Positions 1-64,000 of a stretch of DNA of 64,000 nt are shown here, piece after piece. The notes beneath the pieces were generated by a model. The model had not been told where the DNA came from, did not search any database, and saw nothing but the letters and a program-made list of their open reading frames with translations. How positions within the stretch are numbered: the stretch's first letter is position 1; every line of letters begins with the position of its first letter. Both the position numbers and the translations under genes were made by a program. Source of the stretch: Desulfomonile tiedjei (GTDB lineage: Bacteria > Desulfobacterota > Desulfomonilia > Desulfomonilales > Desulfomonilaceae); assembly GCA_016218715.1 (NCBI GenBank), contig JACRDG010000032.1, forward strand, positions 62,001-126,000, read 5' to 3'.

Positions 1-306
1 CATTGTGACGTCTTCACGCTGATACAAGTGGAAAACGGCCAGATTCGCGACGTGTCCGTTCTCCAAAACCCTCCGCACCAACAGGGAGGATGCCAGGCGC
101 CTGTCAATCTGCTCCATCAGAGCCAGGCAGAGGCCTTAATCGTGGGCGGAATCGGAATGAGGCCTCTTATGGGGTTCCACCAGGCGGGGATCGAGGTCTA
201 TTACGGCCCGGAAGGCGAGACCGTCGGGGCCGTGGTCGATGATCTACTCCAGGGAAAGCTTGCTCTGATCCAGGCAAACCAGGTTTGCGGCGGCGGCCAA
301 TTCTGA
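1..306 (+). CDS. NifX/NifB-type dinitrogenase Fe-Mo cofactor domain protein (5' truncated)
   Basis: The reading frame is open from the first base, so the gene starts upstream of the window. The visible 101 residues match the NifX/NifB-C (dinitrogenase Fe-Mo cofactor biosynthesis) fold: a CDVFTLIQVE strand, a PNPP-like NPPHQQGGC turn, and the characteristic IVGGIGMRPLMGF segment, then a C-terminal CGGGQF tail. Members bind iron-sulfur or Fe-Mo clusters; stand-alone copies in anaerobes without nitrogenase usually have unknown roles, often beside Mrp-type ATPases. It is followed after 22 bp by a second gene of the same family, so the two probably form one transcription unit. Family assignment is secure; function is inferred. 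Confidence 0.85.
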   Translation, partial: HCDVFTLIQVENGQIRDVSVLQNPPHQQGGCQAPVNLLHQSQAEALIVGGIGMRPLMGFHQAGIEVYYGPEGETVGAVVDDLLQGKLALIQANQVCGGGQF

Positions 307-328
307 AGCGGGGAACCCGGAGGTGGTC

Positions 329-688
329 ATGAAAATCGCAGTAACGTCTACGGGAAGGGAGATAGGCTCCCGGATGGACCCCCGATTCGGCAGGGCGCAG
401 TACATAGTGATCCTGGATGAGGGCGGAACGATCCTGGAGGTTGTGGACAACTCGCAAAACCTGAACGCCATGAAAGGAGCCGGCATTCAGGCGGCGAAGC
501 TCATAGCCGACCGCAAGGTCGATGTGCTCATGACCGGACACTGCGGTCCGAATGCGTTCACCACACTCAAGGCTGCGGGGATAAAGGTCGCGGTCGAGCA
601 ATCAGGCACGGTGGAAGAAGCGTTGGACCGCCTCAATCGAGGCGAAGCGAAGTTTGCCGATCAGCCGAATGTCGAAGCCCACTGGTAG
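329..688 (+). CDS. NifX/NifB-type dinitrogenase Fe-Mo cofactor domain protein
   Basis: A 119-residue protein of the same family as the preceding gene, beginning MKIAVTSTGREIGSRMDPRFGRA, the usual opening in which a small protein adopts a ribonuclease H-like fold (only the first part is quoted as motif: RMDPRFGRA). It carries the DVLMTGHCGPNAFTTL segment typical of the variant with a single His-Cys pair. The ATG at 329 is preferred over the GTG at 323 because GGAGG at 318-322 lies a proper distance before it. Tandem placement with gene 1 suggests a hetero-oligomer or a cluster-carrier pair. No nifB, nifE or nifH is visible, so nitrogen fixation cannot be claimed. Confidence 0.85.
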   Translation: MKIAVTSTGREIGSRMDPRFGRAQYIVILDEGGTILEVVDNSQNLNAMKGAGIQAAKLIADRKVDVLMTGHCGPNAFTTLKAAGIKVAVEQSGTVEEALDRLNRGEAKFADQPNVEAHW

Positions 689-871
689 CGACTTGGTGCG
701 TCCGCCCAAGGGCGCAAGGTCGTGGCGCTCGGGCGGTGTTGCTTGGCGAGGAATCTCCTCCTCCTCAGCCAGTGGAAGGGGCTTGAGAAACCCGCGTTCA
801 CGGGAGACGGACGGTCTCAAGCCCGCTTCCACATTATTGTGCACCAGGGAACGAAGCGGGATGTAGTGCCC

Positions 872-1366
872 ATGGATGTCACCTTCTTCTCTGCGATCCC
901 CTGGAGTTCGGTAACAGCCGGGGCGATTCTGATCTTCCTGCTGATCGGCGGATGGACCTGGTTCACGGCCAGGTCGGACCCTGAGCGAGGGACGATTGAC
1001 GCTCCCGATGCGACAGCTTTTCTCCGGGGGAATTGCGGCGACGCGATGAAGATCTCGCTCAGGTTTTCCCAGGACCGGGTGGTCGAAGCGAAGTACTGGA
1101 CCGATGGCTGCCGAATGAGCAGCGCATGCGGGGCCGCGGCTGCCAGAGTGGCTCTACACAAGACCCCTGAAGAGATAGCAGACATCGACCACGTCGCCAT
1201 CGAGAGAGAAGTGGGCGGACTCCCCGATGAGGAGCTGCACTGTGCGACCCTTGCTGCCGGAACGTTGCAGGAAGCGGTCAGGCACTATCTCGTGGGAGAC
1301 GCACAAGCATCCTCGGCTGGCCCCAGGCTCAAGATGAAACCAAGTGCTGACAGGGAGTCCGGTTGA
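872..1366 (+). CDS. Membrane-anchored NifU N-terminal-like iron-sulfur scaffold protein
   Basis: About 164 residues. Residues 12-32 form a hydrophobic helix (AGAILIFLLIGGWTWF), after which comes a NifU_N/IscU-like domain with GNCGD, DGCRMSSACGAAAA and LHCATLAAGTL, the three cysteine-bearing motifs expected for cluster binding. IscU-type proteins assemble [2Fe-2S] clusters as soluble scaffolds, so the N-terminal membrane helix is unusual. ATG 872 is chosen because the domain and helix follow directly; the open frame extends upstream to 722 but that extension has no recognisable content. It follows the two NifX-like genes, consistent with a metal-cluster role; the role itself is inferred. Confidence 0.7.
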   Translation: MDVTFFSAIPWSSVTAGAILIFLLIGGWTWFTARSDPERGTIDAPDATAFLRGNCGDAMKISLRFSQDRVVEAKYWTDGCRMSSACGAAAARVALHKTPEEIADIDHVAIEREVGGLPDEELHCATLAAGTLQEAVRHYLVGDAQASSAGPRLKMKPSADRESG

Positions 1367-1403
1367 GCCGGTGCCTCGTTTCATACGGTCGGTAACGCTT
1401 GTT

Positions 1404-1550
1404 GGGCAGCCTTGGTGGGACAGGAATCCCGCGCGTCCACGGATGACGGGCATTGACGCGACGCGCGGGCGTGCCCCACCAAGGCCGCCCGTCTCAGCCC
1501 CGAATGATGCGGCGACCTCACCTTGGCGCAGGAACCTGCATCATTCGGGG
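1404..1550. repeat. Nested inverted repeats in the 1367-1689 intergenic region
   Basis: Two structures lie back to back after the NifU-like gene. The first pairs 1404-1419 with 1475-1490 (15 of 16 positions) and has perfect inner arms 1428-1437 and 1460-1469 (CCCGCGCGTC/GACGCGCGGG). The second is a perfect 13-bp inverted repeat, 1498-1510 (CCCCGAATGATGC) and 1538-1550. The region has no coding potential I can support. It may act as a terminator, attenuator or small mobile palindrome; no T-run typical of an intrinsic terminator follows. Confidence 0.6.
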
Positions 1551-1689
1551 TATTTTATCGTATCCTTCCCCATCATGATTCCAGCCGGGTTGACTCGGTC
1601 AAGATAATAGTGGAGAATTTCGAACGGGCCGCTCATCTTGAAAGCCTGATCCAGTAGCCGAGAAAGAGCGTCCCAAGAAAGGTCAACTG

Positions 1690-1935
1690 ATGCCGATCTA
1701 CGAATACCTATGTGCGGAATGCGGGCATGTGAGCGAACTCCTCGTGGGAATCGGGAGGAACTCGGATGACCTCGTTTGCGCGTCTTGTGGTGCAACCGGA
1801 CTGAAGCAACTGATGTCCGCGCCGGTTGTATCGATCAATGACGGACCTGCAGGACACGCGGCCGGTTCCACTTGCTGCGGGAGCAACCCGTCAAACAAAG
1901 GGTGCATCCCCGGGAGCTGCTGCGGCTCTTCGTGA
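1690..1935 (+). CDS. FmdB-family zinc-ribbon protein
   Basis: An 81-residue protein opening with MPIYEYLCAECGH and then CASCGATGLKQLMSAP, the paired CxxC ribbon and downstream helix of the FmdB/CxxC_CxxC_SSSS family, named after a putative regulator of formylmethanofuran dehydrogenase. The tail after residue 60 is cysteine- and serine-rich and ends GSCCGSS, as in many deltaproteobacterial members. The start is preceded by GAAAGGTCAACTG, a modest ribosome-binding site. Biochemical function of the family is not established; zinc or other metal binding by the ribbon is a safe inference. Confidence 0.85.
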   Translation: MPIYEYLCAECGHVSELLVGIGRNSDDLVCASCGATGLKQLMSAPVVSINDGPAGHAAGSTCCGSNPSNKGCIPGSCCGSS

Positions 1936-1973
1936 GCCCCCTGTGCAACGCCCCTGCAAAGGTGTGGTGGGAA

Positions 1974-2729
1974 ATGGAGCTTCGGAAACGGCTCATCGAC
2001 ACCCTCGAACCGTCATGCGCAGGGCACACGGTCCGCGATGTGCGCATCGGGCTCGGTTACACTGCGGTTCAGATCGATGACGGCCGTGCCGGTGTGGCGT
2101 ACACGCTCGCGAGGGGCAGCTTTGGCGGCTGTTCTGCGTTCACGGGGACGCGGCCTCTTTCCGGCAGGCCGGTCGCGGACTTGCTTCGCTATCTCAGTTC
2201 CGAGAGTCTCGTGGAATCCTCACTGGGGTTGGCGACTGCCAACGCGCTCGCCAACGCGGCTCCATCGCGCGGGGTGGCGGGTGACGTGTCGCAGGTAGTG
2301 GAGCTTCTCCTGACCGACCGCGTGGCCATGGTGGGCTTCTTTGCGCCGCTCGTTGCAGCGCTGCAGGACCGGGTGGCCGATCTCGAGATATTCGAGGAGC
2401 ATAGCGGATCGGTGGCTCATCTGCGACCCTCCTCCGACGCGGTCTCGGTGATCCCGACCTGCGATGTGGCATTGATCACGGCCACGAGCATCGTCAACGA
2501 CACTATCGACGAACTGCTCGAAGCCGCGCGGCACTGCCGTGAGAGTGTCGTACTCGGCCCATCCACTCCGCTGATCCCTGACGTTTTTGAGCCGACCGCG
2601 GTAACATGGCTGTCAGGGATGGCCGTCCATGATGCAGAAGGATTGTTGCAGGTGGTGAGCGAAGGCGGCGGCACGCGGTTCTTCAAGCCGTTCGTGTCCA
2701 AGTGGAACGTCCGCCTGAAGGTGAATTAA
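1974..2729 (+). CDS. DUF364 (putative heavy-metal chelation) domain protein with DUF4213-type N-terminus
   Basis: 251 residues. The N-terminal half (to about residue 90) resembles DUF4213, an enolase-N-like lobe, and the C-terminal half is the Rossmann-like DUF364 domain: VAMVGFFAPLVAAL, then TCDVALITATSIVNDTIDELL and VVLGPSTPLIPDVF. Family members cluster with metal uptake or molybdate/siderophore genes and are proposed, not proven, to handle metals. The start ATG at 1974 follows GGTGGGA; an upstream in-frame extension would overlap the FmdB gene and is rejected. Neighbouring small metal-binding proteins agree with a metal role. Confidence 0.75.
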   Translation: MELRKRLIDTLEPSCAGHTVRDVRIGLGYTAVQIDDGRAGVAYTLARGSFGGCSAFTGTRPLSGRPVADLLRYLSSESLVESSLGLATANALANAAPSRGVAGDVSQVVELLLTDRVAMVGFFAPLVAALQDRVADLEIFEEHSGSVAHLRPSSDAVSVIPTCDVALITATSIVNDTIDELLEAARHCRESVVLGPSTPLIPDVFEPTAVTWLSGMAVHDAEGLLQVVSEGGGTRFFKPFVSKWNVRLKVN

Positions 2730-2763
2730 TCTTCCGAACACCAGGCATCGCGGAGGGAGTGTC

Positions 2764-3039
2764 ATGGCCGACAAGCAAGGAAAGAGCTCGAAATTCCTTG
2801 TCGCGATCAGGGAGTTCCTCGAAGGTGCAGTCGTTCGCGAGCCCATGCTGGTGGCGCTGAAGGAAAAGGCCATTCTCGAGCAGGCGCTCCTCTTGACCCT
2901 GTTTGGCGACATGCTCGGGGTTCCCATGCCGAGTTCCTACTATTCACTCCGGCTTCTGCCGCACGTGATGCCACTCATTACCCCGTGGAAGCGCTCGTTG
3001 TTGCGGCAGAAGGATTGGACCGATCATGCGTTCGACTAG
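2764..3039 (+). CDS. Small conserved-looking protein of unknown function
   Basis: A 91-residue protein that I do not recognise. It starts 34 bp after the DUF364 gene with a good ribosome-binding site (GGAGGGAGTGTC before ATG 2764), so it is probably co-transcribed. The sequence is amphipathic: a basic N-terminus (MADKQGKSSK), a helical middle (residues 25-45) and a proline-containing moderately hydrophobic segment GVPMPSSYYSLRLLPHVMPL near residues 48-68. No cysteine pairs, signal peptide or clear membrane span. The reading frame, spacing and Shine-Dalgarno sequence support it as real. Confidence 0.6.
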   Translation: MADKQGKSSKFLVAIREFLEGAVVREPMLVALKEKAILEQALLLTLFGDMLGVPMPSSYYSLRLLPHVMPLITPWKRSLLRQKDWTDHAFD

Positions 3040-3080
3040 GGTTACCTCCTTTCCGATCAAGTCATTTGTCCAGAGGTGGA

Positions 3081-3135
3081 ACCGCCTTCATTGGGACAAA
3101 GACGGCCCGTCGAAACGACGATGGGGCAGGTTCCC
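3081..3135. repeat. Dispersed repeat family B, copy 1 (divergent)
   Basis: The stretch reads ACCGCCTTCATTGGGACAAA, then ACGGCCCGTCG, then CGACGATGGGGCAGG. It aligns with the copies near 4486, 40259 and 48633, which share a core of the form CACCGGGACAAA, CAGTCCCCC and CGATGGGGGACGATTA. This copy lies directly before the receiver-like gene, and the ATG inside it (3121) is in frame with that gene. It is the most degraded of the four copies. Confidence 0.5.
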
Positions 3136-3147
3136 GGAGATGCTGCC

Positions 3148-3534
3148 ATGACGAAACCGCCGAGAGAAACCGGACCGAGAGCGATAATCCTCGTGGAAGG
3201 GCTTGAGGGGGAATCAAGGCTGATTGAAACCCTCTGGAAAAGGGGAATCTCCGCCCAGGTGATGGCCGAACCTGCGAAAGCTCTTGACGAATGCCGCGCA
3301 AACCCGCCGCATCTTGCCATCGTCGCGAGCGAGTTAGGCGCCATGGCCGGCACCCGCTTCCTGGCCGAGCTGCTCAAGGTCTCCTGGACGACCTCCACCA
3401 TCCTGATCGCCGATGAAGACGAGGAAGCGGTTCACCTTCGCACTGAAGGACTCGGAATTCTTGGTTCCATCAGAACGGCGGAGGATACGGCGAGCCTGGA
3501 AAGACTCCTGGAAACCTTCCTTGAGATCGTTTAG
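3148..3534 (+). CDS. Receiver-like domain protein lacking the phosphoacceptor aspartate
   Basis: 128 residues with a CheY-like alternation of strands and helices: RAIILVEGLEGESRLIETL, HLAIVASELGAMAGTRFL, TSTILIADEDEEAV, LGILGSIRTAEDTASL. At the strand where a receiver carries the phosphorylated Asp the sequence is VASELG, and the usual lysine (KP) near the end is absent, so phosphotransfer chemistry is unlikely. It may be a pseudo-receiver used as an interaction module. The start at 3148 is chosen because GGAG at 3136-3139 precedes it and the upstream in-frame ATGs fall inside a dispersed repeat. No kinase partner is adjacent. Confidence 0.6.
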   Translation: MTKPPRETGPRAIILVEGLEGESRLIETLWKRGISAQVMAEPAKALDECRANPPHLAIVASELGAMAGTRFLAELLKVSWTTSTILIADEDEEAVHLRTEGLGILGSIRTAEDTASLERLLETFLEIV

Positions 3535-3755
3535 AGTAATTGCCAAAATTTCCGGCCGATTCACTCATTCCGACCTGCGGGCTCCTTCACTTCGGACAAC
3601 GCAGAGCCGTCAAACACTAGATTGGGACCCTCCCAGATCGGCGGCCATCCAATCGGCATTTCCTTTCGAAACCCCGCAAAGGGTCGCCGGTCACCGGCAC
3701 AAAGAACATCCCTCTGCATCGCGAAGAGAAAACGATCATACAAAAGGAGGTCCCC

Positions 3756-4463
3756 GTGACACAGAAGAAAAAAAAGATCGCCCCTGCCTGTGCCTCTTGT
3801 TCGCACGACATGCCCAACAAAATCTGCATGTACAGTACGGGTTCCAGCCATAAAGGCTGTCCCACGTTGAGCCGAAAAAAGACCTTGGCGCAGGCCAACC
3901 GGGAGTATGAAAATGCCGAAGCCGGCCGGTTCGCGCGCCAGGCCTCGATCCAGGAGGCATCCTGCTACGCCAACCGCCACGAGCGGCCTTACATCATGCA
4001 ACCCACCAAGACCCGTATAGTAGAAATCTGCGAATTTGCGAACCGCATGGGCTATAAGCGCCTCGGCCTTGTTTTCTGTGTGGGGCTCAAGAGTGAGGCA
4101 GCGGCCGTTGAGAGGATACTGAAGAAAAACGACTTTGATGTCGTATCGGTCTGTTGCAAGGCAGGACGGACCTCAAAAGATATTCTTGGTATAGAAGACC
4201 GCGATAAGATCTTCCAGGGGACCGACGAAGCAATGTGCAACCCTATATTTCAGGCAATGGTGGTCAATGAGGAGAAGACCGAGCTGAACGTCTTGCTCGG
4301 CCTCTGTGTGGGCCATGATTCGCTCTTCTTAAAGCACGCGCAGGCGTACACGACGGTTCTGGCGGTAAAGGATCGCGTGACCGGCCATAACCCGTTGGCA
4401 GCGATTTATCTGCAGGATTCCTATTACAAGAAGCTGGTTGCAGCCCCAATTAAGACGAATTAA
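3756..4463 (+). CDS. DUF1847 family cysteine-rich metal-binding protein
   Basis: 235 residues with GTG start at 3756 behind a strong AGGAGG (3741-3746). The N-terminus is a cysteine cluster (CASCSHDMPNKIC ... GCP), followed by a helical region and the conserved core LVFCVGLKSEA, VSVCCKAGR, MCNPIFQA and LGLCVGHDSLFLKHA, all hallmarks of DUF1847. The family is common in anaerobic bacteria and archaea and is annotated as metal-binding on the basis of its cysteines; no enzymatic activity is known to me. It is preceded by about 220 bp of non-coding sequence and followed by a family B repeat. Confidence 0.85.
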   Translation: MTQKKKKIAPACASCSHDMPNKICMYSTGSSHKGCPTLSRKKTLAQANREYENAEAGRFARQASIQEASCYANRHERPYIMQPTKTRIVEICEFANRMGYKRLGLVFCVGLKSEAAAVERILKKNDFDVVSVCCKAGRTSKDILGIEDRDKIFQGTDEAMCNPIFQAMVVNEEKTELNVLLGLCVGHDSLFLKHAQAYTTVLAVKDRVTGHNPLAAIYLQDSYYKKLVAAPIKTN

Positions 4464-4482
4464 GCTTACGAAAAGAAAGGCT

Positions 4483-4540
4483 GACCCTTCACCGGGACGA
4501 ACGCAGTCCTTCCCAGTGATGAAGGGAGCCATTAAAGCGA
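4483..4540. repeat. Dispersed repeat family B, copy 2
   Basis: Sequence of the form CCCTTCACCGGGACGAACG, CAGTCCTTCCC, GTGATGAAGGGAGCCATTA. It matches the family B core found at 3081, 40259 and 48633. It lies between the DUF1847 gene and the MoaE-like gene and ends a few bases before the latter's ribosome-binding site. Confidence 0.55.
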
Positions 4541-4549
4541 GGTATGGCA

Positions 4550-4927
4550 ATGGAAGGCAAATCGGTGACTCTGGATCGTCTGGTAGCAGGGGTCAAGGCG
4601 CACCCGGAGATCTCGCGGGCCGGGATGATCCTGTGTCATAACGGAATCGTGAGAGGGTCCGATCGCTCCGGCGCAAGGAGCGTACGTGCGCTGAAGGTGG
4701 CAGTGGACTCCTCGGCCATAGAGCGTATCCGCTCCTGGGGCGAATCACAACCGGGGATCGTGACCGTGGCCATCCAGGCGATGGAAGGCGAGCTTCACGT
4801 GGGTGACGATCTCCTCTTCGTCGTGGTGGCAGGGGACATTCGGGAAAACGTCTTTGAGATCACTCGGCAAATTATTGATCGGATCAAAGCCGGGGGAGTT
4901 CGCAAGACTGAAATCTATGCCGACTGA
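4550..4927 (+). CDS. Divergent MoaE-like (molybdopterin synthase large subunit-like) protein
   Basis: About 125 residues. The order of motifs follows MoaE: GMILCHNGIVRG at the start of the core, VRALKVAVDSSAIERI, then GELHVGDDLLFVVVAGDIRENVFE, and a terminal IDRIKAGGVRKTEIYAD. MoaE converts precursor Z to molybdopterin together with MoaD. Here the usual HR pair before GxLxxGE reads QAME, and the second conserved HR before AF reads DIREN, so several active-site residues differ, while two C-terminal lysines remain. No moaD, moaA or moaC is adjacent. ATG 4550 is preferred over 4544 because AGCGAGG lies 7 bp before it. Confidence 0.65.
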   Translation: MEGKSVTLDRLVAGVKAHPEISRAGMILCHNGIVRGSDRSGARSVRALKVAVDSSAIERIRSWGESQPGIVTVAIQAMEGELHVGDDLLFVVVAGDIRENVFEITRQIIDRIKAGGVRKTEIYAD

Positions 4928-5003
4928 TGGAGAGCTCGCGATCGCGCAGCGCCGATTGCGATGAGCATTGGGCAGGAACTCCAAGGCCATTGACAAGCCG
5001 CCT

Positions 5004-5032
5004 TTGACAAAGTATGGAGAATCGTTTATTAA
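5004..5032 (+). promoter_or_regulatory. Sigma70-type promoter for the carbohydrate cassette
   Basis: A perfect -35 TTGACA at 5004-5009 is separated by 17 bp from TATTAA at 5027-5032 (four of six consensus positions). It points rightward into the epimerase gene, leaving a leader of about 145 bases. No comparable promoter was seen for the next several genes, which overlap or abut. Confidence 0.55.
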
Positions 5033-5183
5033 TTGTCTTGTCGGCTATGAGCCGAACGCAAGGACTGTGCCTCTCAAACCGGTGAGGCCGTCCTTGAAAA
5101 TGCGATCATCGAAGGCACAGTGGTCTTCGTTCTTTTGAGGAGTGCCGCGAATTGCCAAGAACGGCGCAATAAGGAGGGTTGGG

Positions 5184-6176
5184 ATGAGTGATCTGCATAC
5201 TATCCTCGTCACCGGAGGGGCCGGCTATGTCGGATCGGCCCTGGTGCCGAAGCTTATCGCGCAGGGCTACAAGGTGAAGGTTATCGACCTGTACATGTAC
5301 GGCGAGGACGTGCTCATGCCCGCAAACGGCAGATTGGTCGAGATCAAGGGGGATATACGAGACAAGGCTCTTTTGGAGCGAGAATTGAAGGGGGTCGATG
5401 CGGTGATACACCTCGCGTGCATCTCCAACGATCCCAGTTACGAGCTCGACCCGGACCTGGGAAGATCCATCAACTACGATGCCTTCATCCCCCTGGTGGA
5501 GATTGCGAAGGCCTGCGGTGTGAAGAGATTCATTTACGCATCCAGTTCCAGTGTCTATGGCATCAAGACCGAGCCTCAGGTGACGGAAGACCTCACGCTG
5601 GAGCCGCTCACCGATTATTCGCTCTACAAAGCAAAGTGTGAGGACGTGCTCCTGGCCGCGGCCACCGACGATTTCGTCGTTACGGTGATCAGGCCGTCCA
5701 CGGTGTGCGGATACTCGCCGCGGCTGCGGCTGGATCTGACGGTGAATATCTTGACGAACCATGCCGTGAACAGAGGAACGATCACGGTCTTTGGCGGCGA
5801 ACAGAAGCGCCCCAACCTCCACATCGAGGACATGACCGATCTTTACGTCATGCTGTTGAAGCAGCCTTCGCAGACAATACAGAAGCAGATCTTCAACGCG
5901 GGATATCAGAACTGCACGGTGAGAGAAATAGCCGAAATCGTAGCGCGAACGCTTGACGGGAACGTTTCCATCCAGGTAACCCCCAGCAACGACAATCGTT
6001 CGTATCACGTATGTTCGGATAAGATTAAACGCGAGATCGGCTTCGTGCCGAAGCATTCCATCGAGGAAGCGGTGCTCGACCTGTACAAGGCTTTCCAGGC
6101 GGGCAAGATTCCCGATGCTATGGACGACATCCGCTATTACAATATCAAGACAATGCAGACCATTCGCCTGAAGTAA
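5184..6176 (+). CDS. NAD-dependent nucleotide-sugar epimerase/dehydratase (extended SDR)
   Basis: 330 residues. The Rossmann glycine motif TGGAGYVGSALV lies at residues 8-19, the catalytic region reads YASSSSVYG, and the YxxxK motif is YSLYK, all features of UDP-glucose 4-epimerase-like SDRs. NAD dependence is likely. AAGGAGG at 5171-5177 sets the start at 5184. It is the first gene of a co-directional cluster of sugar enzymes, so it probably acts on a nucleotide-activated sugar; exact substrate cannot be read from sequence. C-terminal residues 210-325 form the variable substrate lobe. Confidence 0.85.
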   Translation: MSDLHTILVTGGAGYVGSALVPKLIAQGYKVKVIDLYMYGEDVLMPANGRLVEIKGDIRDKALLERELKGVDAVIHLACISNDPSYELDPDLGRSINYDAFIPLVEIAKACGVKRFIYASSSSVYGIKTEPQVTEDLTLEPLTDYSLYKAKCEDVLLAAATDDFVVTVIRPSTVCGYSPRLRLDLTVNILTNHAVNRGTITVFGGEQKRPNLHIEDMTDLYVMLLKQPSQTIQKQIFNAGYQNCTVREIAEIVARTLDGNVSIQVTPSNDNRSYHVCSDKIKREIGFVPKHSIEEAVLDLYKAFQAGKIPDAMDDIRYYNIKTMQTIRLK

Positions 6177-6241
6177 TGCACAGGCAGCGATCTTGAGTGT
6201 CTGAGCGCGAGACGTCACAGCATGTCCGCGGATCACGAGAA

Positions 6242-7069
6242 ATGAACTCGTCTGTCAATCTGTCAGAATTGGAATTCATGGCAAAGCGGATTCGCGGCCG
6301 GGTCGTGGAGATGTCCCACAAGGCCCGTGCCCCGCACCTGGGATCGTCTCTTTCGTGCGTAGACATCCTTGTCGCAGTGTATTGGGCGGCTATGTCCATA
6401 GATCCGGCCAACCCTTGTGACGTCAACCGCGACAGGTGCATCCTGAGCAAAGGACATGCCGCGTCGGCTCTCTATGCGGCTCTGGCCTTTCGGGGCTTTT
6501 TCCCGGAAGACTATCTGGACTCCTACGTGCAGTCCGGGGGTTCTCTTGCGGAGCACCCGCTGCCGCGGTGCGCTCCGGGTGTGGAAGCGGCCACCGGATC
6601 GTTAGGTCACGGTCTCTCCATCGGATTGGGAATGGCCTTGGCCGGCCGCATTCAGAAAGCGAATTATCGCGTCTTTGTGGTCATGAGTGATGGAGAGTGC
6701 AACGAAGGCTCCGTATGGGAAGCGGCATTGCTTGCCGCAGCTCGCGGCGCTGACAACGTGATAGCGATCATCGACTACAACAAATGGCAGGCGACCGGCA
6801 GGAGCGAGGAAGTCATGGCTCTCCGGCCTCTCAAACAGAAGTGGGAGGCGTTCGGCTGGAGCGCATACGAGTTGGACGGTCACGACCTGCATGCGCTGGT
6901 GAACACGCTCGACAAGCTCCCCGATGGCACGGGTAAGCCTGCAGTGGTGATAGCTCATACCGTCAAAGGAAAGGGTGTCTCCTTCATGGAGGACGACAAC
7001 AACTGGCACTATCGCATCCCCAGCGCCGACGAGGTCGGGAAGGCCAAGAGAGAACTGGGTCTGTCATGA
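6242..7069 (+). CDS. Transketolase, N-terminal (thiamine diphosphate-binding) subunit
   Basis: 275 residues, the usual size of the N-terminal half of a split transketolase. It contains SLSCVDILVAVYW, LSKGHAASALYAAL and GSLGHGLSIGLGMALA, then the TPP/Mg motif SDGECNEGSVWEA followed by IIDYNKWQ. The stop codon overlaps the start of the C-terminal subunit gene (ATGA at 7066), so the two halves are translationally coupled and form one enzyme. ATG 6242 is chosen because the family starts here. In a sugar cassette, such pairs can provide two-carbon transfer or rearrangement chemistry for unusual sugars; the pentose phosphate pathway is the alternative. Confidence 0.9.
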   Translation: MNSSVNLSELEFMAKRIRGRVVEMSHKARAPHLGSSLSCVDILVAVYWAAMSIDPANPCDVNRDRCILSKGHAASALYAALAFRGFFPEDYLDSYVQSGGSLAEHPLPRCAPGVEAATGSLGHGLSIGLGMALAGRIQKANYRVFVVMSDGECNEGSVWEAALLAAARGADNVIAIIDYNKWQATGRSEEVMALRPLKQKWEAFGWSAYELDGHDLHALVNTLDKLPDGTGKPAVVIAHTVKGKGVSFMEDDNNWHYRIPSADEVGKAKRELGLS

Positions 7070-8037
7070 GAAATGCCTTTGCCGAAGAACTGGGTAGGCT
7101 TGCCGCAGAGGACCCGCGCATCGTGCTCCTGTCTGGAGACATCGGGAATCGCCTGTTCAACGATTTCAAGGAACGCTTTCCCGATCGGTTTCTCAACTGC
7201 GGAGTGGCTGAGGCCAACATGATAGGCGTTGCCGCTGGAATGGCGCTGTCAGGGCTGCTCCCCGTGACGTATACCATAGCCTCGTTCAACACGGTTCGGT
7301 GTCTCGAGCAGATCCGAGTCGACGTCTGCTACCACAACCTGCCGGTCATCATCGTGGGGGTTGGGGCCGGATTGGCGTACTCGGAAGGGGGAGCCACTCA
7401 CCATTCCTGCGAGGACATTGCACTGCTTCGAGCCCTACCTAACATGAGCGTCGTCTGTCCGGGAGACGTGTGGGAAGTCCGTGGAGCCCTGAAGGCGGCT
7501 TTCGATCTGGGAACCCCCGTGTACATCCGCCTGGGCAAGAAGAACGAACCGGTGGTCCATCGAGAGATGCCGCAGTTCTCCATCGGCAAAGGAATAACGA
7601 TCCGGCCAGGCAACGACGTCTGCCTGTTGAGCACAGGTAACATGCTCCCCGTAGTGGTCGAGGCTGCCGAAGAGCTGGCACGCGCGGGCGTTTCGGCTCA
7701 GGTGGTGAGTTGCCACACAGTCAAGCCGCTGGACACGGCGTTGCTCGCCGAGGCCTTCGCCAAGTTCACGACGGTATTAACGGTTGAAGAGCACAGCATC
7801 ATCGGCGGTCTTGGCGCAAGCGTAGCACAGTGGCTTTCTTCAGGGCCAAGACGCCGGGCGAGGCTGTGCTGCGTGAGCACGCCGGATTCGTTCGTGCACC
7901 AGGCGGGAAGCCATCAATACATGCGCGAGCGCTTCGGACTTACCGCTGCCGGAATAGCGGACAAGGCCCTCAAATTTCACCTTGGCGGAGAAGAGTGCGA
8001 GTGTGAAGATGAAAACCGTAGCTGCGGTATTGAATGA
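7066..8037 (+). CDS. Transketolase, C-terminal subunit
   Basis: 323 residues with the pyrimidine-binding and C-terminal domains of transketolase. Visible motifs are VLLSGDIGNRLF, LNCGVAEANMIGVAAGMAL (contains the conserved Glu that activates TPP), ATHHSCEDIALLRALPNM, and the C-terminal TVLTVEEHSIIGGLGASV. The gene overlaps the preceding N-terminal subunit by 4 bp and overlaps the next dehydrogenase gene by 29 bp. The extreme C-terminus (GGEECECEDENRSCGIE) is acidic and cysteine-rich and is probably an effect of that overlap rather than a functional domain. Confidence 0.9.
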   Translation: MRNAFAEELGRLAAEDPRIVLLSGDIGNRLFNDFKERFPDRFLNCGVAEANMIGVAAGMALSGLLPVTYTIASFNTVRCLEQIRVDVCYHNLPVIIVGVGAGLAYSEGGATHHSCEDIALLRALPNMSVVCPGDVWEVRGALKAAFDLGTPVYIRLGKKNEPVVHREMPQFSIGKGITIRPGNDVCLLSTGNMLPVVVEAAEELARAGVSAQVVSCHTVKPLDTALLAEAFAKFTTVLTVEEHSIIGGLGASVAQWLSSGPRRRARLCCVSTPDSFVHQAGSHQYMRERFGLTAAGIADKALKFHLGGEECECEDENRSCGIE

Positions 8038-9049
8038 AACCGGGAAACCGCTGGTTCTGGCGGAGCTGGAGATACCGGCTCTCAGACCCGGCCAGGTGCT
8101 GGTAGAGATCGTCTACAGCGGGGTCTGCCACACGCAAGTCCTCGAATGCCGCGGGCGGAGGGGTGAAGACCGCTGGATGCCGCACTGCCTCGGACACGAG
8201 GGGAGCGGTGTAGTCCTGGAAACGAGTCCGGGGGTTACCAAGGTCAAAACGGGCGATCGTGCAATCCTGTCCTGGATAAAGGGGAGCGGTTGCGACGTGC
8301 TCGGGACCGTGTACCAGTGGAACGGCCGAAACGTGAACGCCGGCGGCATTACCACCTTCAGCCGCCACGCGGTGATCGCAGAGAATCGGCTCACTCCGCT
8401 GCGGGACGGGGTTTCCATGGAGGACGCGGCCCTGATGGGCTGCGCGGTCCCCACAGGCCTCGGAGTGGTCTTCAACACCCTAGCGCCGCGACCGGGACAG
8501 GCGGTCGCAGTGTTCGGGGCCGGAGGCATCGGCCTGTGCGCTATCGGGGCCGCGGCTATTTCCGGTTGTACCCCGGTCATCGCGGTGGACATCCTTCCGG
8601 AAAAGCTGGAACTCGCGCGGCGCATGGGTGCGACAATGTGTATCGATGCTTCCCGAACGAATCCGGTTCAGGAGATTGCCGCCACGTGCGGTGGAGGTGT
8701 CGATTACGCGGTAGAGGCGAGTGGAAGACCGGACGTCATGCTGCAGGCCCTCCAGGCGGTACGCAGTCAGGGCGGAGTTGCGGCAATCGTGGGGAACGCC
8801 AGATACGGAGAACGCCTCGAACTGGACCCCGCGCAACTAAATCAAGGCAAACAACTGCGAGGCACCTGGGGCGGCGACAACATCCCCGATCGTGATTTTC
8901 CCCGATACGTGAACCTCCTGCAGTCGGGCAGGCTCAACCTCGACCCTCTGCGATCGACCGTCTACGGGTTGAGCCAAATTAACCAAGCCATTGATGACTT
9001 GGAGGCAGGCAAGGTGGCCCGTCCTTTGATTGACATGTCCAAAGATTAG
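8009..9049 (+). CDS. Medium-chain (zinc-type) alcohol dehydrogenase
   Basis: 346 residues. The catalytic domain shows YSGVCHTQVLECRG and LGHEGSGVVLE, giving Cys, His and Glu for the catalytic zinc, and the NAD(P)-binding motif is FGAGGIGLCAIGAA. The four-cysteine structural-zinc lobe of classical alcohol dehydrogenases is missing: the corresponding stretch reads SWIKGSGCDVLGTVYQW. Start ATG 8009 lies inside the 3' end of the transketolase gene, indicating coupling. It probably oxidises or reduces a sugar or polyol intermediate of the cassette; the substrate is not evident. Confidence 0.85.
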   Translation: MKTVAAVLNETGKPLVLAELEIPALRPGQVLVEIVYSGVCHTQVLECRGRRGEDRWMPHCLGHEGSGVVLETSPGVTKVKTGDRAILSWIKGSGCDVLGTVYQWNGRNVNAGGITTFSRHAVIAENRLTPLRDGVSMEDAALMGCAVPTGLGVVFNTLAPRPGQAVAVFGAGGIGLCAIGAAAISGCTPVIAVDILPEKLELARRMGATMCIDASRTNPVQEIAATCGGGVDYAVEASGRPDVMLQALQAVRSQGGVAAIVGNARYGERLELDPAQLNQGKQLRGTWGGDNIPDRDFPRYVNLLQSGRLNLDPLRSTVYGLSQINQAIDDLEAGKVARPLIDMSKD

Positions 9050-9057
9050 GGACGCAT

Positions 9058-9681
9058 ATGCTAGTCGGCGTCGACTTTGACAATACCATCGTCTGTTACG
9101 ACCGGGTGTTCCACCGCGCAGCGGTGATGCACGGACTCATACCCCGGGACTTGCCACCGACCAAGGGCCAGGTACGCGATTACCTGAGGAGAGCCGGCAG
9201 AGAGGATCAGTGGACGGAACTGCAGGGTTTCGTCTACGGCGTGATGATTCAGGAAGCCAAGCCTTTTCCGGGAGTCCTCGACTTCTTCCGCGGCTGCAGA
9301 GCGCGGGCCGTACCCGTTTGCATCGTGAGTCACAAGACGCATTACCCCTTCGAGGGGCCACAGTACGATCTCCACGCGGCAGCGGACCGCTGGCTGGAAG
9401 CGCTGGGATTCTACGATCCACTGCAGATAGGGCTTTCGCGGTCGCTCGTGCATTTCGAGCTTACGAAGAAAGGGAAACTGGATCGGATTGCAGCCATGGG
9501 CTGTAGCCACTTCATCGACGATCTTCCCGAATTCCTTGAGGAGGCCGAATTTCCGCGGGACGTGAACCGGATCCTCTTTGACCCCGGCGGCGTGTACCGC
9601 GACGGACACGATCTTGCCCGCGTCCAGACGTGGGAGGAAGTCAAAGAGATCCTCATCGATCGAAAGCTCGACCTATCATGA
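9058..9681 (+). CDS. HAD-superfamily phosphatase
   Basis: 207 residues beginning with the HAD motif I VDFDNTIV (nucleophile and acid/base aspartates at residues 5 and 7), then IVSHKT as motif II, KKGKLDRI for the motif III lysine and HFIDDLPEF as motif IV. A helical cap occupies roughly residues 20-85. The stop overlaps the next start (ATGA at 9678). Its place between a dehydrogenase and an APH-fold kinase suggests it dephosphorylates a sugar-phosphate intermediate, as HAD enzymes do in heptose and sialic acid pathways. Confidence 0.8.
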   Translation: MLVGVDFDNTIVCYDRVFHRAAVMHGLIPRDLPPTKGQVRDYLRRAGREDQWTELQGFVYGVMIQEAKPFPGVLDFFRGCRARAVPVCIVSHKTHYPFEGPQYDLHAAADRWLEALGFYDPLQIGLSRSLVHFELTKKGKLDRIAAMGCSHFIDDLPEFLEEAEFPRDVNRILFDPGGVYRDGHDLARVQTWEEVKEILIDRKLDLS

Positions 9682-10709
9682 GACCTGATTTTCCCGAGCA
9701 TGCGGTGGGCAGGCTGCTGCGGGAAGCAGGGATGTCTGCTGACTTCACCTGGGACCGGATATCCGGAGGAGCCAACAATCGCGTGTTCCGCATCCGTTCG
9801 GGACGAGAATCGGTCCTTCTCAAGGTCTACTTCAGGCACCCGGACGATCCAAGAGACAGACTGGGAGCGGAATACGCCTTCTGCAAATTTGCCTGGGAAA
9901 ACGGCCTGCATTGGACGCCGCAACCACTCGCCGCCGACTTCGATGAACGGCTGGGTTTGTACGAATTCATCGAAGGCCGAGGGCTTACCTCAGGAAGCGT
10001 GAATCGTGAACAAGTTGCACAAGCCCTGGAATTCTACGTGCAGTTGAACCTTCATCGAGCCTCGGATAGCGCAAGAGACCTCCCCGTGGGGTCGGAAGCC
10101 TGTTTCAGCATGAGGGCTCATCTCGCTTGTGTGGAGCGAAGGCTCGAACGATTACTGGATATGCAGGTGCTCACGGATCTCGATCGAGAATTAGCCCTAT
10201 TCGTCAGAACCGACCTCTCTCCAGCCTGGGAGCGTGTTAGGGCGTTCGTCGGCCGTGGAGTAGAAGAGATGGGTCTGTCCCTGGACGAAGAGGTCGCAAA
10301 AGAAGACCGGCGCATATCGCCATCGGATTTTGGCTTCCACAATGCTCTCTTGCAGGGCGACTGTAGGTTGCGGTTCATCGATTTTGAATATGCGGGATGG
10401 GATGACCCGGCGAAGACGATTAGCGACTTCTTTTGTCAACCGGCCGTTCCCGTCCCTGTCGAGTACCGTGACGACTTCTCCCGCCGGGTGCTGGCCGATC
10501 TATCCGCCCCGGATCTCCATTACCGGCGAACCAAGATCTTGAGGCCCGTCTATGTGCTGAAGTGGTGCACGATTTTGTTGAACGATTTCCTGCCCGCTGG
10601 CGACGAGCGGCGCCGGTTTTCCGCGGCCGGCGAAGATCCCTCACAAAGGAAAACCGCTCAGCTTCAGAAGGCCCGGCAGGCGCTGAATATAGAGGAACTG
10701 ACCCCATGA
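9678..10709 (+). CDS. APH/choline kinase-fold phosphotransferase
   Basis: 343 residues of the aminoglycoside phosphotransferase (protein-kinase-like) fold. The nucleotide-binding loop is RISGGANNRVFRI, the conserved lysine is in VLLKVY, the Brenner-type catalytic loop reads SDFGFHNALL and the metal-binding DFG equivalent is IDFEYAGWDDP. It overlaps the HAD gene and the next SDR gene by 4 bp each, so all are co-translated. In carbohydrate cassettes such kinases phosphorylate a sugar or alcohol precursor; antibiotic resistance is a less likely reading in this context. Confidence 0.8.
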   Translation: MRPDFPEHAVGRLLREAGMSADFTWDRISGGANNRVFRIRSGRESVLLKVYFRHPDDPRDRLGAEYAFCKFAWENGLHWTPQPLAADFDERLGLYEFIEGRGLTSGSVNREQVAQALEFYVQLNLHRASDSARDLPVGSEACFSMRAHLACVERRLERLLDMQVLTDLDRELALFVRTDLSPAWERVRAFVGRGVEEMGLSLDEEVAKEDRRISPSDFGFHNALLQGDCRLRFIDFEYAGWDDPAKTISDFFCQPAVPVPVEYRDDFSRRVLADLSAPDLHYRRTKILRPVYVLKWCTILLNDFLPAGDERRRFSAAGEDPSQRKTAQLQKARQALNIEELTP

Positions 10710-11695
10710 AAACGGTAGTAATCGGTGCCAATTCCTTTTCAGGTCAAGACTTCGTGGACCTGTTACTGGACGATCCGAGGAACGAAGTTATCGGTATCAG
10801 CCGCTCTCCGGAACGCTCAAGCCTGTTTCTGACCTACAAGTTGCGGCCCGACCTCTCAAGGTATCGCTACTTCCAGATGGACCTAAACACCCAGATGGCC
10901 GGCATTCTTGAGCTATTGGACGAGGAACAGCCGGAACGTATCGTGAATTTTGCCGCGCAGAGCGAAGTCGCACCGAGCTGGGTTCATCCCGAGCACTGGT
11001 TCCAGACCAATTGTGTTGCCCTGAGCCTCCTGGTCAACCACCTTCGGCGGAGAGACTACCTGCAACGCTATCTCCACATCTCTTCGCCCGAGGTCTACGG
11101 CACCTGCGAGGGAACGGTAGGCGAAGACGCTCCATTCAATCCGAGCACACCGTATGCTGCATCGAAGGCTGCCGCGGACATGTTGTTGCGCACGTACCAG
11201 CGGCAGTTCGGCTTTCCCTCGATCACCGTTCGATCTACAAACGTGTACGGCGCCAGGCAGCAGTTGTTCAAGATAATCCCCCGGACCGCGATCTATCTGA
11301 AGCTCGGCAAGCGAATCGAACTCCATGGTGGTGGAAAGGCAATTAAGTCATACATTCACATCCGGGACATCTCTCGAGGAGAGATGGCAATCTTGGAGAA
11401 CGGAGAGCTTGGCCGCATCTACCACTTGTCGCCGGATTCCGGCGTGGCAGTAGCTGATGTTGTTCGGCTCATCTGCGAAAGCATGGGGAAGAGCTTCGAT
11501 GACTGCGTTACAGCTGTCGAGGAAAGACCTGGACAGGACAAAGCCTACGTGATAGATTCCTCGCTGGCCCGCACAAGCTTTGGGTGGTCTCCCGAGGTTA
11601 GTGTTGCACGGGGCATATCCGAGGTTATCGACTGGGTGGAGGCTTACTGGTGCGAGATCGTGGACCAGCCGCTCGAGTACCTGCACAAGGGCTAG
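10706..11695 (+). CDS. NAD-dependent sugar epimerase/4,6-dehydratase-like protein (extended SDR)
   Basis: 329 residues. The Rossmann motif is VVIGANSFSGQDFV, a GxNxFxG variant of GxxGxxG, followed by IVNFAAQSEVAPSW, HISSPEVYG and the active-site YAASK. The pattern resembles dTDP-glucose or GDP-mannose 4,6-dehydratases, including the SPEVYG stretch that places a Glu near the nicotinamide. It overlaps the kinase gene by 4 bp. The likely role is making a 4-keto-6-deoxy or epimerised nucleotide sugar, inferred from family and neighbours. Confidence 0.85.
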   Translation: MKTVVIGANSFSGQDFVDLLLDDPRNEVIGISRSPERSSLFLTYKLRPDLSRYRYFQMDLNTQMAGILELLDEEQPERIVNFAAQSEVAPSWVHPEHWFQTNCVALSLLVNHLRRRDYLQRYLHISSPEVYGTCEGTVGEDAPFNPSTPYAASKAAADMLLRTYQRQFGFPSITVRSTNVYGARQQLFKIIPRTAIYLKLGKRIELHGGGKAIKSYIHIRDISRGEMAILENGELGRIYHLSPDSGVAVADVVRLICESMGKSFDDCVTAVEERPGQDKAYVIDSSLARTSFGWSPEVSVARGISEVIDWVEAYWCEIVDQPLEYLHKG

Positions 11696-11734
11696 TGGGA
11701 TAACGCGACAGGCTCATCGGAGTATGAAGGATAC

Positions 11735-12397
11735 ATGGCATTTCTTGATTTTATTTCCGTAGTGCACAAACGGACCAAACGCGATTATGTCGGCCGCGTG
11801 AATGAATATCCCAAAGCCGAGGCAGCCAAGGTGGCCAAGCAATTCGGCTATGATTATTGGGATGGCGATCGCAATGTGGGTTACGGTGGGTATCGATACG
11901 ACGGCCGTTGGCTCGCTGTCGCGGAAGCCATTGCACAACACTACGGCATCAAGAGCGGCGACAGAATCCTTGACGTGGGTTGTGGGAAAGGCTTCCTGCT
12001 CTATGAGTTCACCAGGGCAGTTCCCGGAGTCGAAGTGGCGGGGATCGACATCTCCGCCTACGCGATAGAGAATTCCAAGGAGGAGGTCCGGCCCTTCCTG
12101 CGGGTCGGTCACGCCAAGGAGCTGCCGTATGAGTCCAAAAGCTTTGACCTGGTGATTTCGGTAAACACGCTGCACAACCTGAAAATCTTCGACTTGTTCG
12201 AGGCTTTCCGGGAGATCGAGCGGGTTGGTCGAGGAGACAAGTTCACCTGCGTGGAGTCCTACCGGAACGAAGAGGAGAAGGTAAATCTCCTGTATTGGCA
12301 ATTGACCTGCGAATCCTTTTTCAGCCCGGAGGAGTGGGATTGGATCTTCGAGCAGACGGGGTATACCGGCGATCACGGATTCATCTATTTTGAATGA
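11735..12397 (+). CDS. Class I SAM-dependent methyltransferase
   Basis: 220 residues. The SAM-binding motif I is ILDVGCGKGFLLYEF and the acidic end of strand 2 is VAGIDISAYAI; motif IV reads FDLVISVNTLHNL. An N-terminal helical region (residues 1-60, with YDYWDGDRNVGYGGYRYDG) is shared with sugar-cluster methyltransferases. It lies 39 bp after the SDR gene on the same strand. A sugar methyl or small acceptor is the likely target; this is inferred from position only. Confidence 0.8.
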   Translation: MAFLDFISVVHKRTKRDYVGRVNEYPKAEAAKVAKQFGYDYWDGDRNVGYGGYRYDGRWLAVAEAIAQHYGIKSGDRILDVGCGKGFLLYEFTRAVPGVEVAGIDISAYAIENSKEEVRPFLRVGHAKELPYESKSFDLVISVNTLHNLKIFDLFEAFREIERVGRGDKFTCVESYRNEEEKVNLLYWQLTCESFFSPEEWDWIFEQTGYTGDHGFIYFE

Positions 12398-12446
12398 TCA
12401 TTACACGAGGGTGTCCTAGAACTGTTCGGACAAGGAGCTTGTAAGA

Positions 12447-13277
12447 GTGCGAGATTGGGGGCGTTTCTTCGAGCGTGGCATTCCTGGGCTGGCGTCGGAT
12501 TCTGATCTGGGGCGACGCCTCAGATATTTGCTCTTGCGCCATGTGATAGGTCCCACGTTCCTTCCACCCCCATCTTACACGATAAGAAGAGCCCGGCATG
12601 TGTATGGGGAGTCTTTTCGAAGGTGCGTGGAATTTCTCAAATACTCGAGCATCGAGGGGGATTTCGCGGAATTCGGCACGCTCTACGGGTACACGGCCAG
12701 AAGATTTGCAAAACTGATAAGACAATTCAAAATGGGTGCCCATCTTTGGTTATTCGATTCCTTTCAGGGATTACCGGAGATCACGGAAGAGGCGGATCTG
12801 TCCAGTTATGAAGTCTCGTTGAACAAAGTCTGGTTCCGAGGACAGATGAGAGTGGTTCCCGGCATACCCGAACTCATAAGGCGAGACCTTTGTTGCCTCC
12901 TGCCCCGAGACTGCATTCACGTTGTTGAGGGGTATTTCGAAGACACCCTGAGGACCCACATGCCGCCAGGAAAACTGGCGCTTGTCCACATCGACTGCGA
13001 CTTGTACTCCTCGGCCAGGTACGTCCTGGATGCCTTGATCCAGCATGAGAAGTTTCAAGATGGCACGGTACTCCTCATGGATGATTTTAACTGCAACAGG
13101 GCCAACCCCGCCATGGGAGAGCGCCTCGCCCTTGCAGAAGCGTTTGAAGGTCACGGTAGATATTCTTACTCTCACTGGTTTTCGTACGGTTGGCACGGGC
13201 AATGTTTCTTTGTTCACGAACAGGACATACCATCCGTCGAGAAACACCTTCCAACGGACGGCGCTTGTTCGTCTTGA
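12447..13277 (+). CDS. TylF/MycF-type macrocin O-methyltransferase-like protein
   Basis: 276 residues with GTG start behind AAGGAG (12432-12437). The core has DFAEFGTLYGYTARRFA, LWLFDSFQGLPEI, LALVHIDCDLYSSARYVLDAL and LLMDDFNC, the set that defines TylF/MycF sugar O-methyltransferases, including the aspartates that bind Mg2+. Enzymes of this family methylate sugar hydroxyls, often on antibiotic sugars, but bacterial surface-glycan clusters carry them too. Together with the neighbouring methyltransferases it indicates a multiply methylated sugar. Confidence 0.85.
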   Translation: MRDWGRFFERGIPGLASDSDLGRRLRYLLLRHVIGPTFLPPPSYTIRRARHVYGESFRRCVEFLKYSSIEGDFAEFGTLYGYTARRFAKLIRQFKMGAHLWLFDSFQGLPEITEEADLSSYEVSLNKVWFRGQMRVVPGIPELIRRDLCCLLPRDCIHVVEGYFEDTLRTHMPPGKLALVHIDCDLYSSARYVLDALIQHEKFQDGTVLLMDDFNCNRANPAMGERLALAEAFEGHGRYSYSHWFSYGWHGQCFFVHEQDIPSVEKHLPTDGACSS

Positions 13278-13352
13278 ACGATCGGTTCGCGGAAGCGGTG
13301 AACGAGCAGGCGCTTGCCGTGAGTTTCTGCCCGATATCTTAGGGATCGAGAC

Positions 13353-14036
13353 ATGGCTACGGACACGCTGCTGGATCCGGTGTTTCAGGTGCTTCTAGAC
13401 GTTCGAGAGGAAATCGGCGTCACCAGGCTCGGACTGACTGCGAATCAGCTCTGGCATCACGATCCGAGACATCTCCTCTTCCTGCTCGCTCGATACAAGT
13501 TCGTTGCCAAAATGCTGAGCGGCAAGAAAGCAGTTCTCGAGGTCGGGTGCGGGGACGCGTTCGGGACGAGGCTGGTGCTGCAGGAGGTCGGGCGGATCTG
13601 TGCTACAGACATCGAGCCGGTCTTTGTCATCGATGTGAACGACCGTATGGCAGACCGTTGGCGATTCGATTGTCGGGTTCACGACATGCTCGCCGGTCCC
13701 GTCGAAGGGGAATTCGACGCTGCCTATTCGCTCGACGTAATCGAGCACATTGCTCCGGAGAAGGAGCATCCGTTCCTTTCGAACATCTGTCAATCCCTCG
13801 GCGAACACGGGGTGCTGATTCTCGGGACTCCGTCCCTTCAGTCGCAGGTGCATGCCTCAGAACCGAGCCGCCAGGGCCATATCAACTGCAAGGACCACAA
13901 GGAGCTCAAGAAGTTGGTGTCTACGTATTTCCACACTGTCTTTATCTTTTCCATGAACGACGAGGTGGTCCACACGGGCTTTTATCCGATGGCCCACTAT
14001 CTGTTTGCAATAGGGGTGGGAAAGAAGAACCAGTGA
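13353..14036 (+). CDS. Class I SAM-dependent methyltransferase
   Basis: 227 residues. Motif I is AVLEVGCGDAFGTRLV, followed by RICATDIEPVFV and the post-motif DAAYSLDVIEHIAPEKEH. An N-terminal extension of about 55 residues (NQLWHHDPRHLLFLLARYKFVAKML) precedes the core; this opening recurs in O-antigen cluster methyltransferases. It lies 75 bp downstream of the TylF-like gene in the same direction. The substrate is not evident. Confidence 0.8.
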   Translation: MATDTLLDPVFQVLLDVREEIGVTRLGLTANQLWHHDPRHLLFLLARYKFVAKMLSGKKAVLEVGCGDAFGTRLVLQEVGRICATDIEPVFVIDVNDRMADRWRFDCRVHDMLAGPVEGEFDAAYSLDVIEHIAPEKEHPFLSNICQSLGEHGVLILGTPSLQSQVHASEPSRQGHINCKDHKELKKLVSTYFHTVFIFSMNDEVVHTGFYPMAHYLFAIGVGKKNQ

Positions 14037-14177
14037 GAGACGGTTCTTGAACGTAGAGCTGGAGCGCCGGTCCGCAGGGAATGCGTGGCAGAGGAGAGAA
14101 GGAGTGCCGTTTGTGGTGATTCCCGGGACCGGCCGGATATCGACGAACCATGTAACCAACTCCCCGAGGTCAGTCCG

Positions 14178-15065
14178 TTGAGTACCCTTATAGTCGGTTC
14201 TGACAGCCTTATCGGGAGTGCTCTCCTGGCCGATTTCCAGAGAGCTGGATCATCCGTACTGGGGACGAGCAGACGGGTGGAGAGAGCAGACGGAAGCATT
14301 CTGCACCTGGACCTCTCAGAGGATGTGAGGGCCTGGGATTGCCCCTGTCCTGTCGGGATTGCGGTCGTGTGTGCCGGCGTGACGCGGCTGCAATCTTGCC
14401 GGAAGGATCCGGAGGGGACGGCCCGGATAAACGTTCGCGCAACACTAGTCCTCATGGAAAAACTGCTCCGGAAGGGTTCGTTCGTGATCTATCTGTCGTC
14501 TAACCTGGTGTTCGACGGGTCGTGGCCCGTCTGTCCCGCGGACTGGCCTCTCGCTCCAGTCACCGAGTACGGGCGCGAGAAGGCGGCCGTCGAGCGTGAG
14601 ATCGCTCAATGGAAGAACGAGACTGCAATCGTTCGTCTGACCAAGGTCCTGGGCCCTCGGCAGCCCCTGCTGGCCGAGTGGACCGGTGCTCTGAAACGTG
14701 GCGAATCTATCCGGCCCTTTTCGGACATGGTTTTTGCTCCCATACCGCTCTCGGGGGTGGTGTCAGTGCTCCGTCTCATCGCAGACAGGCATCTGCCGGG
14801 AATCTGGCAGGTGTCTGCGCCAGAGGACATCTCCTATGAGGAGGCGGCTCGAATCACCGCGGTCACGGTGGGTGCCGACTCGAGCCTGATTCGCCCGTTG
14901 GACAGCCGGAGCGCAGGGTATGAAGAGCACGTTCCCGACCATACTACGTTGAGTACTGAAACACTCAGAGCGCGGCTCGGGCTCGAAATCCCCGACGCCA
15001 GATGGACCGTTGCCGACGCGGTGAGGAAGTCCGAGGCCGTGACTGTACTCCAACCCGCTCCCTGA
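14178..15065 (+). CDS. RmlD-like NAD(P)-dependent sugar reductase (SDR)
   Basis: About 295 residues. The Rossmann motif LIVGSDSLIGSALL begins four residues after the chosen TTG start at 14178, which has GAGG at 14165-14168; a GTG at 14085 would add about 31 unrelated residues. IYLSSNLVFDG and YGREKAAVE are the Ser/Tyr-Lys catalytic segments in the style of dTDP-4-dehydrorhamnose reductase. Likely reduces a 4-keto sugar made by the upstream dehydratase-like enzymes. Confidence 0.75.
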   Translation: MSTLIVGSDSLIGSALLADFQRAGSSVLGTSRRVERADGSILHLDLSEDVRAWDCPCPVGIAVVCAGVTRLQSCRKDPEGTARINVRATLVLMEKLLRKGSFVIYLSSNLVFDGSWPVCPADWPLAPVTEYGREKAAVEREIAQWKNETAIVRLTKVLGPRQPLLAEWTGALKRGESIRPFSDMVFAPIPLSGVVSVLRLIADRHLPGIWQVSAPEDISYEEAARITAVTVGADSSLIRPLDSRSAGYEEHVPDHTTLSTETLRARLGLEIPDARWTVADAVRKSEAVTVLQPAP

Positions 15066-15181
15066 CGTGCTGTCCGAGCGGATGAGAGCAAGTCCTCCAA
15101 CACCTTTCTCAGCATGCTGGGCGCTATGCACTGGCTGATTCGAAGAAGTGGAGTCAAATCTCCTATCATGGCGGTACCTCA

Positions 15182-16432
15182 TTGATTAAGTCACCACAAG
15201 AATCGTTGCGATGCATTATGTGCAACGCCAATTCTCTCTCTGCAGAGGGCCGCACCGAGAGCCTGTCCGGGGTCACCTCGGACTGCAAACCATGGCCGCG
15301 CGCCGGGAAGATAATCCTGTGCGAAGAGTGCGGCCACGTGCAAACGGCGGTTACGATTCAATGGCACCAGGATGTGAAGGCGATATACGACCAGTATGAT
15401 ATGTACTTGCTCAGTGGAGGTGTCGAGCAGCAGGTGCTCTGGGGTTCGCCGTCCATCGACCGTTCAGCGAGAATTCTCAGTCGGCTTCAGGAGGAGGTCC
15501 GCATACCCAAAGAGGGGCGGCTCCTGGATGCGGGCTGCGGAAATGGTTCGCTCCTGAGAATTTCTTCACGAGTGTTCCCTCAGTGGCGTCTGACCGGATT
15601 GGAACAGAACGACCGCTGGCGCGGGGAAGTTGAGGAAATCCCCGGCGTCGAACGCTTCCATTGTGAATCGATCGAGGCGCTTCAGGGCCCTTTCGATCTG
15701 ATCACCCTGATTCACACGCTGGAACACGTGTGCGACCCTGTTCCTTTTCTGGAAAAGCTCGCCCGGAAGTTGGCTCCTGACGGCCTCCTCCTCGTTCAGG
15801 TACCGGATCTCCGGGAAAACCCGTTTGATCTGGTCGTGGCGGACCATTGCTCGCATTTCCTCACGGAGAGCCTCGTGGGACTCATGAAAGCGGCAGGACT
15901 TGACGTGGTTCTCACAGCCACAGACTGGGTACCCAAGGAGATCAGCGTAGTGAGCCGCGCATGGCCGGTTCGCGGCCAGTCTGAGGATGGAAAACCCGCT
16001 GGGTCGGCGACATCGGCCGTGCCACAGTCAGTGCGGATTGACGCCCGACCTTTGTCTAATCTTCCCTCTCAGGTGGTCGTGGCCCGGGCCGTTGTCAAAT
16101 CCAGCTCAGACTATCTGCTGGAAATGGCCGCCCACGCGCGACAGGTATCCGCCGGGGGTTCCTTTGGCATCTTCGGAACAGCTATTGCGGGAACATGGTT
16201 GGCCGGAACCGTCGGACCCGCGGTACAATTCTTTGTGGATGAAGATCTTTTCAGGATCAACCAAACCCACCTTAACAAGCCTGTCCTGAGCGTGGAGGAC
16301 GCGCCGGTGAATTCTTCCGTGTACTTGGCGCTGCCGCCAAGGCTCGCCAGGTCAGTGCACGAGCGCCTGAAGAAGGCGCAGCGGTCGTTTGAACTCGTGC
16401 TGCCTCCGGATGCCACAGAAGAAGATTTGTGA
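15182..16432 (+). CDS. C-methyltransferase-like SAM enzyme with N-terminal zinc-binding region
   Basis: 416 residues in three parts: an N-terminal four-cysteine region (CIMCNANS near residue 11 and CEECGHVQ near residue 47), a central SAM methyltransferase domain (LLDAGCGNGSLLRIS, ITLIHTLEHVCDPV), and a C-terminal Rossmann-like domain (FGIFGTAIAGTWLAGTVG). This order recalls the sugar C-3 methyltransferases of the TylCIII/NovU type, although the C-terminal part is divergent. The start is TTG 15182; no ATG precedes the cysteine motif. Stop overlaps the possible GTG of the next gene. Confidence 0.7.
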   Translation: MIKSPQESLRCIMCNANSLSAEGRTESLSGVTSDCKPWPRAGKIILCEECGHVQTAVTIQWHQDVKAIYDQYDMYLLSGGVEQQVLWGSPSIDRSARILSRLQEEVRIPKEGRLLDAGCGNGSLLRISSRVFPQWRLTGLEQNDRWRGEVEEIPGVERFHCESIEALQGPFDLITLIHTLEHVCDPVPFLEKLARKLAPDGLLLVQVPDLRENPFDLVVADHCSHFLTESLVGLMKAAGLDVVLTATDWVPKEISVVSRAWPVRGQSEDGKPAGSATSAVPQSVRIDARPLSNLPSQVVVARAVVKSSSDYLLEMAAHARQVSAGGSFGIFGTAIAGTWLAGTVGPAVQFFVDEDLFRINQTHLNKPVLSVEDAPVNSSVYLALPPRLARSVHERLKKAQRSFELVLPPDATEEDL

Positions 16433-16518
16433 GCGCTGCCGTACAGGCATGTGAACGATCGGATGAGACTCTTCGACAAGCCCGGATCCAAGGAAAACAG
16501 CTATTGGTTCATCGCGGA

Positions 16519-17586
16519 ATGACCCAGCCGACACTTTCAGTCCTTATGCCCAACTATAATCACGCGCGCTTTCTCCGTGAGAGTATTAATGCAGTCCTGG
16601 ATCAGTCCCGGCGACCCGATGAGTTCATTCTCATCGATGACGCGTCCACGGACGACTCGTTGGAGATCATCGAGGAGTTCGCCCGCCGTGAGCCGTTGCT
16701 CCAGGTCATCCAACATGAGCGCAACCAGGGGGTGGTGTTTTGCATCAACCAGTTGCTGCGTAGTTGTTCGAGTGACTATTTTTTCTTTGCCGCGGCCGAT
16801 GACAAAGCGCTGCCAGGGCTCTTCGAGAAGTCGATGCGGCTCCTGTCGGATTACCCCGAGGCCGCGTTCTGCTCCTCTCTCGTCGAACGCATCAGTGAAC
16901 AAGGGGAAGGCATGGGCCTGCTGCCTATCCCCATGGTCTCTGAGCGGGCGTGCTATTTCACCCCGCAGGACGTGCGCGGCCTGCTGGGGAAATGGGGTTC
17001 GTGGATTCAGACGTTCTCCACCATTTATCGGAAAGAAGCGGTCGGCCAAGCGGGTGGTTTCGATAGAGAACTCGGCTCGTACTGCGACAGTTTTCTCTGC
17101 GAGATCATGGCGCTGCAGCATGGGGCTTGCTTTATTCCCGAGTGGCTCATGCAGTGGAGAAAAATGCCGGAGGGTTTTGCTTCAGCTACGGCAGCGGACG
17201 GAGAAAGGGCCTGCTCCTACATACAGCGTGCGGTCGCCATCATCTCCTCGGAGAACTATAAGGACCTTTTCCCGCCGGGGTACGCGAAGCACTACCGGAG
17301 CAGGAAGCTCTTTGCGCTCGGTTTCGGCACACTGGAACGCACCCGGGAGGTAGTGGACCACAGTCTCGATCAACTCTCCTTCGCACTTCCCGAAAAACAC
17401 CTCCTCGATCATGTGGGTTTTGGCCTGGCCCGGTTCTTTCTTCGGCTGTGGAGCTGTGCCTTGTCTTGGTACCTGCTGATCCGGAATGCCGACGCGGCGG
17501 TCCTATGGTCCATCGCGTCCTGGCTGTGGTGGAAATCCCGACGCGGATCACGCACAGGCTATACCACGACGCCTTCCAGGAAGTAA
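16519..17586 (+). CDS. Family 2 glycosyltransferase
   Basis: 355 residues from ATG 16519 (an upstream GTG at 16429 overlaps the previous stop and adds 30 residues). The GT-A domain opens with LSVLMPNYNHARFL, then EFILIDDASTDDSLEII and FFFAAADDKALPG, which supplies the DxD-like metal site. The C-terminal 70 residues hold a hydrophobic stretch (LARFFLRLWSCALSWYLLI) that may contact the membrane. It closes the carbohydrate cassette and probably transfers the modified sugar onto a glycan or glycolipid. Confidence 0.85.
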   Translation: MTQPTLSVLMPNYNHARFLRESINAVLDQSRRPDEFILIDDASTDDSLEIIEEFARREPLLQVIQHERNQGVVFCINQLLRSCSSDYFFFAAADDKALPGLFEKSMRLLSDYPEAAFCSSLVERISEQGEGMGLLPIPMVSERACYFTPQDVRGLLGKWGSWIQTFSTIYRKEAVGQAGGFDRELGSYCDSFLCEIMALQHGACFIPEWLMQWRKMPEGFASATAADGERACSYIQRAVAIISSENYKDLFPPGYAKHYRSRKLFALGFGTLERTREVVDHSLDQLSFALPEKHLLDHVGFGLARFFLRLWSCALSWYLLIRNADAAVLWSIASWLWWKSRRGSRTGYTTTPSRK

Positions 17587-17648
17587 TCTGGGGAAAACCT
17601 TCTTTGCATGAAGAAGTCTCACCCAAAGCTACTCCTTGGATTGCGACT
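17585..17648. repeat. Dispersed repeat family A, copy 1
   Basis: A degenerate palindrome: AATCTGGGGAAAACCTTCTT, a TGCA loop region, then GAAGAAGTCTCACCCAAAG and CCTTGGATTGCGAC. It aligns with the near-perfect copy at 58391-58464. It sits just past the glycosyltransferase stop and before the peptidase gene, where it may help terminate transcription. Confidence 0.6.
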
Positions 17649-17668
17649 TGGCATGAGAACCGACAACC

Positions 17669-19867
17669 ATGATAAAGAAACCTGCCAAGTTTGCTGCGCA
17701 CGCTATCGTGTGTATCTGTCTCGCAATCCTGAGCACCGATTCAATGGGACGGCAGGTGTCGCCTAAGCCGAACTCCCGGGTTCACCACGACCTGAAGGTT
17801 ACTCTGCATCCGGCAGAGCATCGTCTCAGCGCAGAGGACCGGGTCACCCTGGCAGAAGGTTCGGCCCACAGCTTTCATTTCGAGTTGCACGGAGGGCTTG
17901 AACCGAAGGCGGTCACCCTCGGAGTGACTCTGGTGAGAGAGTCTGAGCGGCAAGCAGAGGTCCCCGTCACGTCGTACCGCGTGACTCTTCCCCATGGAAC
18001 ACGGACATGCGACATCACCTACGAGGGAGAGATCTACCATGCGCTCCAGTCGCACGGGACGGAGACTGCCAGAGGCTTCCGTCACACCCCCGGCATGATC
18101 TCGGCCGAAGGGGTCTATCTCACTGGCGAGTCATATTGGTATCCCCGATTCGACGACGGACTGATTACCTTCGACCTCGAACTCAACCTGCCTGCCGATT
18201 GGGAGGCCGTCAGCCAGGGGGAGCGCACCTCCCACGATTCCCGGGACGGCTTCAAGTCGGTGCGCTGGGCGTGCACGCAGCCCCAGGAGGAGATAGCCCT
18301 GGCCGCCGCCCGCTTCTTCGAGTCTGCTCGGCCTGCGGGAAACACCGAAACGATGGTCTTCCTGCGCGAACCGGATGAAGCGCTGGCCAAGAGGTATCTC
18401 GACGCTACGGCCGTGTATCTGGCCATGTACGACACCTTAATCGGGCCGTACGCGTACAAGAAATTCGCTCTGGTAGAAAACTACTGGGAGACGGGTTATG
18501 GCTTGCCCTCGTTCACGCTCATGGGGTCGAAAATAATCCGCTTCCCGTTCATCATCGACTCTTCATATCCCCATGAGATACTGCATAACTGGTGGGGGAA
18601 CGGCGTGTTTCCCGATCCCCGCGGCGGCAACTGGTCGGAAGGATTGACCGCATATCTTGCCGATCATCTTATTAGAGAGCAGCGTGGCACGGCAGTCGAG
18701 TATCGCCGCGATGTGCTCCAGAAATACACCGACTACGTGTCCCGACAGAACGATTTCCCGCTCACCGAATTCCGATCGCGGCACAGTTCCGCCACCGAAG
18801 CGATCGGATACGGAAAGGCGCTCATGTTTTTCCACATGCTGCGCCTGGACCTTGGAGACGAAACCTTTCGCAACGGGCTCAGAGGGCTGTACCGCAACTA
18901 CAAGTTCAAGTACGCCCGCTATGACGACATCCGCAAGAGCTTTGAAACCGTTTCAGGAAAAGACCTTGGCCCCATGTTCGCTCAATGGGTCGACAGGACC
19001 GGCGCTCCGCAATTGAAGGTCACGAAGGCCAGGATGGAGAGAAGCGGCGACTCCTACGTGGCCACAGCGCTCCTCGAGCAGGTGCAACCAGGTCCTGCGT
19101 ACCGCTTGCGTGTTCCTGTGGCACTGACCCTGGAAGGGCAAGAACAGGCACACCAGACTTCAGTGCTGATGGAAGACAAGCGGCATGAAGCAGAATTCAG
19201 GCTTTCCCACAGGCCGTTGCGAATAGATGTGGACCCCGAGTTCGACGTGTTCCGCAGGCTCGATCGCGGAGAGATCCCGCCCGCCTTGACGCAGATCTTC
19301 GGGGCCAAGAAACTGACGTTCCTCATTCCCCGACCTGCGGACAAAACGATGAGAAACGCATATCAGGCGTTTGCGCAATCCTGGGCCGCGTCCGGCCCGG
19401 AGGCGGTGCAGGCAGTGGACGATTCAGACATGAAAGGCCTTCTCACGGACAGCCCGCTCATCATATTCGGATGGGAGAATCGTTTCCTGAGCGAACTATC
19501 GCCGGAACTGGCGAAATACGGAGTTCGCGTAACCGAGCAAGGCTTGACCATCGGAGAAAGCACATTCCCACGTGCAGACCACTCCGTGGTGCTGATTGTT
19601 CGGCGCCCGGGAGAACGCAATCTGGTTGCGGCCTGGGTGGCCAGCGATCGCGTGGACGCTCTTGCAGGGCTGGCACGAAAGGTCCCGCATTACGACAAGT
19701 ACAGCTACCTCGTGTTCAGGGGTGACGAGCCGGCAAACGTGCTCAAGGGGCACTGGCCGGTGTTTAATTCCCCCTTGTCGCTCTTCTTCCCAGGCGAAGA
19801 CGGCTCGATCTCGAAGGTGCCAATGGGGAAACTGATTCCGCGGAAGCCTTTAGCAGAGCGTCCGTGA
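17669..19867 (+). CDS. Exported M1-like (gluzincin) metallopeptidase
   Basis: 732 residues with an N-terminal signal-like hydrophobic segment (residues 8-25). Residues 30-240 are beta-rich, as in the N-terminal domain of M1 aminopeptidases. The zinc site is HEILHNWWGN (H302, E303, H306) followed by NWSEG with E324; the spacing between the second His and the Glu is 17 residues, one fewer than in classical M1 enzymes. A helical domain follows to about 470, then a C-terminal part (480-732) that I do not recognise. No GAMEN motif is evident at the N-terminal side; YETGYGLPSFTL-like sequence (WETGYGLPSF) occupies its place. Likely periplasmic. Confidence 0.75.
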   Translation: MIKKPAKFAAHAIVCICLAILSTDSMGRQVSPKPNSRVHHDLKVTLHPAEHRLSAEDRVTLAEGSAHSFHFELHGGLEPKAVTLGVTLVRESERQAEVPVTSYRVTLPHGTRTCDITYEGEIYHALQSHGTETARGFRHTPGMISAEGVYLTGESYWYPRFDDGLITFDLELNLPADWEAVSQGERTSHDSRDGFKSVRWACTQPQEEIALAAARFFESARPAGNTETMVFLREPDEALAKRYLDATAVYLAMYDTLIGPYAYKKFALVENYWETGYGLPSFTLMGSKIIRFPFIIDSSYPHEILHNWWGNGVFPDPRGGNWSEGLTAYLADHLIREQRGTAVEYRRDVLQKYTDYVSRQNDFPLTEFRSRHSSATEAIGYGKALMFFHMLRLDLGDETFRNGLRGLYRNYKFKYARYDDIRKSFETVSGKDLGPMFAQWVDRTGAPQLKVTKARMERSGDSYVATALLEQVQPGPAYRLRVPVALTLEGQEQAHQTSVLMEDKRHEAEFRLSHRPLRIDVDPEFDVFRRLDRGEIPPALTQIFGAKKLTFLIPRPADKTMRNAYQAFAQSWAASGPEAVQAVDDSDMKGLLTDSPLIIFGWENRFLSELSPELAKYGVRVTEQGLTIGESTFPRADHSVVLIVRRPGERNLVAAWVASDRVDALAGLARKVPHYDKYSYLVFRGDEPANVLKGHWPVFNSPLSLFFPGEDGSISKVPMGKLIPRKPLAERP

Positions 19868-19896
19868 GTGAGTGTCACCGCTCGCTTTCAAAATAC

Positions 19897-19950
19897 TAAT
19901 CTGGGGGAACGTCTTTGCACCAAGAAGCTCCCCTGCAGTTTCTCTTTTTT
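19897..19950. repeat. Dispersed repeat family A, copy 2; probable terminator
   Basis: The core ATCTGGGGGAACGTCTTTGC, a short loop and AAGAAGCTCCCCTG form a hairpin of family A; it is followed by TTTCTCTTTTTTT. The position, between the convergent ends of the peptidase and histidine-kinase genes, and the T-run make an intrinsic terminator for the peptidase gene likely. Confidence 0.6.
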
Positions 19951-19970
19951 TCGGCTTAGCGTCAACTGGT

Positions 19971-22900
19971 TCATTCCTGTGCGAGATCGAGCACTTCTCT
20001 CACCTTTCTCGCCAGGCCGTCCAACGTGAAGGGCTTCTGGATGAAGTGAACTCCACGGTCAAGAACGCCGTGATGCACAATGAAATTCTCCGTGTAACCC
20101 GATACGAACAGGACCTTCATGTCGGGTCGTGAGGGTGCGAGACGCTCGAAGAGGGTTTTCCCATCCATCTTCGGGAGCACGACATCGGTCAACAGCAGGT
20201 GAATACGGCCTTTGTGGCCTGCAGAGATTCTCTGCGCCTCTTCTGCATCCCGGGCGGGGAGAAGGACATATCCCAGCACCTCGAGCGCTTCGTGCGCGAC
20301 CTGCCGCACCATCTCCTCGTCTTCCACCAGCAAGATCGTCTCGGTACCTTGCGGCCGCGGTTCAGCGGCTATCCCCTCGGGCTCGTGCTCGGGGAGTTCG
20401 TCCACGCGAGGGAGATAGATCTTGAATGTCGTGCCACGGTCGACCTCGCTGTAGACCGAGACGTGTCCACCGTGTTGTTTCACTATGCCGTACACGGTGG
20501 AAAGGCCGAGACCGGTGCCCACTCCCTTTTCTTTGGTGGAAAAGAACGGATCGAAGATGCACGAGACCGTCCGAGCATCCATTCCATGTCCGTCGTCGCT
20601 CACCACAAGCATGACGTACGGCCCCGCGATGACGTCATCGCAGCTCTGAGAGTATTGCGCATCCAGGTCCACGTTTGCCGTCTCGATTGTGAGCGATCCC
20701 CCTTTGGGCATGGCATCTCGTGCGTTTACCACGAGGTTCATCAGGATCTGCTCGACCTGGGCCTGATCTGCACGCACCGCCCCAAGGGAGGAACGGCACA
20801 GCATCTTGAGTTCAATGTCTTCCCCTATTAGGCGTCGCAGCATCGGTTCGAGGCCCGAGATCACGTCGTTGAGGCTCAACACCTTCACGTCGAGCAGTTG
20901 TTTGCGACTGAACGCGAGGAGCTGCCTCGTGAGCGCGGCCGCCCGGTCGGCTGCTTGGCCGATCTGCACGAGCTTCCCGTATTGCGGGCTATCCTGAGGA
21001 ATCTGGTGCATCAGCAGATCCGTGTAGCCCATAACGACGGAGAGCAGGTTATTGAAATCATGCGCTACGCCGCCGGCGAGCCTTCCGATGGCCTCCATCT
21101 TGGCTGCCTGACGAAGCTGTTCTTCCAACCGCTTGCGTTCCGTTACGTCTACGGAAATACCGAGCACCGCCGGAATCTCCGATCCGGACTCAGTGAACGG
21201 TATCTCGGTCGTCTGCAGGATGTGCGACGCTCCGGCCGCGTCGATGACGAACTCTTCAGTGGTCGATTGGAAAGGGTCAGTCTCGATAACCTTTGGATCT
21301 CTCCCCAGCAGGGGACCCGCGCTCACCGAACCGGGATTGAGGTCAGCATCGGTCTTGCCGATGAGATCTTCGACCGTGGTTCCGTAAGCCTCAGCCACTG
21401 CCTTATTGGCGAGGATAAACTTGCCGTCTCGACCCTTGGCAAATATGAAATGAGGGACGAGGTCGATTACCTGCCTGAGGCGACGCTTGCTCAGCTCCAG
21501 AGCTTCCTCGTACTTCTTCCGTTCCGAGAAATCGGTGATAATACCCCGCACCCCGACGGTCGTACCTTGACTGACCACGGGAACGGAATGGACGAAACCG
21601 GGGAAGGTGCTGCCGTCTTTTCTCAACGCGACATATTCCCGACCCCCTTGAGGCTCACCAAGCATGGTTCGCTCGATATTGTCCCATGCCCTGGCCCGAT
21701 CCTCGGGAGCAATCAGTTGCAGGATATGGATGCCTCTCTCCAGGTCCTCGGGGGAGTAGCCCAAGGACTCAAACGCCTTACGGCTTGCGAACGTGACGCT
21801 TCCTCCCTGGTCCATCTCGAAGAAAGGTTGCGGGAGCAACTCGACGACCTCTCTGAATTTCTCTTCGCTTTGCCTCAAGGCTTCTTCTGTGCTCTTCCGG
21901 TCAGTGATATCCCGCGCAGACCCCTGGATGCCGACCGGACGCTCATCCTTCCTGAGAATGCGACTGGTAACTTCAACCCAGCGAGACGTCCCGTCCCCTG
22001 CTCGGATCCGGATTTCGTACGGGTCGGTTCGTTCGATCCCATTCTCAATTTTCCTCCTCATGTGCTCGACGGTTTGGGGCAAGTGTTCGGGGTACACGAG
22101 GTCTTTGAAACTGAGAGTGAGCAGTCGGTCTCGACTGTGCCCTAACAATCTTTCCGCAGCGCGGTTGGCTGAGGTGTATCTTCCGCGCAGGTCGTGCGTG
22201 TAGATGGCATCGCTGGCATTCTCGAAGAGGTCACGATACCGGGTCTCGCTTTCTCTCAATGCCGCCTCGACTCGTTTTCGTTCGGTGATTTCCTGCCGTA
22301 ACTTTCGATTGGAATCGGCGAGTTCCGCGGTTCGTTCTGCCACGCGGGTTTCCAGCTCCTGCCGCAACCTTTCATTGACGGCAAGCTGTTTCTTCTCATT
22401 GGTCAGATCTTCCATCAAGGCGAGCACGAACCTGTCGCGCATGATTCTTACGGATCGGAACGTCACGCGCGCCCATATGTTCCTGCTGCCGATCATCAGC
22501 ATTGCCTCACCGACTTTGGTCTTCCTCGTGGCGAAGACGGCTTCCACGAGTGACTGGATCCTCTCGGAAACAGAGGGCTTGGAGAAAAGCAGAGAGAAAG
22601 GTGTTCCCAGCTTGTCCTTGTAGGCGGGACTGATCTTGGAGCAGGCTTGGTTGGCGTACAGGGCGTTGTAGTTCTCGCCGATCAAGATTGCGGGAATCGG
22701 GAGTGCCTGTATGACTTGTCCGAACGTGGTCGCCCAGATATCGCCCCGCACATCGAAGCTTCCCGTGGTCGATACATCGTTTGTGAACAAGGCAGCCAGG
22801 TCTATGGTTTCGGTCTTGTCGTCCCTCAGATCCAGAGGAATCCGGCCCTGTTCATCCAGGAGAAAATCCAGCATGGGGGAAGGGTCATCGTCGGTAGCGG

Positions 22901-23000
22901 GCTTCCCAAAATCCTCTCCTCCCGGTTGTCTTTGGTCGCCGCGAAAGAACGGATCGATACCTTTGATTTGCTCGTTCTTCTTTCCATATTCGTCGTCCAT
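19971..23000 (-). CDS. Multi-PAS hybrid sensor histidine kinase with C-terminal receiver
   Basis: 1009 residues, no membrane span seen, so probably cytoplasmic. Order: N-terminal linker (1-85), PAS-like (about 90-200), coiled coil (205-255, RVAERTAELADSNRKLRQE), PAS (256-370), PAS-PAC (383-500), PAS-PAC (505-635), HisKA with phosphoacceptor H647 in GGVAHDFNNLL, HATPase to about 880 (NLVVNARDAM, DDGHGMD, GTGLGLSTVYG), and a receiver (895-1005) with D939 in LLTDVVLPKMDG and the KP pair in FIQKPF. It signals by phosphorelay, perhaps to a histidine phosphotransferase elsewhere; no response regulator with an output domain is adjacent. The ligand or cue is unknown. Confidence 0.93.
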   Translation of the reverse strand: MDDEYGKKNEQIKGIDPFFRGDQRQPGGEDFGKPATDDDPSPMLDFLLDEQGRIPLDLRDDKTETIDLAALFTNDVSTTGSFDVRGDIWATTFGQVIQALPIPAILIGENYNALYANQACSKISPAYKDKLGTPFSLLFSKPSVSERIQSLVEAVFATRKTKVGEAMLMIGSRNIWARVTFRSVRIMRDRFVLALMEDLTNEKKQLAVNERLRQELETRVAERTAELADSNRKLRQEITERKRVEAALRESETRYRDLFENASDAIYTHDLRGRYTSANRAAERLLGHSRDRLLTLSFKDLVYPEHLPQTVEHMRRKIENGIERTDPYEIRIRAGDGTSRWVEVTSRILRKDERPVGIQGSARDITDRKSTEEALRQSEEKFREVVELLPQPFFEMDQGGSVTFASRKAFESLGYSPEDLERGIHILQLIAPEDRARAWDNIERTMLGEPQGGREYVALRKDGSTFPGFVHSVPVVSQGTTVGVRGIITDFSERKKYEEALELSKRRLRQVIDLVPHFIFAKGRDGKFILANKAVAEAYGTTVEDLIGKTDADLNPGSVSAGPLLGRDPKVIETDPFQSTTEEFVIDAAGASHILQTTEIPFTESGSEIPAVLGISVDVTERKRLEEQLRQAAKMEAIGRLAGGVAHDFNNLLSVVMGYTDLLMHQIPQDSPQYGKLVQIGQAADRAAALTRQLLAFSRKQLLDVKVLSLNDVISGLEPMLRRLIGEDIELKMLCRSSLGAVRADQAQVEQILMNLVVNARDAMPKGGSLTIETANVDLDAQYSQSCDDVIAGPYVMLVVSDDGHGMDARTVSCIFDPFFSTKEKGVGTGLGLSTVYGIVKQHGGHVSVYSEVDRGTTFKIYLPRVDELPEHEPEGIAAEPRPQGTETILLVEDEEMVRQVAHEALEVLGYVLLPARDAEEAQRISAGHKGRIHLLLTDVVLPKMDGKTLFERLAPSRPDMKVLFVSGYTENFIVHHGVLDRGVHFIQKPFTLDGLARKVREVLDLAQE

Positions 23001-23077
23001 GACCTCCCCCGCATGCTCCGGCGATGAATTCCTGGATGCTCCCTGCGAAACGTGAACGAACCTACGCAGAGAAGTGA

Positions 23078-23740
23078 TTAACCGTCAGAAGGGAGGTGCG
23101 AGAACCTCTCAACAAACAGCCGGAGCTTGATCAAGTCTTCCTGTGAAATCTTGGTTATCTCGAATCCGGCGATAGGGAGATCCTCGGGTCCCGGTTGCCG
23201 AACCCAGCGGCATTGTGCTTCCAACTCGAAGGGCGCGACTTCGCCGAAGTCGTCGCCCAGAACAGCGAAGGTCTTGCGCTGGTTCACACAAACGTCGGTC
23301 CCGACCACCGCCAATCCGTGCTCCGAGATGTCTCGCAACAGGCATCTGCGGCCTGGATTATGGTGATCGAAAACGGTTATCGTCACGGTAGGGGCGTGTC
23401 GAGTATCTCGCCGAATGTTTACGATGACGCTATCGCTCGCTCCAGCATGCCGTCGGTCAAGGTCGGCCGCCGTCACCAATTTGCCCTCAATCAAGGCCTT
23501 CAGCACCCTTGCAAGCCCCCTTGCTGAAAGCTGGTGCTTATCCCTCAGCTCGGAGTCCGAGAGGCCCGCTTTCAAATCGGTCGCTATAGCGGCCGCGCGC
23601 GCGGTGCGTTCCCGAGCGACCTGTTGCAATATCCGGCGGACCTGGCCGGGGGACAGGCCGTACTTGTCCATTAGTTCAGTCTTGGACATTCCCCCCACCA
23701 GATCGATGACGATATCACGAGCTGGAATCTTTCGGGCCAT
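23078..23740 (-). CDS. PilZ-domain protein with two N-terminal helix-turn-helix-like repeats
   Basis: 220 residues. Residues 5-40 and 50-85 are two copies of a short unit (GGMSKTELMDKYGLSPGQV and AGLSDSELRDKHQLSARGL). The C-terminal half is PilZ-like: NIRRDTRHAP supplies the RxxxR-type element, and LRDISEHGLAVVGT the D/NxSxxG motif, which bind cyclic di-GMP in active members. Start ATG 23740 follows a run of G. It is divergently transcribed from a paralogue at 24107. It probably links c-di-GMP to transcription or motility; DNA binding by the repeats is inference. Confidence 0.75.
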   Translation of the reverse strand: MARKIPARDIVIDLVGGMSKTELMDKYGLSPGQVRRILQQVARERTARAAAIATDLKAGLSDSELRDKHQLSARGLARVLKALIEGKLVTAADLDRRHAGASDSVIVNIRRDTRHAPTVTITVFDHHNPGRRCLLRDISEHGLAVVGTDVCVNQRKTFAVLGDDFGEVAPFELEAQCRWVRQPGPEDLPIAGFEITKISQEDLIKLRLFVERFSHLPSDG

Positions 23741-24106
23741 TCCCCCCCCGATAACGTGGCATATATACGGTCAACCTATACATGGTTAGACTCCCTCCGT
23801 CAACTTTTAACGGCATGACAGGATGCGCGTAGCCGCGTAAGTTCGTCTTCCTATTGCCGATAAACGAGCCTGCCCACCGCGAAAACCGGGACGATCAAAT
23901 CAGTCTGATATTGTTTTTCGCAACGGCCGGAGATGTGGTATAGGTTGTGGTAGAGCGCACTGGGAGCGGACTCCATACTTGCGAGCGCTCCAGGGTAAGT
24001 CGACCGAAACTTGTAAGTATATCTCTACGTTGCCTGAGAAATCTGGGGCGGCAGTACTGCGCCGTTGACGCCATTCTCAATGACGTTCAGTATAGTGAAG
24101 GGGGGC
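23741..24106. other. Intergenic region between divergent PilZ paralogues
   Basis: 366 bp without a gene I can support. It is more AT-rich than the flanks and must hold two divergent promoters, but I could not assign convincing -35/-10 pairs. No repeat of family A or B lies here. Confidence 0.5.
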
Positions 24107-24694
24107 ATGACGGTGCGACGGAGAATCAAGGCGAAGAAAGTCGTGGCCGACATTCGCGCTCGACTGTCAGATTTCGAGTTGATGGACAAATACGAGCTTT
24201 CGCCGGAGGAGCTGCAGCGGGTGCTACACTGTCTCGCTGAAGCCGGTGTCATACGAAACGCGGAATTGGATGAGCGGGGGGCTTGGTTTGACGATCCGGC
24301 AAACCGCAGCGTGACGCGTGGGGTCCCCAGACATTATTTGAGGGTTGCTCCGTTCATACACGATCGCGAGAATCCGGCTCATAAGGGATTTGTCACAGAC
24401 CTCTCTGAAGACGGCTTCCGGGTCAGAGGCATCATGGCGTTCATCGGCGAAGAAAAACGGCTGGTGATTCACGCGAGCGATGTGTGCGATGTCGAAGATG
24501 TGGAGGTCCGGGCCACGTGCAGATGGCACAGGGTTGACTCCAGCGAGAGAGGACTTCACGAGAGTGGCTATCACATAGATCACGCCACTGCCACCGGTTT
24601 GGCCGGAATCAGAAGACTCATCGAGGTTCTCGGCCTCGGCGACCGGAACGCGAGACAGACCGGATCGAATCCTGCCGATTTCATCGACGAGTGA
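24107..24694 (+). CDS. PilZ-domain protein with one N-terminal helix-turn-helix-like unit
   Basis: 195 residues, paralogous to the divergent gene at 23740. One copy of the unit (ARLSDFELMDKYELSPEELQ) occupies residues 18-38, against two in the partner. The C-terminal PilZ-like part has VTRGVPRHYLR and VTDLSEDGFRVRG, the second matching the D/NxSxxG motif. ATG 24107 is preferred because GAAGGGGGG precedes it. Role as a c-di-GMP responsive regulator is inferred. Confidence 0.72.
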   Translation: MTVRRRIKAKKVVADIRARLSDFELMDKYELSPEELQRVLHCLAEAGVIRNAELDERGAWFDDPANRSVTRGVPRHYLRVAPFIHDRENPAHKGFVTDLSEDGFRVRGIMAFIGEEKRLVIHASDVCDVEDVEVRATCRWHRVDSSERGLHESGYHIDHATATGLAGIRRLIEVLGLGDRNARQTGSNPADFIDE

Positions 24695-24909
24695 GGCTTG
24701 TGGAAGAGCCTTCGCGCGCGACCGCTCCTACTGACGAAGCGGCGGCCATTCCGGGAAAGACGATCGCTATCCAAAACAACTCTCGGCCTCTGCCCTGCCC
24801 CTCGATGAACCTTATCCCAGGGAACCTATTCGAAAGCAGACTGTCTTGAAAAGCAGCCGGAAACGCGGTCGGCCACAGCGGCTGCGTCGAAACCGCGCTG
24901 TCTTCGCGG

Positions 24910-24954
24910 AGGGGCGTCCCTCTGGAAGGGAGATATTCCTGAGAGGGAACCCCT
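24910..24954. repeat. Inverted repeat before the ABC transporter gene
   Basis: AGGGGCGTCCCTCT (24910-24923) pairs with AGAGGGAACCCCT (24942-24954) across an 18-nt loop, with one mismatch and one bulge. It ends 28 bp before the transporter start and could act as an operator or attenuator. Confidence 0.45.
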
Positions 24955-24982
24955 GTAAACCAGGCCGGAAAGGCATGAGAGG

Positions 24983-26794
24983 ATGTTCCCATCCAATTTG
25001 GCGACCGACAACGGAAATGACACAACCCCCTCATTCTGCAGCAGATTCTGGACTCTAACCGCACCGTACTGGTCTTCCCGGGAAAAATGGATCGCACTAT
25101 TGCTGTTGGCCGCGATCATGGCCATGAACCTCGGCACGGTCTACGTCCAGGTGTTGCTCAACACATGGATTAAAGTCTTCTATGACGCGCTGCAAGCGGT
25201 CAATAAGGTTGCATTCCTGACGCAACTGAAACGTTTTGCCGAGCTGGCGGCAGCTTATATCGTGCAGTATGTGTACATGCTCTACCTGAACCAGATGCTG
25301 CAGATCAGATGGCGGCGCTGGCTCACCCAGAGATATCTGTCCAAGTGGCTCCACAATCAAGCATACTATCGGATGCAGTTTCTGCGGAATACGAGCGACA
25401 ACCCCGATCAGAGAATCAGTGAAGACATCAATTCGTTCATAGATCTCACCATGAGCCTGTCCATTTCGCTCCTGGGTTCACTCGCGACCTTAATCTCGTT
25501 CGTTGCAATCCTGTGGGGACTCTCCGGCACCCTCAGCATCCCGCTGGGCCATGCGGGGACCTTGAAGATCCCCGGTTATATGGTGTGGGCTGCTCTCGCC
25601 TATTCAGCTCTTGGAACGTGGCTCACCCTGCGGGTCGGGAATCCGCTGGTTCAACTGAACTTCAAGCAACAACGATTCGAAGCGGATTTTCGGTTCAGTA
25701 TGGTTCGCCTGCGCGAAAACAGCGAACCCGTCGCGCTGTACCGCGGGGAGAAGGACGAGAAGGTCAATTTCGTAGATCGCTTCACCGCAGTGGTCAATAA
25801 TTACCGGCAAATCATGAGGCGGCAAAAAAAGGTCAACTGGCTGACCAGCGGATACAATCAGCTTGCGGTCATCTTTCCCGTGTTGATGGCTGCTCCCCGG
25901 TTCTTTTCAGGACAGATGCACCTGGGCGGCCTGATGCAAACTACCGCAGCGTTCGCGTCCGTACACGGTGCACTCTCGTATCTGGTCAACAGCTATATCA
26001 CCATTGCGAGTTGGAATGCGGTCATGAATCGTCTAAGTGGATTTGCCGGCGCGATCGAGCAGGCTGAAGCGCTCAAGGATCGAGACGATTTCAGAGAACT
26101 CGTCTCAGCGGACGGGACTTTTCAGGTGAGGTCTCTGAACGTCTTCTTGCCCGACGAGCAGGTCCTTATCGAGGACTTGGATCTGGATCTGCAGCGCGGC
26201 GGCTCACTGCTTATCACCGGCCCTTCCGGCGTTGGCAAGAGCACGTTGATCCGCGCGATGGCGGGTATCTGGCCGTTTGCCACCGGCACGGTCCGGTTGC
26301 CCGAAACCGCGAAGGTGATGTTCCTGCCCCAGAAACCGTATTTGCCTTTGGGGACCCTGCGCCAGGCGCTGTACTATCCGCACAAGCCCCAGGATGCAGA
26401 TCGCAGGATGCCGGAGATCCTAGGGCTCTGTCATCTCAGCCATCTGGCGCAGGATCTGGATCACAGCAACAATTGGGCCCTGGCCCTTTCACTGGGCGAG
26501 CAGCAGCGCATTGCCTTTGCCAGGGTATTCCTCCAGCAACCCGACTACGTGTTTCTCGACGAAGCGACCGCGTCCCTCGACGAAGAAATGGAAGGTGCGC
26601 TCTACCGACTCATGAGGTCGCGGCTGGGCCGGACAACGGTAATCAGCGTGGGCCACCGCAACACCCTGGTCGCCTGGCACGAAGCGAGGTTGACCCTTAT
26701 GGGAGGCGGTAAGTGGCTGAGATCCTCAGGCCTGGCCCCGTCAATCAATGGTGAAAATCCTGTTCTTGGAAACCGGACATCAGATCCCGTTTAA
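24983..26794 (+). CDS. ABC transporter, fused permease/ATPase of the SbmA/BacA-YddA (ABCD) type
   Basis: 603 residues. An N-terminal permease domain (about 35-340) has some six membrane spans and the SbmA/BacA-like stretch WRRWLTQRYLSKWLHNQAYYRMQ, region RISEDINSFID, and VVNNYRQIMRRQK. The ATPase domain starts near 375: Walker A GPSGVGKST, Q-loop FLPQKPYLPLGT, signature LSLGEQQR and Walker B YVFLDEATASLDEE. Related proteins export or import peptides, bleomycin or vitamin-B12-like compounds, or very-long-chain acyl groups in eukaryotes. Start ATG 24983; substrate unknown. Confidence 0.88.
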   Translation: MFPSNLATDNGNDTTPSFCSRFWTLTAPYWSSREKWIALLLLAAIMAMNLGTVYVQVLLNTWIKVFYDALQAVNKVAFLTQLKRFAELAAAYIVQYVYMLYLNQMLQIRWRRWLTQRYLSKWLHNQAYYRMQFLRNTSDNPDQRISEDINSFIDLTMSLSISLLGSLATLISFVAILWGLSGTLSIPLGHAGTLKIPGYMVWAALAYSALGTWLTLRVGNPLVQLNFKQQRFEADFRFSMVRLRENSEPVALYRGEKDEKVNFVDRFTAVVNNYRQIMRRQKKVNWLTSGYNQLAVIFPVLMAAPRFFSGQMHLGGLMQTTAAFASVHGALSYLVNSYITIASWNAVMNRLSGFAGAIEQAEALKDRDDFRELVSADGTFQVRSLNVFLPDEQVLIEDLDLDLQRGGSLLITGPSGVGKSTLIRAMAGIWPFATGTVRLPETAKVMFLPQKPYLPLGTLRQALYYPHKPQDADRRMPEILGLCHLSHLAQDLDHSNNWALALSLGEQQRIAFARVFLQQPDYVFLDEATASLDEEMEGALYRLMRSRLGRTTVISVGHRNTLVAWHEARLTLMGGGKWLRSSGLAPSINGENPVLGNRTSDPV

Positions 26795-27246
26795 GGATTC
26801 TCCTTTGCTCCCAGCGCCTCCACAATCAAAACAGGACGATGCGCTCTCTTCAGAACGCTCCTGGCAACGCTCCCGACGACAAGCTCCTTCATGCCAGTCC
26901 ATCCGTGGCTCCCTACCACGATCAGATCGACGGATTCTTCTTGAGCCAATCCAACGATCTCCTTGGAGGTGATGCCCGTTCGGCAATAGATTTTCACATC
27001 CTTCACCATCTGGCCACAGTCCTTGACCATCAATTGCAGGCGCTCTTGGGCAGCTCGTTCAATATCTCCGCGGATCTCACGCAGCCTTTCGGCCCAATCG
27101 ACATAGCCGGGAAGATCTTTATGATCGATCACATGGAGGATGAAAAGTTGCGCTCCAAAGGCTTTTGCATAGTCCACAGCCAGTTTCCATGCAGGCTGGC
27201 TGTTCTCCGAAAAGTCGGTGCAGAACAAGATCTTTTTCGGTACCAT
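26791..27246 (-). CDS. UspA-family universal stress protein
   Basis: 151 residues from ATG 27246, which has AGGAGGTGTG upstream; the long upstream extension to 27429 is rejected. Single USP domain: KKILFCTDFSENSQPAWKLA, LFILHVIDHKDLPGY, then GSHGWTGMKELVVGSVARSVL, the G2xG9xGS/T-type nucleotide-binding loop. ATP-binding is therefore likely. It overlaps the end of the ABC transporter gene by 4 bp in convergent orientation. Confidence 0.9.
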   Translation of the reverse strand: MVPKKILFCTDFSENSQPAWKLAVDYAKAFGAQLFILHVIDHKDLPGYVDWAERLREIRGDIERAAQERLQLMVKDCGQMVKDVKIYCRTGITSKEIVGLAQEESVDLIVVGSHGWTGMKELVVGSVARSVLKRAHRPVLIVEALGAKENP

Positions 27247-27513
27247 GAGACACACCTCCTTCTTCTCCAGCACAACCGATCTTCGTCTCAACTTCCTCGC
27301 GATGCAAGTCGCGTACCAGGACTTCCGGTGACGTGCCGGGGTCAACCGCTCGACCTCGCCTGTCAGTCCGTGATGCTTGCGAATTCCACCGCAGCGTCTG
27401 GACCGAAGAGGTGTCAAATTTGCTGACATACCGTAAAACCCCGGGAAAGGTTCGCTTTGGTTAGCTTATACCAATGTGCGATTCAATAAGTAATATTGCT
27501 GAAAAGTGCTCCT

Positions 27514-27568
27514 GGGAGGTCTCCGGAGCGCAGTCAGGCTGTGCCGTTGGTAACGGAGGAGACCTCCC
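27514..27568. repeat. Inverted repeat between the C_GCAxxG_C_C gene and uspA
   Basis: GGGAGGTCTCC (27514-27524) and GGAGACCTCCC (27558-27568) are perfect 11-bp inverted arms with a 33-nt loop. The intergenic region 27247-27623 (377 bp) has no supported gene. The structure lies downstream of the leftward C_GCAxxG_C_C gene and may end its transcription or regulate uspA. Confidence 0.5.
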
Positions 27569-27623
27569 GGGAAAAGCCCAGAGCAGAGTCCTCGGATGTT
27601 ACACATTGGACTGCACATCGGTA

Positions 27624-28058
27624 TCAGGGTTGCAGTAGTTGTTCCAGCGTGTTCGCTGCATCCCTCACGAAGGCCGGACACAGCTTGCGGACCAGTTGCT
27701 CCTCCTGGATCTTCTTCAACCCCGCCTCCGTGCTCATATCCGCGCCGAGCAAGCCCCTGCAGTCCGTCGTCCCATGGAGCGTCTCGAAACGCCTGAACAG
27801 TTCTTGGACTTTTGCAAACGAGACTTTCCGCGCGTGACCTTCGTCATGATTGCCGTTGACCAGTCCCAGGACCAGAACTGCAGCGGTCACCGCGCCGCAG
27901 GTCCTGGCCATGTGCCCCATACCGCCCCCGAGCGACCGCCCCAGATTTTTGGCCATCTCGGAATCCAACCCGTGAGGCTGTCCGAACACGGTCAGTACCG
28001 CCTGGGAGCAGTTCAATCCTGAGGAAAAGAGCTCCACCGTTTTCTCCACGTCGTTCAT
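27624..28058 (-). CDS. C_GCAxxG_C_C family (putative redox) protein
   Basis: 144 residues. It contains the defining cysteine set: GLNCSQAVLT, RTCGAVTAAVL, CRGLLG and KLCPAFV, with GGGMGHMARTCGA in the middle. The family is common in anaerobes and is thought to be redox- or metal-active; no reaction is established. The ATG at 28058 has AGGAGGTGTG before it. The divergent neighbour is a LysR regulator, and a perfect dyad lies between the two, so LysR-type control is likely. Confidence 0.85.
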   Translation of the reverse strand: MNDVEKTVELFSSGLNCSQAVLTVFGQPHGLDSEMAKNLGRSLGGGMGHMARTCGAVTAAVLVLGLVNGNHDEGHARKVSFAKVQELFRRFETLHGTTDCRGLLGADMSTEAGLKKIQEEQLVRKLCPAFVRDAANTLEQLLQP

Positions 28059-28089
28059 AGTCACACCTCCTCTGCTTGACATTCCGCTT

Positions 28090-28104
28090 ATCTGTGATAC
28101 AGAT
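28090..28104. promoter_or_regulatory. Candidate LysR operator (T-N11-A dyad)
   Basis: ATCTGTGATACAGAT is a perfect 6-3-6 palindrome and contains a T-N11-A LysR box. It lies between the divergent C_GCAxxG_C_C gene and the LysR-type gene, 32 bp from the first and 80 bp from the second. A TTGACA at 28076-28081 adjoins it. Confidence 0.6.
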
Positions 28105-28183
28105 TATAAGGCTTTAAGTATCGACGCAAACGATTTATTCCGATGGATTGGATCGGAAGGGCCGATTACCGCGGGAGAACGAA

Positions 28184-29080
28184 ATGGAGATCCGGCACCT
28201 CAGAACCTTTTTGACCGTGGCCAAACTCCTGAGCTTCAACAAGGCCGCGGAACGCCTCCACTACGCTCAGTCGAGCATATCTGCACAGATCCAGGCTCTT
28301 GAGGAAGAGCTTGGCGTGCAACTTTTCGATCGGCTGGGAAGGCGCATTTTGCTCACGGATGCGGGTGAGCGCCTCATACCGTACGCGGAGAAGATTATCG
28401 ACCTCGCGGATGAAACGCGAGTCGAAATCGGTGGCGGTCCAGCGCCTGAGGGATCGCTCACCATCCGACTTCCCGAGTCTCTGGGCGTCCACCGTCTCCC
28501 GTCTGTCGTTTATGAGTTCAGCGTGCGGTTCCCAAGTATTCGGCTCAATCTCATAAATTGCGCCCACGAGAGCCTTCAGAAAGAACTGCGGAACGGCGCG
28601 ATCGACCTGGCTTTTCTGCTCGCGGAATCGTTTCATGCAGCGGATGTGGAGGTACAGGCCCTGGGCGCCGAGTCTCTTGTACTGGTGGCCGCTCCAAGCA
28701 ACCCCCTGACAAGAAAGAAGCTTGTCCGCACGAGGGACCTGGCGGGAGAGACCTTGCTCCTATCCAAGGTCGATTGCAGCTACCGGCGACTGTTTGAGAG
28801 GATCCTGGCACAGGAAGGTATTCCTCTGGAGGCCACCCGAAGTTTTCACAGCGTTGCGTTTCTCAAGCAGTGCGTGATGGCGGGTTCGGGGATCACCATT
28901 CTCCCTGAGGTTGCCGTGTCGGAGGAGATCGAGACGTCCAAGCTGGCTCGTCTCCGATGGGAAGAGGGTGAGCTTGAGGTCTCGGTCCTCATGATCTGGT
29001 CCAAGGGGAGATGGGTCTCTCCGACGTTAAACGCGTTCATGGAAATTGTCAGGAGCGTGTCCAAAGGAATTTGGGCCTGA
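28184..29080 (+). CDS. LysR-family transcriptional regulator
   Basis: 298 residues. The N-terminal winged helix-turn-helix reads RHLRTFLTVAKLLSFNKAAE, LHYAQSSISAQIQALEEELG and LFDRLGRRILLTDAG, canonical for LysR. Residues 90-295 form the periplasmic-binding-like effector domain. ATG 28184 begins exactly where LysR proteins normally start. By position it probably controls the divergent C_GCAxxG_C_C gene and itself; the effector is unknown. Confidence 0.92.
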   Translation: MEIRHLRTFLTVAKLLSFNKAAERLHYAQSSISAQIQALEEELGVQLFDRLGRRILLTDAGERLIPYAEKIIDLADETRVEIGGGPAPEGSLTIRLPESLGVHRLPSVVYEFSVRFPSIRLNLINCAHESLQKELRNGAIDLAFLLAESFHAADVEVQALGAESLVLVAAPSNPLTRKKLVRTRDLAGETLLLSKVDCSYRRLFERILAQEGIPLEATRSFHSVAFLKQCVMAGSGITILPEVAVSEEIETSKLARLRWEEGELEVSVLMIWSKGRWVSPTLNAFMEIVRSVSKGIWA

Positions 29081-29169
29081 GCTGGCCCAGATTTTCGTCA
29101 AATCACCGCGGTCCGACGAGGTCCGACCTCTTGCAGTTCAGCTCACCGCTCTTTGTTAATTGCCCGAGT

Positions 29170-29697
29170 CTACTCACGCCTTTGGTCTATCGATTTGACG
29201 TCTATATCGAACTCATAATCACCAGATTTGATTTTTGCCTTGGCCCTGCGGAAACACCACTCTGGCGCTGTAACACTACGGCTTCTCGCTTTTTCAAGTC
29301 TATCCATAATGGGCTTGAGGTCCTCGTCAAATTCCAAAAAGGATTTCTTGGATGACACGAGCGCAGCCTGCCGGAACCGGTCCTGGAGATTCTTGAACTC
29401 TCCTGCTAGGTGCCGACATTCTTCAATGTGATCGTCGATTTTGAGAGCCGAGTACACTGAGGGAAGGAAACCGGCTATGAATGCGCTTAGCGCAGTGACC
29501 ACTCGAATCCAGTCCGAATCGAAACTTGTCAAGAACTTCCATCCAGCGAAGGATCCCAAGAGCAGAGACCCTGCGACGAAAGCTACTTTGATCCGTCGGA
29601 GCCACCTGAGCCAGTCGAAGAGGGACGTGGAGGTATACAAGCAGCTTTCCGCCAACCTCTGGCATTCTAACGCGAGTTCAACGCTCTTTGATGGCAT
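29170..29697 (-). CDS. SLATT-type two-transmembrane CBASS effector
   Basis: 175 residues. An N-terminal helix is followed by two hydrophobic spans (about 37-57, VAFVAGSLLLGSFAGW, and 63-84, TALSAFIAGFLPSVY), then a long soluble helical region with IDDHIEECRHLAGEFKNLQ. This is the architecture of SLATT proteins, which form pore-like effectors next to SMODS/CD-NTase genes. The gene starts 6 bp after the CD-NTase stop with GAGGAC before ATG, so it is co-translated. Expected role: nucleotide-triggered membrane disruption leading to abortive infection. The exact SLATT subfamily cannot be fixed by eye. Confidence 0.75.
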   Translation of the reverse strand: MPSKSVELALECQRLAESCLYTSTSLFDWLRWLRRIKVAFVAGSLLLGSFAGWKFLTSFDSDWIRVVTALSAFIAGFLPSVYSALKIDDHIEECRHLAGEFKNLQDRFRQAALVSSKKSFLEFDEDLKPIMDRLEKARSRSVTAPEWCFRRAKAKIKSGDYEFDIDVKSIDQRRE

Positions 29698-29703
29698 CAG
29701 TCC

Positions 29704-30633
29704 TCACATTGATGGGAAATCGGGTCCAAAGATCAGTCTCCACTCGTCTGCTGCGGACAGGGATAGCCGTAAGGAGTCCAATGTGCAAGCTGTCGTTGCC
29801 CGCCGGTGCGCTGTCTCTGCCTGGCTCCTCCAGTTTTCTCCCAGAAATATTGGCTCGCACGTACCGGGGGCAAACAGCCATGAGAATGAACGATTTAGAA
29901 GATGTGCAAAAAAGTCTCGGACCATCAAGTCGTACCAGATGTACCCTTTGCCCGAATGCGGCCATATGGCCAGAAATTCCATGCACAACAGCTCAATCCA
30001 GAATGACTTTAGTGGCACCTGGCAGTATTCCTGCCACCGTTTGATTATCCGTATCAGGTCTCGTGTATTTCCGCTGGTGGTTCGATCCGAGACTTCAATT
30101 TCCAGGATTTCAGTTGTCGGATCGGCGACCTTGTAAGACCCGCCCCGATGTGTGTTGCATATGAGGTATTTTCCGTTCTCAAGCGCGAAGGCGGGAAGCA
30201 GTTCCACGGCGTAGGAATCAAAAGGAATCACCACGACCTGCCCGTCTCCACGCAATTGAGTCCTGCTGTATGTGTTCCCCAGAACGCCTCTCACTTCCTG
30301 AAGGAGCCTGGACTGCCGGTTCCCCCACAGCCATTGATATTTGTAGTAGACGCTTTCCGGGAGGATGAACAGCAAATCTATGTCTCTAGGGGGTCGGATC
30401 TCGGTGGCTTTCCCCCACGATCCTACGAATATGGTGTTGGCCAAGGATGAGCCAACACCATAATAGTGCCTATTCAGGCAGGATACGACTCCCCAACACT
30501 TCACGTACCCATCAACTTGCTGCTTTGAGGTGAGCATGAGGCAGTCCAAAAAGGCTTGAAACCGCTGTCCCATGGTCATCGGCGGGCGAATCCAGGGGAA
30601 GCACCGATTGTCAGAGTAAGGTAGCCAGGTCAT
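29704..30633 (-). CDS. CD-NTase (SMODS/DncV-like cyclic oligonucleotide synthase)
   Basis: 309 residues. The polymerase-beta-type catalytic core is VGSWGKATEIRPPRDIDLLF: G71-S72 bind phosphate, D84 and D86 are the metal ligands, and the third acid is probably E144 in AVELLPAF. Later comes IIKRWQEYCQVPLKSFWIELL, the LKSF-type helix shared by SMODS enzymes. CD-NTases make cyclic di- or trinucleotides in response to phage. Start ATG 30633 overlaps the end of hicA by 23 bp, implying translational coupling; ATG 30579 is an alternative. No Cap2/Cap3 accessory genes are present, so the system would be a minimal type I CBASS. Confidence 0.85.
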   Translation of the reverse strand: MTWLPYSDNRCFPWIRPPMTMGQRFQAFLDCLMLTSKQQVDGYVKCWGVVSCLNRHYYGVGSSLANTIFVGSWGKATEIRPPRDIDLLFILPESVYYKYQWLWGNRQSRLLQEVRGVLGNTYSRTQLRGDGQVVVIPFDSYAVELLPAFALENGKYLICNTHRGGSYKVADPTTEILEIEVSDRTTSGNTRDLIRIIKRWQEYCQVPLKSFWIELLCMEFLAIWPHSGKGYIWYDLMVRDFFAHLLNRSFSWLFAPGTCEPIFLGENWRSQAETAHRRATTACTLDSLRLSLSAADEWRLIFGPDFPSM

Positions 30634-30811
30634 CTTTGCCGATTCCCATCTGTTTCAGTATCGCCGCCAGGGTTCCCGCCTTAATGCGGCCCCTTGGGAT
30701 AGTGCTCACCAGGCCCGATTCGCTATAAACCAGCAGGTGTTTGTTCCCTTCCTTGATCCGGTAGCCGAGCTTGAGCGCGACCTTCTTCAACTGCCTGGCA
30801 GTGAGGTTCAT
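30611..30811 (-). CDS. hicA: HicA-family toxin (YcfA-like dsRNA-binding mRNA interferase)
   Basis: 66 residues, the usual HicA length. The sequence has MNLTARQLKKVALKLGYRIK, then GNKHLLVYS carrying the catalytic-type H25, and TIPRGRIKAGTLAAILKQMGI, which matches the HicA consensus around its terminal helix. HicA toxins cleave translated mRNAs. Its start overlaps the antitoxin stop by 4 bp (ATGA) and its end overlaps the CD-NTase start by 23 bp, so it lies inside one operon with both. The conserved G-x-H context reads GNKH rather than GSHH, a mild departure. Confidence 0.8.
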   Translation of the reverse strand: MNLTARQLKKVALKLGYRIKEGNKHLLVYSESGLVSTIPRGRIKAGTLAAILKQMGIGKDDLATLL

Positions 30812-31446
30812 CTTGCCCGGACTCTGGCACCCTTCAGTTCTGCCTCAGCCTCCACGCAAAGCTTGATGGCATCCTGGAGGTTGTCCAGGGCTTCTTGCAT
30901 CGTCTCTCCCTGAGAGATCGCGGCGGGGATCTCTCTGCAGGTGACGGTGTACCCGCCGTCTTCCAGATCCGGTGTCAGGATCGCGGTGAAGGCCTTGTCA
31001 CCGACAAGGATCTTCTCTTCTCGGGGAATCTCCAGGTTCTTAACCGAGCCTTTGAGTCCGGCGATCAGCTCTCCGAGGGCGAACGAGAAGACGAATTGCC
31101 CTTTCAAGGCATCGAGGATGACCTCGGGGTCTTTGGTCAGAATGAAGAGGTCCACGCCGTTGGTAAGGAACCGGAGTTCCGCCAGAGGAGCCTTCACGTC
31201 CGGGAAGTTCTTTCTCAGGTATTCCAGGGCCTTCCTGATCTTCTGGAGGCTGATCCCTTCTTCCCTGAGCCTCTTGGCGACCTTGAGCTGGACCAGATCC
31301 TTGAATGAGTATTCTCTTCTCGATCCCTTTCCAGCTCCGATTCGTATCGAGGGCCGAACGATGGCGGTCCTGTCCCAATGCTGGAGCTGCATCCGGGAGA
31401 CGCCGGTTATATCCTTGACCACCTTGGCTCCGAATCCTGTGGGCAT
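30808..31446 (-). CDS. hicB: MerR-HicB fusion: putative antitoxin and transcriptional regulator
   Basis: 212 residues from ATG 31446 (GTAGGAGGAGTGCT precedes it). Residues 5-78 form a MerR-type winged helix (KVVKDITGVSRMQLQHWDR and REYSFKDLVQLKVAKRLREE). Residues 85-140 resemble the DUF433-like region of MerR-linked antitoxins. Residues 150-208 are a HicB domain: FTAILTPDLEDGGYTVTCRE, IPAAISQGETMQEALDNLQ. Most HicB proteins have a C-terminal ribbon or HTH, not an N-terminal MerR unit. It should neutralise HicA and repress its own operon, which includes the CBASS genes. Confidence 0.8.
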   Translation of the reverse strand: MPTGFGAKVVKDITGVSRMQLQHWDRTAIVRPSIRIGAGKGSRREYSFKDLVQLKVAKRLREEGISLQKIRKALEYLRKNFPDVKAPLAELRFLTNGVDLFILTKDPEVILDALKGQFVFSFALGELIAGLKGSVKNLEIPREEKILVGDKAFTAILTPDLEDGGYTVTCREIPAAISQGETMQEALDNLQDAIKLCVEAEAELKGARVRAR

Positions 31447-31476
31447 AGCACTCCTCCTACAGAGCATACTCATATG

Positions 31477-31503
31477 TTTATAACCATCTTGGGACGTAGT
31501 CAA
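31477..31503 (-). promoter_or_regulatory. Candidate promoter of the hicBA-CBASS operon
   Basis: On the minus strand TTGACT (31503-31498) and TATAAA (31482-31477) are 15 bp apart, short for sigma70 but typical motifs, 31 bp before the MerR-HicB start. MerR regulators often act on promoters with abnormal spacers, usually 19-20 bp, so this assignment is tentative. Confidence 0.35.
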
Positions 31504-31656
31504 GAGAGAACTTGGGAAGGGAAGATATGTCTCGCGTTGCGCACTTTGCTGATGTTCGTCTGAAGGAATTTCTGCGAGGAGTGATCAGGAGTAGGGGAGG
31601 CCGCAATAATTCGTGCCTTCGAAGCGGCTTCTTTTCGTGTGGCCTTGCCTGAGGGT

Positions 31657-32709
31657 CTACTTCACCACCACCTCTTCGCCGGGATTGAGGCCGGAGAGTA
31701 TTTCGATGCGGTCGCCCTCGAGGTTTCGGCCGGTCTTTACGTGGCGGATGCTGATCTTTCCTCCTTCGAGGACACGCACGGTGGTCAGTTGCCCGACCGA
31801 TTTGACCGCTTCCGCGGGGATGGTGATCACTTCAGACGCGCGGGTCTTGAAGGTGAGCGTTCCGTACAGGCCCGGAACCAATCCCGCGTGTTCGGGGAGC
31901 GGAACCTTCACGGTGATGGTGCGCGTTTTCGGCTCCCGTTGCGGAACCACTTCGCGGATGGTGGACGCCTGTTTCAGGCCGACGGAATCGACCTCCACGG
32001 TGACCGGATCGCTCGCCTTGAGGAACGGGCCGTACTGCTCGCCAACCGGAGCGACCAGCTCCAGCGTGCCGGGCATGTAGACGGTCAGGAGCGCCTGGCC
32101 GGGCGAGGCCAGGTCGCCGACGTTCACCTCACGCGTCGCGATGATGCCGTCGAACGGAGCGACCACGCGGGCATACTCGAGTTGGGTCTTCGCTTCTTCC
32201 AGGAGGGACTCAGCCCGCGCTTCACCGGCCTGCGCGGTTTCGTACTTGGTCTTGGCGTCGTCGTACGCCTGTTTTGCCACGGCTTGCTGCTCGAAGAGCG
32301 TGCTGTAACGCTCGAAATCTGTCTTGGCCTTGGCCATGTCGGCCTTCGCACCGTCGAGCGCGGCACGGGCCTGGGCCTCCCGCTCGGTCAGTTCCCGTGC
32401 ATCGATCCGCAGGAGAACCTGCCCCTTCTTCACCTGTTGGCCCGCGTCCACGTTCAGCTCGACCACGTAACCCGAGACACGGGAAGCCACCCGCGCAGTC
32501 TCCCGCGGAATCACCGTTCCCGAAACCGTGACCCCGCCTGAGGACTGGCTCACCTCGGCTTTGACCGTCTGTACGGGCTTCTGTCCGGTCTCCGGGATCG
32601 GCGTTGCCCCGCCGGGGACCTTCGAGTGAAATCCACCCTGCACCCAGATCAGAACCACGATCATGCCCACCAGGGCGCCGGCGGCCATCAACACTTTCTT
32701 ACGGGTCAT
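31657..32709 (-). CDS. RND/MFP efflux periplasmic adaptor subunit
   Basis: 350 residues with an N-terminal membrane anchor (VLMAAGALVGMIVVLIWV). The membrane-fusion fold is clear: barrel-sandwich halves (GTVIPRETARVASRVSGYV with GQQVKKGQVLLRID, and YARVVAPFDGIIATREVNVGD), a long hairpin coiled coil between (residues 105-170), and the beta-barrel region. Adaptors of this class link an inner-membrane pump and TolC. No RND, ABC permease or outer-membrane channel lies on either side, so it is an orphan here. ATG 32709 is chosen because the anchor follows it directly. Confidence 0.85.
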   Translation of the reverse strand: MTRKKVLMAAGALVGMIVVLIWVQGGFHSKVPGGATPIPETGQKPVQTVKAEVSQSSGGVTVSGTVIPRETARVASRVSGYVVELNVDAGQQVKKGQVLLRIDARELTEREAQARAALDGAKADMAKAKTDFERYSTLFEQQAVAKQAYDDAKTKYETAQAGEARAESLLEEAKTQLEYARVVAPFDGIIATREVNVGDLASPGQALLTVYMPGTLELVAPVGEQYGPFLKASDPVTVEVDSVGLKQASTIREVVPQREPKTRTITVKVPLPEHAGLVPGLYGTLTFKTRASEVITIPAEAVKSVGQLTTVRVLEGGKISIRHVKTGRNLEGDRIEILSGLNPGEEVVVK

Positions 32710-32756
32710 TCCGTCCCATCTCCCGTGAAATCCCCGACAGAGACCGTTCCGGCCTA

Positions 32757-32803
32757 TGAGCTGGGGGGGAACTACTTTGTGCAAGGAAGCTGCTCCCAAA
32801 CCC
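32757..32803. repeat. Dispersed repeat family A, copy 3
   Basis: GAGCTGGGGGGAACTACTTT, a GTGC loop, and AAGGAAGCTGCTCCCAAAC form the family A hairpin with mismatches. It lies upstream of the RND adaptor gene, in the 290-bp intergenic region that also holds another repeat type. Confidence 0.55.
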
Positions 32804-32866
32804 TCACAGGCGCGAACTCTCAGGACGGTTCCTCTTACCTTCAGTCAGTGGCCTCAGAGTCGGCCC

Positions 32867-32938
32867 CGTCACCCCGGCGGAGGCCGGGGTCCAGAAGGGC
32901 TCAGAATACTGGATTCCGGCCTGCGCCGGAATGACGGA
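32867..32938. repeat. Short dispersed repeat of the GTCACCCCGGC...CCGGAATGACGGAC type
   Basis: The sequence opens GTCACCCCGGCGGAGGCCGGGGTCC and closes GGATTCCGGCCTGCGCCGG then AATGACGGAC. It has two internal hairpins (CCCCGGC with GCCGGGG, and TTCCGGC with GCCGGAA) and outer ends GTCA/TGAC. Closely similar elements are widespread in proteobacterial intergenic regions. One copy is visible in this window. Confidence 0.6.
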
Positions 32939-32999
32939 CACCGGGACCGCCCCGTGTCAGGTCAGCGCCTGTGGCTTTGTCTCTGAAAGCAGCCTGGCA

Positions 33000-33455
33000 T
33001 CAATTATCGGTCATTACGAAGTCGTCGTACTCGATCTCGAAGCGGAGCTTGTGCTTGGCCTCCTCCTGGGCCAGGGAGAGGAACACCGTCTGGAGGCCCG
33101 CGTCTTCGGTGGACCCGGCGAGATCGGTGTACATCTTGAATGCCTTCTTCTCTTTTTTCATGGCGAGGAGCAAGGCCTGCTGATAGTCCATGTGAGCGGA
33201 AGGCTCCGCATCCACAAGGTAATCGGAGAGCTTCAGATCCAGGACCTTCTGCGCGGCTGCGATGAGCCGCTTGCCTGATTTGACGTCTTCCAGCTTCTTC
33301 TTGTGGCCCATTTCTTCCTGTGCAAAATCCTTGAAGATCTTGCTCATCCAGGGCCGATCCATACGACCGGCCAACTCGGTATAGAACTGGAAGGCCTGTT
33401 CTTCCTGCCCGATAGCGAAGTCCAGGACCTCATCGACCGATTTCCACTGCTGCAT
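33000..33455 (-). CDS. Ferritin-like/rubrerythrin-domain diiron protein
   Basis: 151 residues, a four-helix ferritin-like domain without the C-terminal rubredoxin of classical rubrerythrin. The diiron ligands are in GQEEQAFQFYTELA, FAQEEMGHKKKL, MKKEKKAFKMYTDLAG and AQEEAKHKLRFE, each with the ExxH-type pattern. ATG 33455 follows a GGAGGTG. Such proteins reduce peroxide or store iron in anaerobes. It begins a leftward run of oxygen-stress genes. Confidence 0.85.
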   Translation of the reverse strand: MQQWKSVDEVLDFAIGQEEQAFQFYTELAGRMDRPWMSKIFKDFAQEEMGHKKKLEDVKSGKRLIAAAQKVLDLKLSDYLVDAEPSAHMDYQQALLLAMKKEKKAFKMYTDLAGSTEDAGLQTVFLSLAQEEAKHKLRFEIEYDDFVMTDN

Positions 33456-33647
33456 AGCGGCACCTCCGAGCCTGAATGTGAAGGGGAGGCACGCCGGCCT
33501 ACCCTGAAACGCACGTGGAGAAAGATAACGCTTTTCCGCGGACAAGAAAACTGCTTTTGTGGTGACCCTTCAGGAACGGGTGGCGAACGGGACGATCTCC
33601 TTCATGGACTCGTACGGATGCTCACCCCCGAAATACACTTCGGGCCG

Positions 33648-34163
33648 TCACATGAGTTTTCGGACCGCGCCGAGAACCGCGTCGTAGTTCGGTTCCTGGG
33701 CGATTTCTTTGACGATCTCGACGTGCTGGACCTTTCCGGTGCGATCCACGACGAAGACCGCGCGCGATAGGAGCCTCAGGTCCTTGATCAATACACCGTA
33801 GGCCGTGCCAAAGGAAGCATCCCGGTGGTCCGACAGGGTCTTGACCGCCTCGATGCCCGCTGCGCCGCACCAGCGTGCCTGTGCGAAGGGCAGGTCCATG
33901 CTCACGGTCAGGATGCTCACGTCAGGTCCGAGGCGTGCCGCTTCCTCGTTGAACCTTCTCGTGGACGTGTCGCAAACGGGCGTGTCCAGCGAGGGGACCG
34001 CGTAGATCACGCAGACCTTGCCGCGAAAGGACGAGAAATCGACGGGCGTGAGATCGGTTCCCACCGCGGTGAAATTCGGAGCCGCGTCGCCCACGTTGAT
34101 TCTGGTCCCCAACAACACCACCGGATTACCTCTCATGGTTACCAGACCGGGACGTTCAGTCAT
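33648..34163 (-). CDS. tpx: Thiol peroxidase (Tpx-type peroxiredoxin)
   Basis: 171 residues. The peroxidatic cysteine lies in SLDTPVCDTSTRRFNEEA, and the resolving cysteine in MDLPFAQARWCGAAG, both placed as in E. coli Tpx. This enzyme reduces H2O2 and alkyl hydroperoxides using thioredoxin. ATG 34163 is preferred over an upstream ATG at 34211 because Tpx proteins begin here and AGGAAC precedes it. The gene lies 64 bp downstream of cydB on the same strand. Confidence 0.9.
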   Translation of the reverse strand: MTERPGLVTMRGNPVVLLGTRINVGDAAPNFTAVGTDLTPVDFSSFRGKVCVIYAVPSLDTPVCDTSTRRFNEEAARLGPDVSILTVSMDLPFAQARWCGAAGIEAVKTLSDHRDASFGTAYGVLIKDLRLLSRAVFVVDRTGKVQHVEIVKEIAQEPNYDAVLGAVRKLM

Positions 34164-34227
34164 CAGAGTTCCTTTCTGTCTCCAAATGGTTTTGCCTAGA
34201 GCGGTCGCCAAACGGTCAACCGCCGCA

Positions 34228-35253
34228 TCAATAAGCTTCTTCCGATGTCAGATCTTCGTCCGTAACTTTGCCGCGAAACAGCGTGTAAGCCCAGGTCTGG
34301 TATGCGATGACGATCGGGACGAAAATGAGCGCCACCACCAGCATGACCGTGAGCGTTAAAGGACTCGAGGACGAGTTGAACGCGGTAAGACTGTAATTCG
34401 GGTTCAAACTGGACGGGTAGAGGTTCGGAAACAGGCCGATCACGCCGAACAGCGTTGCCGAGAGAATGAACAGACTCGACGCGAACCACGCGTTCCACCA
34501 CGCTTGCTTCGCGATGAAGGCCCTCACTACGAGCAGAGCGGCCACCGCGATCAACGGAACCACAAAGAGGATCGGGTTACTCAAATAGTTCGCGTAGAGC
34601 CGAGTCGCAAACCAGGTGTGGATGAGGAAGATCACAGCGACCGCCAGCAGCACGACCCAGGCCGTTGACAGGCAAGACGCCGCGCGATCGTGGATCGCAC
34701 CCTCGGACCTGATCGCGAGCCACAAGAGCCCGTGGACCACGAACGCGACGACAAAGAAGACCCCGCCGACAATCCCGTACGGGTTGAGCAGCGTCAAGAG
34801 GTTCCCGTGAAACGCCCCTTTGTCGTCAAAGGGAATCCCCTGAAAGATGTTCGCGAAGGCTACTCCGAGGAGCAGCGCGGGGACAAAGCTTCCAATAAAG
34901 AGGCAGGTGTCCCACAGCTTCCTCCATCCCGGGCTGTCCACCTGGCTGCGAAACTCAAAGGAGACCGCGCGGATAATCAGACCGAACAGGAGCATCAGGA
35001 GCGGCGTATACAGCGTGCTGAACATCACTGCATAAGTCGTCGGGAACGCGGCGAACGTCACGCCACCCGCGGTGATGAGCCATACCTCGTTCCCGTTCCA
35101 GAACGGACCCATGGCGTTGTAGACGGTTCTGACCTCTTTTTCGTCTTTGGCCATAAAGGGCATTGCGGTTCCCAGGCCGAGGTCGAAGCCGCCAAGCATG
35201 AAATATATGCCCCAGAGCAATCCCCAGAGTAAGAACCAGATCGTTTCCAACAT
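34228..35253 (-). CDS. cydB: Cytochrome bd oxidase subunit II
   Basis: 341 residues with about eight or nine membrane spans. It opens MLETIWFLLWGLLWGIYFML and contains GPFWNGNEVWLITAGGVTFAAFP, the signature of CydB, and the later NPYGIVGGVFF region. CydB pairs with CydA to form the quinol oxidase that reduces O2 to water with high affinity. It starts 17 bp after cydA, so the two form an operon. In an anaerobe it serves mainly to remove O2. Confidence 0.95.
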   Translation of the reverse strand: MLETIWFLLWGLLWGIYFMLGGFDLGLGTAMPFMAKDEKEVRTVYNAMGPFWNGNEVWLITAGGVTFAAFPTTYAVMFSTLYTPLLMLLFGLIIRAVSFEFRSQVDSPGWRKLWDTCLFIGSFVPALLLGVAFANIFQGIPFDDKGAFHGNLLTLLNPYGIVGGVFFVVAFVVHGLLWLAIRSEGAIHDRAASCLSTAWVVLLAVAVIFLIHTWFATRLYANYLSNPILFVVPLIAVAALLVVRAFIAKQAWWNAWFASSLFILSATLFGVIGLFPNLYPSSLNPNYSLTAFNSSSSPLTLTVMLVVALIFVPIVIAYQTWAYTLFRGKVTDEDLTSEEAY

Positions 35254-35270
35254 GGCGCAACCTCCCTTTC

Positions 35271-36602
35271 TCAGCCCTGGGGACCGGTTACGGCGGGAGC
35301 AGGCTCAGCAGGCCCTTTCCCCGCGATTTTGGCAATCAATATAAAAGCCGTCAGTCCCAGGAGCGAATAGAGCAGAATGAACGCGGCCAGCGAGATCGCA
35401 ACCTGTGACCCTGCAATATTGGATACCGCATCGGAAGTCTTCATCACTCCGTAGACAATCCAGGGTTGCCGCCCCACTTCCGTGACAAACCAACCTAGTC
35501 CCGAAGCGATGTAAGGAAGCGGAATTGCATACATCATGGTCTTCAGGAACCAGGGAGCGGATTCCAGTCGGTTGCGGTAGTACCACCCGATCAGGGTGAG
35601 GATCGGGAAGAGGAAACCCAGACCCACCATGAACCTGAACGACCAGAAGACCGAAGTTACCGGGGGTCGCTCGTCTTTTGGCCATTCCTTGAGGCCTTTC
35701 ACTTCCGCATTCCAGTCGTGGTACACGAGGAAGCTCATGAACTTGGGTATCTGGAACGCTTCCACGATATTGCGCTCGTTTGCTTCATCCGGGATGACCA
35801 GCATGGAGAACGGAACTCCCCTGGCGGTCTCCCACTGGGCCTCCACCGCGGCAAGCTTTGCAGGTTGCGCTTCGGCCATGGCCCTACCGTGCAGGTCCCC
35901 CACCACGACTTCCAGGATCGAGAAAATCAGAGCAAACACCAGGGCGATTCGGAACGATTTGGTGAAGAAGTCTGTGTGGCTCTTGCGGAGCAGGTGGTAT
36001 GCACTGACTCCCATCACGAAGAATCCACCCACTATGTACCCCGCAAACGTGGTGTGGAGCCATGTCAGGATAGCGAAAGGTTGACTGACCACCTGCCAGA
36101 AATCAGCGAGTTCCGCTCGGCCCCCTCTGACGACATAGCCGACAGGGTGTTGCATCCAAGCATTCGCCACCAGGATCCAGTACGCGGAGAGAATGGCCGC
36201 GCCGGCCACCAGCCAGATACACGCGCAATGAACCTTCGGCGATAGTCTCTTCCACCCGAACACCCAGATAGCAATAAAGGTCGATTCGAGGAAAAATGAT
36301 AGGGTCGCCTCAATCGCGAGGAGAGACCCGAAGATGTCCCCCACGTACTTCGAGTAACCGGCCCAATTGGTGCCGAACTGGAATTCCAACGTGATTCCGG
36401 TTACAACACCAACCCCGAAATTGATGAGGAATATCTTGCCCCAGAATTTCGCCATCCGTTTGTACGATTCGTCACCGGATCGCACATAGATGGTTTCCAT
36501 AATTGCCACCAGCAACCCCAAGCCAAGCGTCAAAGGCACAAACAGGAAATGAAAATGGGTGGCAACAGCAAACTGTAGTCTGGATAACCACAGAACGTCC
36601 AT
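35271..36602 (-). CDS. cydA: Cytochrome bd oxidase subunit I
   Basis: 443 residues, typical of the short-Q-loop type. It starts MDVLWLSRLQFAVATHFHF; H16 or H18 corresponds to the heme b595 ligand region, and GWFVTEVGRQPW is the conserved segment near the quinol site. The sequence PFAILTWLHTTFAGY holds the His ligand of heme b558. No CydX or CydCD gene is adjacent. It is the first gene of the cydAB pair, transcribed leftward. Confidence 0.95.
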   Translation of the reverse strand: MDVLWLSRLQFAVATHFHFLFVPLTLGLGLLVAIMETIYVRSGDESYKRMAKFWGKIFLINFGVGVVTGITLEFQFGTNWAGYSKYVGDIFGSLLAIEATLSFFLESTFIAIWVFGWKRLSPKVHCACIWLVAGAAILSAYWILVANAWMQHPVGYVVRGGRAELADFWQVVSQPFAILTWLHTTFAGYIVGGFFVMGVSAYHLLRKSHTDFFTKSFRIALVFALIFSILEVVVGDLHGRAMAEAQPAKLAAVEAQWETARGVPFSMLVIPDEANERNIVEAFQIPKFMSFLVYHDWNAEVKGLKEWPKDERPPVTSVFWSFRFMVGLGFLFPILTLIGWYYRNRLESAPWFLKTMMYAIPLPYIASGLGWFVTEVGRQPWIVYGVMKTSDAVSNIAGSQVAISLAAFILLYSLLGLTAFILIAKIAGKGPAEPAPAVTGPQG

Positions 36603-36686
36603 AATGGCTTTACCCCCTTCGGATCGACGCTCGAGAAGATTATCCCCCCGAGTACGTGTGGGCGACCCCTGCCCGGAATCCGTTTC

Positions 36687-37388
36687 TTATGACGATTTCC
36701 GGTCCATCCGGGTCAAACTTTGTTGTGCAAGTTCGCCGACGGTACGCTCTACGAACGTATCGTCGGAATAGATCTTCAGGCGGGACCCGTCTTCGAGGAG
36801 CTGTTTCAGCCGGTCCCGATTCTGCGTCGCTCCCAGCAGACCCGAGGCCACAGCGGCAAGACCCCTCACTGACGAGTCCCCGGAATAGAGATATTTGTCC
36901 AAATGCTCGGTAGCTCTGCCGAGCAACTCCGGTCTCACAGCGGCAAGCCTTGCGATGCCCCAGAGAAGGCCCCGCTGGAGCATTTCGTACTCGATGAAAT
37001 TGCCGCCTGTGTCGAGGTAAGACACGACAACGGGCGAGAATTCTTCGGCGAGGCGCCGGTGGCGGGCCATGATCTCCGCCATCGCCTCCGGGGCTCCCCA
37101 GCCGATGCCTCCGGACTCGTCGTTGAGCGTCCACATGAGCCTTCGCATGATGACTCGGGCGGATTCCATGTCCTCGTCGGCCAGTCCCGCAATCACGTGT
37201 CCGATGGCGGCGACGGCCCTCCACCGAACGGTCTCGTTCTCGTGGAGCAGGAACGAGAGGAGAGGATTGATTGCTTGCCGGGCCCGCAGCGTGGACAGCT
37301 CGCTGAACCGACGCTGCACGTCATCCTCCTGCAAGATGGCAAGAACGTGCTGTTTGAGGGCCCGCCCTCCTCTGATTCCTGCGTTCAA
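36687..37388 (-). CDS. HEAT-repeat protein (DVU0298-like)
   Basis: 233 residues, apparently all helical. Units such as NPLLSFLLHENETVRWRAVAAIGHV and SGDSSVRGLAAVASGLLG look like HEAT repeats, and the segment SGGIGWGAPEAMAEIMARH is the conserved mark of the deltaproteobacterial DVU0298 group. The start is TTG 37388, preceded by GAGG. The function is unknown; the neighbourhood (cydAB, flavo-diiron protein) suggests a link to redox stress or to assembly of a redox enzyme. Confidence 0.75.
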   Translation of the reverse strand: MNAGIRGGRALKQHVLAILQEDDVQRRFSELSTLRARQAINPLLSFLLHENETVRWRAVAAIGHVIAGLADEDMESARVIMRRLMWTLNDESGGIGWGAPEAMAEIMARHRRLAEEFSPVVVSYLDTGGNFIEYEMLQRGLLWGIARLAAVRPELLGRATEHLDKYLYSGDSSVRGLAAVASGLLGATQNRDRLKQLLEDGSRLKIYSDDTFVERTVGELAQQSLTRMDRKSS

Positions 37389-37510
37389 TTGAATCGCCTC
37401 ACTCGAAAGAACGGTGACATTGACGAACCTCCGGCCAACGAGACTCTGGTAAAGGAGTCCCTGTGCGCTTCATTATCGTCAGAGTGGAATCATGCCGGCT
37501 TCCCGGTCCC

Positions 37511-38707
37511 TCAACCCTCTGCTTTAACCGCTCGAGCAATGTCGCGGCCCAGCTCCACACACTGCCGCAACCCCTCATGCGCGGGCACGTACTGAAGACT
37601 GACCCCCGGATTGATCACCTTGAACTTCATTTCTTCCAATGTCTTGGTTATCATCCGCACTGACTCTCCGCTCCAGCCGAAGGAACCGAAGGCCGCTGCG
37701 ATCTTGTTCTGCGGGCGTAGGCCTTTCATATACGTCAGCATGTCCGCCATGCGCGGCAGCATGTTATTGTTCAGCGTTGAAGATCCGGCTATCACGGCTC
37801 GAGCGTCCATCACTTCGGTCATGACGTCGCTCCGGTGGTCGACTCGGAGATCCATCATCTTTGCCGCGACTCCTTCTTCAGCGAGACCGTCGCAGATCGC
37901 CTTGGCCATCGTTGCGGTGCTGTTCCACATGCTGTCAAAGACGATGACCGCTTTCCGTTTGGAAATCTGCCTGGTCCATGCGTCGTACGCCGCGACTATT
38001 TGCAGCGGGTTTTCGCGCCAAATCAGCCCATGATCCGGACAGATCATGTCGATCTTCAGATCCATCTTCTGCACTTCGGCAATGAGTTTCTGGATAAGCC
38101 CGGAATAGGGGAGAAGAATGTTCGCGTAATACTTGGCCGCGTGTTGCATGAGTTCCCCGCCGGGGACCTCGTCGTTGAAACGTTCCGTGGTGGCCCAGTG
38201 CTGACCGAAGGCGTCGCTGGAAATGAGCACCCGGTCTTCTTTGAGGTAAGAAAACATGCTGTCCGGCCAGTGCACCATACGCGTCTCCAGGAACTGCACC
38301 GTGCGCTTTCCCAGACTGATTTCAGACCCTGACGGGACCACCTCGTACGGCCAGTCTTCCCGGTGATAGTGCTCCAGCAGGGCCTTCTTGCCCCGCGGCG
38401 AGCAGAAAAGCTTTTCGGGTTTGATCGCCTCCATGATCTCAGGCAGTGCGCCGGAATGGTCGGGTTCCACATGATTCACGACGAGATAGTCGATCTTGCT
38501 CGGTTCCACGACCTTGTAAATGCAATGCAACAAATCGCCCTTGAAAGGTTTTTTGACCGTGTCAAAGAGCGTTACCTTGTCGTCCTTCACAAGGTACGCG
38601 TTGTACGTGGTCCCTTTCATGGTGGAATACCCGTGGAAGTCGCGTACGCTCCAGTCCAATGCGCCAACCCAAAAGATGTCGTCCTTTATTTCAACACTGA
38701 TTCTCAA
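37511..38707 (-). CDS. fprA: FprA-type flavo-diiron protein (rubredoxin:oxygen oxidoreductase)
   Basis: 398 residues: an N-terminal metallo-beta-lactamase domain (1-250) with the diiron motif VNHVEPDHSG, further ligands in VHWPDSM, SSDAFGQH and CPDHGLIW, and a C-terminal flavodoxin domain (from about 253; VIVFDSMWNSTATMAK, FGSFGWSGE) that binds FMN. It reduces O2 to water, or NO to N2O, with electrons from rubredoxin, which is encoded just upstream. Start TTG 38707 follows GGAGG. Strongly supported. Confidence 0.93.
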   Translation of the reverse strand: MRISVEIKDDIFWVGALDWSVRDFHGYSTMKGTTYNAYLVKDDKVTLFDTVKKPFKGDLLHCIYKVVEPSKIDYLVVNHVEPDHSGALPEIMEAIKPEKLFCSPRGKKALLEHYHREDWPYEVVPSGSEISLGKRTVQFLETRMVHWPDSMFSYLKEDRVLISSDAFGQHWATTERFNDEVPGGELMQHAAKYYANILLPYSGLIQKLIAEVQKMDLKIDMICPDHGLIWRENPLQIVAAYDAWTRQISKRKAVIVFDSMWNSTATMAKAICDGLAEEGVAAKMMDLRVDHRSDVMTEVMDARAVIAGSSTLNNNMLPRMADMLTYMKGLRPQNKIAAAFGSFGWSGESVRMITKTLEEMKFKVINPGVSLQYVPAHEGLRQCVELGRDIARAVKAEG

Positions 38708-38878
38708 AATTTTCCTCCATGATTAGTCGTCAACGGGCAACCGCCGGCCCTTGCGCGCGTCGCCGCACCAGCACCGGTCGTGGGCCGTACGGTTCTCATC
38801 CGAGAACGCAAGGACCTCTCCCGGTCGCCCCTTATCCTGCACGAACAGACAGCCGGTCCGATGTCGCGCGGGCTTATG

Positions 38879-39037
38879 CTATTCAGGTTCGAAGCTCGCT
38901 TTGTCCGCTCCGCACACAGGGCACACCCAGTCGTCGGGCAGCTGGTCAAACGAGGTCCCGGGAGCTATCCCGTTGTCCGGGTCACCCAGGGCTGGGTCAT
39001 ACACGTAACCACACACCTGACATGTATACTTCTGCAT
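38879..39037 (-). CDS. Rubredoxin
   Basis: 52 residues: [20 protein letters not shown], then [20 protein letters not shown]; the two CxxCG pairs bind one iron. It is the likely electron donor to the flavo-diiron protein encoded 171 bp downstream. The ATG at 39037 is preceded on the minus strand by AGGAAAGG. It is short enough to be missed by automated length cut-offs. Confidence 0.93.
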
Positions 39038-39117
39038 CCTTTCCTCCTTTCACGTCTTGCCATCCTTCACGCCGACAGGCCATCGAGCCTGCGGTTCCGT
39101 CGCAAATCTCCAACGAC

Positions 39118-39558
39118 CTATTTGGCCGACAACCTCTTGCCGATTTCTCGGCCGTAATCCTGAGCCATTACCATGCCGCCCTGCAGAAGCGCGGACTTGA
39201 GCCGCAAGGGAGAACCCACCATGTCCATCTTGAATATGTTCGCCATGGTGTCGTAAATGCGGTCGGGCGCCTCGCCGCTCCAGCCGAATGCTCCGAAGCT
39301 GCCCCCGATTTTCCCCGCGAGGTCGACCTTTGCCGCGAGGAAGAGTACCGTCTTCATGGTCGACATCATCTCGCCGTGATATGTAGCGGAACCGAAGACA
39401 TAAGCGTCGTACCCGGAAAAGTCTTCTTCCTTCTTTACATCGGAGGCATTGAAGAGCTTCGCGTCCGAGCCGGTAAACCTGATCCCTTCTGCAATGTACT
39501 GGGCAATGTCCTGCGTCTGACCCGCTCTGGTAGCGTAGACGATGAGGGCTTTCGCCAT
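39118..39558 (-). CDS. Flavodoxin
   Basis: 146 residues. The phosphate-binding loop for FMN is YATRAGQTQDIAQY, and later segments FGSATYHGEMM and GSFGAFGWSGEAP match the isoalloxazine loops. It is a one-domain electron carrier and closely resembles the flavodoxin domain of the flavo-diiron protein. It is transcribed leftward among rubredoxin and Fe-S flavoprotein genes. Confidence 0.88.
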   Translation of the reverse strand: MAKALIVYATRAGQTQDIAQYIAEGIRFTGSDAKLFNASDVKKEEDFSGYDAYVFGSATYHGEMMSTMKTVLFLAAKVDLAGKIGGSFGAFGWSGEAPDRIYDTMANIFKMDMVGSPLRLKSALLQGGMVMAQDYGREIGKRLSAK

Positions 39559-39616
39559 AATCTTGTGCTCCTCTCTTATAACGTAAGGCCGGCTCCCGCT
39601 CCGCCTGGCCCGTGGT

Positions 39617-40216
39617 TCACTGATTCTCCACTATCCAGCCCGGCGTGGCGACCGCGTTTTGACCCAACCGGTACGCTTGAGCCAGCGCATCGGGGTGCTG
39701 GGCTATGTCCCCCTTCCCCTCGACGGACCGGACGAAGACGCCGCGGCCGTACCGCAAATCCAGAGCGTCGTAGAAGTACTTGGCTACGAGTTCGGCGCCG
39801 TCGAACAGGGTCTTCCCCTTGGTGGCGCCGACGCAGATCAGGTAGCCGGCCCCTTCACGGAAGACTCGTTTCTGCCCGGGGAGCAGCCCCAGCTTTACCT
39901 TGCACCACAGGGCCTGGCATCGGTCAATGACGGCCTTAGCCTGAGAAGTTATCCCGTAGAAGAACATCGGAGAGGCGAGGACAATCACGTCACATTGCAC
40001 GAGCAAGGGATAGACCTTCTGCATGTCATCCCCGACCACGCACTCTCCTGTTTCATCACAACCGCCGCATTCCACACATCCCGCGATTTGCAGTTCGCAA
40101 CAATGCACGGAGAACACTTCTCCACCCGCATCCCGAGCCCCTCTGAGGGCTTCATCCAGTAACATGTCGGAATTGCCCCCTTGCCTGGGGCTGCCATAGA
40201 TTCCCAACACTTTCAT
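39617..40216 (-). CDS. Iron-sulfur flavoprotein (NADPH-dependent FMN reductase fold)
   Basis: 199 residues. LGIYGSPRQGGNSDMLLDEAL binds the FMN phosphate; the compact cysteine motif CVECGGCDETGEC is the signature of archaeal/bacterial Isf proteins and holds a [4Fe-4S] cluster. VIVLASPMFFYGITSQAKAVIDRC follows. Isf proteins of this sort reduce O2 and H2O2 or shuttle electrons from ferredoxin. Start ATG 40216. It belongs with the surrounding oxygen-defence genes. Confidence 0.88.
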   Translation of the reverse strand: MKVLGIYGSPRQGGNSDMLLDEALRGARDAGGEVFSVHCCELQIAGCVECGGCDETGECVVGDDMQKVYPLLVQCDVIVLASPMFFYGITSQAKAVIDRCQALWCKVKLGLLPGQKRVFREGAGYLICVGATKGKTLFDGAELVAKYFYDALDLRYGRGVFVRSVEGKGDIAQHPDALAQAYRLGQNAVATPGWIVENQ

Positions 40217-40258
40217 AGATCGCTCGCTTCCGTTCCAGCCCTCACGGGCCCGGAGGGG

Positions 40259-40315
40259 TAACCGTTTACCGGGACAAAGGCAGTCCCCCGAATTCGCGAT
40301 GGGGGACGATTACAG
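40259..40315. repeat. Dispersed repeat family B, copy 3
   Basis: TAACCGTTTACCGGGACAAA, GGCAGTCCCCCGAATTCGCG and ATGGGGGACGATTA. Inner arms GTCCCCC and GGGGGAC are perfect, and the outer ends TAACCGT and ACGATTA pair with one mismatch. It lies between the rubredoxin-like and Fe-S flavoprotein genes. Confidence 0.65.
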
Positions 40316-40329
40316 GAAGGGAGCAGCCG

Positions 40330-40500
40330 TCATTTCAGACGCGGGTCCTGGCCTTCCATGCCGCATTCGGGAACGTAACAGGTCACGTTCAGGAATTCGC
40401 ACTTCTCCTTGCAGCCGGGGCACGATTCGGGCGGCGGCTTGCCCGCGTCCGACTCGAACGTGTAGCCACAGTCTTTACATCGCCACGTTATCTTTTCCAT
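40330..40500 (-). CDS. Small rubredoxin-like zinc/iron-ribbon protein
   Basis: 56 residues: MEKITWRCKDCGYTFESDAG then SCPGCKEKCEFLNVTCYVPE. The first CxxCG and the second CPGC pair resemble the rubredoxin domain at the C-terminus of rubrerythrins, with three extra cysteines (CKEKC, CY, ECG) after it. It may bind iron like rubredoxin or zinc. ATG 40500 follows a GGAGGAACG on the minus strand. It is not in length-filtered ORF sets. Confidence 0.75.
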   Translation of the reverse strand: MEKITWRCKDCGYTFESDAGKPPPESCPGCKEKCEFLNVTCYVPECGMEGQDPRLK

Positions 40501-40582
40501 GATCGTTCCTCCATCGGATAGTAATGAGCCGCGCCGGGGGGCAGCGTCAGGCCCGGATCGGTCTCGACCCCCGCATTTAGGG

Positions 40583-42073
40583 CTATTTCTTCGTTGCCCG
40601 CAGGAACTTCAGACGATCGAGCATATCCTGAATGCTCTTTGACATATGCCATCGGCCGCTGTCGAAAGCCCCGTAATCCGCGCCCATCATGGCGGAAGCA
40701 AACCGCGTCGAGTTCGCATGGAACAACCACTGTTCGACCCACTGTTTTTCAATGGCTTCGTCGAAGAGGCTCTCTTTGTTGTCCGCGAGCTTTTCTTCCC
40801 AGGCTTTCGTCAAGATCTCCGTCGCGGTGAGGACCATTTGATTCGAGGTCTTAATGGTATGCTCGAACCGCTCCCAGTGGCCTGCAACCCAGTCGCCGGA
40901 GTGGCACGAACGACAAACCTTCTGCATGGTCTCACGTCTCTTCGCCTGTTCGTCAGGTCCGATGAGGTATTCCGTCGCAGGCTCATTCCGCAAGGTCGTC
41001 GGGAGCGGCATGCCGTCCTTGTTCTTGATAATGGAAGTGTCCGGAGAGATTGGATGCGGGGCCGCGTAGATCAGCCCGAGAATGCGCCACGGCAGCCGAT
41101 CGTTCATCTGATGGGTTCTCTCCGCGACGACCTGGCCGTCACCGGTCACGAGCAGGCTCGCATGACAGGCCGCGCAGGTCGGAGCGCTAAAATCCTTCCC
41201 CACGGTCCAGGGGACTTCCTTGAAATTCCATTCAGCCGCCAGCGAAGACTGAAGATTGCCGTGCTTGCTCACCTCATAGGCCTTGTACGCGGGAACATCA
41301 GGACCCTTGTGGCACTGCGAGCATGTATAGGGCTTCCTGGCCACCTGAAGGCTGAACTGGTGCCGGCTGTGGCACGGATTACACGGTCCCGTGGTGCCGT
41401 CGGGATTGGAGCGCCCGACCCCCTGATTGGGCCAACCGGACAGCTTGGGGAACTCCATATCCCCCTGGTCGGTGCTCTTCCGCTCCTTGCCGACAACCTC
41501 GACTGCGGTTCCGTGGCAGTGATTGCATGACTCCGCGTTGGTCTTTTCGTCGGGCTCGGCAGTCTGTGTTCTCAGGCCTTTCAGCGTCTGCACACCGTTG
41601 ACCGACTTCACCAGGCTCTGATACAGGGGATTCTTCACGAGATTCGTCCACGCATGGGACATGAGGTTCTTGTCGAACTGCGACGCCTCGGTCGGATGGC
41701 AGACACCGCAGTCCTTCGGAGTCACCGTCACGTGCGTCTTGACGTCATTGTGGTCAAAGGTGTCCTTGTGTGCGCCGGCATTCACCGTATGACACTCCGC
41801 GCACCCCACTACAAACCCGGCCGTCTCTTTCGGGAGGTTGGTTGCGGAGATTTTTCGCTGCAACTCTGACTTTTTCAGCGCGTCCGCCGGAGTCACCTTT
41901 GCATGGACACTCTTTTTCCAGTCCTCCACCAACGCAGGCGTGGCGTCCACATGACACGAAATGCAATCCTGGGACGTGTCGCTGATCGGGGGCTCCTGGC
42001 ACAATGCATCGCCGAGCACGGCAAAAAGAATTGCCGACAGGAGAAAACCTTGCAGGATAATCCGCTGAGCCAT
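40583..42073 (-). CDS. HAO-like octaheme cytochrome c
   Basis: 496 residues with a signal peptide (about 1-25). Eight CxxCH heme motifs begin at residues 37, 91, 122, 183, 231, 251, 300 and 387. The block GWPNQGVGRSNPDGTTGPC, RHQFSLQVARKPYTCSQCHK, GPDVPAYKAYEVSKHGN is characteristic of the hydroxylamine oxidoreductase family, as is the C-terminal GADY segment after heme 8. HAO oxidises hydroxylamine; relatives lacking the cross-linked tyrosine reduce nitrite or hydroxylamine to ammonia. Here GADYGAFDSGRWHM replaces the aromatic-rich region, which favours a reductive enzyme, though alignment is needed. Periplasmic. Confidence 0.85.
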   Translation of the reverse strand: MAQRIILQGFLLSAILFAVLGDALCQEPPISDTSQDCISCHVDATPALVEDWKKSVHAKVTPADALKKSELQRKISATNLPKETAGFVVGCAECHTVNAGAHKDTFDHNDVKTHVTVTPKDCGVCHPTEASQFDKNLMSHAWTNLVKNPLYQSLVKSVNGVQTLKGLRTQTAEPDEKTNAESCNHCHGTAVEVVGKERKSTDQGDMEFPKLSGWPNQGVGRSNPDGTTGPCNPCHSRHQFSLQVARKPYTCSQCHKGPDVPAYKAYEVSKHGNLQSSLAAEWNFKEVPWTVGKDFSAPTCAACHASLLVTGDGQVVAERTHQMNDRLPWRILGLIYAAPHPISPDTSIIKNKDGMPLPTTLRNEPATEYLIGPDEQAKRRETMQKVCRSCHSGDWVAGHWERFEHTIKTSNQMVLTATEILTKAWEEKLADNKESLFDEAIEKQWVEQWLFHANSTRFASAMMGADYGAFDSGRWHMSKSIQDMLDRLKFLRATKK

Positions 42074-42218
42074 ACCCGTTCCTCCCCTTAGTTGCCTCTT
42101 CTTGCCAGCGATCGGGGGTTTTGGTGTCGCACCTTGAAATTCGCCGCGCTACTCCGCCCGACGGCAATTACGCGCAACGATCGCTTCGCCCACATGGCTC
42201 CCAGATGAGAGAGCCGTA

Positions 42219-42836
42219 CTACTTGCCGATCTTCTTCAGCTCTCCGATGAGATCTTCCAGCCTTGGCATGGTGTTGATGTCGTGGACATCGATGTACCGA
42301 ATAGTCCCTTGCTTATCGACGATAAAGATTGCACGTTCAGAAACACCGTCTTCCCGCAGCACCCCGTAACTCTGAGCCACCGCACCGTGAGGCCAGAAGT
42401 CCGAAAGGACGGGAAACCAGAGGTCCCCCATTTGGTTCGTCCACGCGTACAACGTTGGCGTATTGTCCACACTTATGCCAAGCACTACCGCGTCGTTCTC
42501 CTCGAAGAAGGCCCTGGCGATGTTGTATCCCGGCCACTGTTGCGAACAAACAGGCGTCCACGCGGCAGGAATAAACGAGAGAATCACGTTCTTCTTTCCC
42601 CGAAACTCGCTGAGCTTTACCGCGTTTCCCGAAATGTCCGGCAACGAAAAATCGGGGGCCGCGTCTCCGACCTTGAGCTTTGTTTGACTGGCCGTGGGCT
42701 TCATCTTCCCCGGATCGTAGATATCCTTGTCCAGCCCCGCCGATCGCCCCTGTGCCCACGCACCGGCAAGCAGGCAAAGCCCGGTGACAATCACTATTAT
42801 TTCGCGGTAAGCGAATCTTTTCCCGTGCTCGGCCAT
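42219..42836 (-). CDS. Exported AhpC/TSA-family peroxiredoxin
   Basis: 205 residues. Residues 13-29 form a hydrophobic export signal (IIVIVTGLCLLAGAWA). The thioredoxin-fold domain has VGDAAPDFSLPDISG, NVILSFIPAAWTPVCSQQW with the peroxidatic cysteine, and VLGISVDNTPT. No obvious resolving cysteine is seen, so it may be a 1-Cys enzyme. It lies 11 bp downstream of a thioredoxin-like gene and upstream of the octaheme cytochrome gene, all in one direction. Confidence 0.85.
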   Translation of the reverse strand: MAEHGKRFAYREIIVIVTGLCLLAGAWAQGRSAGLDKDIYDPGKMKPTASQTKLKVGDAAPDFSLPDISGNAVKLSEFRGKKNVILSFIPAAWTPVCSQQWPGYNIARAFFEENDAVVLGISVDNTPTLYAWTNQMGDLWFPVLSDFWPHGAVAQSYGVLREDGVSERAIFIVDKQGTIRYIDVHDINTMPRLEDLIGELKKIGK

Positions 42837-42847
42837 AACCTGTTCTC

Positions 42848-43426
42848 CTAAGAGCCTTTCATGGCCTTCTTTATCGTCTTGAGGTATTTCGTGACATCCC
42901 CGAGGCGGCCGACATGGGTCTCGACCACCGTGAGCCCCTTTCTGCGATCCGTGCTCAGAACCACAAAGGTCGGAGTCTTCAGAACGCCCGTACTGACTTT
43001 CTGGAACTGGAACCCGTCATCAGGGACCAGGGCGAACGCGACGTTGAATTTCTCCCGAAAGACGTTCACTTCAAAGGGTGTATTGCCGGCTCCGACACCG
43101 AGGAACTTCACTTTTCCCTTCAGGGCCGCGTCGCTCTCGACGAGTCGGTGCAGTTCGTTCACGTTTTCCGCCTCGGCCTGGCAAATCGGGCAATACATGC
43201 TGAACACTTCGACCACTATCACCCGAGCCTTGATCCGAGGCAAGGTGAACTTCTCCGTGCCCGAAAGCCCGAGGTATTGCTTTTCCTGCTCGGTTTTTGG
43301 TGGCTCGAATGCCAGCTTCGCAAGCGCTGCCGCGTCCACCTGAAATTTTTCGGCAGCCAACGAAACGCCTTGAACCAAACCGAGCAAGCAGCCCGTCAAG
43401 GCTAAGAGCACAACTATCCTCTGCAT
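42848..43426 (-). CDS. Exported thioredoxin-like (TlpA/DsbE-type) protein
   Basis: 192 residues from ATG 43426 (GGAGAAC upstream); the open frame to 43564 is rejected because the signal peptide (MQRIVVLLALTGCLLGLVQG) starts here. The redox motif is SMYCPICQAEAENVNEL, a CPIC active site in a thioredoxin fold, and KTPTFVVLS contains the cis-proline. It probably reduces periplasmic disulfides, for instance regenerating the adjacent peroxiredoxin or helping heme attachment in the octaheme cytochrome. Confidence 0.82.
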   Translation of the reverse strand: MQRIVVLLALTGCLLGLVQGVSLAAEKFQVDAAALAKLAFEPPKTEQEKQYLGLSGTEKFTLPRIKARVIVVEVFSMYCPICQAEAENVNELHRLVESDAALKGKVKFLGVGAGNTPFEVNVFREKFNVAFALVPDDGFQFQKVSTGVLKTPTFVVLSTDRRKGLTVVETHVGRLGDVTKYLKTIKKAMKGS

Positions 43427-43503
43427 TGCTATGTTCTCCGCGAATGCCGAATCTCCGGCATGCGCGCACCTCCCGTGGATCGACTTACCCGGGAGGTGCT
43501 CTC

Positions 43504-43689
43504 TTAAGAAGGCATCATTGGTTTGAACATTTTTTTCCCCGCCCCACAGATCGGACAGCGCCAATCATCGGGCAAGTCCTCGAACTGCGTTCCTTTCGGG
43601 ATCTTCCCCTTTCGGTCTCCCTTTTCAGGGTTGTACATGTACCCGCAATTGGGGGTCTGACACTGATAAACCTTTGATAGATCGCCCAC
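43504..43689 (-). CDS. Rubredoxin (second copy)
   Basis: 61 residues with GTG start preceded by GGAGGTGTG. Cysteines occur in [19 protein letters not shown] and [15 protein letters not shown]. The first pair is CxxxxCG (two extra residues), a spacing variant also found in some deltaproteobacterial rubredoxins, as opposed to the CxxCG of the copy at 39037. It probably serves desulfoferrodoxin or rubrerythrin, both encoded immediately upstream on the same strand. Confidence 0.9.
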
Positions 43690-43863
43690 GCTTTCACACC
43701 TCCATCGTATCGAGACCCGGGATGCGGCCTCCTCCCGGAAGACCGTGAACCCCGGGAACCCGTTGAAATGTTCCCGCCCCGATCCGGGCAGGATGTACGG
43801 CCCACCTCGCGCAAGAAGGTCTTACGCGTGCCGGCTCTTGCCGCGTTGGTGCCGAGCCGGCAA

Positions 43864-44235
43864 TTATGACTTCCAGAGGCCGTGGAGATTGCAGTACTCT
43901 CGGGCGGTCCACTCCCCTTCCACGGGAAAGTAGGCCTCGGGCTTGTCTCCGGGGTTCAGGAATTGCCGGTAAGTCTTCCCGTCCTGAATGATCTCGACCC
44001 ATTCGATCCAGTGCGTGTCGATCATCGGATGAGGCACTGCCCCGACCTTGACCGTCAGGCCCTTTGGCCCGGGCTCCTTGACGGGCACGTGCTTTTCCTT
44101 GGCTGCGTCGACGGTGTTTTCGACGAACAGCTTCATGGGCTGACCGCAGCAGACGAGTTCTCCGTCACCCATGTGAACCATTTCAACGATGTTTCCACAG
44201 ACTTCGCACTTGTAAATCTCGAGCAACGCCGTCAT
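43864..44235 (-). CDS. dfx: Desulfoferrodoxin (two-iron superoxide reductase)
   Basis: 123 residues. The N-terminal desulforedoxin domain has [10 protein letters not shown] and LVCCGQPM, four cysteines for Fe(SCys)4. The superoxide reductase domain has EKHVPVKE, then [16 protein letters not shown] and CNLHGLWKS, the His4-Cys site that reduces superoxide to peroxide. ATG 44235 follows GGAGGTCAGG; a longer frame to 44490 is rejected. Rubrerythrin, encoded upstream, can remove the peroxide formed. Confidence 0.95.
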
Positions 44236-44378
44236 CTCACCTGACCTCCATGGATTTTGCCGGAAACCGCCTGTACGGCATCCGACGGTTCTATGCATCC
44301 GATCGTCATCAGAAACCGGCGCCCCGGATGCGGTATGCGTGTCCGGCCGCGGCTGCCGGCCAGCGCGGCCGCGGGTGA

Positions 44379-44954
44379 CTACCAGTTTTCGCTGAGCAGT
44401 TCGTAATATGCCTGGGGATGCGCGCACGCGGGACACGAGTCGGGCGCATCGGGCCCCTCGTGGAGATAGCCGCAGTTGATGCATCGCCACACTACCGGCT
44501 TATCTTTCTTGAATACCTTGCCTGCCTCCACATTTGCAAGGAGGCCCTGATATCGCCTTTCGTGTTGCTTTTCCGCGACGCTCACTGAGTCCCAGATCTT
44601 CGCTGCAACCTCGAACCCTTCCTGCCGGGCTACGGCGGCGAATTCCGGATACATCTCCGTCCATTCGTAACGTTCGCCGGCAGCTGATGCCTTGAGGTTC
44701 TCCATGGTGGATCCCACCTTGCCCGCGGGAAATGGGGTTTCTACCACTACGTCGCCGCCCTGCAATTGATGAAAGAATCTCTTCGCGTGTTCCTTCTCCT
44801 GGTTGGCTGTCTCCTCGAAGATCAGCGCAATTTGGACGTATCCTTCTTGCCTGGCTTTGGAAGCAAAATAGGTGTACCGGTTTCTGGCCTGCGATTCGCC
44901 TGCAAAAGAAGTAATGAGGTTTTTCTCGGTGCGTGAACCTTTGAATTGCGTCAT
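44379..44954 (-). CDS. rbr: Rubrerythrin
   Basis: 191 residues. A ferritin-like diiron domain ([61 protein letters not shown]) is joined to a C-terminal rubredoxin domain ([24 protein letters not shown]). It reduces H2O2 to water with electrons from rubredoxin or NADH oxidoreductases. ATG 44954 is chosen, with GGAGGAG some 12 bp upstream. It is first in the dfx-rubredoxin group, downstream of a Fur/PerR regulator gene. Confidence 0.95.
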
Positions 44955-45212
44955 CTTATTGTATCTCCTCCTCTTTTCAATTGGTTGGCCGCTCGCCGGC
45001 CGTTTCACGGACAGGCAGCGGAAATGTGCTCCCAGCTATAGTAAATCCTTTGCCGTTGCCTCCCTCGCTTCGCGCTAATCTGTGTCAAGGTCTGAAGGAA
45101 AAGTCTGCCATTACCCCAATTTCCGGAAAGTTGCCCGGATACCACCCACCCCATGGGTCGGCTTCTCCGACGCCGGCCTCACTATTAAGACATGCGGTCA
45201 CCCGATATAGTT

Positions 45213-45686
45213 TCATGAAACCGCGTTCTTCCTCTTGCCGCCGAAATCCGGACTAAAAGGCCCGTTGTTGGCCCGTGAAGCCTCTTGCGAACGAATGTGA
45301 CGGCACGAGGGGCAAATGCCGAGGAACTCGAGCCGATGCGACAGAATCCGATACCCGCTCGCGTTCTGCGCTGCGTTCTCGACCGCCGACATTACTTCGA
45401 GCGACACATCTTCAACGCGACCGCATCCCACACACCGCACGTGGTAGTGGTTTTCCGCGGTGCCGTCGAAACGTTTCTGGCTCCCTGCCGTTTCCAGCTT
45501 CAGAATCATACCTGCCTCGCTCAGGATTTCGAGATTTCGGTACACGGTTCCGAGGCTGATATTGGGCAGGCGATTCCGGACCAGGAGGTACAACTCGTCC
45601 GCGGTCGGGTGGCTTTTGAGTTTCTTCAACTCCTCGAGGATCACCCGACGCTGCTCGGTCATGATGAATGGTCTTCCGGAATTCAC
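45213..45686 (-). CDS. perR: Fur-family regulator, PerR-like
   Basis: 157 residues. The winged helix reads MTEQRRVILEELKKLKSHPT and PNISLGTVYRNLEILSEAGM. The dimer domain has HYHVRCVGCGRVEDV and CPSCRHIR, two CxxC pairs for structural zinc. Its position beside rubrerythrin and desulfoferrodoxin, with a palindromic site upstream, favours PerR (peroxide sensing) over iron uptake control, but this is inferred. GTG 45686 is used; ATG 45662 is a possible internal start. Confidence 0.85.
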   Translation of the reverse strand: MNSGRPFIMTEQRRVILEELKKLKSHPTADELYLLVRNRLPNISLGTVYRNLEILSEAGMILKLETAGSQKRFDGTAENHYHVRCVGCGRVEDVSLEVMSAVENAAQNASGYRILSHRLEFLGICPSCRHIRSQEASRANNGPFSPDFGGKRKNAVS

Positions 45687-45704
45687 ACGCGCCTCTTGGT
45701 TAGG

Positions 45705-45717
45705 AATAGTAACTATT
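45705..45717. promoter_or_regulatory. Candidate Fur/PerR operator upstream of the regulator gene
   Basis: AATAGTAACTATT is a perfect 6-1-6 inverted repeat, the geometry of Fur and PerR boxes, 18 bp upstream of the perR-like start. It implies autoregulation. I did not find an identical site before rubrerythrin or desulfoferrodoxin by eye. Confidence 0.6.
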
Positions 45718-45931
45718 ACTAGGTAGCCTAGACGACTCTCCCACCCCTGTCAAGAAGGAATCGCGGTCATGGCAAAAAAAGTTCAACCTGGCCGGAACGG
45801 GCCTGAAGTCAGGCTCTCGCGAGTCCGAATCGGCCGATGCATTCATCCGGGCAGTGTTCGACAATCCCGGTCAGGACTCCATGCTTCCCTGGCGAAGGCT
45901 CCTGTGGACGACGCTCCTGTCGAACAGCAAG

Positions 45932-46018
45932 CGTAGGATGCGTTGACCAACGGGAACCGCATCGTTCGAGGTTTTCTCGCGACAGATGCGGTTCGCTTCG
46001 CTCACCACATCCTACGGG
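45932..46018. repeat. Palindromic GTAGGATGCG...CATCCTACGG repeat element
   Basis: The ends CGTAGGATGCGTTGACCAAC and CTCACCACATCCTACGG are inverted (GTAGGATG and CATCCTAC), and inner arms AACCGCATC and GATGCGGTT also pair. This is a well-known kind of small dispersed palindrome in proteobacteria and cyanobacteria. It occupies most of the space between perR and ade (45687-46077), which has no other supported gene. Confidence 0.65.
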
Positions 46019-46077
46019 ACTGAGGAGCCACTACCTTGTCAGGCAGAATACTTGACCGTATTTGTGAAACGCAGTAC

Positions 46078-47787
46078 TCAATCGGCAAACAGCGGCACAA
46101 AGCGGAAATTTACCGAGTCAAAGAGTCCCTGATCCGTGAGCTTCAATTCCGGAATCGGGGTCAGCGCCATGAACGAGAGTGTGGCAAAGGGAGCTTCCAG
46201 TCTGCACCCCAGCTCTCTGGCCGCGCGAACAACCCCTTCCAGGGAACGGTCGACTTCTTCCACCGGACGATCCGACATGAGCCCCGCGATAGGGAGAGGC
46301 AGAGCGGCCAGGAGCTGACCATCCCGCACTACGGCAAAACCGCCTCCCATGCGCGCAGTCTCCCGGGCCGCAGCAAGCATCTCCCGGTCGTTCACCCCCA
46401 CCACAATGATGTTGTGCGAGTCGTGACCCACGGTTGAGGCTATGGCCCCATGTTTCAGGCCGAATCCCCGTATGAAGCCCACGGAGAAATTGCCTGACCC
46501 GTGGTGCCGCTCGATGACTGCCATCTTGAGCAGGTCTCGGTCCGGATCGGCCACGGCTTTCCCGTTTACGACCACGGCCAGGTCCTGCGCGTGTTTCGTA
46601 ACGATCTGGCCGGGCACGACCTCGATGACGCGCACCGTGGTGCCAGTGGCCTCGATGGAGAGATCTCCAACCTTGTCCCAGTCCACGTTCATGCTACCCG
46701 GGAGAGTGGTCCGTGCAGCCGGCCTAATTGGCGCAACGAGGCTGCCGTCCCGGGCCACGAGCCGACCCCCTTGATAGACCCTGGCGATTGCAAGCTCCTT
46801 CAGGTCCTCCAGGATCAGCAGGTCTGCCAGGTACCCCGGGAGCACCGCACCCAGCCCCTTGAGCTTGAAATACGTGGCTGTGTTGAGAGACGCCATCTGA
46901 ATAGCGGTGACCGGATCGAGCCCCTTGCGGATGGCAGTGCGAACCAGGTTGTTCAGATGACCTTTTTCGAGGATGTCCCGCGGGTCGAGATCGTCGGTGA
47001 CCAGGAAACAGTTCCGTGAGTTCTGCGCGTTGATCACGGGCAGGAGCGCGTCGAGATTTTTCGCGGCAGAGCCCTCGCGGATCATAATGCGCATCCCGGC
47101 GCGCAGTTTTGCTCGCGCCTCTTCGAGTTGGGTGCACTCATGATCCGAACCGATGCCTGCGTTCACGTACGCGAACAGGCCCTTACCCACAAGGCCCGGG
47201 GCATGCCCGTCGAGGACCTTGTCCCTGAACACCTCGATTTTTGCCAGGATCTCCGGATCGGCGGCGAGGACGCCGGGGAAGTTCATCATCTCCGCAAGGC
47301 CGAGTACGCGCTCGTGGTCCTTGAACGGTTCCATGTCCTTGGCCGTGAGATGGGCGCCGGAAGTCTCGAACGGCGTGGCGGGGACACACGACGGGAACAT
47401 CAGGAACACGCGTAAGGGCAGCCCCTCACTGGAGTCCAGCATGAACCGAATTCCTTCAACCCCGTGAACGTTGGCGATTTCATGGGGGTCCCCGATTACG
47501 GTGGTGGTTCCCCGCGGCACGACGTGCCGTGCAAACTCCGGAATGCTCAGCATGGTGGATTCTATGTGCAGGTGGCCGTCGATGAAGCCGGGGGTTATGT
47601 AACGCCCCTCGAGATCGACGGTTTCCACCGCGTCGTAATCTTCCAGCCCGACGATGCGATCTCCGTGGATCGCCACCGATGCCTCGTGAATCTCACCGGA
47701 AAAGACGTTGACCAGCCGGCCGTTTTTCAGCAAGAGATCCACCGGTCGTGTTCCGAGCGCCATTCCTATTCTCTGAGCTGTGTCCAT
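46078..47787 (-). CDS. ade: Adenine deaminase
   Basis: 569 residues. The amidohydrolase metal motif is TPGFIDGHLHIEST, followed by GTTTVIGDPHEIANVHG; further hallmarks are VTDDLDP and, near the C-terminus, HGAIASTVGHDSHNIIVVG, found in bacterial Ade. It converts adenine to hypoxanthine and ammonia. ATG 47787 has GGAGGCACAAGAGGG upstream. Together with the phosphorylase gene 29 bp upstream it forms a purine salvage operon. Confidence 0.95.
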   Translation of the reverse strand: MDTAQRIGMALGTRPVDLLLKNGRLVNVFSGEIHEASVAIHGDRIVGLEDYDAVETVDLEGRYITPGFIDGHLHIESTMLSIPEFARHVVPRGTTTVIGDPHEIANVHGVEGIRFMLDSSEGLPLRVFLMFPSCVPATPFETSGAHLTAKDMEPFKDHERVLGLAEMMNFPGVLAADPEILAKIEVFRDKVLDGHAPGLVGKGLFAYVNAGIGSDHECTQLEEARAKLRAGMRIMIREGSAAKNLDALLPVINAQNSRNCFLVTDDLDPRDILEKGHLNNLVRTAIRKGLDPVTAIQMASLNTATYFKLKGLGAVLPGYLADLLILEDLKELAIARVYQGGRLVARDGSLVAPIRPAARTTLPGSMNVDWDKVGDLSIEATGTTVRVIEVVPGQIVTKHAQDLAVVVNGKAVADPDRDLLKMAVIERHHGSGNFSVGFIRGFGLKHGAIASTVGHDSHNIIVVGVNDREMLAAARETARMGGGFAVVRDGQLLAALPLPIAGLMSDRPVEEVDRSLEGVVRAARELGCRLEAPFATLSFMALTPIPELKLTDQGLFDSVNFRFVPLFAD

Positions 47788-47816
47788 CCCTCTTGTGCCT
47801 CCGTTTCTTCCGAGAA

Positions 47817-48602
47817 CTATACGATTGCAGCATCGACGGCCGTCCGACACGAGCACTCTTCATAATCTATCGCCCGAACCGTCTCGAAGAAGATCTTCTT
47901 CACGTGGTCCACGTTCTTTGCCATGGTGGCTGCGATGACGTCCCAGGTCACGGGTTCCTCGCTATGATGCCATGCGTCGTAGTCGGTGCTCATGGCAGCC
48001 GCGGCGTAGCATATGCCGGCCTCACGAGCCAGGACGACCTCGGGAACCGTGGACATGTTGATCACGTCTGCCCCCAGGATACGGAACATGCGGCTTTCCG
48101 CACGGGTGGAGAACCGCGGGCCTTCGATGGTGACAACTGTTCCCGTGGGGTGATGCGCGATGTCGAGACGTGCAGCGGTCTGGATGAGGAGATCTCTCAA
48201 CCTGGCGCAGAAGGGATCCCCCATACCGATGTGGACGACCTGATCCCCTTCGTGGAACGTGCTTTTGCGCGTCCGGGTAAAATCGATGAACTGATCCGGG
48301 AAGACCAAGTGCCCGGGAAAGATCTCTTCTCGGAGCGATCCGCAGGCAGTGGTCGCTATGATATGGGTCACTCCAAGGTCCTTCATGGCCCAGATGTTGG
48401 CGCGGTAGTTCACCGCGGACGGCCGAATTCTGTGGCCGCGGCCGTGTCGGAGCATCAGAACCACTTCGATGTCGCCCACCCGACCTATCACGAGGTCATG
48501 GGAGAGCGCACCGAACGGGGTCCCTTTCTTGACGATTCGCACATCTGTCAGAAAATCGGGGTCGTCGAAGCCCGAGCCGCCGATCATGCCAATTCTAATC
48601 AC
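47817..48602 (-). CDS. mtnP: S-methyl-5'-thioadenosine phosphorylase-type enzyme
   Basis: 261 residues. IGMIGGSGFDDPDF opens the PNP/MTAP family II fold; LMLRHGRGHRIRPSAVNYRAN, TTACGSLREE, EGPRFSTRAE and INMSTVPEVVLAREAGI, with DYDAWH, match the MTA phosphorylase group. It cleaves methylthioadenosine (or a related nucleoside) to adenine and a sugar phosphate. The GTG start follows GGAGGG. Adenine so released is the substrate of the downstream deaminase. Confidence 0.9.
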   Translation of the reverse strand: MIRIGMIGGSGFDDPDFLTDVRIVKKGTPFGALSHDLVIGRVGDIEVVLMLRHGRGHRIRPSAVNYRANIWAMKDLGVTHIIATTACGSLREEIFPGHLVFPDQFIDFTRTRKSTFHEGDQVVHIGMGDPFCARLRDLLIQTAARLDIAHHPTGTVVTIEGPRFSTRAESRMFRILGADVINMSTVPEVVLAREAGICYAAAAMSTDYDAWHHSEEPVTWDVIAATMAKNVDHVKKIFFETVRAIDYEECSCRTAVDAAIV

Positions 48603-48632
48603 GACGAGCCCTCCTTCCGGTACAAGAGAGGT

Positions 48633-48690
48633 AATCGTTCACTGGGACAAGCGTAGTCCCCCGTGATGACGATGGAGGATGATTATCGGG
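48633..48690. repeat. Dispersed repeat family B, copy 4
   Basis: TAATCGTTCACTGGGACAAG, GTAGTCCCCCGTGATGACG and ATGGAGGATGATTA. Outer arms TAATCGT and ATGATTA and inner arms GTCCCCC/GGAGGAT pair imperfectly. It lies in a 427-bp intergenic region (48603-49029) without a supported gene. Confidence 0.65.
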
Positions 48691-48925
48691 AGCGATACAC
48701 CGCAACAGGGCAGATGCCACGACTTCCAACTCGTTCGCCGGGCCGGCTGCCATTGAATCGCACACAATCTCCTGGTACCCTCTACGATGAACCGAAATTC
48801 TACGGGCGAGGTGCAGACCCTGTCAACACAAAGGCGTGAGGCCTCGCGGGCGGGTGCCAGCCTGCGTGTGCAGAGATGCGGGAATCGACGAGTTTCACAA
48901 TGCGGCGAGGAAAGGGAATTTCTGG

Positions 48926-48955
48926 TTGACATTCCAAGATGTTGTCAAATAGATT
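48926..48955 (+). promoter_or_regulatory. Candidate sigma70-type promoter for the four-repeat protein
   Basis: TTGACA (48926-48931) and TAGATT (48950-48955) with an 18-bp spacer, about 75 bp before the TTG start of the repeat protein. The -10 box matches four of six consensus positions. Confidence 0.45.
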
Positions 48956-49029
48956 GCCAAACATAGAGGAGTTTTGTCTGTGTCAGACCACCAGTTGAGG
49001 GGAGGCTCCCTCTGCTTTTTAGGAATAGT

Positions 49030-50865
49030 TTGAATGTTTTATTGTTTGTCCTGGTGGGGATAGCCCTCTTTCCTCAAGCGGATTCGTTTGCCCAGGATTC
49101 CCCCCGAGGAGAAAGCCATTTCATCGGCGTCAAACAGACCGACATGGTGGCGAAAAGCTCTGCGTCCCCTGACGGAGAGCCCGATGCGGTCTTCTCTCTC
49201 AGTCTGAAGGCGCGTGCTTCCGCGCCGGAAATAGCGGCCATTGAAATCCGAACCACCGCGGGACCGCGGGGGGCGTGGAGTTCCCGGAAGATCGCGGGCG
49301 CGGACTTCCTGGGTGCCGCCAAGGCCAAGGAGCCGTCTTTCCTCCTCAACCCCAAGGCTGAAGCGCTGAATCTGAAGGCTGACGAGGAACTCAGTCTCCT
49401 GCTGTTTGTTACCGACGACGGGAAGTTTTCGGACAAGAATCGCAAGTTCCAGGCCAAGATCGTCAACGCGGACGGCACGTCTTTCGTGTTGCCTGTTCTC
49501 GCGGAAGAGCCCGGGAAAGAGGAGTCCCCCCCGGGTGCCACAGGGGTCTTCCCGGTTCGTATGTCCGCGGTGCTCAAAGGGATATCAAACTACGATGCCG
49601 TGAGCCCCGGTAAGACCATAAAGGGGGACGACAAACCGGACGGGCTCTTTGTCCTGAGCGTCGAGGCGAGAGACAAGGAGATCACCGGTATCGAGATACG
49701 GACGACCGAAGGAGAGCCAGCCGCGTGGGATACGATTCCGAGCAGCAAGAACTGGGGGATCGGGGTGGCTGCGGTGTCGGACCCGATCAAGCTGCTCAAC
49801 AAGAGGGACGGAACGGTCGCCATCCCGCTGCACGGTCGCGTGGATCTCAACCTCTATGTGGCTGACAACGGCAGCATCGCGAAGGGGACGGTCAATTACC
49901 GCATCGCAGTAACGTTCCGCGACGGCGAGATCGCGTGGTGCCCGGTCAAGAAGGCCTCCGAGGAGACGGCGGAAGCGCCGCAGGAGCAGCCGTTACGGCC
50001 GTCCAAGGTCAATTTTCTCGGGACCTGGCTCGGGTACGTGTCCACCGACTCGGTCGGCCTCTATCCGGGACTGAAGCCTGATGGCAAGGCAGATGCGGTC
50101 TTCGGCCTGGACATCGAGGTTTCTCCAAAGAATTATATCAGTGGCATCGAGATCAACAGCATGGCCGGTGGAACGACCAGATGGGGTACCACAGGCACTA
50201 CCCCCAAAGTGTGGGGGATAGGGGTGGCGTATCAGACCGCGCCGACTGCACTGCTCAACCGGGTCGACGGTTCCGTGCGCATCCCGATCGAGGGTAGGGG
50301 TCAGTTCTACCTTTATGTCGCGGATCCGGGAGATCTGAGACGAATCCACCAGGGGCTGAGAATCATCGTGCATCTTGCGGATGGCTCTTCGTACCAGCAA
50401 TTGCTGCGTCAGCCTTCGGGCACGACCCCCTCGGTGATCCCCGGGGTGGACGAATCGCCTAAATCCAAGGGGGCCATGACCTGCGAGTTCCGCGGGTTCC
50501 TCTACGATTTTGTCAACACCTCCACACGGCCCGGCAAGGACGGCTACCTCGATGGAACGTTCATCCTGAAGCTCGAGGTGGAGGACAAGAAGATGGTCAA
50601 GGTTGAAGTCAGCGGCGGCGACGGGATCGTCCGCTGGTCCAGCGAACCGAAACCACCCATGATGTTCCTCGGAGTCGCGCTCTACCCGCAAATCACCAAA
50701 TTGATAAACGAGCAACCGGGAAAGATGAATGTTCCTTTGTCGGGGAAGCGCACAGTCTTTCTGTACGCCGCGGATAATGGGATGCTCTCCGATCCGAAAG
50801 CCGTTCTCCGTGTGAACGTGACTTTTTCGGACAAGAGCCAGCTGTCCACCGTGGTCGTCAAGTGA
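49030..50865 (+). CDS. Secreted protein with four tandem beta-rich repeats, unknown function
   Basis: 611 residues, TTG start at 49030 and a signal-peptide-like N-terminus (NVLLFVLVGIALFPQADSFA). Four repeats of about 130 residues follow (roughly 28-160, 170-300, 325-455, 480-605). Each has a D-G-x-D-A/G-x-F-x-L segment (DGEPDAVFSL, DDKPDGLFVL, DGKADAVFGL, GYLDGTFIL), an IxxIEIR strand, a W-containing loop with GIGVA or similar, LLN, and a LYVADNG-type strand. I do not recognise the domain. It may be a carbohydrate- or surface-binding module. Neighbours give no clue. Confidence 0.8.
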   Translation: MNVLLFVLVGIALFPQADSFAQDSPRGESHFIGVKQTDMVAKSSASPDGEPDAVFSLSLKARASAPEIAAIEIRTTAGPRGAWSSRKIAGADFLGAAKAKEPSFLLNPKAEALNLKADEELSLLLFVTDDGKFSDKNRKFQAKIVNADGTSFVLPVLAEEPGKEESPPGATGVFPVRMSAVLKGISNYDAVSPGKTIKGDDKPDGLFVLSVEARDKEITGIEIRTTEGEPAAWDTIPSSKNWGIGVAAVSDPIKLLNKRDGTVAIPLHGRVDLNLYVADNGSIAKGTVNYRIAVTFRDGEIAWCPVKKASEETAEAPQEQPLRPSKVNFLGTWLGYVSTDSVGLYPGLKPDGKADAVFGLDIEVSPKNYISGIEINSMAGGTTRWGTTGTTPKVWGIGVAYQTAPTALLNRVDGSVRIPIEGRGQFYLYVADPGDLRRIHQGLRIIVHLADGSSYQQLLRQPSGTTPSVIPGVDESPKSKGAMTCEFRGFLYDFVNTSTRPGKDGYLDGTFILKLEVEDKKMVKVEVSGGDGIVRWSSEPKPPMMFLGVALYPQITKLINEQPGKMNVPLSGKRTVFLYAADNGMLSDPKAVLRVNVTFSDKSQLSTVVVK

Positions 50866-50877
50866 GTTTCTTACCCT

Positions 50878-51873
50878 ATGAAAGCTATGGTTTTGGAACG
50901 GACGCGCCCTGTAGAAGACGAGCCGCTCCAAATGGGGGAACTTGCCCGACCCGAGCCGCAGGACCGAGAGATTCTGATCAAGGTGACGGCCTGCGGAGTC
51001 TGTCACACCGACCTCCACACCGTTGAAGGGGACCTCAGTTTGCCCCGGCTCCCACTCGTGCCGGGTCACCAGGTGGTCGGTCGCGTCGAGACGGTCGGAC
51101 CGAGAGCGGGTCGTTTTTCCGTGGGCGCGCGGGTTGGGATGACGTGGTTCTACTCGAGTTGCGGATCGTGCCCGTTCTGCCGGGAAGGACGAGAGAATCT
51201 CTGCTCTGATGCAAGATTTACCGGGTATCACGCAAACGGCGGGTACGCGGATTTCATGATCGCCCCCGAGATCTCCGCGTTTAGCATTCCTGAGATCTTC
51301 TCCGACGCGGATGCTACCCCACTGCTCTGTGGCGGTGTGATCGGGTACCGCGCGCTCCGGCTGAGCGAAATCAAACCCGGTCAAAAGCTGGGGATGTACG
51401 GGTTCGGCAATTCCGCGCATGTGGTGATTCAGATAGCGGCAAAGATGGGCTGCCGGGTTTACGTGTTCACGCGAAGTCAAAAACATCAAGAATTGGCCGG
51501 GGACCTCGGCGCGGTGTGGGTGGGCACTCCGCAGGACGACCCCGGCGAACTCATGGACAGTTCAATCATCTTTGCCCCGGCGGGGCCGCTGGTTCTCGAC
51601 GCGCTGCGCGTACTGGTCAAGGGAGGCACCCTCGCCTTGGCTGGAATCACTATGACACGGATCCCGGCAATGGACTACAGCCTCATTTACGGCGAGCGTA
51701 CCGTCAGGAGCGTTGCCAATACCACCCGGAGAGACGCGGAAGAACTGCTCGAAGCAGCCGCCAACGTTCCGGTGCGGACTGTCGTGGAAACGTTCCCGCT
51801 CGACCAGGCCAACCGCGTGCTCCGCATGATGAAAGAGAGCACCCTGCGCGGAGGCGCGGCTCTGATCCCGTGA
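50878..51873 (+). CDS. Zinc-dependent alcohol dehydrogenase (MDR family)
   Basis: 331 residues. Catalytic zinc ligands are in TACGVCHTDLHTVEG and PLVPGHQVVG; the structural zinc cysteines are complete (SSCGSCPFCREGRENLC). The NAD-binding motif is MYGFGNSAHVVIQ, a GxGxxA variant. This pattern fits the AdhP-like branch acting on primary alcohols or aldehydes. It begins 12 bp after the repeat-protein stop, so may be co-transcribed. Confidence 0.9.
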   Translation: MKAMVLERTRPVEDEPLQMGELARPEPQDREILIKVTACGVCHTDLHTVEGDLSLPRLPLVPGHQVVGRVETVGPRAGRFSVGARVGMTWFYSSCGSCPFCREGRENLCSDARFTGYHANGGYADFMIAPEISAFSIPEIFSDADATPLLCGGVIGYRALRLSEIKPGQKLGMYGFGNSAHVVIQIAAKMGCRVYVFTRSQKHQELAGDLGAVWVGTPQDDPGELMDSSIIFAPAGPLVLDALRVLVKGGTLALAGITMTRIPAMDYSLIYGERTVRSVANTTRRDAEELLEAAANVPVRTVVETFPLDQANRVLRMMKESTLRGGAALIP

Positions 51874-52046
51874 TGCGGCTCGCAGTCTCCTCGATTCTGC
51901 ATCCTGAACTTGGTGGCCATGGTAACAACCATTCTTCTTCAGGATTGTCCGGTAAGATCTTGCCCTCGCCTTGACACCTGCAAGCGGCTCCGGTAATGTT
52001 TTATTAGGATGTTTCGAACACCAACCCCTCTGCGTTGGAGGTAGGT

Positions 52047-52724
52047 TTGATCGTCGCCAAGCAGAAATCGTTCAGCGAAGTCCAAGAGATGGTGCGAGGC
52101 TTTTCACGCGTACTCGTGGCAGGTTGCGGCACCTGCGTGGCCGTGTGTCTGGCGGGTGGAGCGAAGGAAGCGGAAATTCTCGCCACTGAACTCTCGCTCG
52201 CAGCTACCGCGCAGAAACGCGACTTCAGCGCGCGGGCCGCGACCGTGGAACGCCAGTGCGATCGCGAGTTCCTCCAGCTCTTTGCCGACCAGGTGGAACA
52301 GGCCGACGCGGTGATTTCGCTCGCCTGTGGCGCGGGCATTCAATTTATGGCTCAGGTTTACCCGGACACTCCCGTGTTTCCTGGAGTGGACACGAGCTTT
52401 ATCGGCGTCGCGGAAGGCGTTGGCGTCTGGACCGAGCGCTGCAAGTCGTGCAATCAGTGCTACCTCGGGATCACCGGCGGGATCTGTCCGGTTACTATGT
52501 GCGCCAAGAGCCTACTCAACGGTCCCTGTGGCGGACCGAAGAACGGCAAGTGTGAAACCGATCCGGACAGAGATTGCGCCTGGGTGCAGATTATCGACAG
52601 GTTGGGTCGACAATCGCGGCTCGATATCCTGACGCGGGTACTCCCGCCCAGAAAGAACGATCTGGATACCCAGCCCTGGAAGATCGTCCGGCAGGATTAT
52701 CAGAAGCGGTTCTCTTTCGACTGA
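52047..52724 (+). CDS. metV: MetV-type methylenetetrahydrofolate reductase C-terminal-domain protein
   Basis: 225 residues from TTG 52047, chosen because GGAGG (52037-52041) lies at the right distance. Cysteine motifs are AGCGTCVAVC near residue 25 and CKSCNQCYLGITGGICPVT, LLNGPCGGPKNGKCE, which define the MTHFR-C zinc/Fe-S domain (MetV). In acetogens MetV pairs with MetF and with Hdr subunits. No metF is present here, and hdrA follows after 36 bp. It likely links methylene-THF reduction to the Hdr complex. Confidence 0.85.
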   Translation: MIVAKQKSFSEVQEMVRGFSRVLVAGCGTCVAVCLAGGAKEAEILATELSLAATAQKRDFSARAATVERQCDREFLQLFADQVEQADAVISLACGAGIQFMAQVYPDTPVFPGVDTSFIGVAEGVGVWTERCKSCNQCYLGITGGICPVTMCAKSLLNGPCGGPKNGKCETDPDRDCAWVQIIDRLGRQSRLDILTRVLPPRKNDLDTQPWKIVRQDYQKRFSFD

Positions 52725-52760
52725 CACTTTTGGCTGTATATAGAGAAAACCCTGGATCGT

Positions 52761-54014
52761 GTGAGCGAGCGAATGGAAACTGATGCTCTCATAGTAGGCG
52801 CGGGCGTCGCTGGGTTGTGGAGCGCGTGGGAACTCGCACTACATGGGGCCACCGCCACTATCGTGGAAGCCGCGCCGTACCCGGGAGGCCATGTAGCCCG
52901 GTTCTGCTGCAAAGCTACCGGCCGGTGCCAGAAGTGTGGAGCTTGCCTTCTGGAGGATGTGCTCCGTAAGGTCCGTGGGTCGGATCGCATCACCACCCTT
53001 TTGGGGAGCACGGTTCTCGAGGCTTCCGACACGGATCGCGGGTTCGACCTGACCCTGTTGTGCCGGCCCCCGCGCATCTTCCCGGACCGTTGTGACGGGT
53101 GCGGAGCATGCACGGACGTTTGTCCGGTCCCCGGTGCCCTGGTGCAGTCACCCTTCGACCGGCGGATGGTCCTCGATCAGCAGAGGTGCCTGCGCTTTCA
53201 GGGAGGAGAATGCCGTGCTTGCGAGGAGGCATGTACCCGCGGCGCGGTCAACCTGGACATGCCGGCACAGAAGATCCCGGTGAGCGCTTCCGCTGTAGTG
53301 CTGGCAGCGGGTTTTCGCCCGTTTGACCCCCTGGAGAAGCCGCGGCTCGGGTACGGGCGGGTCCCCGGGGTGGTGACCGCTGCCGAACTTGATGAACTGA
53401 TCAGAACCGACAAGTGGTTTCCTGGGGCCGGAGCGTCCAGGACCCGCTCGGTCGCATTCATTCAATGCGTGGGGAGCCGCGACGCGAAAATCGGACGGAA
53501 CTATTGCTCGCGAGTCTGTTGCGGGTACGCGCTCCGGTTGGCGAGACTACTCCGCAGCCGTTATCCCGACATCGAGCCGACGATGTTCTACATGGACATT
53601 CAATCCTTCGAGCGGGATTTTGAGGCCCGTCTGGGCGAGGCAGCACGCGAGGCCAGGCTCATCCGGTCTATGCCCGCTGAGATCCGGACCGGCAGCGATG
53701 GTCGGCCGGAAGTCGTGTACGAAGGCATGGACGAAAAACGGGTGGCAGAGCCGTATGACATGGTGGTGCTGAGCGTCGGCATCAGTCCGGGTCAATCGCT
53801 GGGGAACCTCTGTTCGACGTTCGGGATCGACCTCAACAGCGATGGCTTCCTCGGCCCTGACGGCGAGGCGGTGACCACCAGCCAGGACGGGCTCTTCGTC
53901 GCAGGGGCGGTCCAGGCCCCGCGCTCCATTGAAGATTCGGTTTCTCACGCAATCAAGGCCGCGGCGGCGGCCGATAGATACCTCAGGCGAATGGCAAACA
54001 GGGAGAAGCAGTGA
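52761..54014 (+). CDS. hdrA: HdrA-like/QmoA-like flavin and iron-sulfur subunit
   Basis: 417 residues. The FAD motif is ALIVGAGVAGLWSAWELA. Residues 50-66 carry CCKATGRCQKCGACLLED. Two ferredoxin-type clusters follow (CDGCGACTDVCPV and CRACEEACTRG), then NYCSRVCCGYALR, the HdrA-typical cysteines. Overall size is like QmoA. It probably binds FAD and carries the bifurcation or electron-entry site of the complex. ATG 52773 may be the real start; the stop overlaps the next start by 4 bp. Confidence 0.85.
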   Translation: MSERMETDALIVGAGVAGLWSAWELALHGATATIVEAAPYPGGHVARFCCKATGRCQKCGACLLEDVLRKVRGSDRITTLLGSTVLEASDTDRGFDLTLLCRPPRIFPDRCDGCGACTDVCPVPGALVQSPFDRRMVLDQQRCLRFQGGECRACEEACTRGAVNLDMPAQKIPVSASAVVLAAGFRPFDPLEKPRLGYGRVPGVVTAAELDELIRTDKWFPGAGASRTRSVAFIQCVGSRDAKIGRNYCSRVCCGYALRLARLLRSRYPDIEPTMFYMDIQSFERDFEARLGEAAREARLIRSMPAEIRTGSDGRPEVVYEGMDEKRVAEPYDMVVLSVGISPGQSLGNLCSTFGIDLNSDGFLGPDGEAVTTSQDGLFVAGAVQAPRSIEDSVSHAIKAAAAADRYLRRMANREKQ

Positions 54015-55594
54015 AAACGCCGGTCGAACAACCAATTCCTCTCGGCGGAGCAGCGCCTCCTGAGGAGCGGAACCTGAGGAAGGTCCTGGTTCTGGGCGGC
54101 GATCGGGTCGGTCTGGAGCTGGCAGAACGTCTCGCTGCCGAAGGTTTTGAAGTAGTGCTCTTGGGGCAGGCCCAAAACGGGAGCGGGACCGGAGGCGTGA
54201 CGTTCGTGCCTCACGGCCGGCTTTCCGAGGTGCGAGGCTTCCTCGGCGGCTTCGACGTGACGCTCAGCGCCCAAAACGGCCGTATTCGCGAGCGGATCGG
54301 GCACATAATAGCCGCGGCTCCGGCTGAAGTGGCGCCCAAGTTCTCGGCATACGGTCTGTCGAGGACCGATGGTGCCCTTGCGTTGTCGGAATTCCCGGAA
54401 TGGATCGCTCGGTCCGATCCGTCGACTTCTCGGGACGGAAAGTGGTTCCACGCGGCATTCCTCTGCGGGCTCGAAGCAGGGTCACACCCCGCGGTCTTCT
54501 CCCGGGTGCTCGATGCGGTCGAGCAGCTCGGTCAACTCCAGAATGTTCAGACCTACGTCTTCACCAGGCATCTCAAGGTGGCAGGTGCCGACCTGGAGCG
54601 GCGTTACCGGGAGAGCAGAGAGCGCGGCACGCTCTATTTCAAGTTCGACGAACAAGGATGCGCGTTCGAGCAGACTCCGGAAGGGGTCAAAATGGTCTTT
54701 TCAGACCCGCTGCTGGGCCGGGAAATGGAACTCAGCCCCAATCTCCTGGTGGTGGACGAGGATTTGTTGCCGCCCGCTTCGCTGGAACCGCTCCTGCGCG
54801 CAATTCCGGCTTCGCCGGCTGGAAGTCCGTTCCTGCAGCCGGAATCGACTCGCTTCTGCGGGGTGGAAACAGCCAAGGCGGGTATCTACGCAGTGGGACC
54901 ATCCCGGGGCGTGTTTGCTCCGGACCTGATCGTGGGAGACGTGGAAGCGGTTGTCGCGGCTCTGAGGAAGCCTCTTTCAGAGCCCGCGCCCTGGACCGGG
55001 CTCAGCGCTCCGGAAGTAGATCCCGAAAAGTGCACCATGTGCCTGACGTGCGTCCGCATTTGCCCGCATGGAGCGATGGGGTTTCGAGACCGCGCGCTGG
55101 CCGATCCGTTTTCCTGCGTGCGGTGCGGTATCTGCGCTGCCGAGTGCCCGATGAAGGCCATCGTGCTCCTCGGGGGAGTCGAGGGAAACGAGACCAAGGC
55201 TCAGGTCGATCGCGACCTTGCCCGCGTCTCGGCACCCGGGAAGATCGTGGCATTTCTCTGTTCCCGCTCTGCCACAGATGCGCTGGAATCTGCCGGGATC
55301 GCAAGCGACCACCTGAGCGTGGTGAAGGTCCCGTGCGCGGGGACCGTGAGCACGTCCCATATACTGACGGCATTGCGTGAGGGCGCGCGAGGAGTGCTCG
55401 TGGCAGGGTGCTTCAAAGGCAACTGCGCGTCGGTCTACGGCACCGCGCTCGCTTCGGAGCGAGTTGCAGAGATAACTCGCGTGCTCGGAAGCGCAGGGAT
55501 TGACCCCGCAAGAGTCCAGTACGCGCCGGTCGCGAGCAATACGCCGGGAACGCTGGCCAGAGCCGTGCGAGAGTTGGAAGAATCGCTGGTATGA
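54011..55594 (+). CDS. HdrA/QmoB-like subunit with ferredoxin and MvhD domains
   Basis: 527 residues. The N-terminal part is a second flavoprotein-like Rossmann domain (VLVLGGDRVGLELAERLA) with a degenerate GxGxxG. Residues about 335-385 hold two [4Fe-4S] motifs (CTMCLTCVRICPHG and CVRCGICAAECPM). The C-terminal 130 residues are an MvhD/FrhD-like domain (IVAFLCSRSATDALE, VVKVPCAGTVSTSHIL, GVLVAGCFKGNCAS). The arrangement resembles QmoB of sulfate reducers. It overlaps hdrA by 4 bp and should accept electrons from hydrogenase, formate dehydrogenase or NADH modules. Confidence 0.85.
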   Translation: MKTPVEQPIPLGGAAPPEERNLRKVLVLGGDRVGLELAERLAAEGFEVVLLGQAQNGSGTGGVTFVPHGRLSEVRGFLGGFDVTLSAQNGRIRERIGHIIAAAPAEVAPKFSAYGLSRTDGALALSEFPEWIARSDPSTSRDGKWFHAAFLCGLEAGSHPAVFSRVLDAVEQLGQLQNVQTYVFTRHLKVAGADLERRYRESRERGTLYFKFDEQGCAFEQTPEGVKMVFSDPLLGREMELSPNLLVVDEDLLPPASLEPLLRAIPASPAGSPFLQPESTRFCGVETAKAGIYAVGPSRGVFAPDLIVGDVEAVVAALRKPLSEPAPWTGLSAPEVDPEKCTMCLTCVRICPHGAMGFRDRALADPFSCVRCGICAAECPMKAIVLLGGVEGNETKAQVDRDLARVSAPGKIVAFLCSRSATDALESAGIASDHLSVVKVPCAGTVSTSHILTALREGARGVLVAGCFKGNCASVYGTALASERVAEITRVLGSAGIDPARVQYAPVASNTPGTLARAVRELEESLV

Positions 55595-55637
55595 GTCGAT
55601 TCTCGACACCGGTTTGGAGGAATTGAGGAAGGCAGTT

Positions 55638-56105
55638 ATGAGCCGCATCAACTTGAACGATCTGGACCCTTCTTTCAAACACCGCGTCGCCGAACAGCCG
55701 GGCGGTCAGGGGATAAAGGCCTGTTTCGCGTGCAAGGCCTGCACAGCAGCCTGTCCTATCACCGCAGTGGACGCCCGGTACGATCCGCGCAAGATCATAC
55801 GGATGGCGCTTCTGGGAATGACGGAAGAGATCCTGCACAGCGACTTCATCTGGCTCTGTTCCTCTTGTTACGGATGCCAGGAGGTGTGCCCGCAAAACGT
55901 GAGCTTCACCGAGGTGATGTTCGCGATCAAAAACCTCGCCGCGGCAGAGGCGTGCGTCCCGCCTGGGCTCACCGGCCAGAGGCTGCTCTTGAAGGCGCAT
56001 GGCCGCCTGTACGAAATCAGCGACTTCGAGAACGAGAAGCGCGAGAAGATGGGCCTGCCGCGTATTAAAGAACACCCGGAGGATTACGACGCGCTGCTGG
56101 GGTGA
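55638..56105 (+). CDS. hdrC: HdrC-like iron-sulfur subunit
   Basis: 155 residues. Two [4Fe-4S] motifs occur in CFACKACTAACPIT and CSSCYGCQEVCPQN, as in HdrC, and the C-terminal helices (ENEKREKMGLPRIKE) are typical. The ATG at 55638 has GAGGAAGG before it; the longer open frame to 55500 is rejected as it runs into the preceding gene. It carries electrons from the flavin subunit to HdrB. Confidence 0.9.
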   Translation: MSRINLNDLDPSFKHRVAEQPGGQGIKACFACKACTAACPITAVDARYDPRKIIRMALLGMTEEILHSDFIWLCSSCYGCQEVCPQNVSFTEVMFAIKNLAAAEACVPPGLTGQRLLLKAHGRLYEISDFENEKREKMGLPRIKEHPEDYDALLG

Positions 56106-56145
56106 TCCCGGCGGTCCGACGGGGCAGGTTTGAACGAGGATTTGT

Positions 56146-57021
56146 ATGGAAGCGCTCTTATATCTCGGATGCACGGTACCGGTGAGAAACCTGAACTACG
56201 AGGTTTCTGCCCGGCTCACCGCGGAACGTCTCGGCATCACCTTTCGCGATCATGAGGATTTCGGGTGTTGCGGGTACCCGCTCAAGTCGCTCGATGTCAG
56301 GGATACGCTGGCGATTGCAGCACGAAACTTGGCCATCGCGGAGCGTGAAGGCCTCGAGATCTGCGCGCTGTGCAACGCGTGCGCGGGGACACTCGCTGAG
56401 GCCGCTCATGTGTTGGATCATCACCCCGAGCTGAAGGAAGAGGTCAATCTCCGGCTTGCACCACTCGGCCTGAAATACGAAGGACCGGTTCGAGTGCGGC
56501 ACTACATGCGCGTGCTTTGGGAAGAAGTTGGAGTTGAGGCGATCCAGCGCGCGGTTACCCGCCCTCTGAACGGCGTGCTCGTGGCGCCGCATTACGGATG
56601 CCACTATCTGAAGCCCTCCGAGCTTACGAAGGGGTTTGATTCCCCGGACGTCCCGAAAACCCTTTCCGGGCTGATTGCGGCGACGGGCGCGCAGGTGGCC
56701 GACTATTCTTCGCTCAAGGAATGCTGTGGCGGCGGGGTGCTGGGCGTGTCGGAAGACGTTGCCAATGCCCTGGCTGCGATCAAGCTCGCCGATGTTGCCG
56801 GTACCGGGGCACATGCGCTGGTACTGGTCTGCCCGTTCTGCAACGTGATGTACGAGGGTCAGCAGAAAAAGATTGCCAAAGCCATCGGCCTTGACCGCAA
56901 GGTGCCGGTGGTTTATTATCCCCAAGTTTTGGGTCTTGCTCTCGGGTTGTCTTCTGAAGAGCTTGGATTCAAGCTCAACCGCGTCAAACCTTCGGAGCTT
57001 CTGAACATCGTGGAAGGCTGA
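56146..57021 (+). CDS. hdrB: HdrB-like CCG-domain catalytic subunit
   Basis: 291 residues. Two CCG domains are seen: GCTVPVRN with DFGCCGYPL and CALCNAC; and PHYGCHYL with KECCGGG and CPFCNVM. In methanogen HdrB these bind two non-cubane [4Fe-4S] clusters that reduce the CoM-S-S-CoB disulfide. In a bacterium the acceptor is another disulfide or, with MetV, methylene-THF. The gene completes the metV-hdrA-QmoB-like-hdrC-hdrB row. Confidence 0.93.
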   Translation: MEALLYLGCTVPVRNLNYEVSARLTAERLGITFRDHEDFGCCGYPLKSLDVRDTLAIAARNLAIAEREGLEICALCNACAGTLAEAAHVLDHHPELKEEVNLRLAPLGLKYEGPVRVRHYMRVLWEEVGVEAIQRAVTRPLNGVLVAPHYGCHYLKPSELTKGFDSPDVPKTLSGLIAATGAQVADYSSLKECCGGGVLGVSEDVANALAAIKLADVAGTGAHALVLVCPFCNVMYEGQQKKIAKAIGLDRKVPVVYYPQVLGLALGLSSEELGFKLNRVKPSELLNIVEG

Positions 57022-57118
57022 TCGCTTCCCCCCGCCACTGCATGCGTCCGATTTGCGAATAGGAGGGGGGGCCAGGTTTTCCCTTCAACTGCCGATTCTC
57101 CGTCGAAAGGAGGCTGTC

Positions 57119-57550
57119 ATGGAACTTGAGGGCTATTCGTTCCCCGATGACGTGAAATACGACAAGAACCACTTCTGGGCAAAGATCGAGGGTGATCTGG
57201 TGGTCACCGGCGCGACCGAGTTCATCTCCAAGCAGGCCGGCGAAATCACCTTCGTGGATCTCCCCGAAGAGGGCGACGACGTCACTCAAGGCAAACCCTT
57301 CGGCAGTATCGAATCCGGGAAATGGGTGGGAAGAATCTATGCGGCGGTCTCCGGCGAAGTGACCGAAGTGAACGGGGAGCTGGAAGACGAGCCGGAAAAG
57401 ATCAACGAGGACCCCTATACCGTCGGGTGGATCTGCAAGATCCGGCCTTCAAACCTCGCGGCCGAATTGGGCAATCTCATGGACCCGGATGAAGCCTTCA
57501 AGCAATTCATCGGCGAAGAGATTAAAAGGATCGAAGAACAAAAAGGGTGA
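57119..57550 (+). CDS. GcvH-like lipoyl-carrier protein
   Basis: 143 residues. The fold matches glycine cleavage H protein: DVKYDKNHFWAKIEGDLVVTG, GEITFVDLPEEGDD and the lipoylation loop SIESGKWVGRIYAAVSGEV, where the conserved lysine is present in a changed context (ESGKWV rather than ESVKA). C-terminal LMDPDEAFKQFI resembles the H-protein end. AAGGAGG lies just before ATG 57119. No gcvT or gcvP is adjacent; position after hdrB suggests a lipoate-based electron or C1 carrier working with the Hdr complex. Confidence 0.85.
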   Translation: MELEGYSFPDDVKYDKNHFWAKIEGDLVVTGATEFISKQAGEITFVDLPEEGDDVTQGKPFGSIESGKWVGRIYAAVSGEVTEVNGELEDEPEKINEDPYTVGWICKIRPSNLAAELGNLMDPDEAFKQFIGEEIKRIEEQKG

Positions 57551-57901
57551 TCCACCGTCTCCTTTGGCCGGACTTTACCGTGGAAATCCGGCAGGATACC
57601 CGTGCCCGTGCAAAGAGTTGATTGCGGGGAGCTTCGTCACAGAGGGGTTCTCCCCGAATCGCTTCATCGAAAGAGCTACCCACATCAAAGAATTCGATAC
57701 TCACCAATAGAGTGTAATATTCTGTATTGGCGATGGATAGCCTCTCGCCGTACCAGATAGCTCCTAAAATCGAAATGTCGGACCAAAAACCAAAAGGTTG
57801 ACTTCCTGTTTCGGTTGACGCACCCCGGAATTCCTGCTACTCATGGACCGTCGATCTTGCCAGAGGACCTCCTCGTGGTGGGTCCGGGAAGGGAGCCTTG
57901 T
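57551..57901. other. Intergenic region
   Basis: 351 bp between the GcvH-like gene and the next gene with no supported coding sequence, no family A or B repeat and no clear promoter. It becomes visibly AT-rich around 57690-57800, as promoters often do. Confidence 0.4.
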
Positions 57902-58372
57902 ATGGAGAGCCTGAATTTGCTCGATATTACCATACGATACTTCAACGTCATCGTATTCGTTCTATGCGTGCTCTTTGGAATGATTTCTCTGTTCGCCTCC
58001 TGGATTGCCTGGCGTGAGATACACCGCAAGCAGAATATCATTCGCAGCGTGGTCGCCGCGTACAACATCGCGGAAGATACTCTCGAAAAAGGGCGTACCC
58101 CGAGGGGAGATCACGAATTCGATCCTTCCATCGTGCTGACGGTCTTCAACAGCCTGCAAGAAATCCTCAACGCGATCTACGGCGAGGTCACCGGCAAGCC
58201 GATACCCGCACGGGAGGATCGTTCCCACGGGTCGCGGCAACTCCCGGGGATCAAGAGTGTAAGCAGGGTGTGGAAAAGGTCCCAACCTGAGGACCGGCTG
58301 AACATCGATACCGGAGTGCCGACCTTCATAGCAGAGGACAAAGGGGAGCACCAGAGCATCTCCCATCCCTGA
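57902..58372 (+). CDS. Single-pass membrane protein of unknown function
   Basis: 156 residues from ATG 57902, preceded by GGGAAGGGAG. Residues 12-38 form one membrane helix (NVIVFVLCVLFGMISLFASW), then a positively charged soluble part with a helix IVLTVFNSLQEILNAIYGE around residue 77-96. No signal cleavage or cysteines. I do not recognise it. The upstream extension to 57815 is not supported. It precedes pdxS but is separated from it by a repeat. Confidence 0.6.
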   Translation: MESLNLLDITIRYFNVIVFVLCVLFGMISLFASWIAWREIHRKQNIIRSVVAAYNIAEDTLEKGRTPRGDHEFDPSIVLTVFNSLQEILNAIYGEVTGKPIPAREDRSHGSRQLPGIKSVSRVWKRSQPEDRLNIDTGVPTFIAEDKGEHQSISHP

Positions 58373-58390
58373 CCGCGCGCATCTCGAGCT

Positions 58391-58464
58391 GCAATCCAAA
58401 GAAGCTATTTGGGGGGAACTTCTTTACACAAAGAAGTTCCCCCCAAATTACTCTTTGAATTGCG
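58391..58464. repeat. Dispersed repeat family A, copy 4 (best copy)
   Basis: A perfect 19-bp stem, ATTTGGGGGGAACTTCTTT at 58407-58425 and its complement at 58430-58448, closes on the loop ACAC. Imperfect outer arms (GCAATCCAAAGAAG at the left and CTCTTTGAATTGC at the right) extend the palindrome to about 73 bp. It separates the membrane protein gene from pdxS. Confidence 0.8.
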
Positions 58465-58614
58465 AAACGGTACCGGAGAGCTACAAGCCTTTTTCCAATT
58501 TGCCGTGCGCCCCACTATGGGTCTCCAAGATCACGAGCAACGTGGTATACTGTTCTGTGAGATGTCCCTGCGACGGGACACCCGTTTACTACTGACCAAG
58601 TCTGGAGAGGATAG

Positions 58615-59496
58615 ATGGAAACTGGGACTGAAACAGTGAAAAAGGGCCATGCCCAGATGCTGAAAGGTGGAGTGATTATGGATGTGGTCACTCCCGAACA
58701 TGCCCGAATTGCAGAAGACGCAGGGGCTTGCGCAGTAATGGCTCTGGAACGCGTACCTGCGGACATCCGGGCTCAGGGCGGAGTGGCCCGAATGAGCGAT
58801 CCCGACCTCATCCTCGCGATCATGGACGCCGTCACGATTCCGGTAATGGCCAAATGTAGAATCGGGCACTTTGTCGAGGCACAGATACTCGAAGCCATCG
58901 GCGTTGACTATATAGACGAGAGTGAAGTCCTTACCCCGGCGGATGAAGAGCACCATATTGACAAGCAGGCGTTCACGGTCCCCTTTGTCTGCGGTTGCCG
59001 TAACCTGGGCGAAGCTCTCAGAAGGATCGGCGAAGGCGCGGCCATGATCCGTACCAAAGGAGAGGCGGGCACGGGCGATGTGGTGGAGGCCGTGCGTCAC
59101 GCCCGTGCGGTAATGGGGGAAATCCGGCGACTCTCCACCATGAGACCGGACGAGCAGATGGCGTACGCAAAAGAGATCGGTGCGCCGTACCACCTCGTCC
59201 AGGAGACCGCGGCGCTGGGCCGCATGCCGGTGGTGAACTTCGCGGCAGGTGGCGTAGCAACCCCCGCGGATGCGGCCATGATGATGCAGCTCGGCATGGA
59301 CGGAGTCTTTGTCGGTTCAGGCATTTTCAAGAGCGGCAACCCGGCGAAACGGGCCGATGCCATCGTCAAGGCCGTGACACATTATACTGATGCCAAGATA
59401 CTGGCTGAGGTCAGCAAGAATCTCGGGGAGCCGATGGTCGGCATCGGGGTCACCGAACTCCCCCAGAACGCGAGACTTGCCGGCAGGGGCTGGTGA
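58615..59496 (+). CDS. pdxS: Pyridoxal 5'-phosphate synthase subunit PdxS
   Basis: 293 residues. [40 protein letters not shown] and [16 protein letters not shown] are the invariant PdxS sequences, with the catalytic lysine in VMAKCRIGH. It makes PLP from ribose 5-phosphate, glyceraldehyde 3-phosphate and ammonia supplied by PdxT, whose gene follows directly. TATA-like sequence near 58545 may be its promoter. Confidence 0.97.
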
Positions 59497-59500
59497 CGTG

Positions 59501-60145
59501 GTGAAGAAGATCGGCGTCTTGGCTCTCCAGGGGGATTTCCAGGAACACGCCGCTGTACTTCGACGACTTGGGGTGGAAGCAGTAGAGGTACGGCTTCCCG
59601 AACACCTGGAAGGGCTTGATGGGATTATACTCCCTGGCGGGGAAAGCACCACCATAGGAAAGCTCGCGCACGAGTACGGACTCCTGGATGCCCTGCGCGG
59701 TAAGGCTGATTCTTTGCCCATGTGGGGAACGTGCGGCGGCCTCGTCTTCATGGCCCGGGAAGTCGGGCATGAGCAGCCTCTTCTGGGCATCATGGACATG
59801 CTCGTCGAGCGCAACGCTTTCGGACGTCAGGTTGACAGCTTCGAGGAAGACCTGGAAATCGCCGGGATCGAAGGCGGCCCGTTCCACGGAGTCTTCATTC
59901 GTGCGCCTGAGGTGAAGTCGGTCGGCCCGAACGTCCGGGTTCTGTGCCGTCTCGCGGACGGTCGCATAGTGGCCGCGCAACAGGGCCGATTGCTGGTAAC
60001 CTCATTCCATCCCGAGTTGACGCGGGACGACCGTTTGCACCGGTACTTCCTCGGCCTTGCAGCCTCCCAGGGCGGTCGGTCGGTCGCGGCAACGCCCTCA
60101 GGGGCAAAAATCTCCCCTCACCTCCCTTTACGAAACAGGGGATAA
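59501..60145 (+). CDS. pdxT: Pyridoxal 5'-phosphate synthase glutaminase subunit PdxT
   Basis: 214 residues with GTG 59501 (GTG 59498 also in frame). [27 protein letters not shown], the nucleophile MWGTCGG and the HPE motif [11 protein letters not shown] identify a class I amidotransferase glutaminase that feeds ammonia to PdxS. The last 25 residues (after [11 protein letters not shown]) extend past the usual PdxT end and run into a palindromic C-rich repeat-like stretch, so they may not be functional. Confidence 0.95.
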
Positions 60146-60190
60146 GAGCTGCCTTTCTCCCCCCTTTTCTCGGGAAAGGCCAGGGGAGTT
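60108..60190. repeat. Intergenic palindrome at the end of pdxT
   Basis: AATCTCCCCTCACCTCCCTT, then AACAGGGGATAAG, then CTCCCCCCTTTTCTCGGG and CCAGGGGAG. CTCCCCT and AGGGGAG at the ends are inverted, with CCC/GGG arms inside. The left part is translated as the tail of PdxT. Similar C-rich short repeats are common between genes; no second copy was seen here. Confidence 0.4.
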
Positions 60191-60253
60191 CATTCGGACA
60201 ATACTTTTGGCAACTGCTCTCAGAGGATGACTCAAACCGGGGTTGCGCCAAGC

Positions 60254-61057
60254 ATGACGAAATTAAGGGCGGTCGTGGAGTACGACGGGACCGACTACCA
60301 CGGCTGGCAGCTACAGAAAGTTCTTCCGACCATACAGGGTGAGTTGGAGTCCGCACTGGGACGTATTCTCAGGACCCCCACGCGGGTCTACGGCGCTGGG
60401 CGGACTGATGCGGGGGTTCACGCACAGGGGCAGGTGGCGCACTTTCTGGCAGACTGGCCGCGCTCCTCGGAGGAACTCCAGCGAGGCTGCAACGCACTCC
60501 TGCCGGCGAGCATCGCGTTACGTGCCCTCGATCGGGCTCCAGAGGATTTTCACGCGAGGCATTCCGCTCGCAACAAGGCTTACACGTACCAGATTCTCAA
60601 CCGTGTGCTTCGGTCGCCATTTCACCGGAGGTACGCGTGGCACCTTCCTGACCCCCTGGATCTTGGGCGCATGCAGGAGGCGGCCGCATTCCTGGAAGGA
60701 ACCCACGATTTTGCCACCTTCGGAGCCCCCACCGACGGAACCCCTTCTACGGTGAGGGAAGTCCTGGAAGCCCGCTGGGAGGCAGGAAACGAAGGGATGT
60801 TGCGTTTTTCGATTCGCGCCACAGGATTCTTGCGGTACATGGTCCGCGCCATCGTGGGGACCCTGGTGCAGGTGGGAAGAAGGAAGATTGCCCCGGAGGA
60901 ACTGCGTTTTGCCCTGGAATCGCGGCAGCGCTCGAGATCCGGCCCCACCGCTCCGCCCCTCGGGCTGTTTCTCATGTCGGTGCACTACGATGATGGAGGC
61001 GCTCCCTTTGCTCTGGAGGAGCCTCGGAGTGAAACATGTCTGAACCTGCCTATCTGA
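60254..61057 (+). CDS. truA: tRNA pseudouridine(38-40) synthase TruA
   Basis: 267 residues. VEYDGTDYHGWQLQ opens TruA; YGAGRTDAGVHAQGQVAHF contains the catalytic aspartate, and FLRYMVRAIVGTLVQVG is the C-terminal family motif. It pseudouridylates the anticodon arm of many tRNAs. ATG 60254 is preferred over 60227, because TruA proteins begin at this point. It overlaps the next gene by 22 bp. Confidence 0.95.
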   Translation: MTKLRAVVEYDGTDYHGWQLQKVLPTIQGELESALGRILRTPTRVYGAGRTDAGVHAQGQVAHFLADWPRSSEELQRGCNALLPASIALRALDRAPEDFHARHSARNKAYTYQILNRVLRSPFHRRYAWHLPDPLDLGRMQEAAAFLEGTHDFATFGAPTDGTPSTVREVLEARWEAGNEGMLRFSIRATGFLRYMVRAIVGTLVQVGRRKIAPEELRFALESRQRSRSGPTAPPLGLFLMSVHYDDGGAPFALEEPRSETCLNLPI

Positions 61058-61968
61058 ATAGTCTGCGGGAGGGGGCCTTGGAGGACAAGGCTCTGAAGGC
61101 TCGTGAACTGCTCAAGGACTGCACGGTCTGCCCCCGCGACTGCCACGTGAACCGGCTCATGGGAGAGACGGGCTTCTGCGGCACCGGCGAACGGGCGATA
61201 GTGTCGTCAGCCAATCCGCACTTTGGTGAAGAATCACCGCTGGTGGGGACCGGCGGGTCGGGTACCATCTTCTTCACATCGTGCAACCTGAAGTGCATTT
61301 TTTGCCAGAATTTCGAGATCAGCCATCTCAATGAAGGGGAGGAAGTGGACACCCCCGTTCTCGGAAAGCTGATGGTCGGACTCCAGCGTCTCGGATGTCA
61401 CAACATCAATTTCGTGACCCCTAGCCACGTGGTCCCGCAGATTCTCGACGCGGTTCATTGGGCCGCACAGAATGGACTCCGGGTCCCCCTCGTGTACAAC
61501 ACCGGCGGGTACGATCTCGTAGAGACCTTGAAATTACTCGAGGGCGTGGTAGACATCTACATGCCCGACATCAAGTTCATGGACCCGACCGTCAGCCAGG
61601 AGCTAATGGCCGCGCCCGACTATCCCGATGTGGTGCGGGCTGCGGTTCGGGAGATGCACCGTCAGGTGGGCGACCTGCAGACGAACGACCAGGGGGTGGC
61701 CACTCGCGGACTCCTCGTCCGGCATCTCGTCATGCCGGATGACCTGGCCGAGACCCGGAAGACGATGCGCTTCCTGGCCACGGAGATTTCCCGGAACACG
61801 TACGTGAATATCATGGACCAGTATCGGCCCTGCGGTCGCGCGTACGAAAGACCGGAAATTGACCGGTCCGTGACCCGAGATGAATGGCTGTGGGCTATCG
61901 ACGTGGCGCGAGAGGAAGGGATCGAGCGGCTCGATCAAAGGGCAGGCTATAGACTGAGATTCGTTTGA
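61036..61968 (+). CDS. PflA-like radical SAM protein
   Basis: 310 residues. N-terminal CTVCPRDCHVNRL and GFCGTG form an extra cysteine cluster, then the radical SAM CxxxCxxC motif in TSCNLKCIFCQNFEIS. INFVTPSHVVPQI and VYNTGGYDLVETL, DIYMPDIKFMD follow. The pattern matches the uncharacterised PflA/AmmeMemoRadiSam-type group seen in many anaerobes. It should cleave SAM reductively; the target protein or substrate is not known. ATG 61036 lies inside truA, so the genes are coupled. Confidence 0.85.
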   Translation: MSEPAYLNSLREGALEDKALKARELLKDCTVCPRDCHVNRLMGETGFCGTGERAIVSSANPHFGEESPLVGTGGSGTIFFTSCNLKCIFCQNFEISHLNEGEEVDTPVLGKLMVGLQRLGCHNINFVTPSHVVPQILDAVHWAAQNGLRVPLVYNTGGYDLVETLKLLEGVVDIYMPDIKFMDPTVSQELMAAPDYPDVVRAAVREMHRQVGDLQTNDQGVATRGLLVRHLVMPDDLAETRKTMRFLATEISRNTYVNIMDQYRPCGRAYERPEIDRSVTRDEWLWAIDVAREEGIERLDQRAGYRLRFV

Positions 61969-61997
61969 TGGTTTAATCGCACTGGAGAGGAAGCTCG

Positions 61998-62465
61998 ATG
62001 CCTGAACTGAACCCCGACTTTGTGAACATCGTCAGCGCACTGACCAACGCCAGCCCTTATTTTCAGTTGCTTTCCATGGAACTGATCGAATTCGACATCG
62101 GCCGGTCTCGGATCGAGATCCCCGTGAATCGCAAGCATCTTCAGCCTTTCGGAAACGTACATGGCGGCGTGTTTTGCAGCATAATCGATGCCGCGGCTTT
62201 CTGGGCTTGCTTTGCCGAAGTGGAAGAGGACGTCGGCATGACGTCGGTCGACCTGAAACTGAACTATCTCGCTCCGAGCGCAGGGGGAAAGCTCATCGCG
62301 ATCGGACGCCGCATCAAGCTGGGAAAAACCTTGGGCCTGGCGGAGGCTCAGGTCATGGACGAGGACAGCAAGGTCCTGGCTCACGGCACGTCAACGCTCA
62401 TGGTGTTGCCTGGCTTGTCGTTCAACCGAGAGGTGGCGCTGCCGCCCAAATTCATTGACTTGTGA
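61998..62465 (+). CDS. PaaI-type hotdog-fold thioesterase
   Basis: 155 residues. The hotdog core is FGNVHGGVFCSIIDAAAFWAC, with the HGG motif of PaaI/YbgC-like acyl-CoA thioesterases, then SVDLKLNYLAPSAGGKLIAIG. It hydrolyses acyl-CoA or related thioesters; aromatic acyl-CoA is typical of the PaaI branch. GGAAGC precedes ATG 61998, 29 bp after the radical SAM gene. Confidence 0.88.
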   Translation: MPELNPDFVNIVSALTNASPYFQLLSMELIEFDIGRSRIEIPVNRKHLQPFGNVHGGVFCSIIDAAAFWACFAEVEEDVGMTSVDLKLNYLAPSAGGKLIAIGRRIKLGKTLGLAEAQVMDEDSKVLAHGTSTLMVLPGLSFNREVALPPKFIDL

Positions 62466-62659
62466 CCGGGCGGATTGCGGGCAACCCGGATTCAGCCAGG
62501 GGTACTCCGTCGGTGGAGAACAAAATGACCGGCAAGATGCCTGTCCCGCCAATACAGCCAGAGAGGTCCCGGTGATGCACGGAGAACGCGTGCCACGGGA
62601 ATACGGCATCGAATTCATGCAAAAGTGTATTTTGTGCACAAGGAAACCGGAGGTTGGCT

Positions 62660-63403
62660 GTGGATGATCTTGTGCTCGACTCCCACGCTCATTGTGGACT
62701 CACGGTACCGTTCCAGGGACTCTGCGCGGAATGGGACACAGGTGAAATAGAAGGTGGGGTCCTCTTTTCGCCGGTCGAAGAGATCTACGACCGCGACGAT
62801 CCGCGTTTCACCGATTCGACCGACTACCAGAAGAGCCGCCGCCGAGTGCATAAGTATCTCCTGGACGTTGCGATGAGGGAACACATCTATCCGTTTTTTT
62901 TCGTGTGGAACGATTTTGCTTCCATCCCCGAGGGTTTCGCGGGGGTCAAATGGCATAGACACCCCAACGAGCCCGACTATCGCTACGACAGCCCGGAGTG
63001 TGCAAGGTTGCTGGAAGAGATCTGTGCGCGACAGCTTCCGGTCGTCCTGGAAGAGGAGTTTTCGAACACTCTGGCATTCATCATGAGAGTCGCCGAGCGG
63101 ACCACCGTGATCATTCCCCACATGGGTGGACTCAGCGGCGGATACGACCGCCTTAAGAGCATCGGGGTCTTCTCAAGCAAGAGCGTGTGGGTGGATACCG
63201 CCCTGGCAGGGGTCTCCGAAATCAGAGACTTTGCCGAGACGTATGGTACGGAGCGCATCCTGTTCGGATCGGACTATCCCTTCGGCAACCCTCCGCAGGA
63301 GAAAGAGAAGATTCTCGACCTTTTCACGGGGAGCGATCGCTCGGCGATCCTTTCGGGCAATCTGCAACGGCTCCTGAGCGTGACGGCAGAGACCGGCGGA
63401 TAG
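62660..63403 (+). CDS. Amidohydrolase-family (TIM-barrel) protein
   Basis: About 247 residues from GTG 62660 (CCGGAGG 6 bp before; TTG 62654 also possible). DSHAHCG gives the first metal-binding HxH; GVKWHRHPN, IIPHMGGLSGG and LFGSDYPFGNPP, containing the last aspartate, complete the amidohydrolase-2 signature. The enzyme may hydrolyse or decarboxylate a small ring compound, as other family members do. No pathway neighbours help. Confidence 0.82.
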   Translation: MDDLVLDSHAHCGLTVPFQGLCAEWDTGEIEGGVLFSPVEEIYDRDDPRFTDSTDYQKSRRRVHKYLLDVAMREHIYPFFFVWNDFASIPEGFAGVKWHRHPNEPDYRYDSPECARLLEEICARQLPVVLEEEFSNTLAFIMRVAERTTVIIPHMGGLSGGYDRLKSIGVFSSKSVWVDTALAGVSEIRDFAETYGTERILFGSDYPFGNPPQEKEKILDLFTGSDRSAILSGNLQRLLSVTAETGG

Positions 63404-63421
63404 ACGCCTCGATACCGCGTC

Positions 63422-63489
63422 GCGATCCAAAGAGTAACGATGGGGGGAACCTATTTGAAAAGAGGTTTCCGCCCGGATTATTTCGTTGA
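63422..63489. repeat. Dispersed repeat family A, copy 5
   Basis: GCGATCCAAAGAGTAACGA, TGGGGGGAACCTATTTG, AAAAGAGGTTTCCGCCCGG, ATTATTTCGTTGAC. It aligns with the whole length of the copy at 58391, including the outer arms. It lies in the 364-bp gap 63404-63767, which otherwise has no supported gene; an additional short palindrome GATAGTACTATC is at 63629-63640. Confidence 0.65.
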
Positions 63490-63767
63490 CTACGAATCGG
63501 TATGCGTGATTCCTGTCCCTCTTCAACTACGGTGCCGAGCAATGAACCGGCGGGTACTCCACCTCTCTTTCACAGTCAATGGGATTCACTCTCGCAAAAG
63601 CTGCTCTTGACGGGACCGCCCGTTATCTGATAGTACTATCAATCCTTGGCTGTGCGGCAGAACGCGGCTTGAGCCGCGGTGGCACGGTCGAGAAGTGCAG
63701 GAAGCCCGCGGAAACTGTAGCCGCGTTTCACGGTTTCACACGCAGATCCCAAAATCGGTTTCCGACG

Positions 63768-63895
63768 GACGTGACCGTGGTCGGTGATCGGTAGAGGGCG
63801 ACCTGGAGTTACTTACCCCGTCAGGTCTGGAAAGAAGCAGCGGAAGTAATCTCGGGGGTCGGCCTTCAACACCGGTCACCGACCGCGGTCGCGTC
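63768..63895 (+). ncRNA. ffs: Signal recognition particle RNA (small bacterial 4.5S type)
   Basis: The conserved apical loop GTCAGGTCTGGAAAGAAGCAGC (first 20 bases of it are 63820-63839) is flanked by the pairing TTACTT/AAGTAA (63809-63814 and 63844-63849). Long outer arms pair GACGTGACCGTGGTCGGTG (63768-63786) with CACCGACCGCGGTCGCGTC (63877-63895) with only G-U wobbles. No Alu domain is present. It scaffolds Ffh for co-translational targeting. Adjacent dnaX is a common neighbour of ffs in bacteria. Confidence 0.9.
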
Positions 63896-63919
63896 CCCTC
63901 TCACGGAAAATCCAGCCGC

Positions 63920-64000
63920 ATGCCGTCCTATCTGGTTCTTGCCCGAAAATACAGACCCACGACCTTCAGTGAAGTGGTCGGCCAGGACCACGTCATCAAG
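63920..64000 (+). CDS. dnaX: DNA polymerase III gamma/tau subunit DnaX (3' truncated by window end)
   Basis: Only 27 codons are visible: MPSYLVLARKYRPTTFSEVV and GQDHVIK, the invariant opening of DnaX, in which LARKYRPxxFxxVVGQ precedes the AAA+ domain. It loads the sliding clamp at the replication fork. It begins 24 bp after the SRP RNA. The remainder lies outside the window. Confidence 0.95.
   Translation, partial: MPSYLVLARKYRPTTFSEVVGQDHVIK

Follow-up and report, generated by a model that had tools for sequence, protein, structure and literature searches.

Hdr-type and other CCG proteins occur widely among bacteria without CoM or CoB, most of them still lacking an assigned disulfide substrate. 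To our knowledge, neither CoM nor CoB occurs in bacteria of the kind that hosts the locus described here. The nearest described case is sHdr-LbpA of Hyphomicrobium and Thioalkalivibrio, in which LbpA proteins, homologues of GcvH, are tied to Hdr-like proteins (PMC6067878); the combination of Hdr with a lipoyl protein is already known in principle. LbpA occurs in sulfur oxidizers and has two conserved Cys residues, near the N and C termini, and the system has a dedicated sLpl(AB)/LipS1/S2 lipoylation pathway (PMC6067878, PMC10332631). DsrC has been reported as the partner of another bacterial HdrABC, in a reference given in PMC10553843. Beyond the sHdr papers, the open-licence literature searched revealed no sulfate reducer or syntroph in which a GcvH paralogue is tied to HdrB or HdrD. 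Here we describe an operon of Desulfomonile tiedjei that encodes Hdr subunits together with a GcvH-like protein. Our survey of related genomes points to this lipoyl protein as the sulfur-sulfur substrate of the enzyme, in place of the coenzymes that methanogens use.

Organization of the operon

The window, that is, the whole 64,000-nucleotide stretch of DNA analyzed, is part of contig C108 of a genome of 5.55 Mb (99.99% complete). All six genes that the earlier note had listed, from metV to the GcvH-like gene, were present in the proposed order on the + strand, and a further gene and a terminator-like stem lay behind them:

52047-52724, + strand: MetV-like Fe-S protein (DUF5981) without MetF (Pfam PF12225, 1.7e-34)
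52761-54014, + strand: short HdrA with FAD domain and 4Fe-4S motifs (alignment to HdrA2 138-561)
54011-55594, + strand: QmoB-like protein with two 4Fe-4S motifs and a C-terminal FlpD/MvhD domain (FlpD 8e-27; HdrA2 415-768)
55638-56105, + strand: HdrC with two 4Fe-4S motifs (TIGR03290 1.1e-27, under its cut-off)
56146-57021, + strand: HdrB with two CCG motifs (CCG PF02754, two stretches)
57119-57550, + strand: GcvH-like lipoyl protein of the K-W class, predicted lipoyl Lys68 (PF01597 5e-37)
57902-58372, + strand: small protein of membrane type, perhaps encoded by the final gene of the unit (homologues are kept beside the same GcvH in L186 and L188)
58407-58448, no strand: terminator-like stem of 19 pairs, end of the unit (pattern scan)

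The ATG start of the GcvH-like gene at 57119 was chosen by alignment. The intergenic gaps ranged from -4 to 97 bp, with an overlap of 4 bp between the HdrA and QmoB genes and gaps of 36-97 bp at the remaining junctions. The pattern scan detected no terminator-like site in the interval between the HdrB and GcvH-like genes, the first strong one being the stem at 58407-58448, and the hdrB and gcvH genes overlap in the loci L073 and L294 of relatives. The GcvH-like gene was thus placed in the same apparent transcription unit as hdrB, and this arrangement speaks against the separate transcription that the earlier note had named as a refutation. Upstream of the operon, positions 49030-50865 encode a repetitive, probably exported protein of 611 residues with no Pfam match; in several relatives, a protein of similar size lies between MTAP and the Hdr module.

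The ten Cys residues of both CCG motifs of HdrB aligned with those of the solved methanogen HdrB (5odc_B) and were kept in the family. The GxGxxG and Cys motifs of HdrA were also conserved in a family alignment. The profile of the QmoB-like protein matched HdrA and MvhD chains in the PDB. Where the arrangement recurs in the family, HdrB showed 72-81% identity. Identity to the window proteins was 71-83% for HdrC, HdrB, and GcvH versus 38-59% for HdrA and QmoB.

The GcvH-like protein and glycine cleavage

The GcvH-like protein passed the Pfam and NCBIfam cut-offs for GcvH (PF01597, 126.9 bits; TIGR00527, 121.5 bits), and in an alignment spanning the full length, Lys68 of its ESGKW motif fell on the lipoyl Lys of solved H proteins. 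It belongs to a class, here called K-W, in which Trp directly follows the lipoyl Lys. In a quick tree of 146 columns with an arbitrary root, a branch with SH-aLRT support of 99 split the K-W class from the H proteins of glycine cleavage, including that of E. coli, and the window protein was placed inside a clade (support 98) made up of 14 rows of Hdr-linked family members. It therefore did not group with housekeeping GcvH, the grouping that the earlier note had named as a refutation of its reading.

An ordinary H protein of glycine cleavage that happened to lie beside the Hdr genes would also pass the GcvH cut-offs; however, besides the separate position in the tree, a housekeeping gcvT-H-PA-PB operon is present elsewhere in the window genome, and K-W proteins occur in genomes without glycine decarboxylase. 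GcvP was absent in 11 of 18 family genomes, and the sole GcvH of one of these relatives (G009, 99% complete) is the Hdr-linked one. A K-W GcvH without GcvP was also found in G001, G005, G013, G188, G224, G268, G400, and others, with 98% completeness for G188, G224, G268, and G400. We regard a chance placement as extremely improbable, and the tree position together with the occurrence in genomes without GcvP led us to reject the identity of a housekeeping H protein.

The window genome also encodes, on contig C80 (L040:8592-9485), a GcvH-related protein of 297 residues whose N-terminal part is rich in Cys. A sensor kinase and a response regulator are encoded nearby, and similar long versions of the protein were found in at least 6 family genomes.

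Neighborhood surveys of HdrB and of K-W GcvH

On the Hdr side, 41 bacterial loci with HdrB identities of at least 47% were compared. A K-W class GcvH lay beside HdrCB in 35 of them, in several gene orders (downstream, upstream, or divergent) and across Desulfomonilaceae, Desulfarculaceae, Syntrophaceae-like, and Stahlbacteria genomes; contig ends cut three of the remaining six loci. The arrangement is not due to chance, because it recurs in the family and the HdrC-HdrB-GcvH set recurs in these 35 loci. Counter-examples were G017, in which gcvH lies apart from HdrCB, and L078 and L096, in which HdrB of the same type has no adjoining GcvH. No GcvH of the K-W class was detected beside HdrB in the archaeal loci L099-L106 (HdrB identity 41-45%).

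On the GcvH side, 395 Desulfobacterota genomes were searched with a GcvH profile and no Hdr query; the profile was derived from sequences linked to Hdr or HdrD, and the loci that were counted are phylogenetically related. The result was bimodal: about 83 hits reached E values around 1e-45 or better, housekeeping-like ones came next, and 80 of these loci were retrieved for neighbor analysis. Most of the surveyed loci came from metagenome bins; genes of relatives were called by a simple ORF script and labeled by similarity through BLAST against local references. A CCG protein (HdrB, HdrD, or FAD-oxidase-HdrD) was found within 2.5 kb of 51 of the 54 ES/TxKW proteins examined, and within 300 bp of 42 of them, and gcvP or gcvT was near none of the 54. 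For ten control GcvHs with another residue after the Lys, a CCG neighbor was found in none and gcvP/T in seven. Fisher's test of all 72 K-W proteins against the 10 controls gave P = 9e-7, a value that is only a guide because the loci are related; in addition, linked examples had gone into the profile. As judged from the neighbors of HdrB, those of GcvH, and the absence of glycine cleavage, the lipoyl protein is part of the Hdr module.

A subclass of GcvH with a QSRKW motif (L256, L257, L263, L271, and similar loci) lies beside lipoate-ligase-like and radical SAM genes with no CCG neighbor, and is perhaps a site of lipoate assembly.

Three kinds of CCG enzyme beside K-W GcvH

The CCG enzymes that K-W GcvH adjoins fall into three kinds: soluble HdrCB(A), HdrD paired with a membrane protein of cytochrome type, and FAD-oxidase-HdrD. 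In L299, L302, and L303, gcvH lies between an HdrD and cytochrome b pair and HdrCB. Loci of the HdrD type (L184, L185, L236-L254) often contain a lipoate ligase gene beside the K-W GcvH copy, and glycolate/lactate-oxidase-like FAD proteins as well. The FAD-oxidase-HdrD fusion, a protein of 860 residues, is encoded next to GcvH in relatives, and its orthologue in the window genome was found on contig C79 (56% identity over 860 aa). A second K-W GcvH operon of relatives (L184:4550-16448, L185:5257-15751, L187:6436-9981), with a lipoate ligase nearby, comprises genes for an HdrD-like CCG protein, GcvH, a large membrane cytochrome-like protein, a LarA-like protein, and FAD-oxidase/GlcF, and looks like an operon for lactate or 2-hydroxyacid oxidation.

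MetV and the lack of MetF

The earlier note had viewed the module against the MetFV-type bifurcating methylene-THF reductase and had remarked that MetF was missing locally. The operon indeed contains no metF, and a search of the genome revealed two copies, one on contig C67 and one on C4, each immediately preceded by an mvhD and a metV of its own. In L071-L073 and L304, a different MetF (module-type MetF) is encoded within the operon, and the order in L072 and L073 is MetV-MetF-HdrA-QmoB-HdrC-HdrB-GcvH-FAD-oxidase-HdrD. This MetF was absent from the window genome, and the window MetV showed 48-67% identity with the MetVs of relatives that contain it versus 43% with the other MetV of the genome. 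Two Desulfomonilaceae loci retain MetV-MetF-HdrA-QmoB, and the alignment revealed that their MetFs (L045:4967-5860, L047:3109-3978) carry Arg at the position of the catalytic Glu, which we take to be E28 in E. coli numbering; these Arg-bearing proteins suggest a non-catalytic or repurposed MetF. In genus g4, HdrA-QmoB-HdrC-HdrB-GcvH is found with neither metV nor metF adjoining.

A methylene-THF reductase of the MetFV-HdrABC-MvhD type, with MetF acting in trans from another locus, would agree with the retention of MetV in the window operon, with the two genomic metF genes, and with the occurrence of MetV-MetF within the same operon in L071-L073. However, each of the two genomic MetFs already comes with a separate MetV and MvhD and shares only about 30% identity with the module-type MetF, the latter is without its catalytic Glu in L045 and L047, and the g4 module is without MetV. 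Such a reductase seems highly unlikely, and the same observations do not support MetFV as the frame for this module. Since the catalytic Glu has been lost in two Desulfomonilaceae and MetF has gone in the window, the operon probably serves a function other than methylene-THF reduction. From the loss of this Glu, the absence of the module-type MetF from the window genome and of MetV beside the g4 module, and the higher identity of HdrC, HdrB, and GcvH than of HdrA and QmoB, we infer that the methylene-THF branch was lost stepwise while HdrC-HdrB-GcvH was retained. In other Desulfobacterota (L276, L283, L285), MetV-MetF adjoin gcvT-gcvH-gcvPA-gcvPB, which fits the reductive glycine pathway.

LbpA features and lipoylation genes

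The earlier note had drawn an analogy with sHdr and proposed a phylogenetic comparison with LbpA and true GcvH. The parallel architecture was borne out, and the tree separated the protein from true GcvH; LbpA was compared through its published Cys signature (PMC6067878), which was lacking, as the window protein has only Cys106 and no N-terminal Cys was found in 17 aligned class members. Among the genes examined around the window operon there was neither a lipoate ligase nor LipS1/S2. The genome encodes a standard LipA elsewhere and three LplA/LipB-like enzymes, which were found with PF21948, PF03099 having matched only BirA. We do not file the system as sHdr, because the N-terminal Cys is absent and sHdr occurs in sulfur oxidizers with their own lipoylation genes, although the two may share a working principle.

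Sulfur transfer as in sHdr-LbpA, with the lipoyl group carrying sulfur for oxidation or assimilation, would be in line with the link of the GcvH homologue LbpA to Hdr-like proteins (PMC6067878) and with a Stahlbacteria locus (L088:8250-12225) in which HdrC-HdrB and a K-W class GcvH flank three DsrE/DsrH-like genes, a locus that may form a link to Hdr systems of sulfur transfer. In addition to the missing Cys, the window module has no DsrE, TusA, or rhodanese genes and no second HdrB/HdrC set, and the neighbors at other loci are carbon oxidoreductases, all of which makes this role unlikely.

Proposed function

We propose, with a probability of roughly 0.7, that HdrB has lipoyl-GcvH as its thiol/disulfide partner in a cytoplasmic Hdr-type complex. 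The suggestion of the earlier note that the lipoyl protein may be the disulfide partner of HdrB gains support from the tree, the apparent shared transcription unit, and the counts of CCG neighbors. Because K-W GcvH adjoins three kinds of CCG enzyme, the lipoyl group as substrate of the CCG site would be their simplest common denominator.

A partnership of HdrB with DsrC, as in Desulfovibrio FlxABCD-HdrABC, would leave the lipoyl protein another role in the complex. DsrC was present in 8 of 8 Desulfomonilaceae tested, and its interaction with HdrABC is reported in a work cited in PMC10553843. However, it was missing in 9 of 30 tested genomes with K-W GcvH, including G024, G062, G274, and G388 (95-98% complete), and is therefore not the general partner; we consider this alternative very improbable.

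With lipoyl-GcvH as partner, the complex would act on the dithiol/disulfide lipoyl arm of a GcvH-like protein dedicated to it, and this protein would correspond, in protein-bound form, to CoM-S-S-CoB or to DsrC. Two electrons would move between the lipoyl group and the two noncubane [4Fe-4S] sites of HdrB, HdrC would pass electrons from HdrB to the flavin of HdrA, and QmoB/FlpD with MetV would transfer them onward, probably to or from ferredoxin. We infer the lipoylation, the contact between HdrB and GcvH, and this electron route. The lipoyl group has a potential of about -290 mV; as it is a poor high-potential acceptor, our guess is that the complex would oxidize dihydrolipoyl-GcvH. The lipoyl protein could also shuttle electrons between CCG enzymes, for example from the FAD-oxidase-HdrD encoded on C79. 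Whether K-W GcvH serves anaerobic Desulfobacterota in general as a protein-bound lipoyl redox currency, used by soluble HdrABC, membrane HdrD-cytochrome b, and FAD-oxidase-HdrD in the place of CoM-S-S-CoB, appears to us evenly balanced. For the large number of sulfate reducers and syntrophs concerned, a dedicated lipoyl protein would offer a concrete answer, open to testing, on the disulfide substrate. If true, it would be a further non-classical role of lipoic acid, distinct from its functions in 2-oxoacid dehydrogenases, in glycine cleavage, and in sulfur oxidation.

Comparison with known systems

Like MetFV-HdrABC-MvhD of Moorella and others, the window operon has MetV, HdrA, HdrB, HdrC, and MvhD parts, but it has no MetF, its HdrA is split into HdrA and QmoB/FlpD, and a lipoyl protein is added. 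FlxABCD-HdrABC with DsrC in Desulfovibrio resembles our proposal in that a protein-borne thiol would be the partner of HdrB, whereas DsrC carries Cys thiols in place of a lipoyl group on GcvH and the window operon is without Flx genes. In sHdr-LbpA, Hdr-like proteins are likewise encoded with a GcvH-like lipoyl protein; as far as tested, the two Cys residues and the dedicated lipoylation genes set it apart from the window locus. Methanogen HdrABC-MvhAGD and HdrA2B2C2 share with the window both noncubane cluster motifs in HdrB and the HdrC and HdrA-type parts; unlike these systems, the window operon encodes a lipoyl protein.
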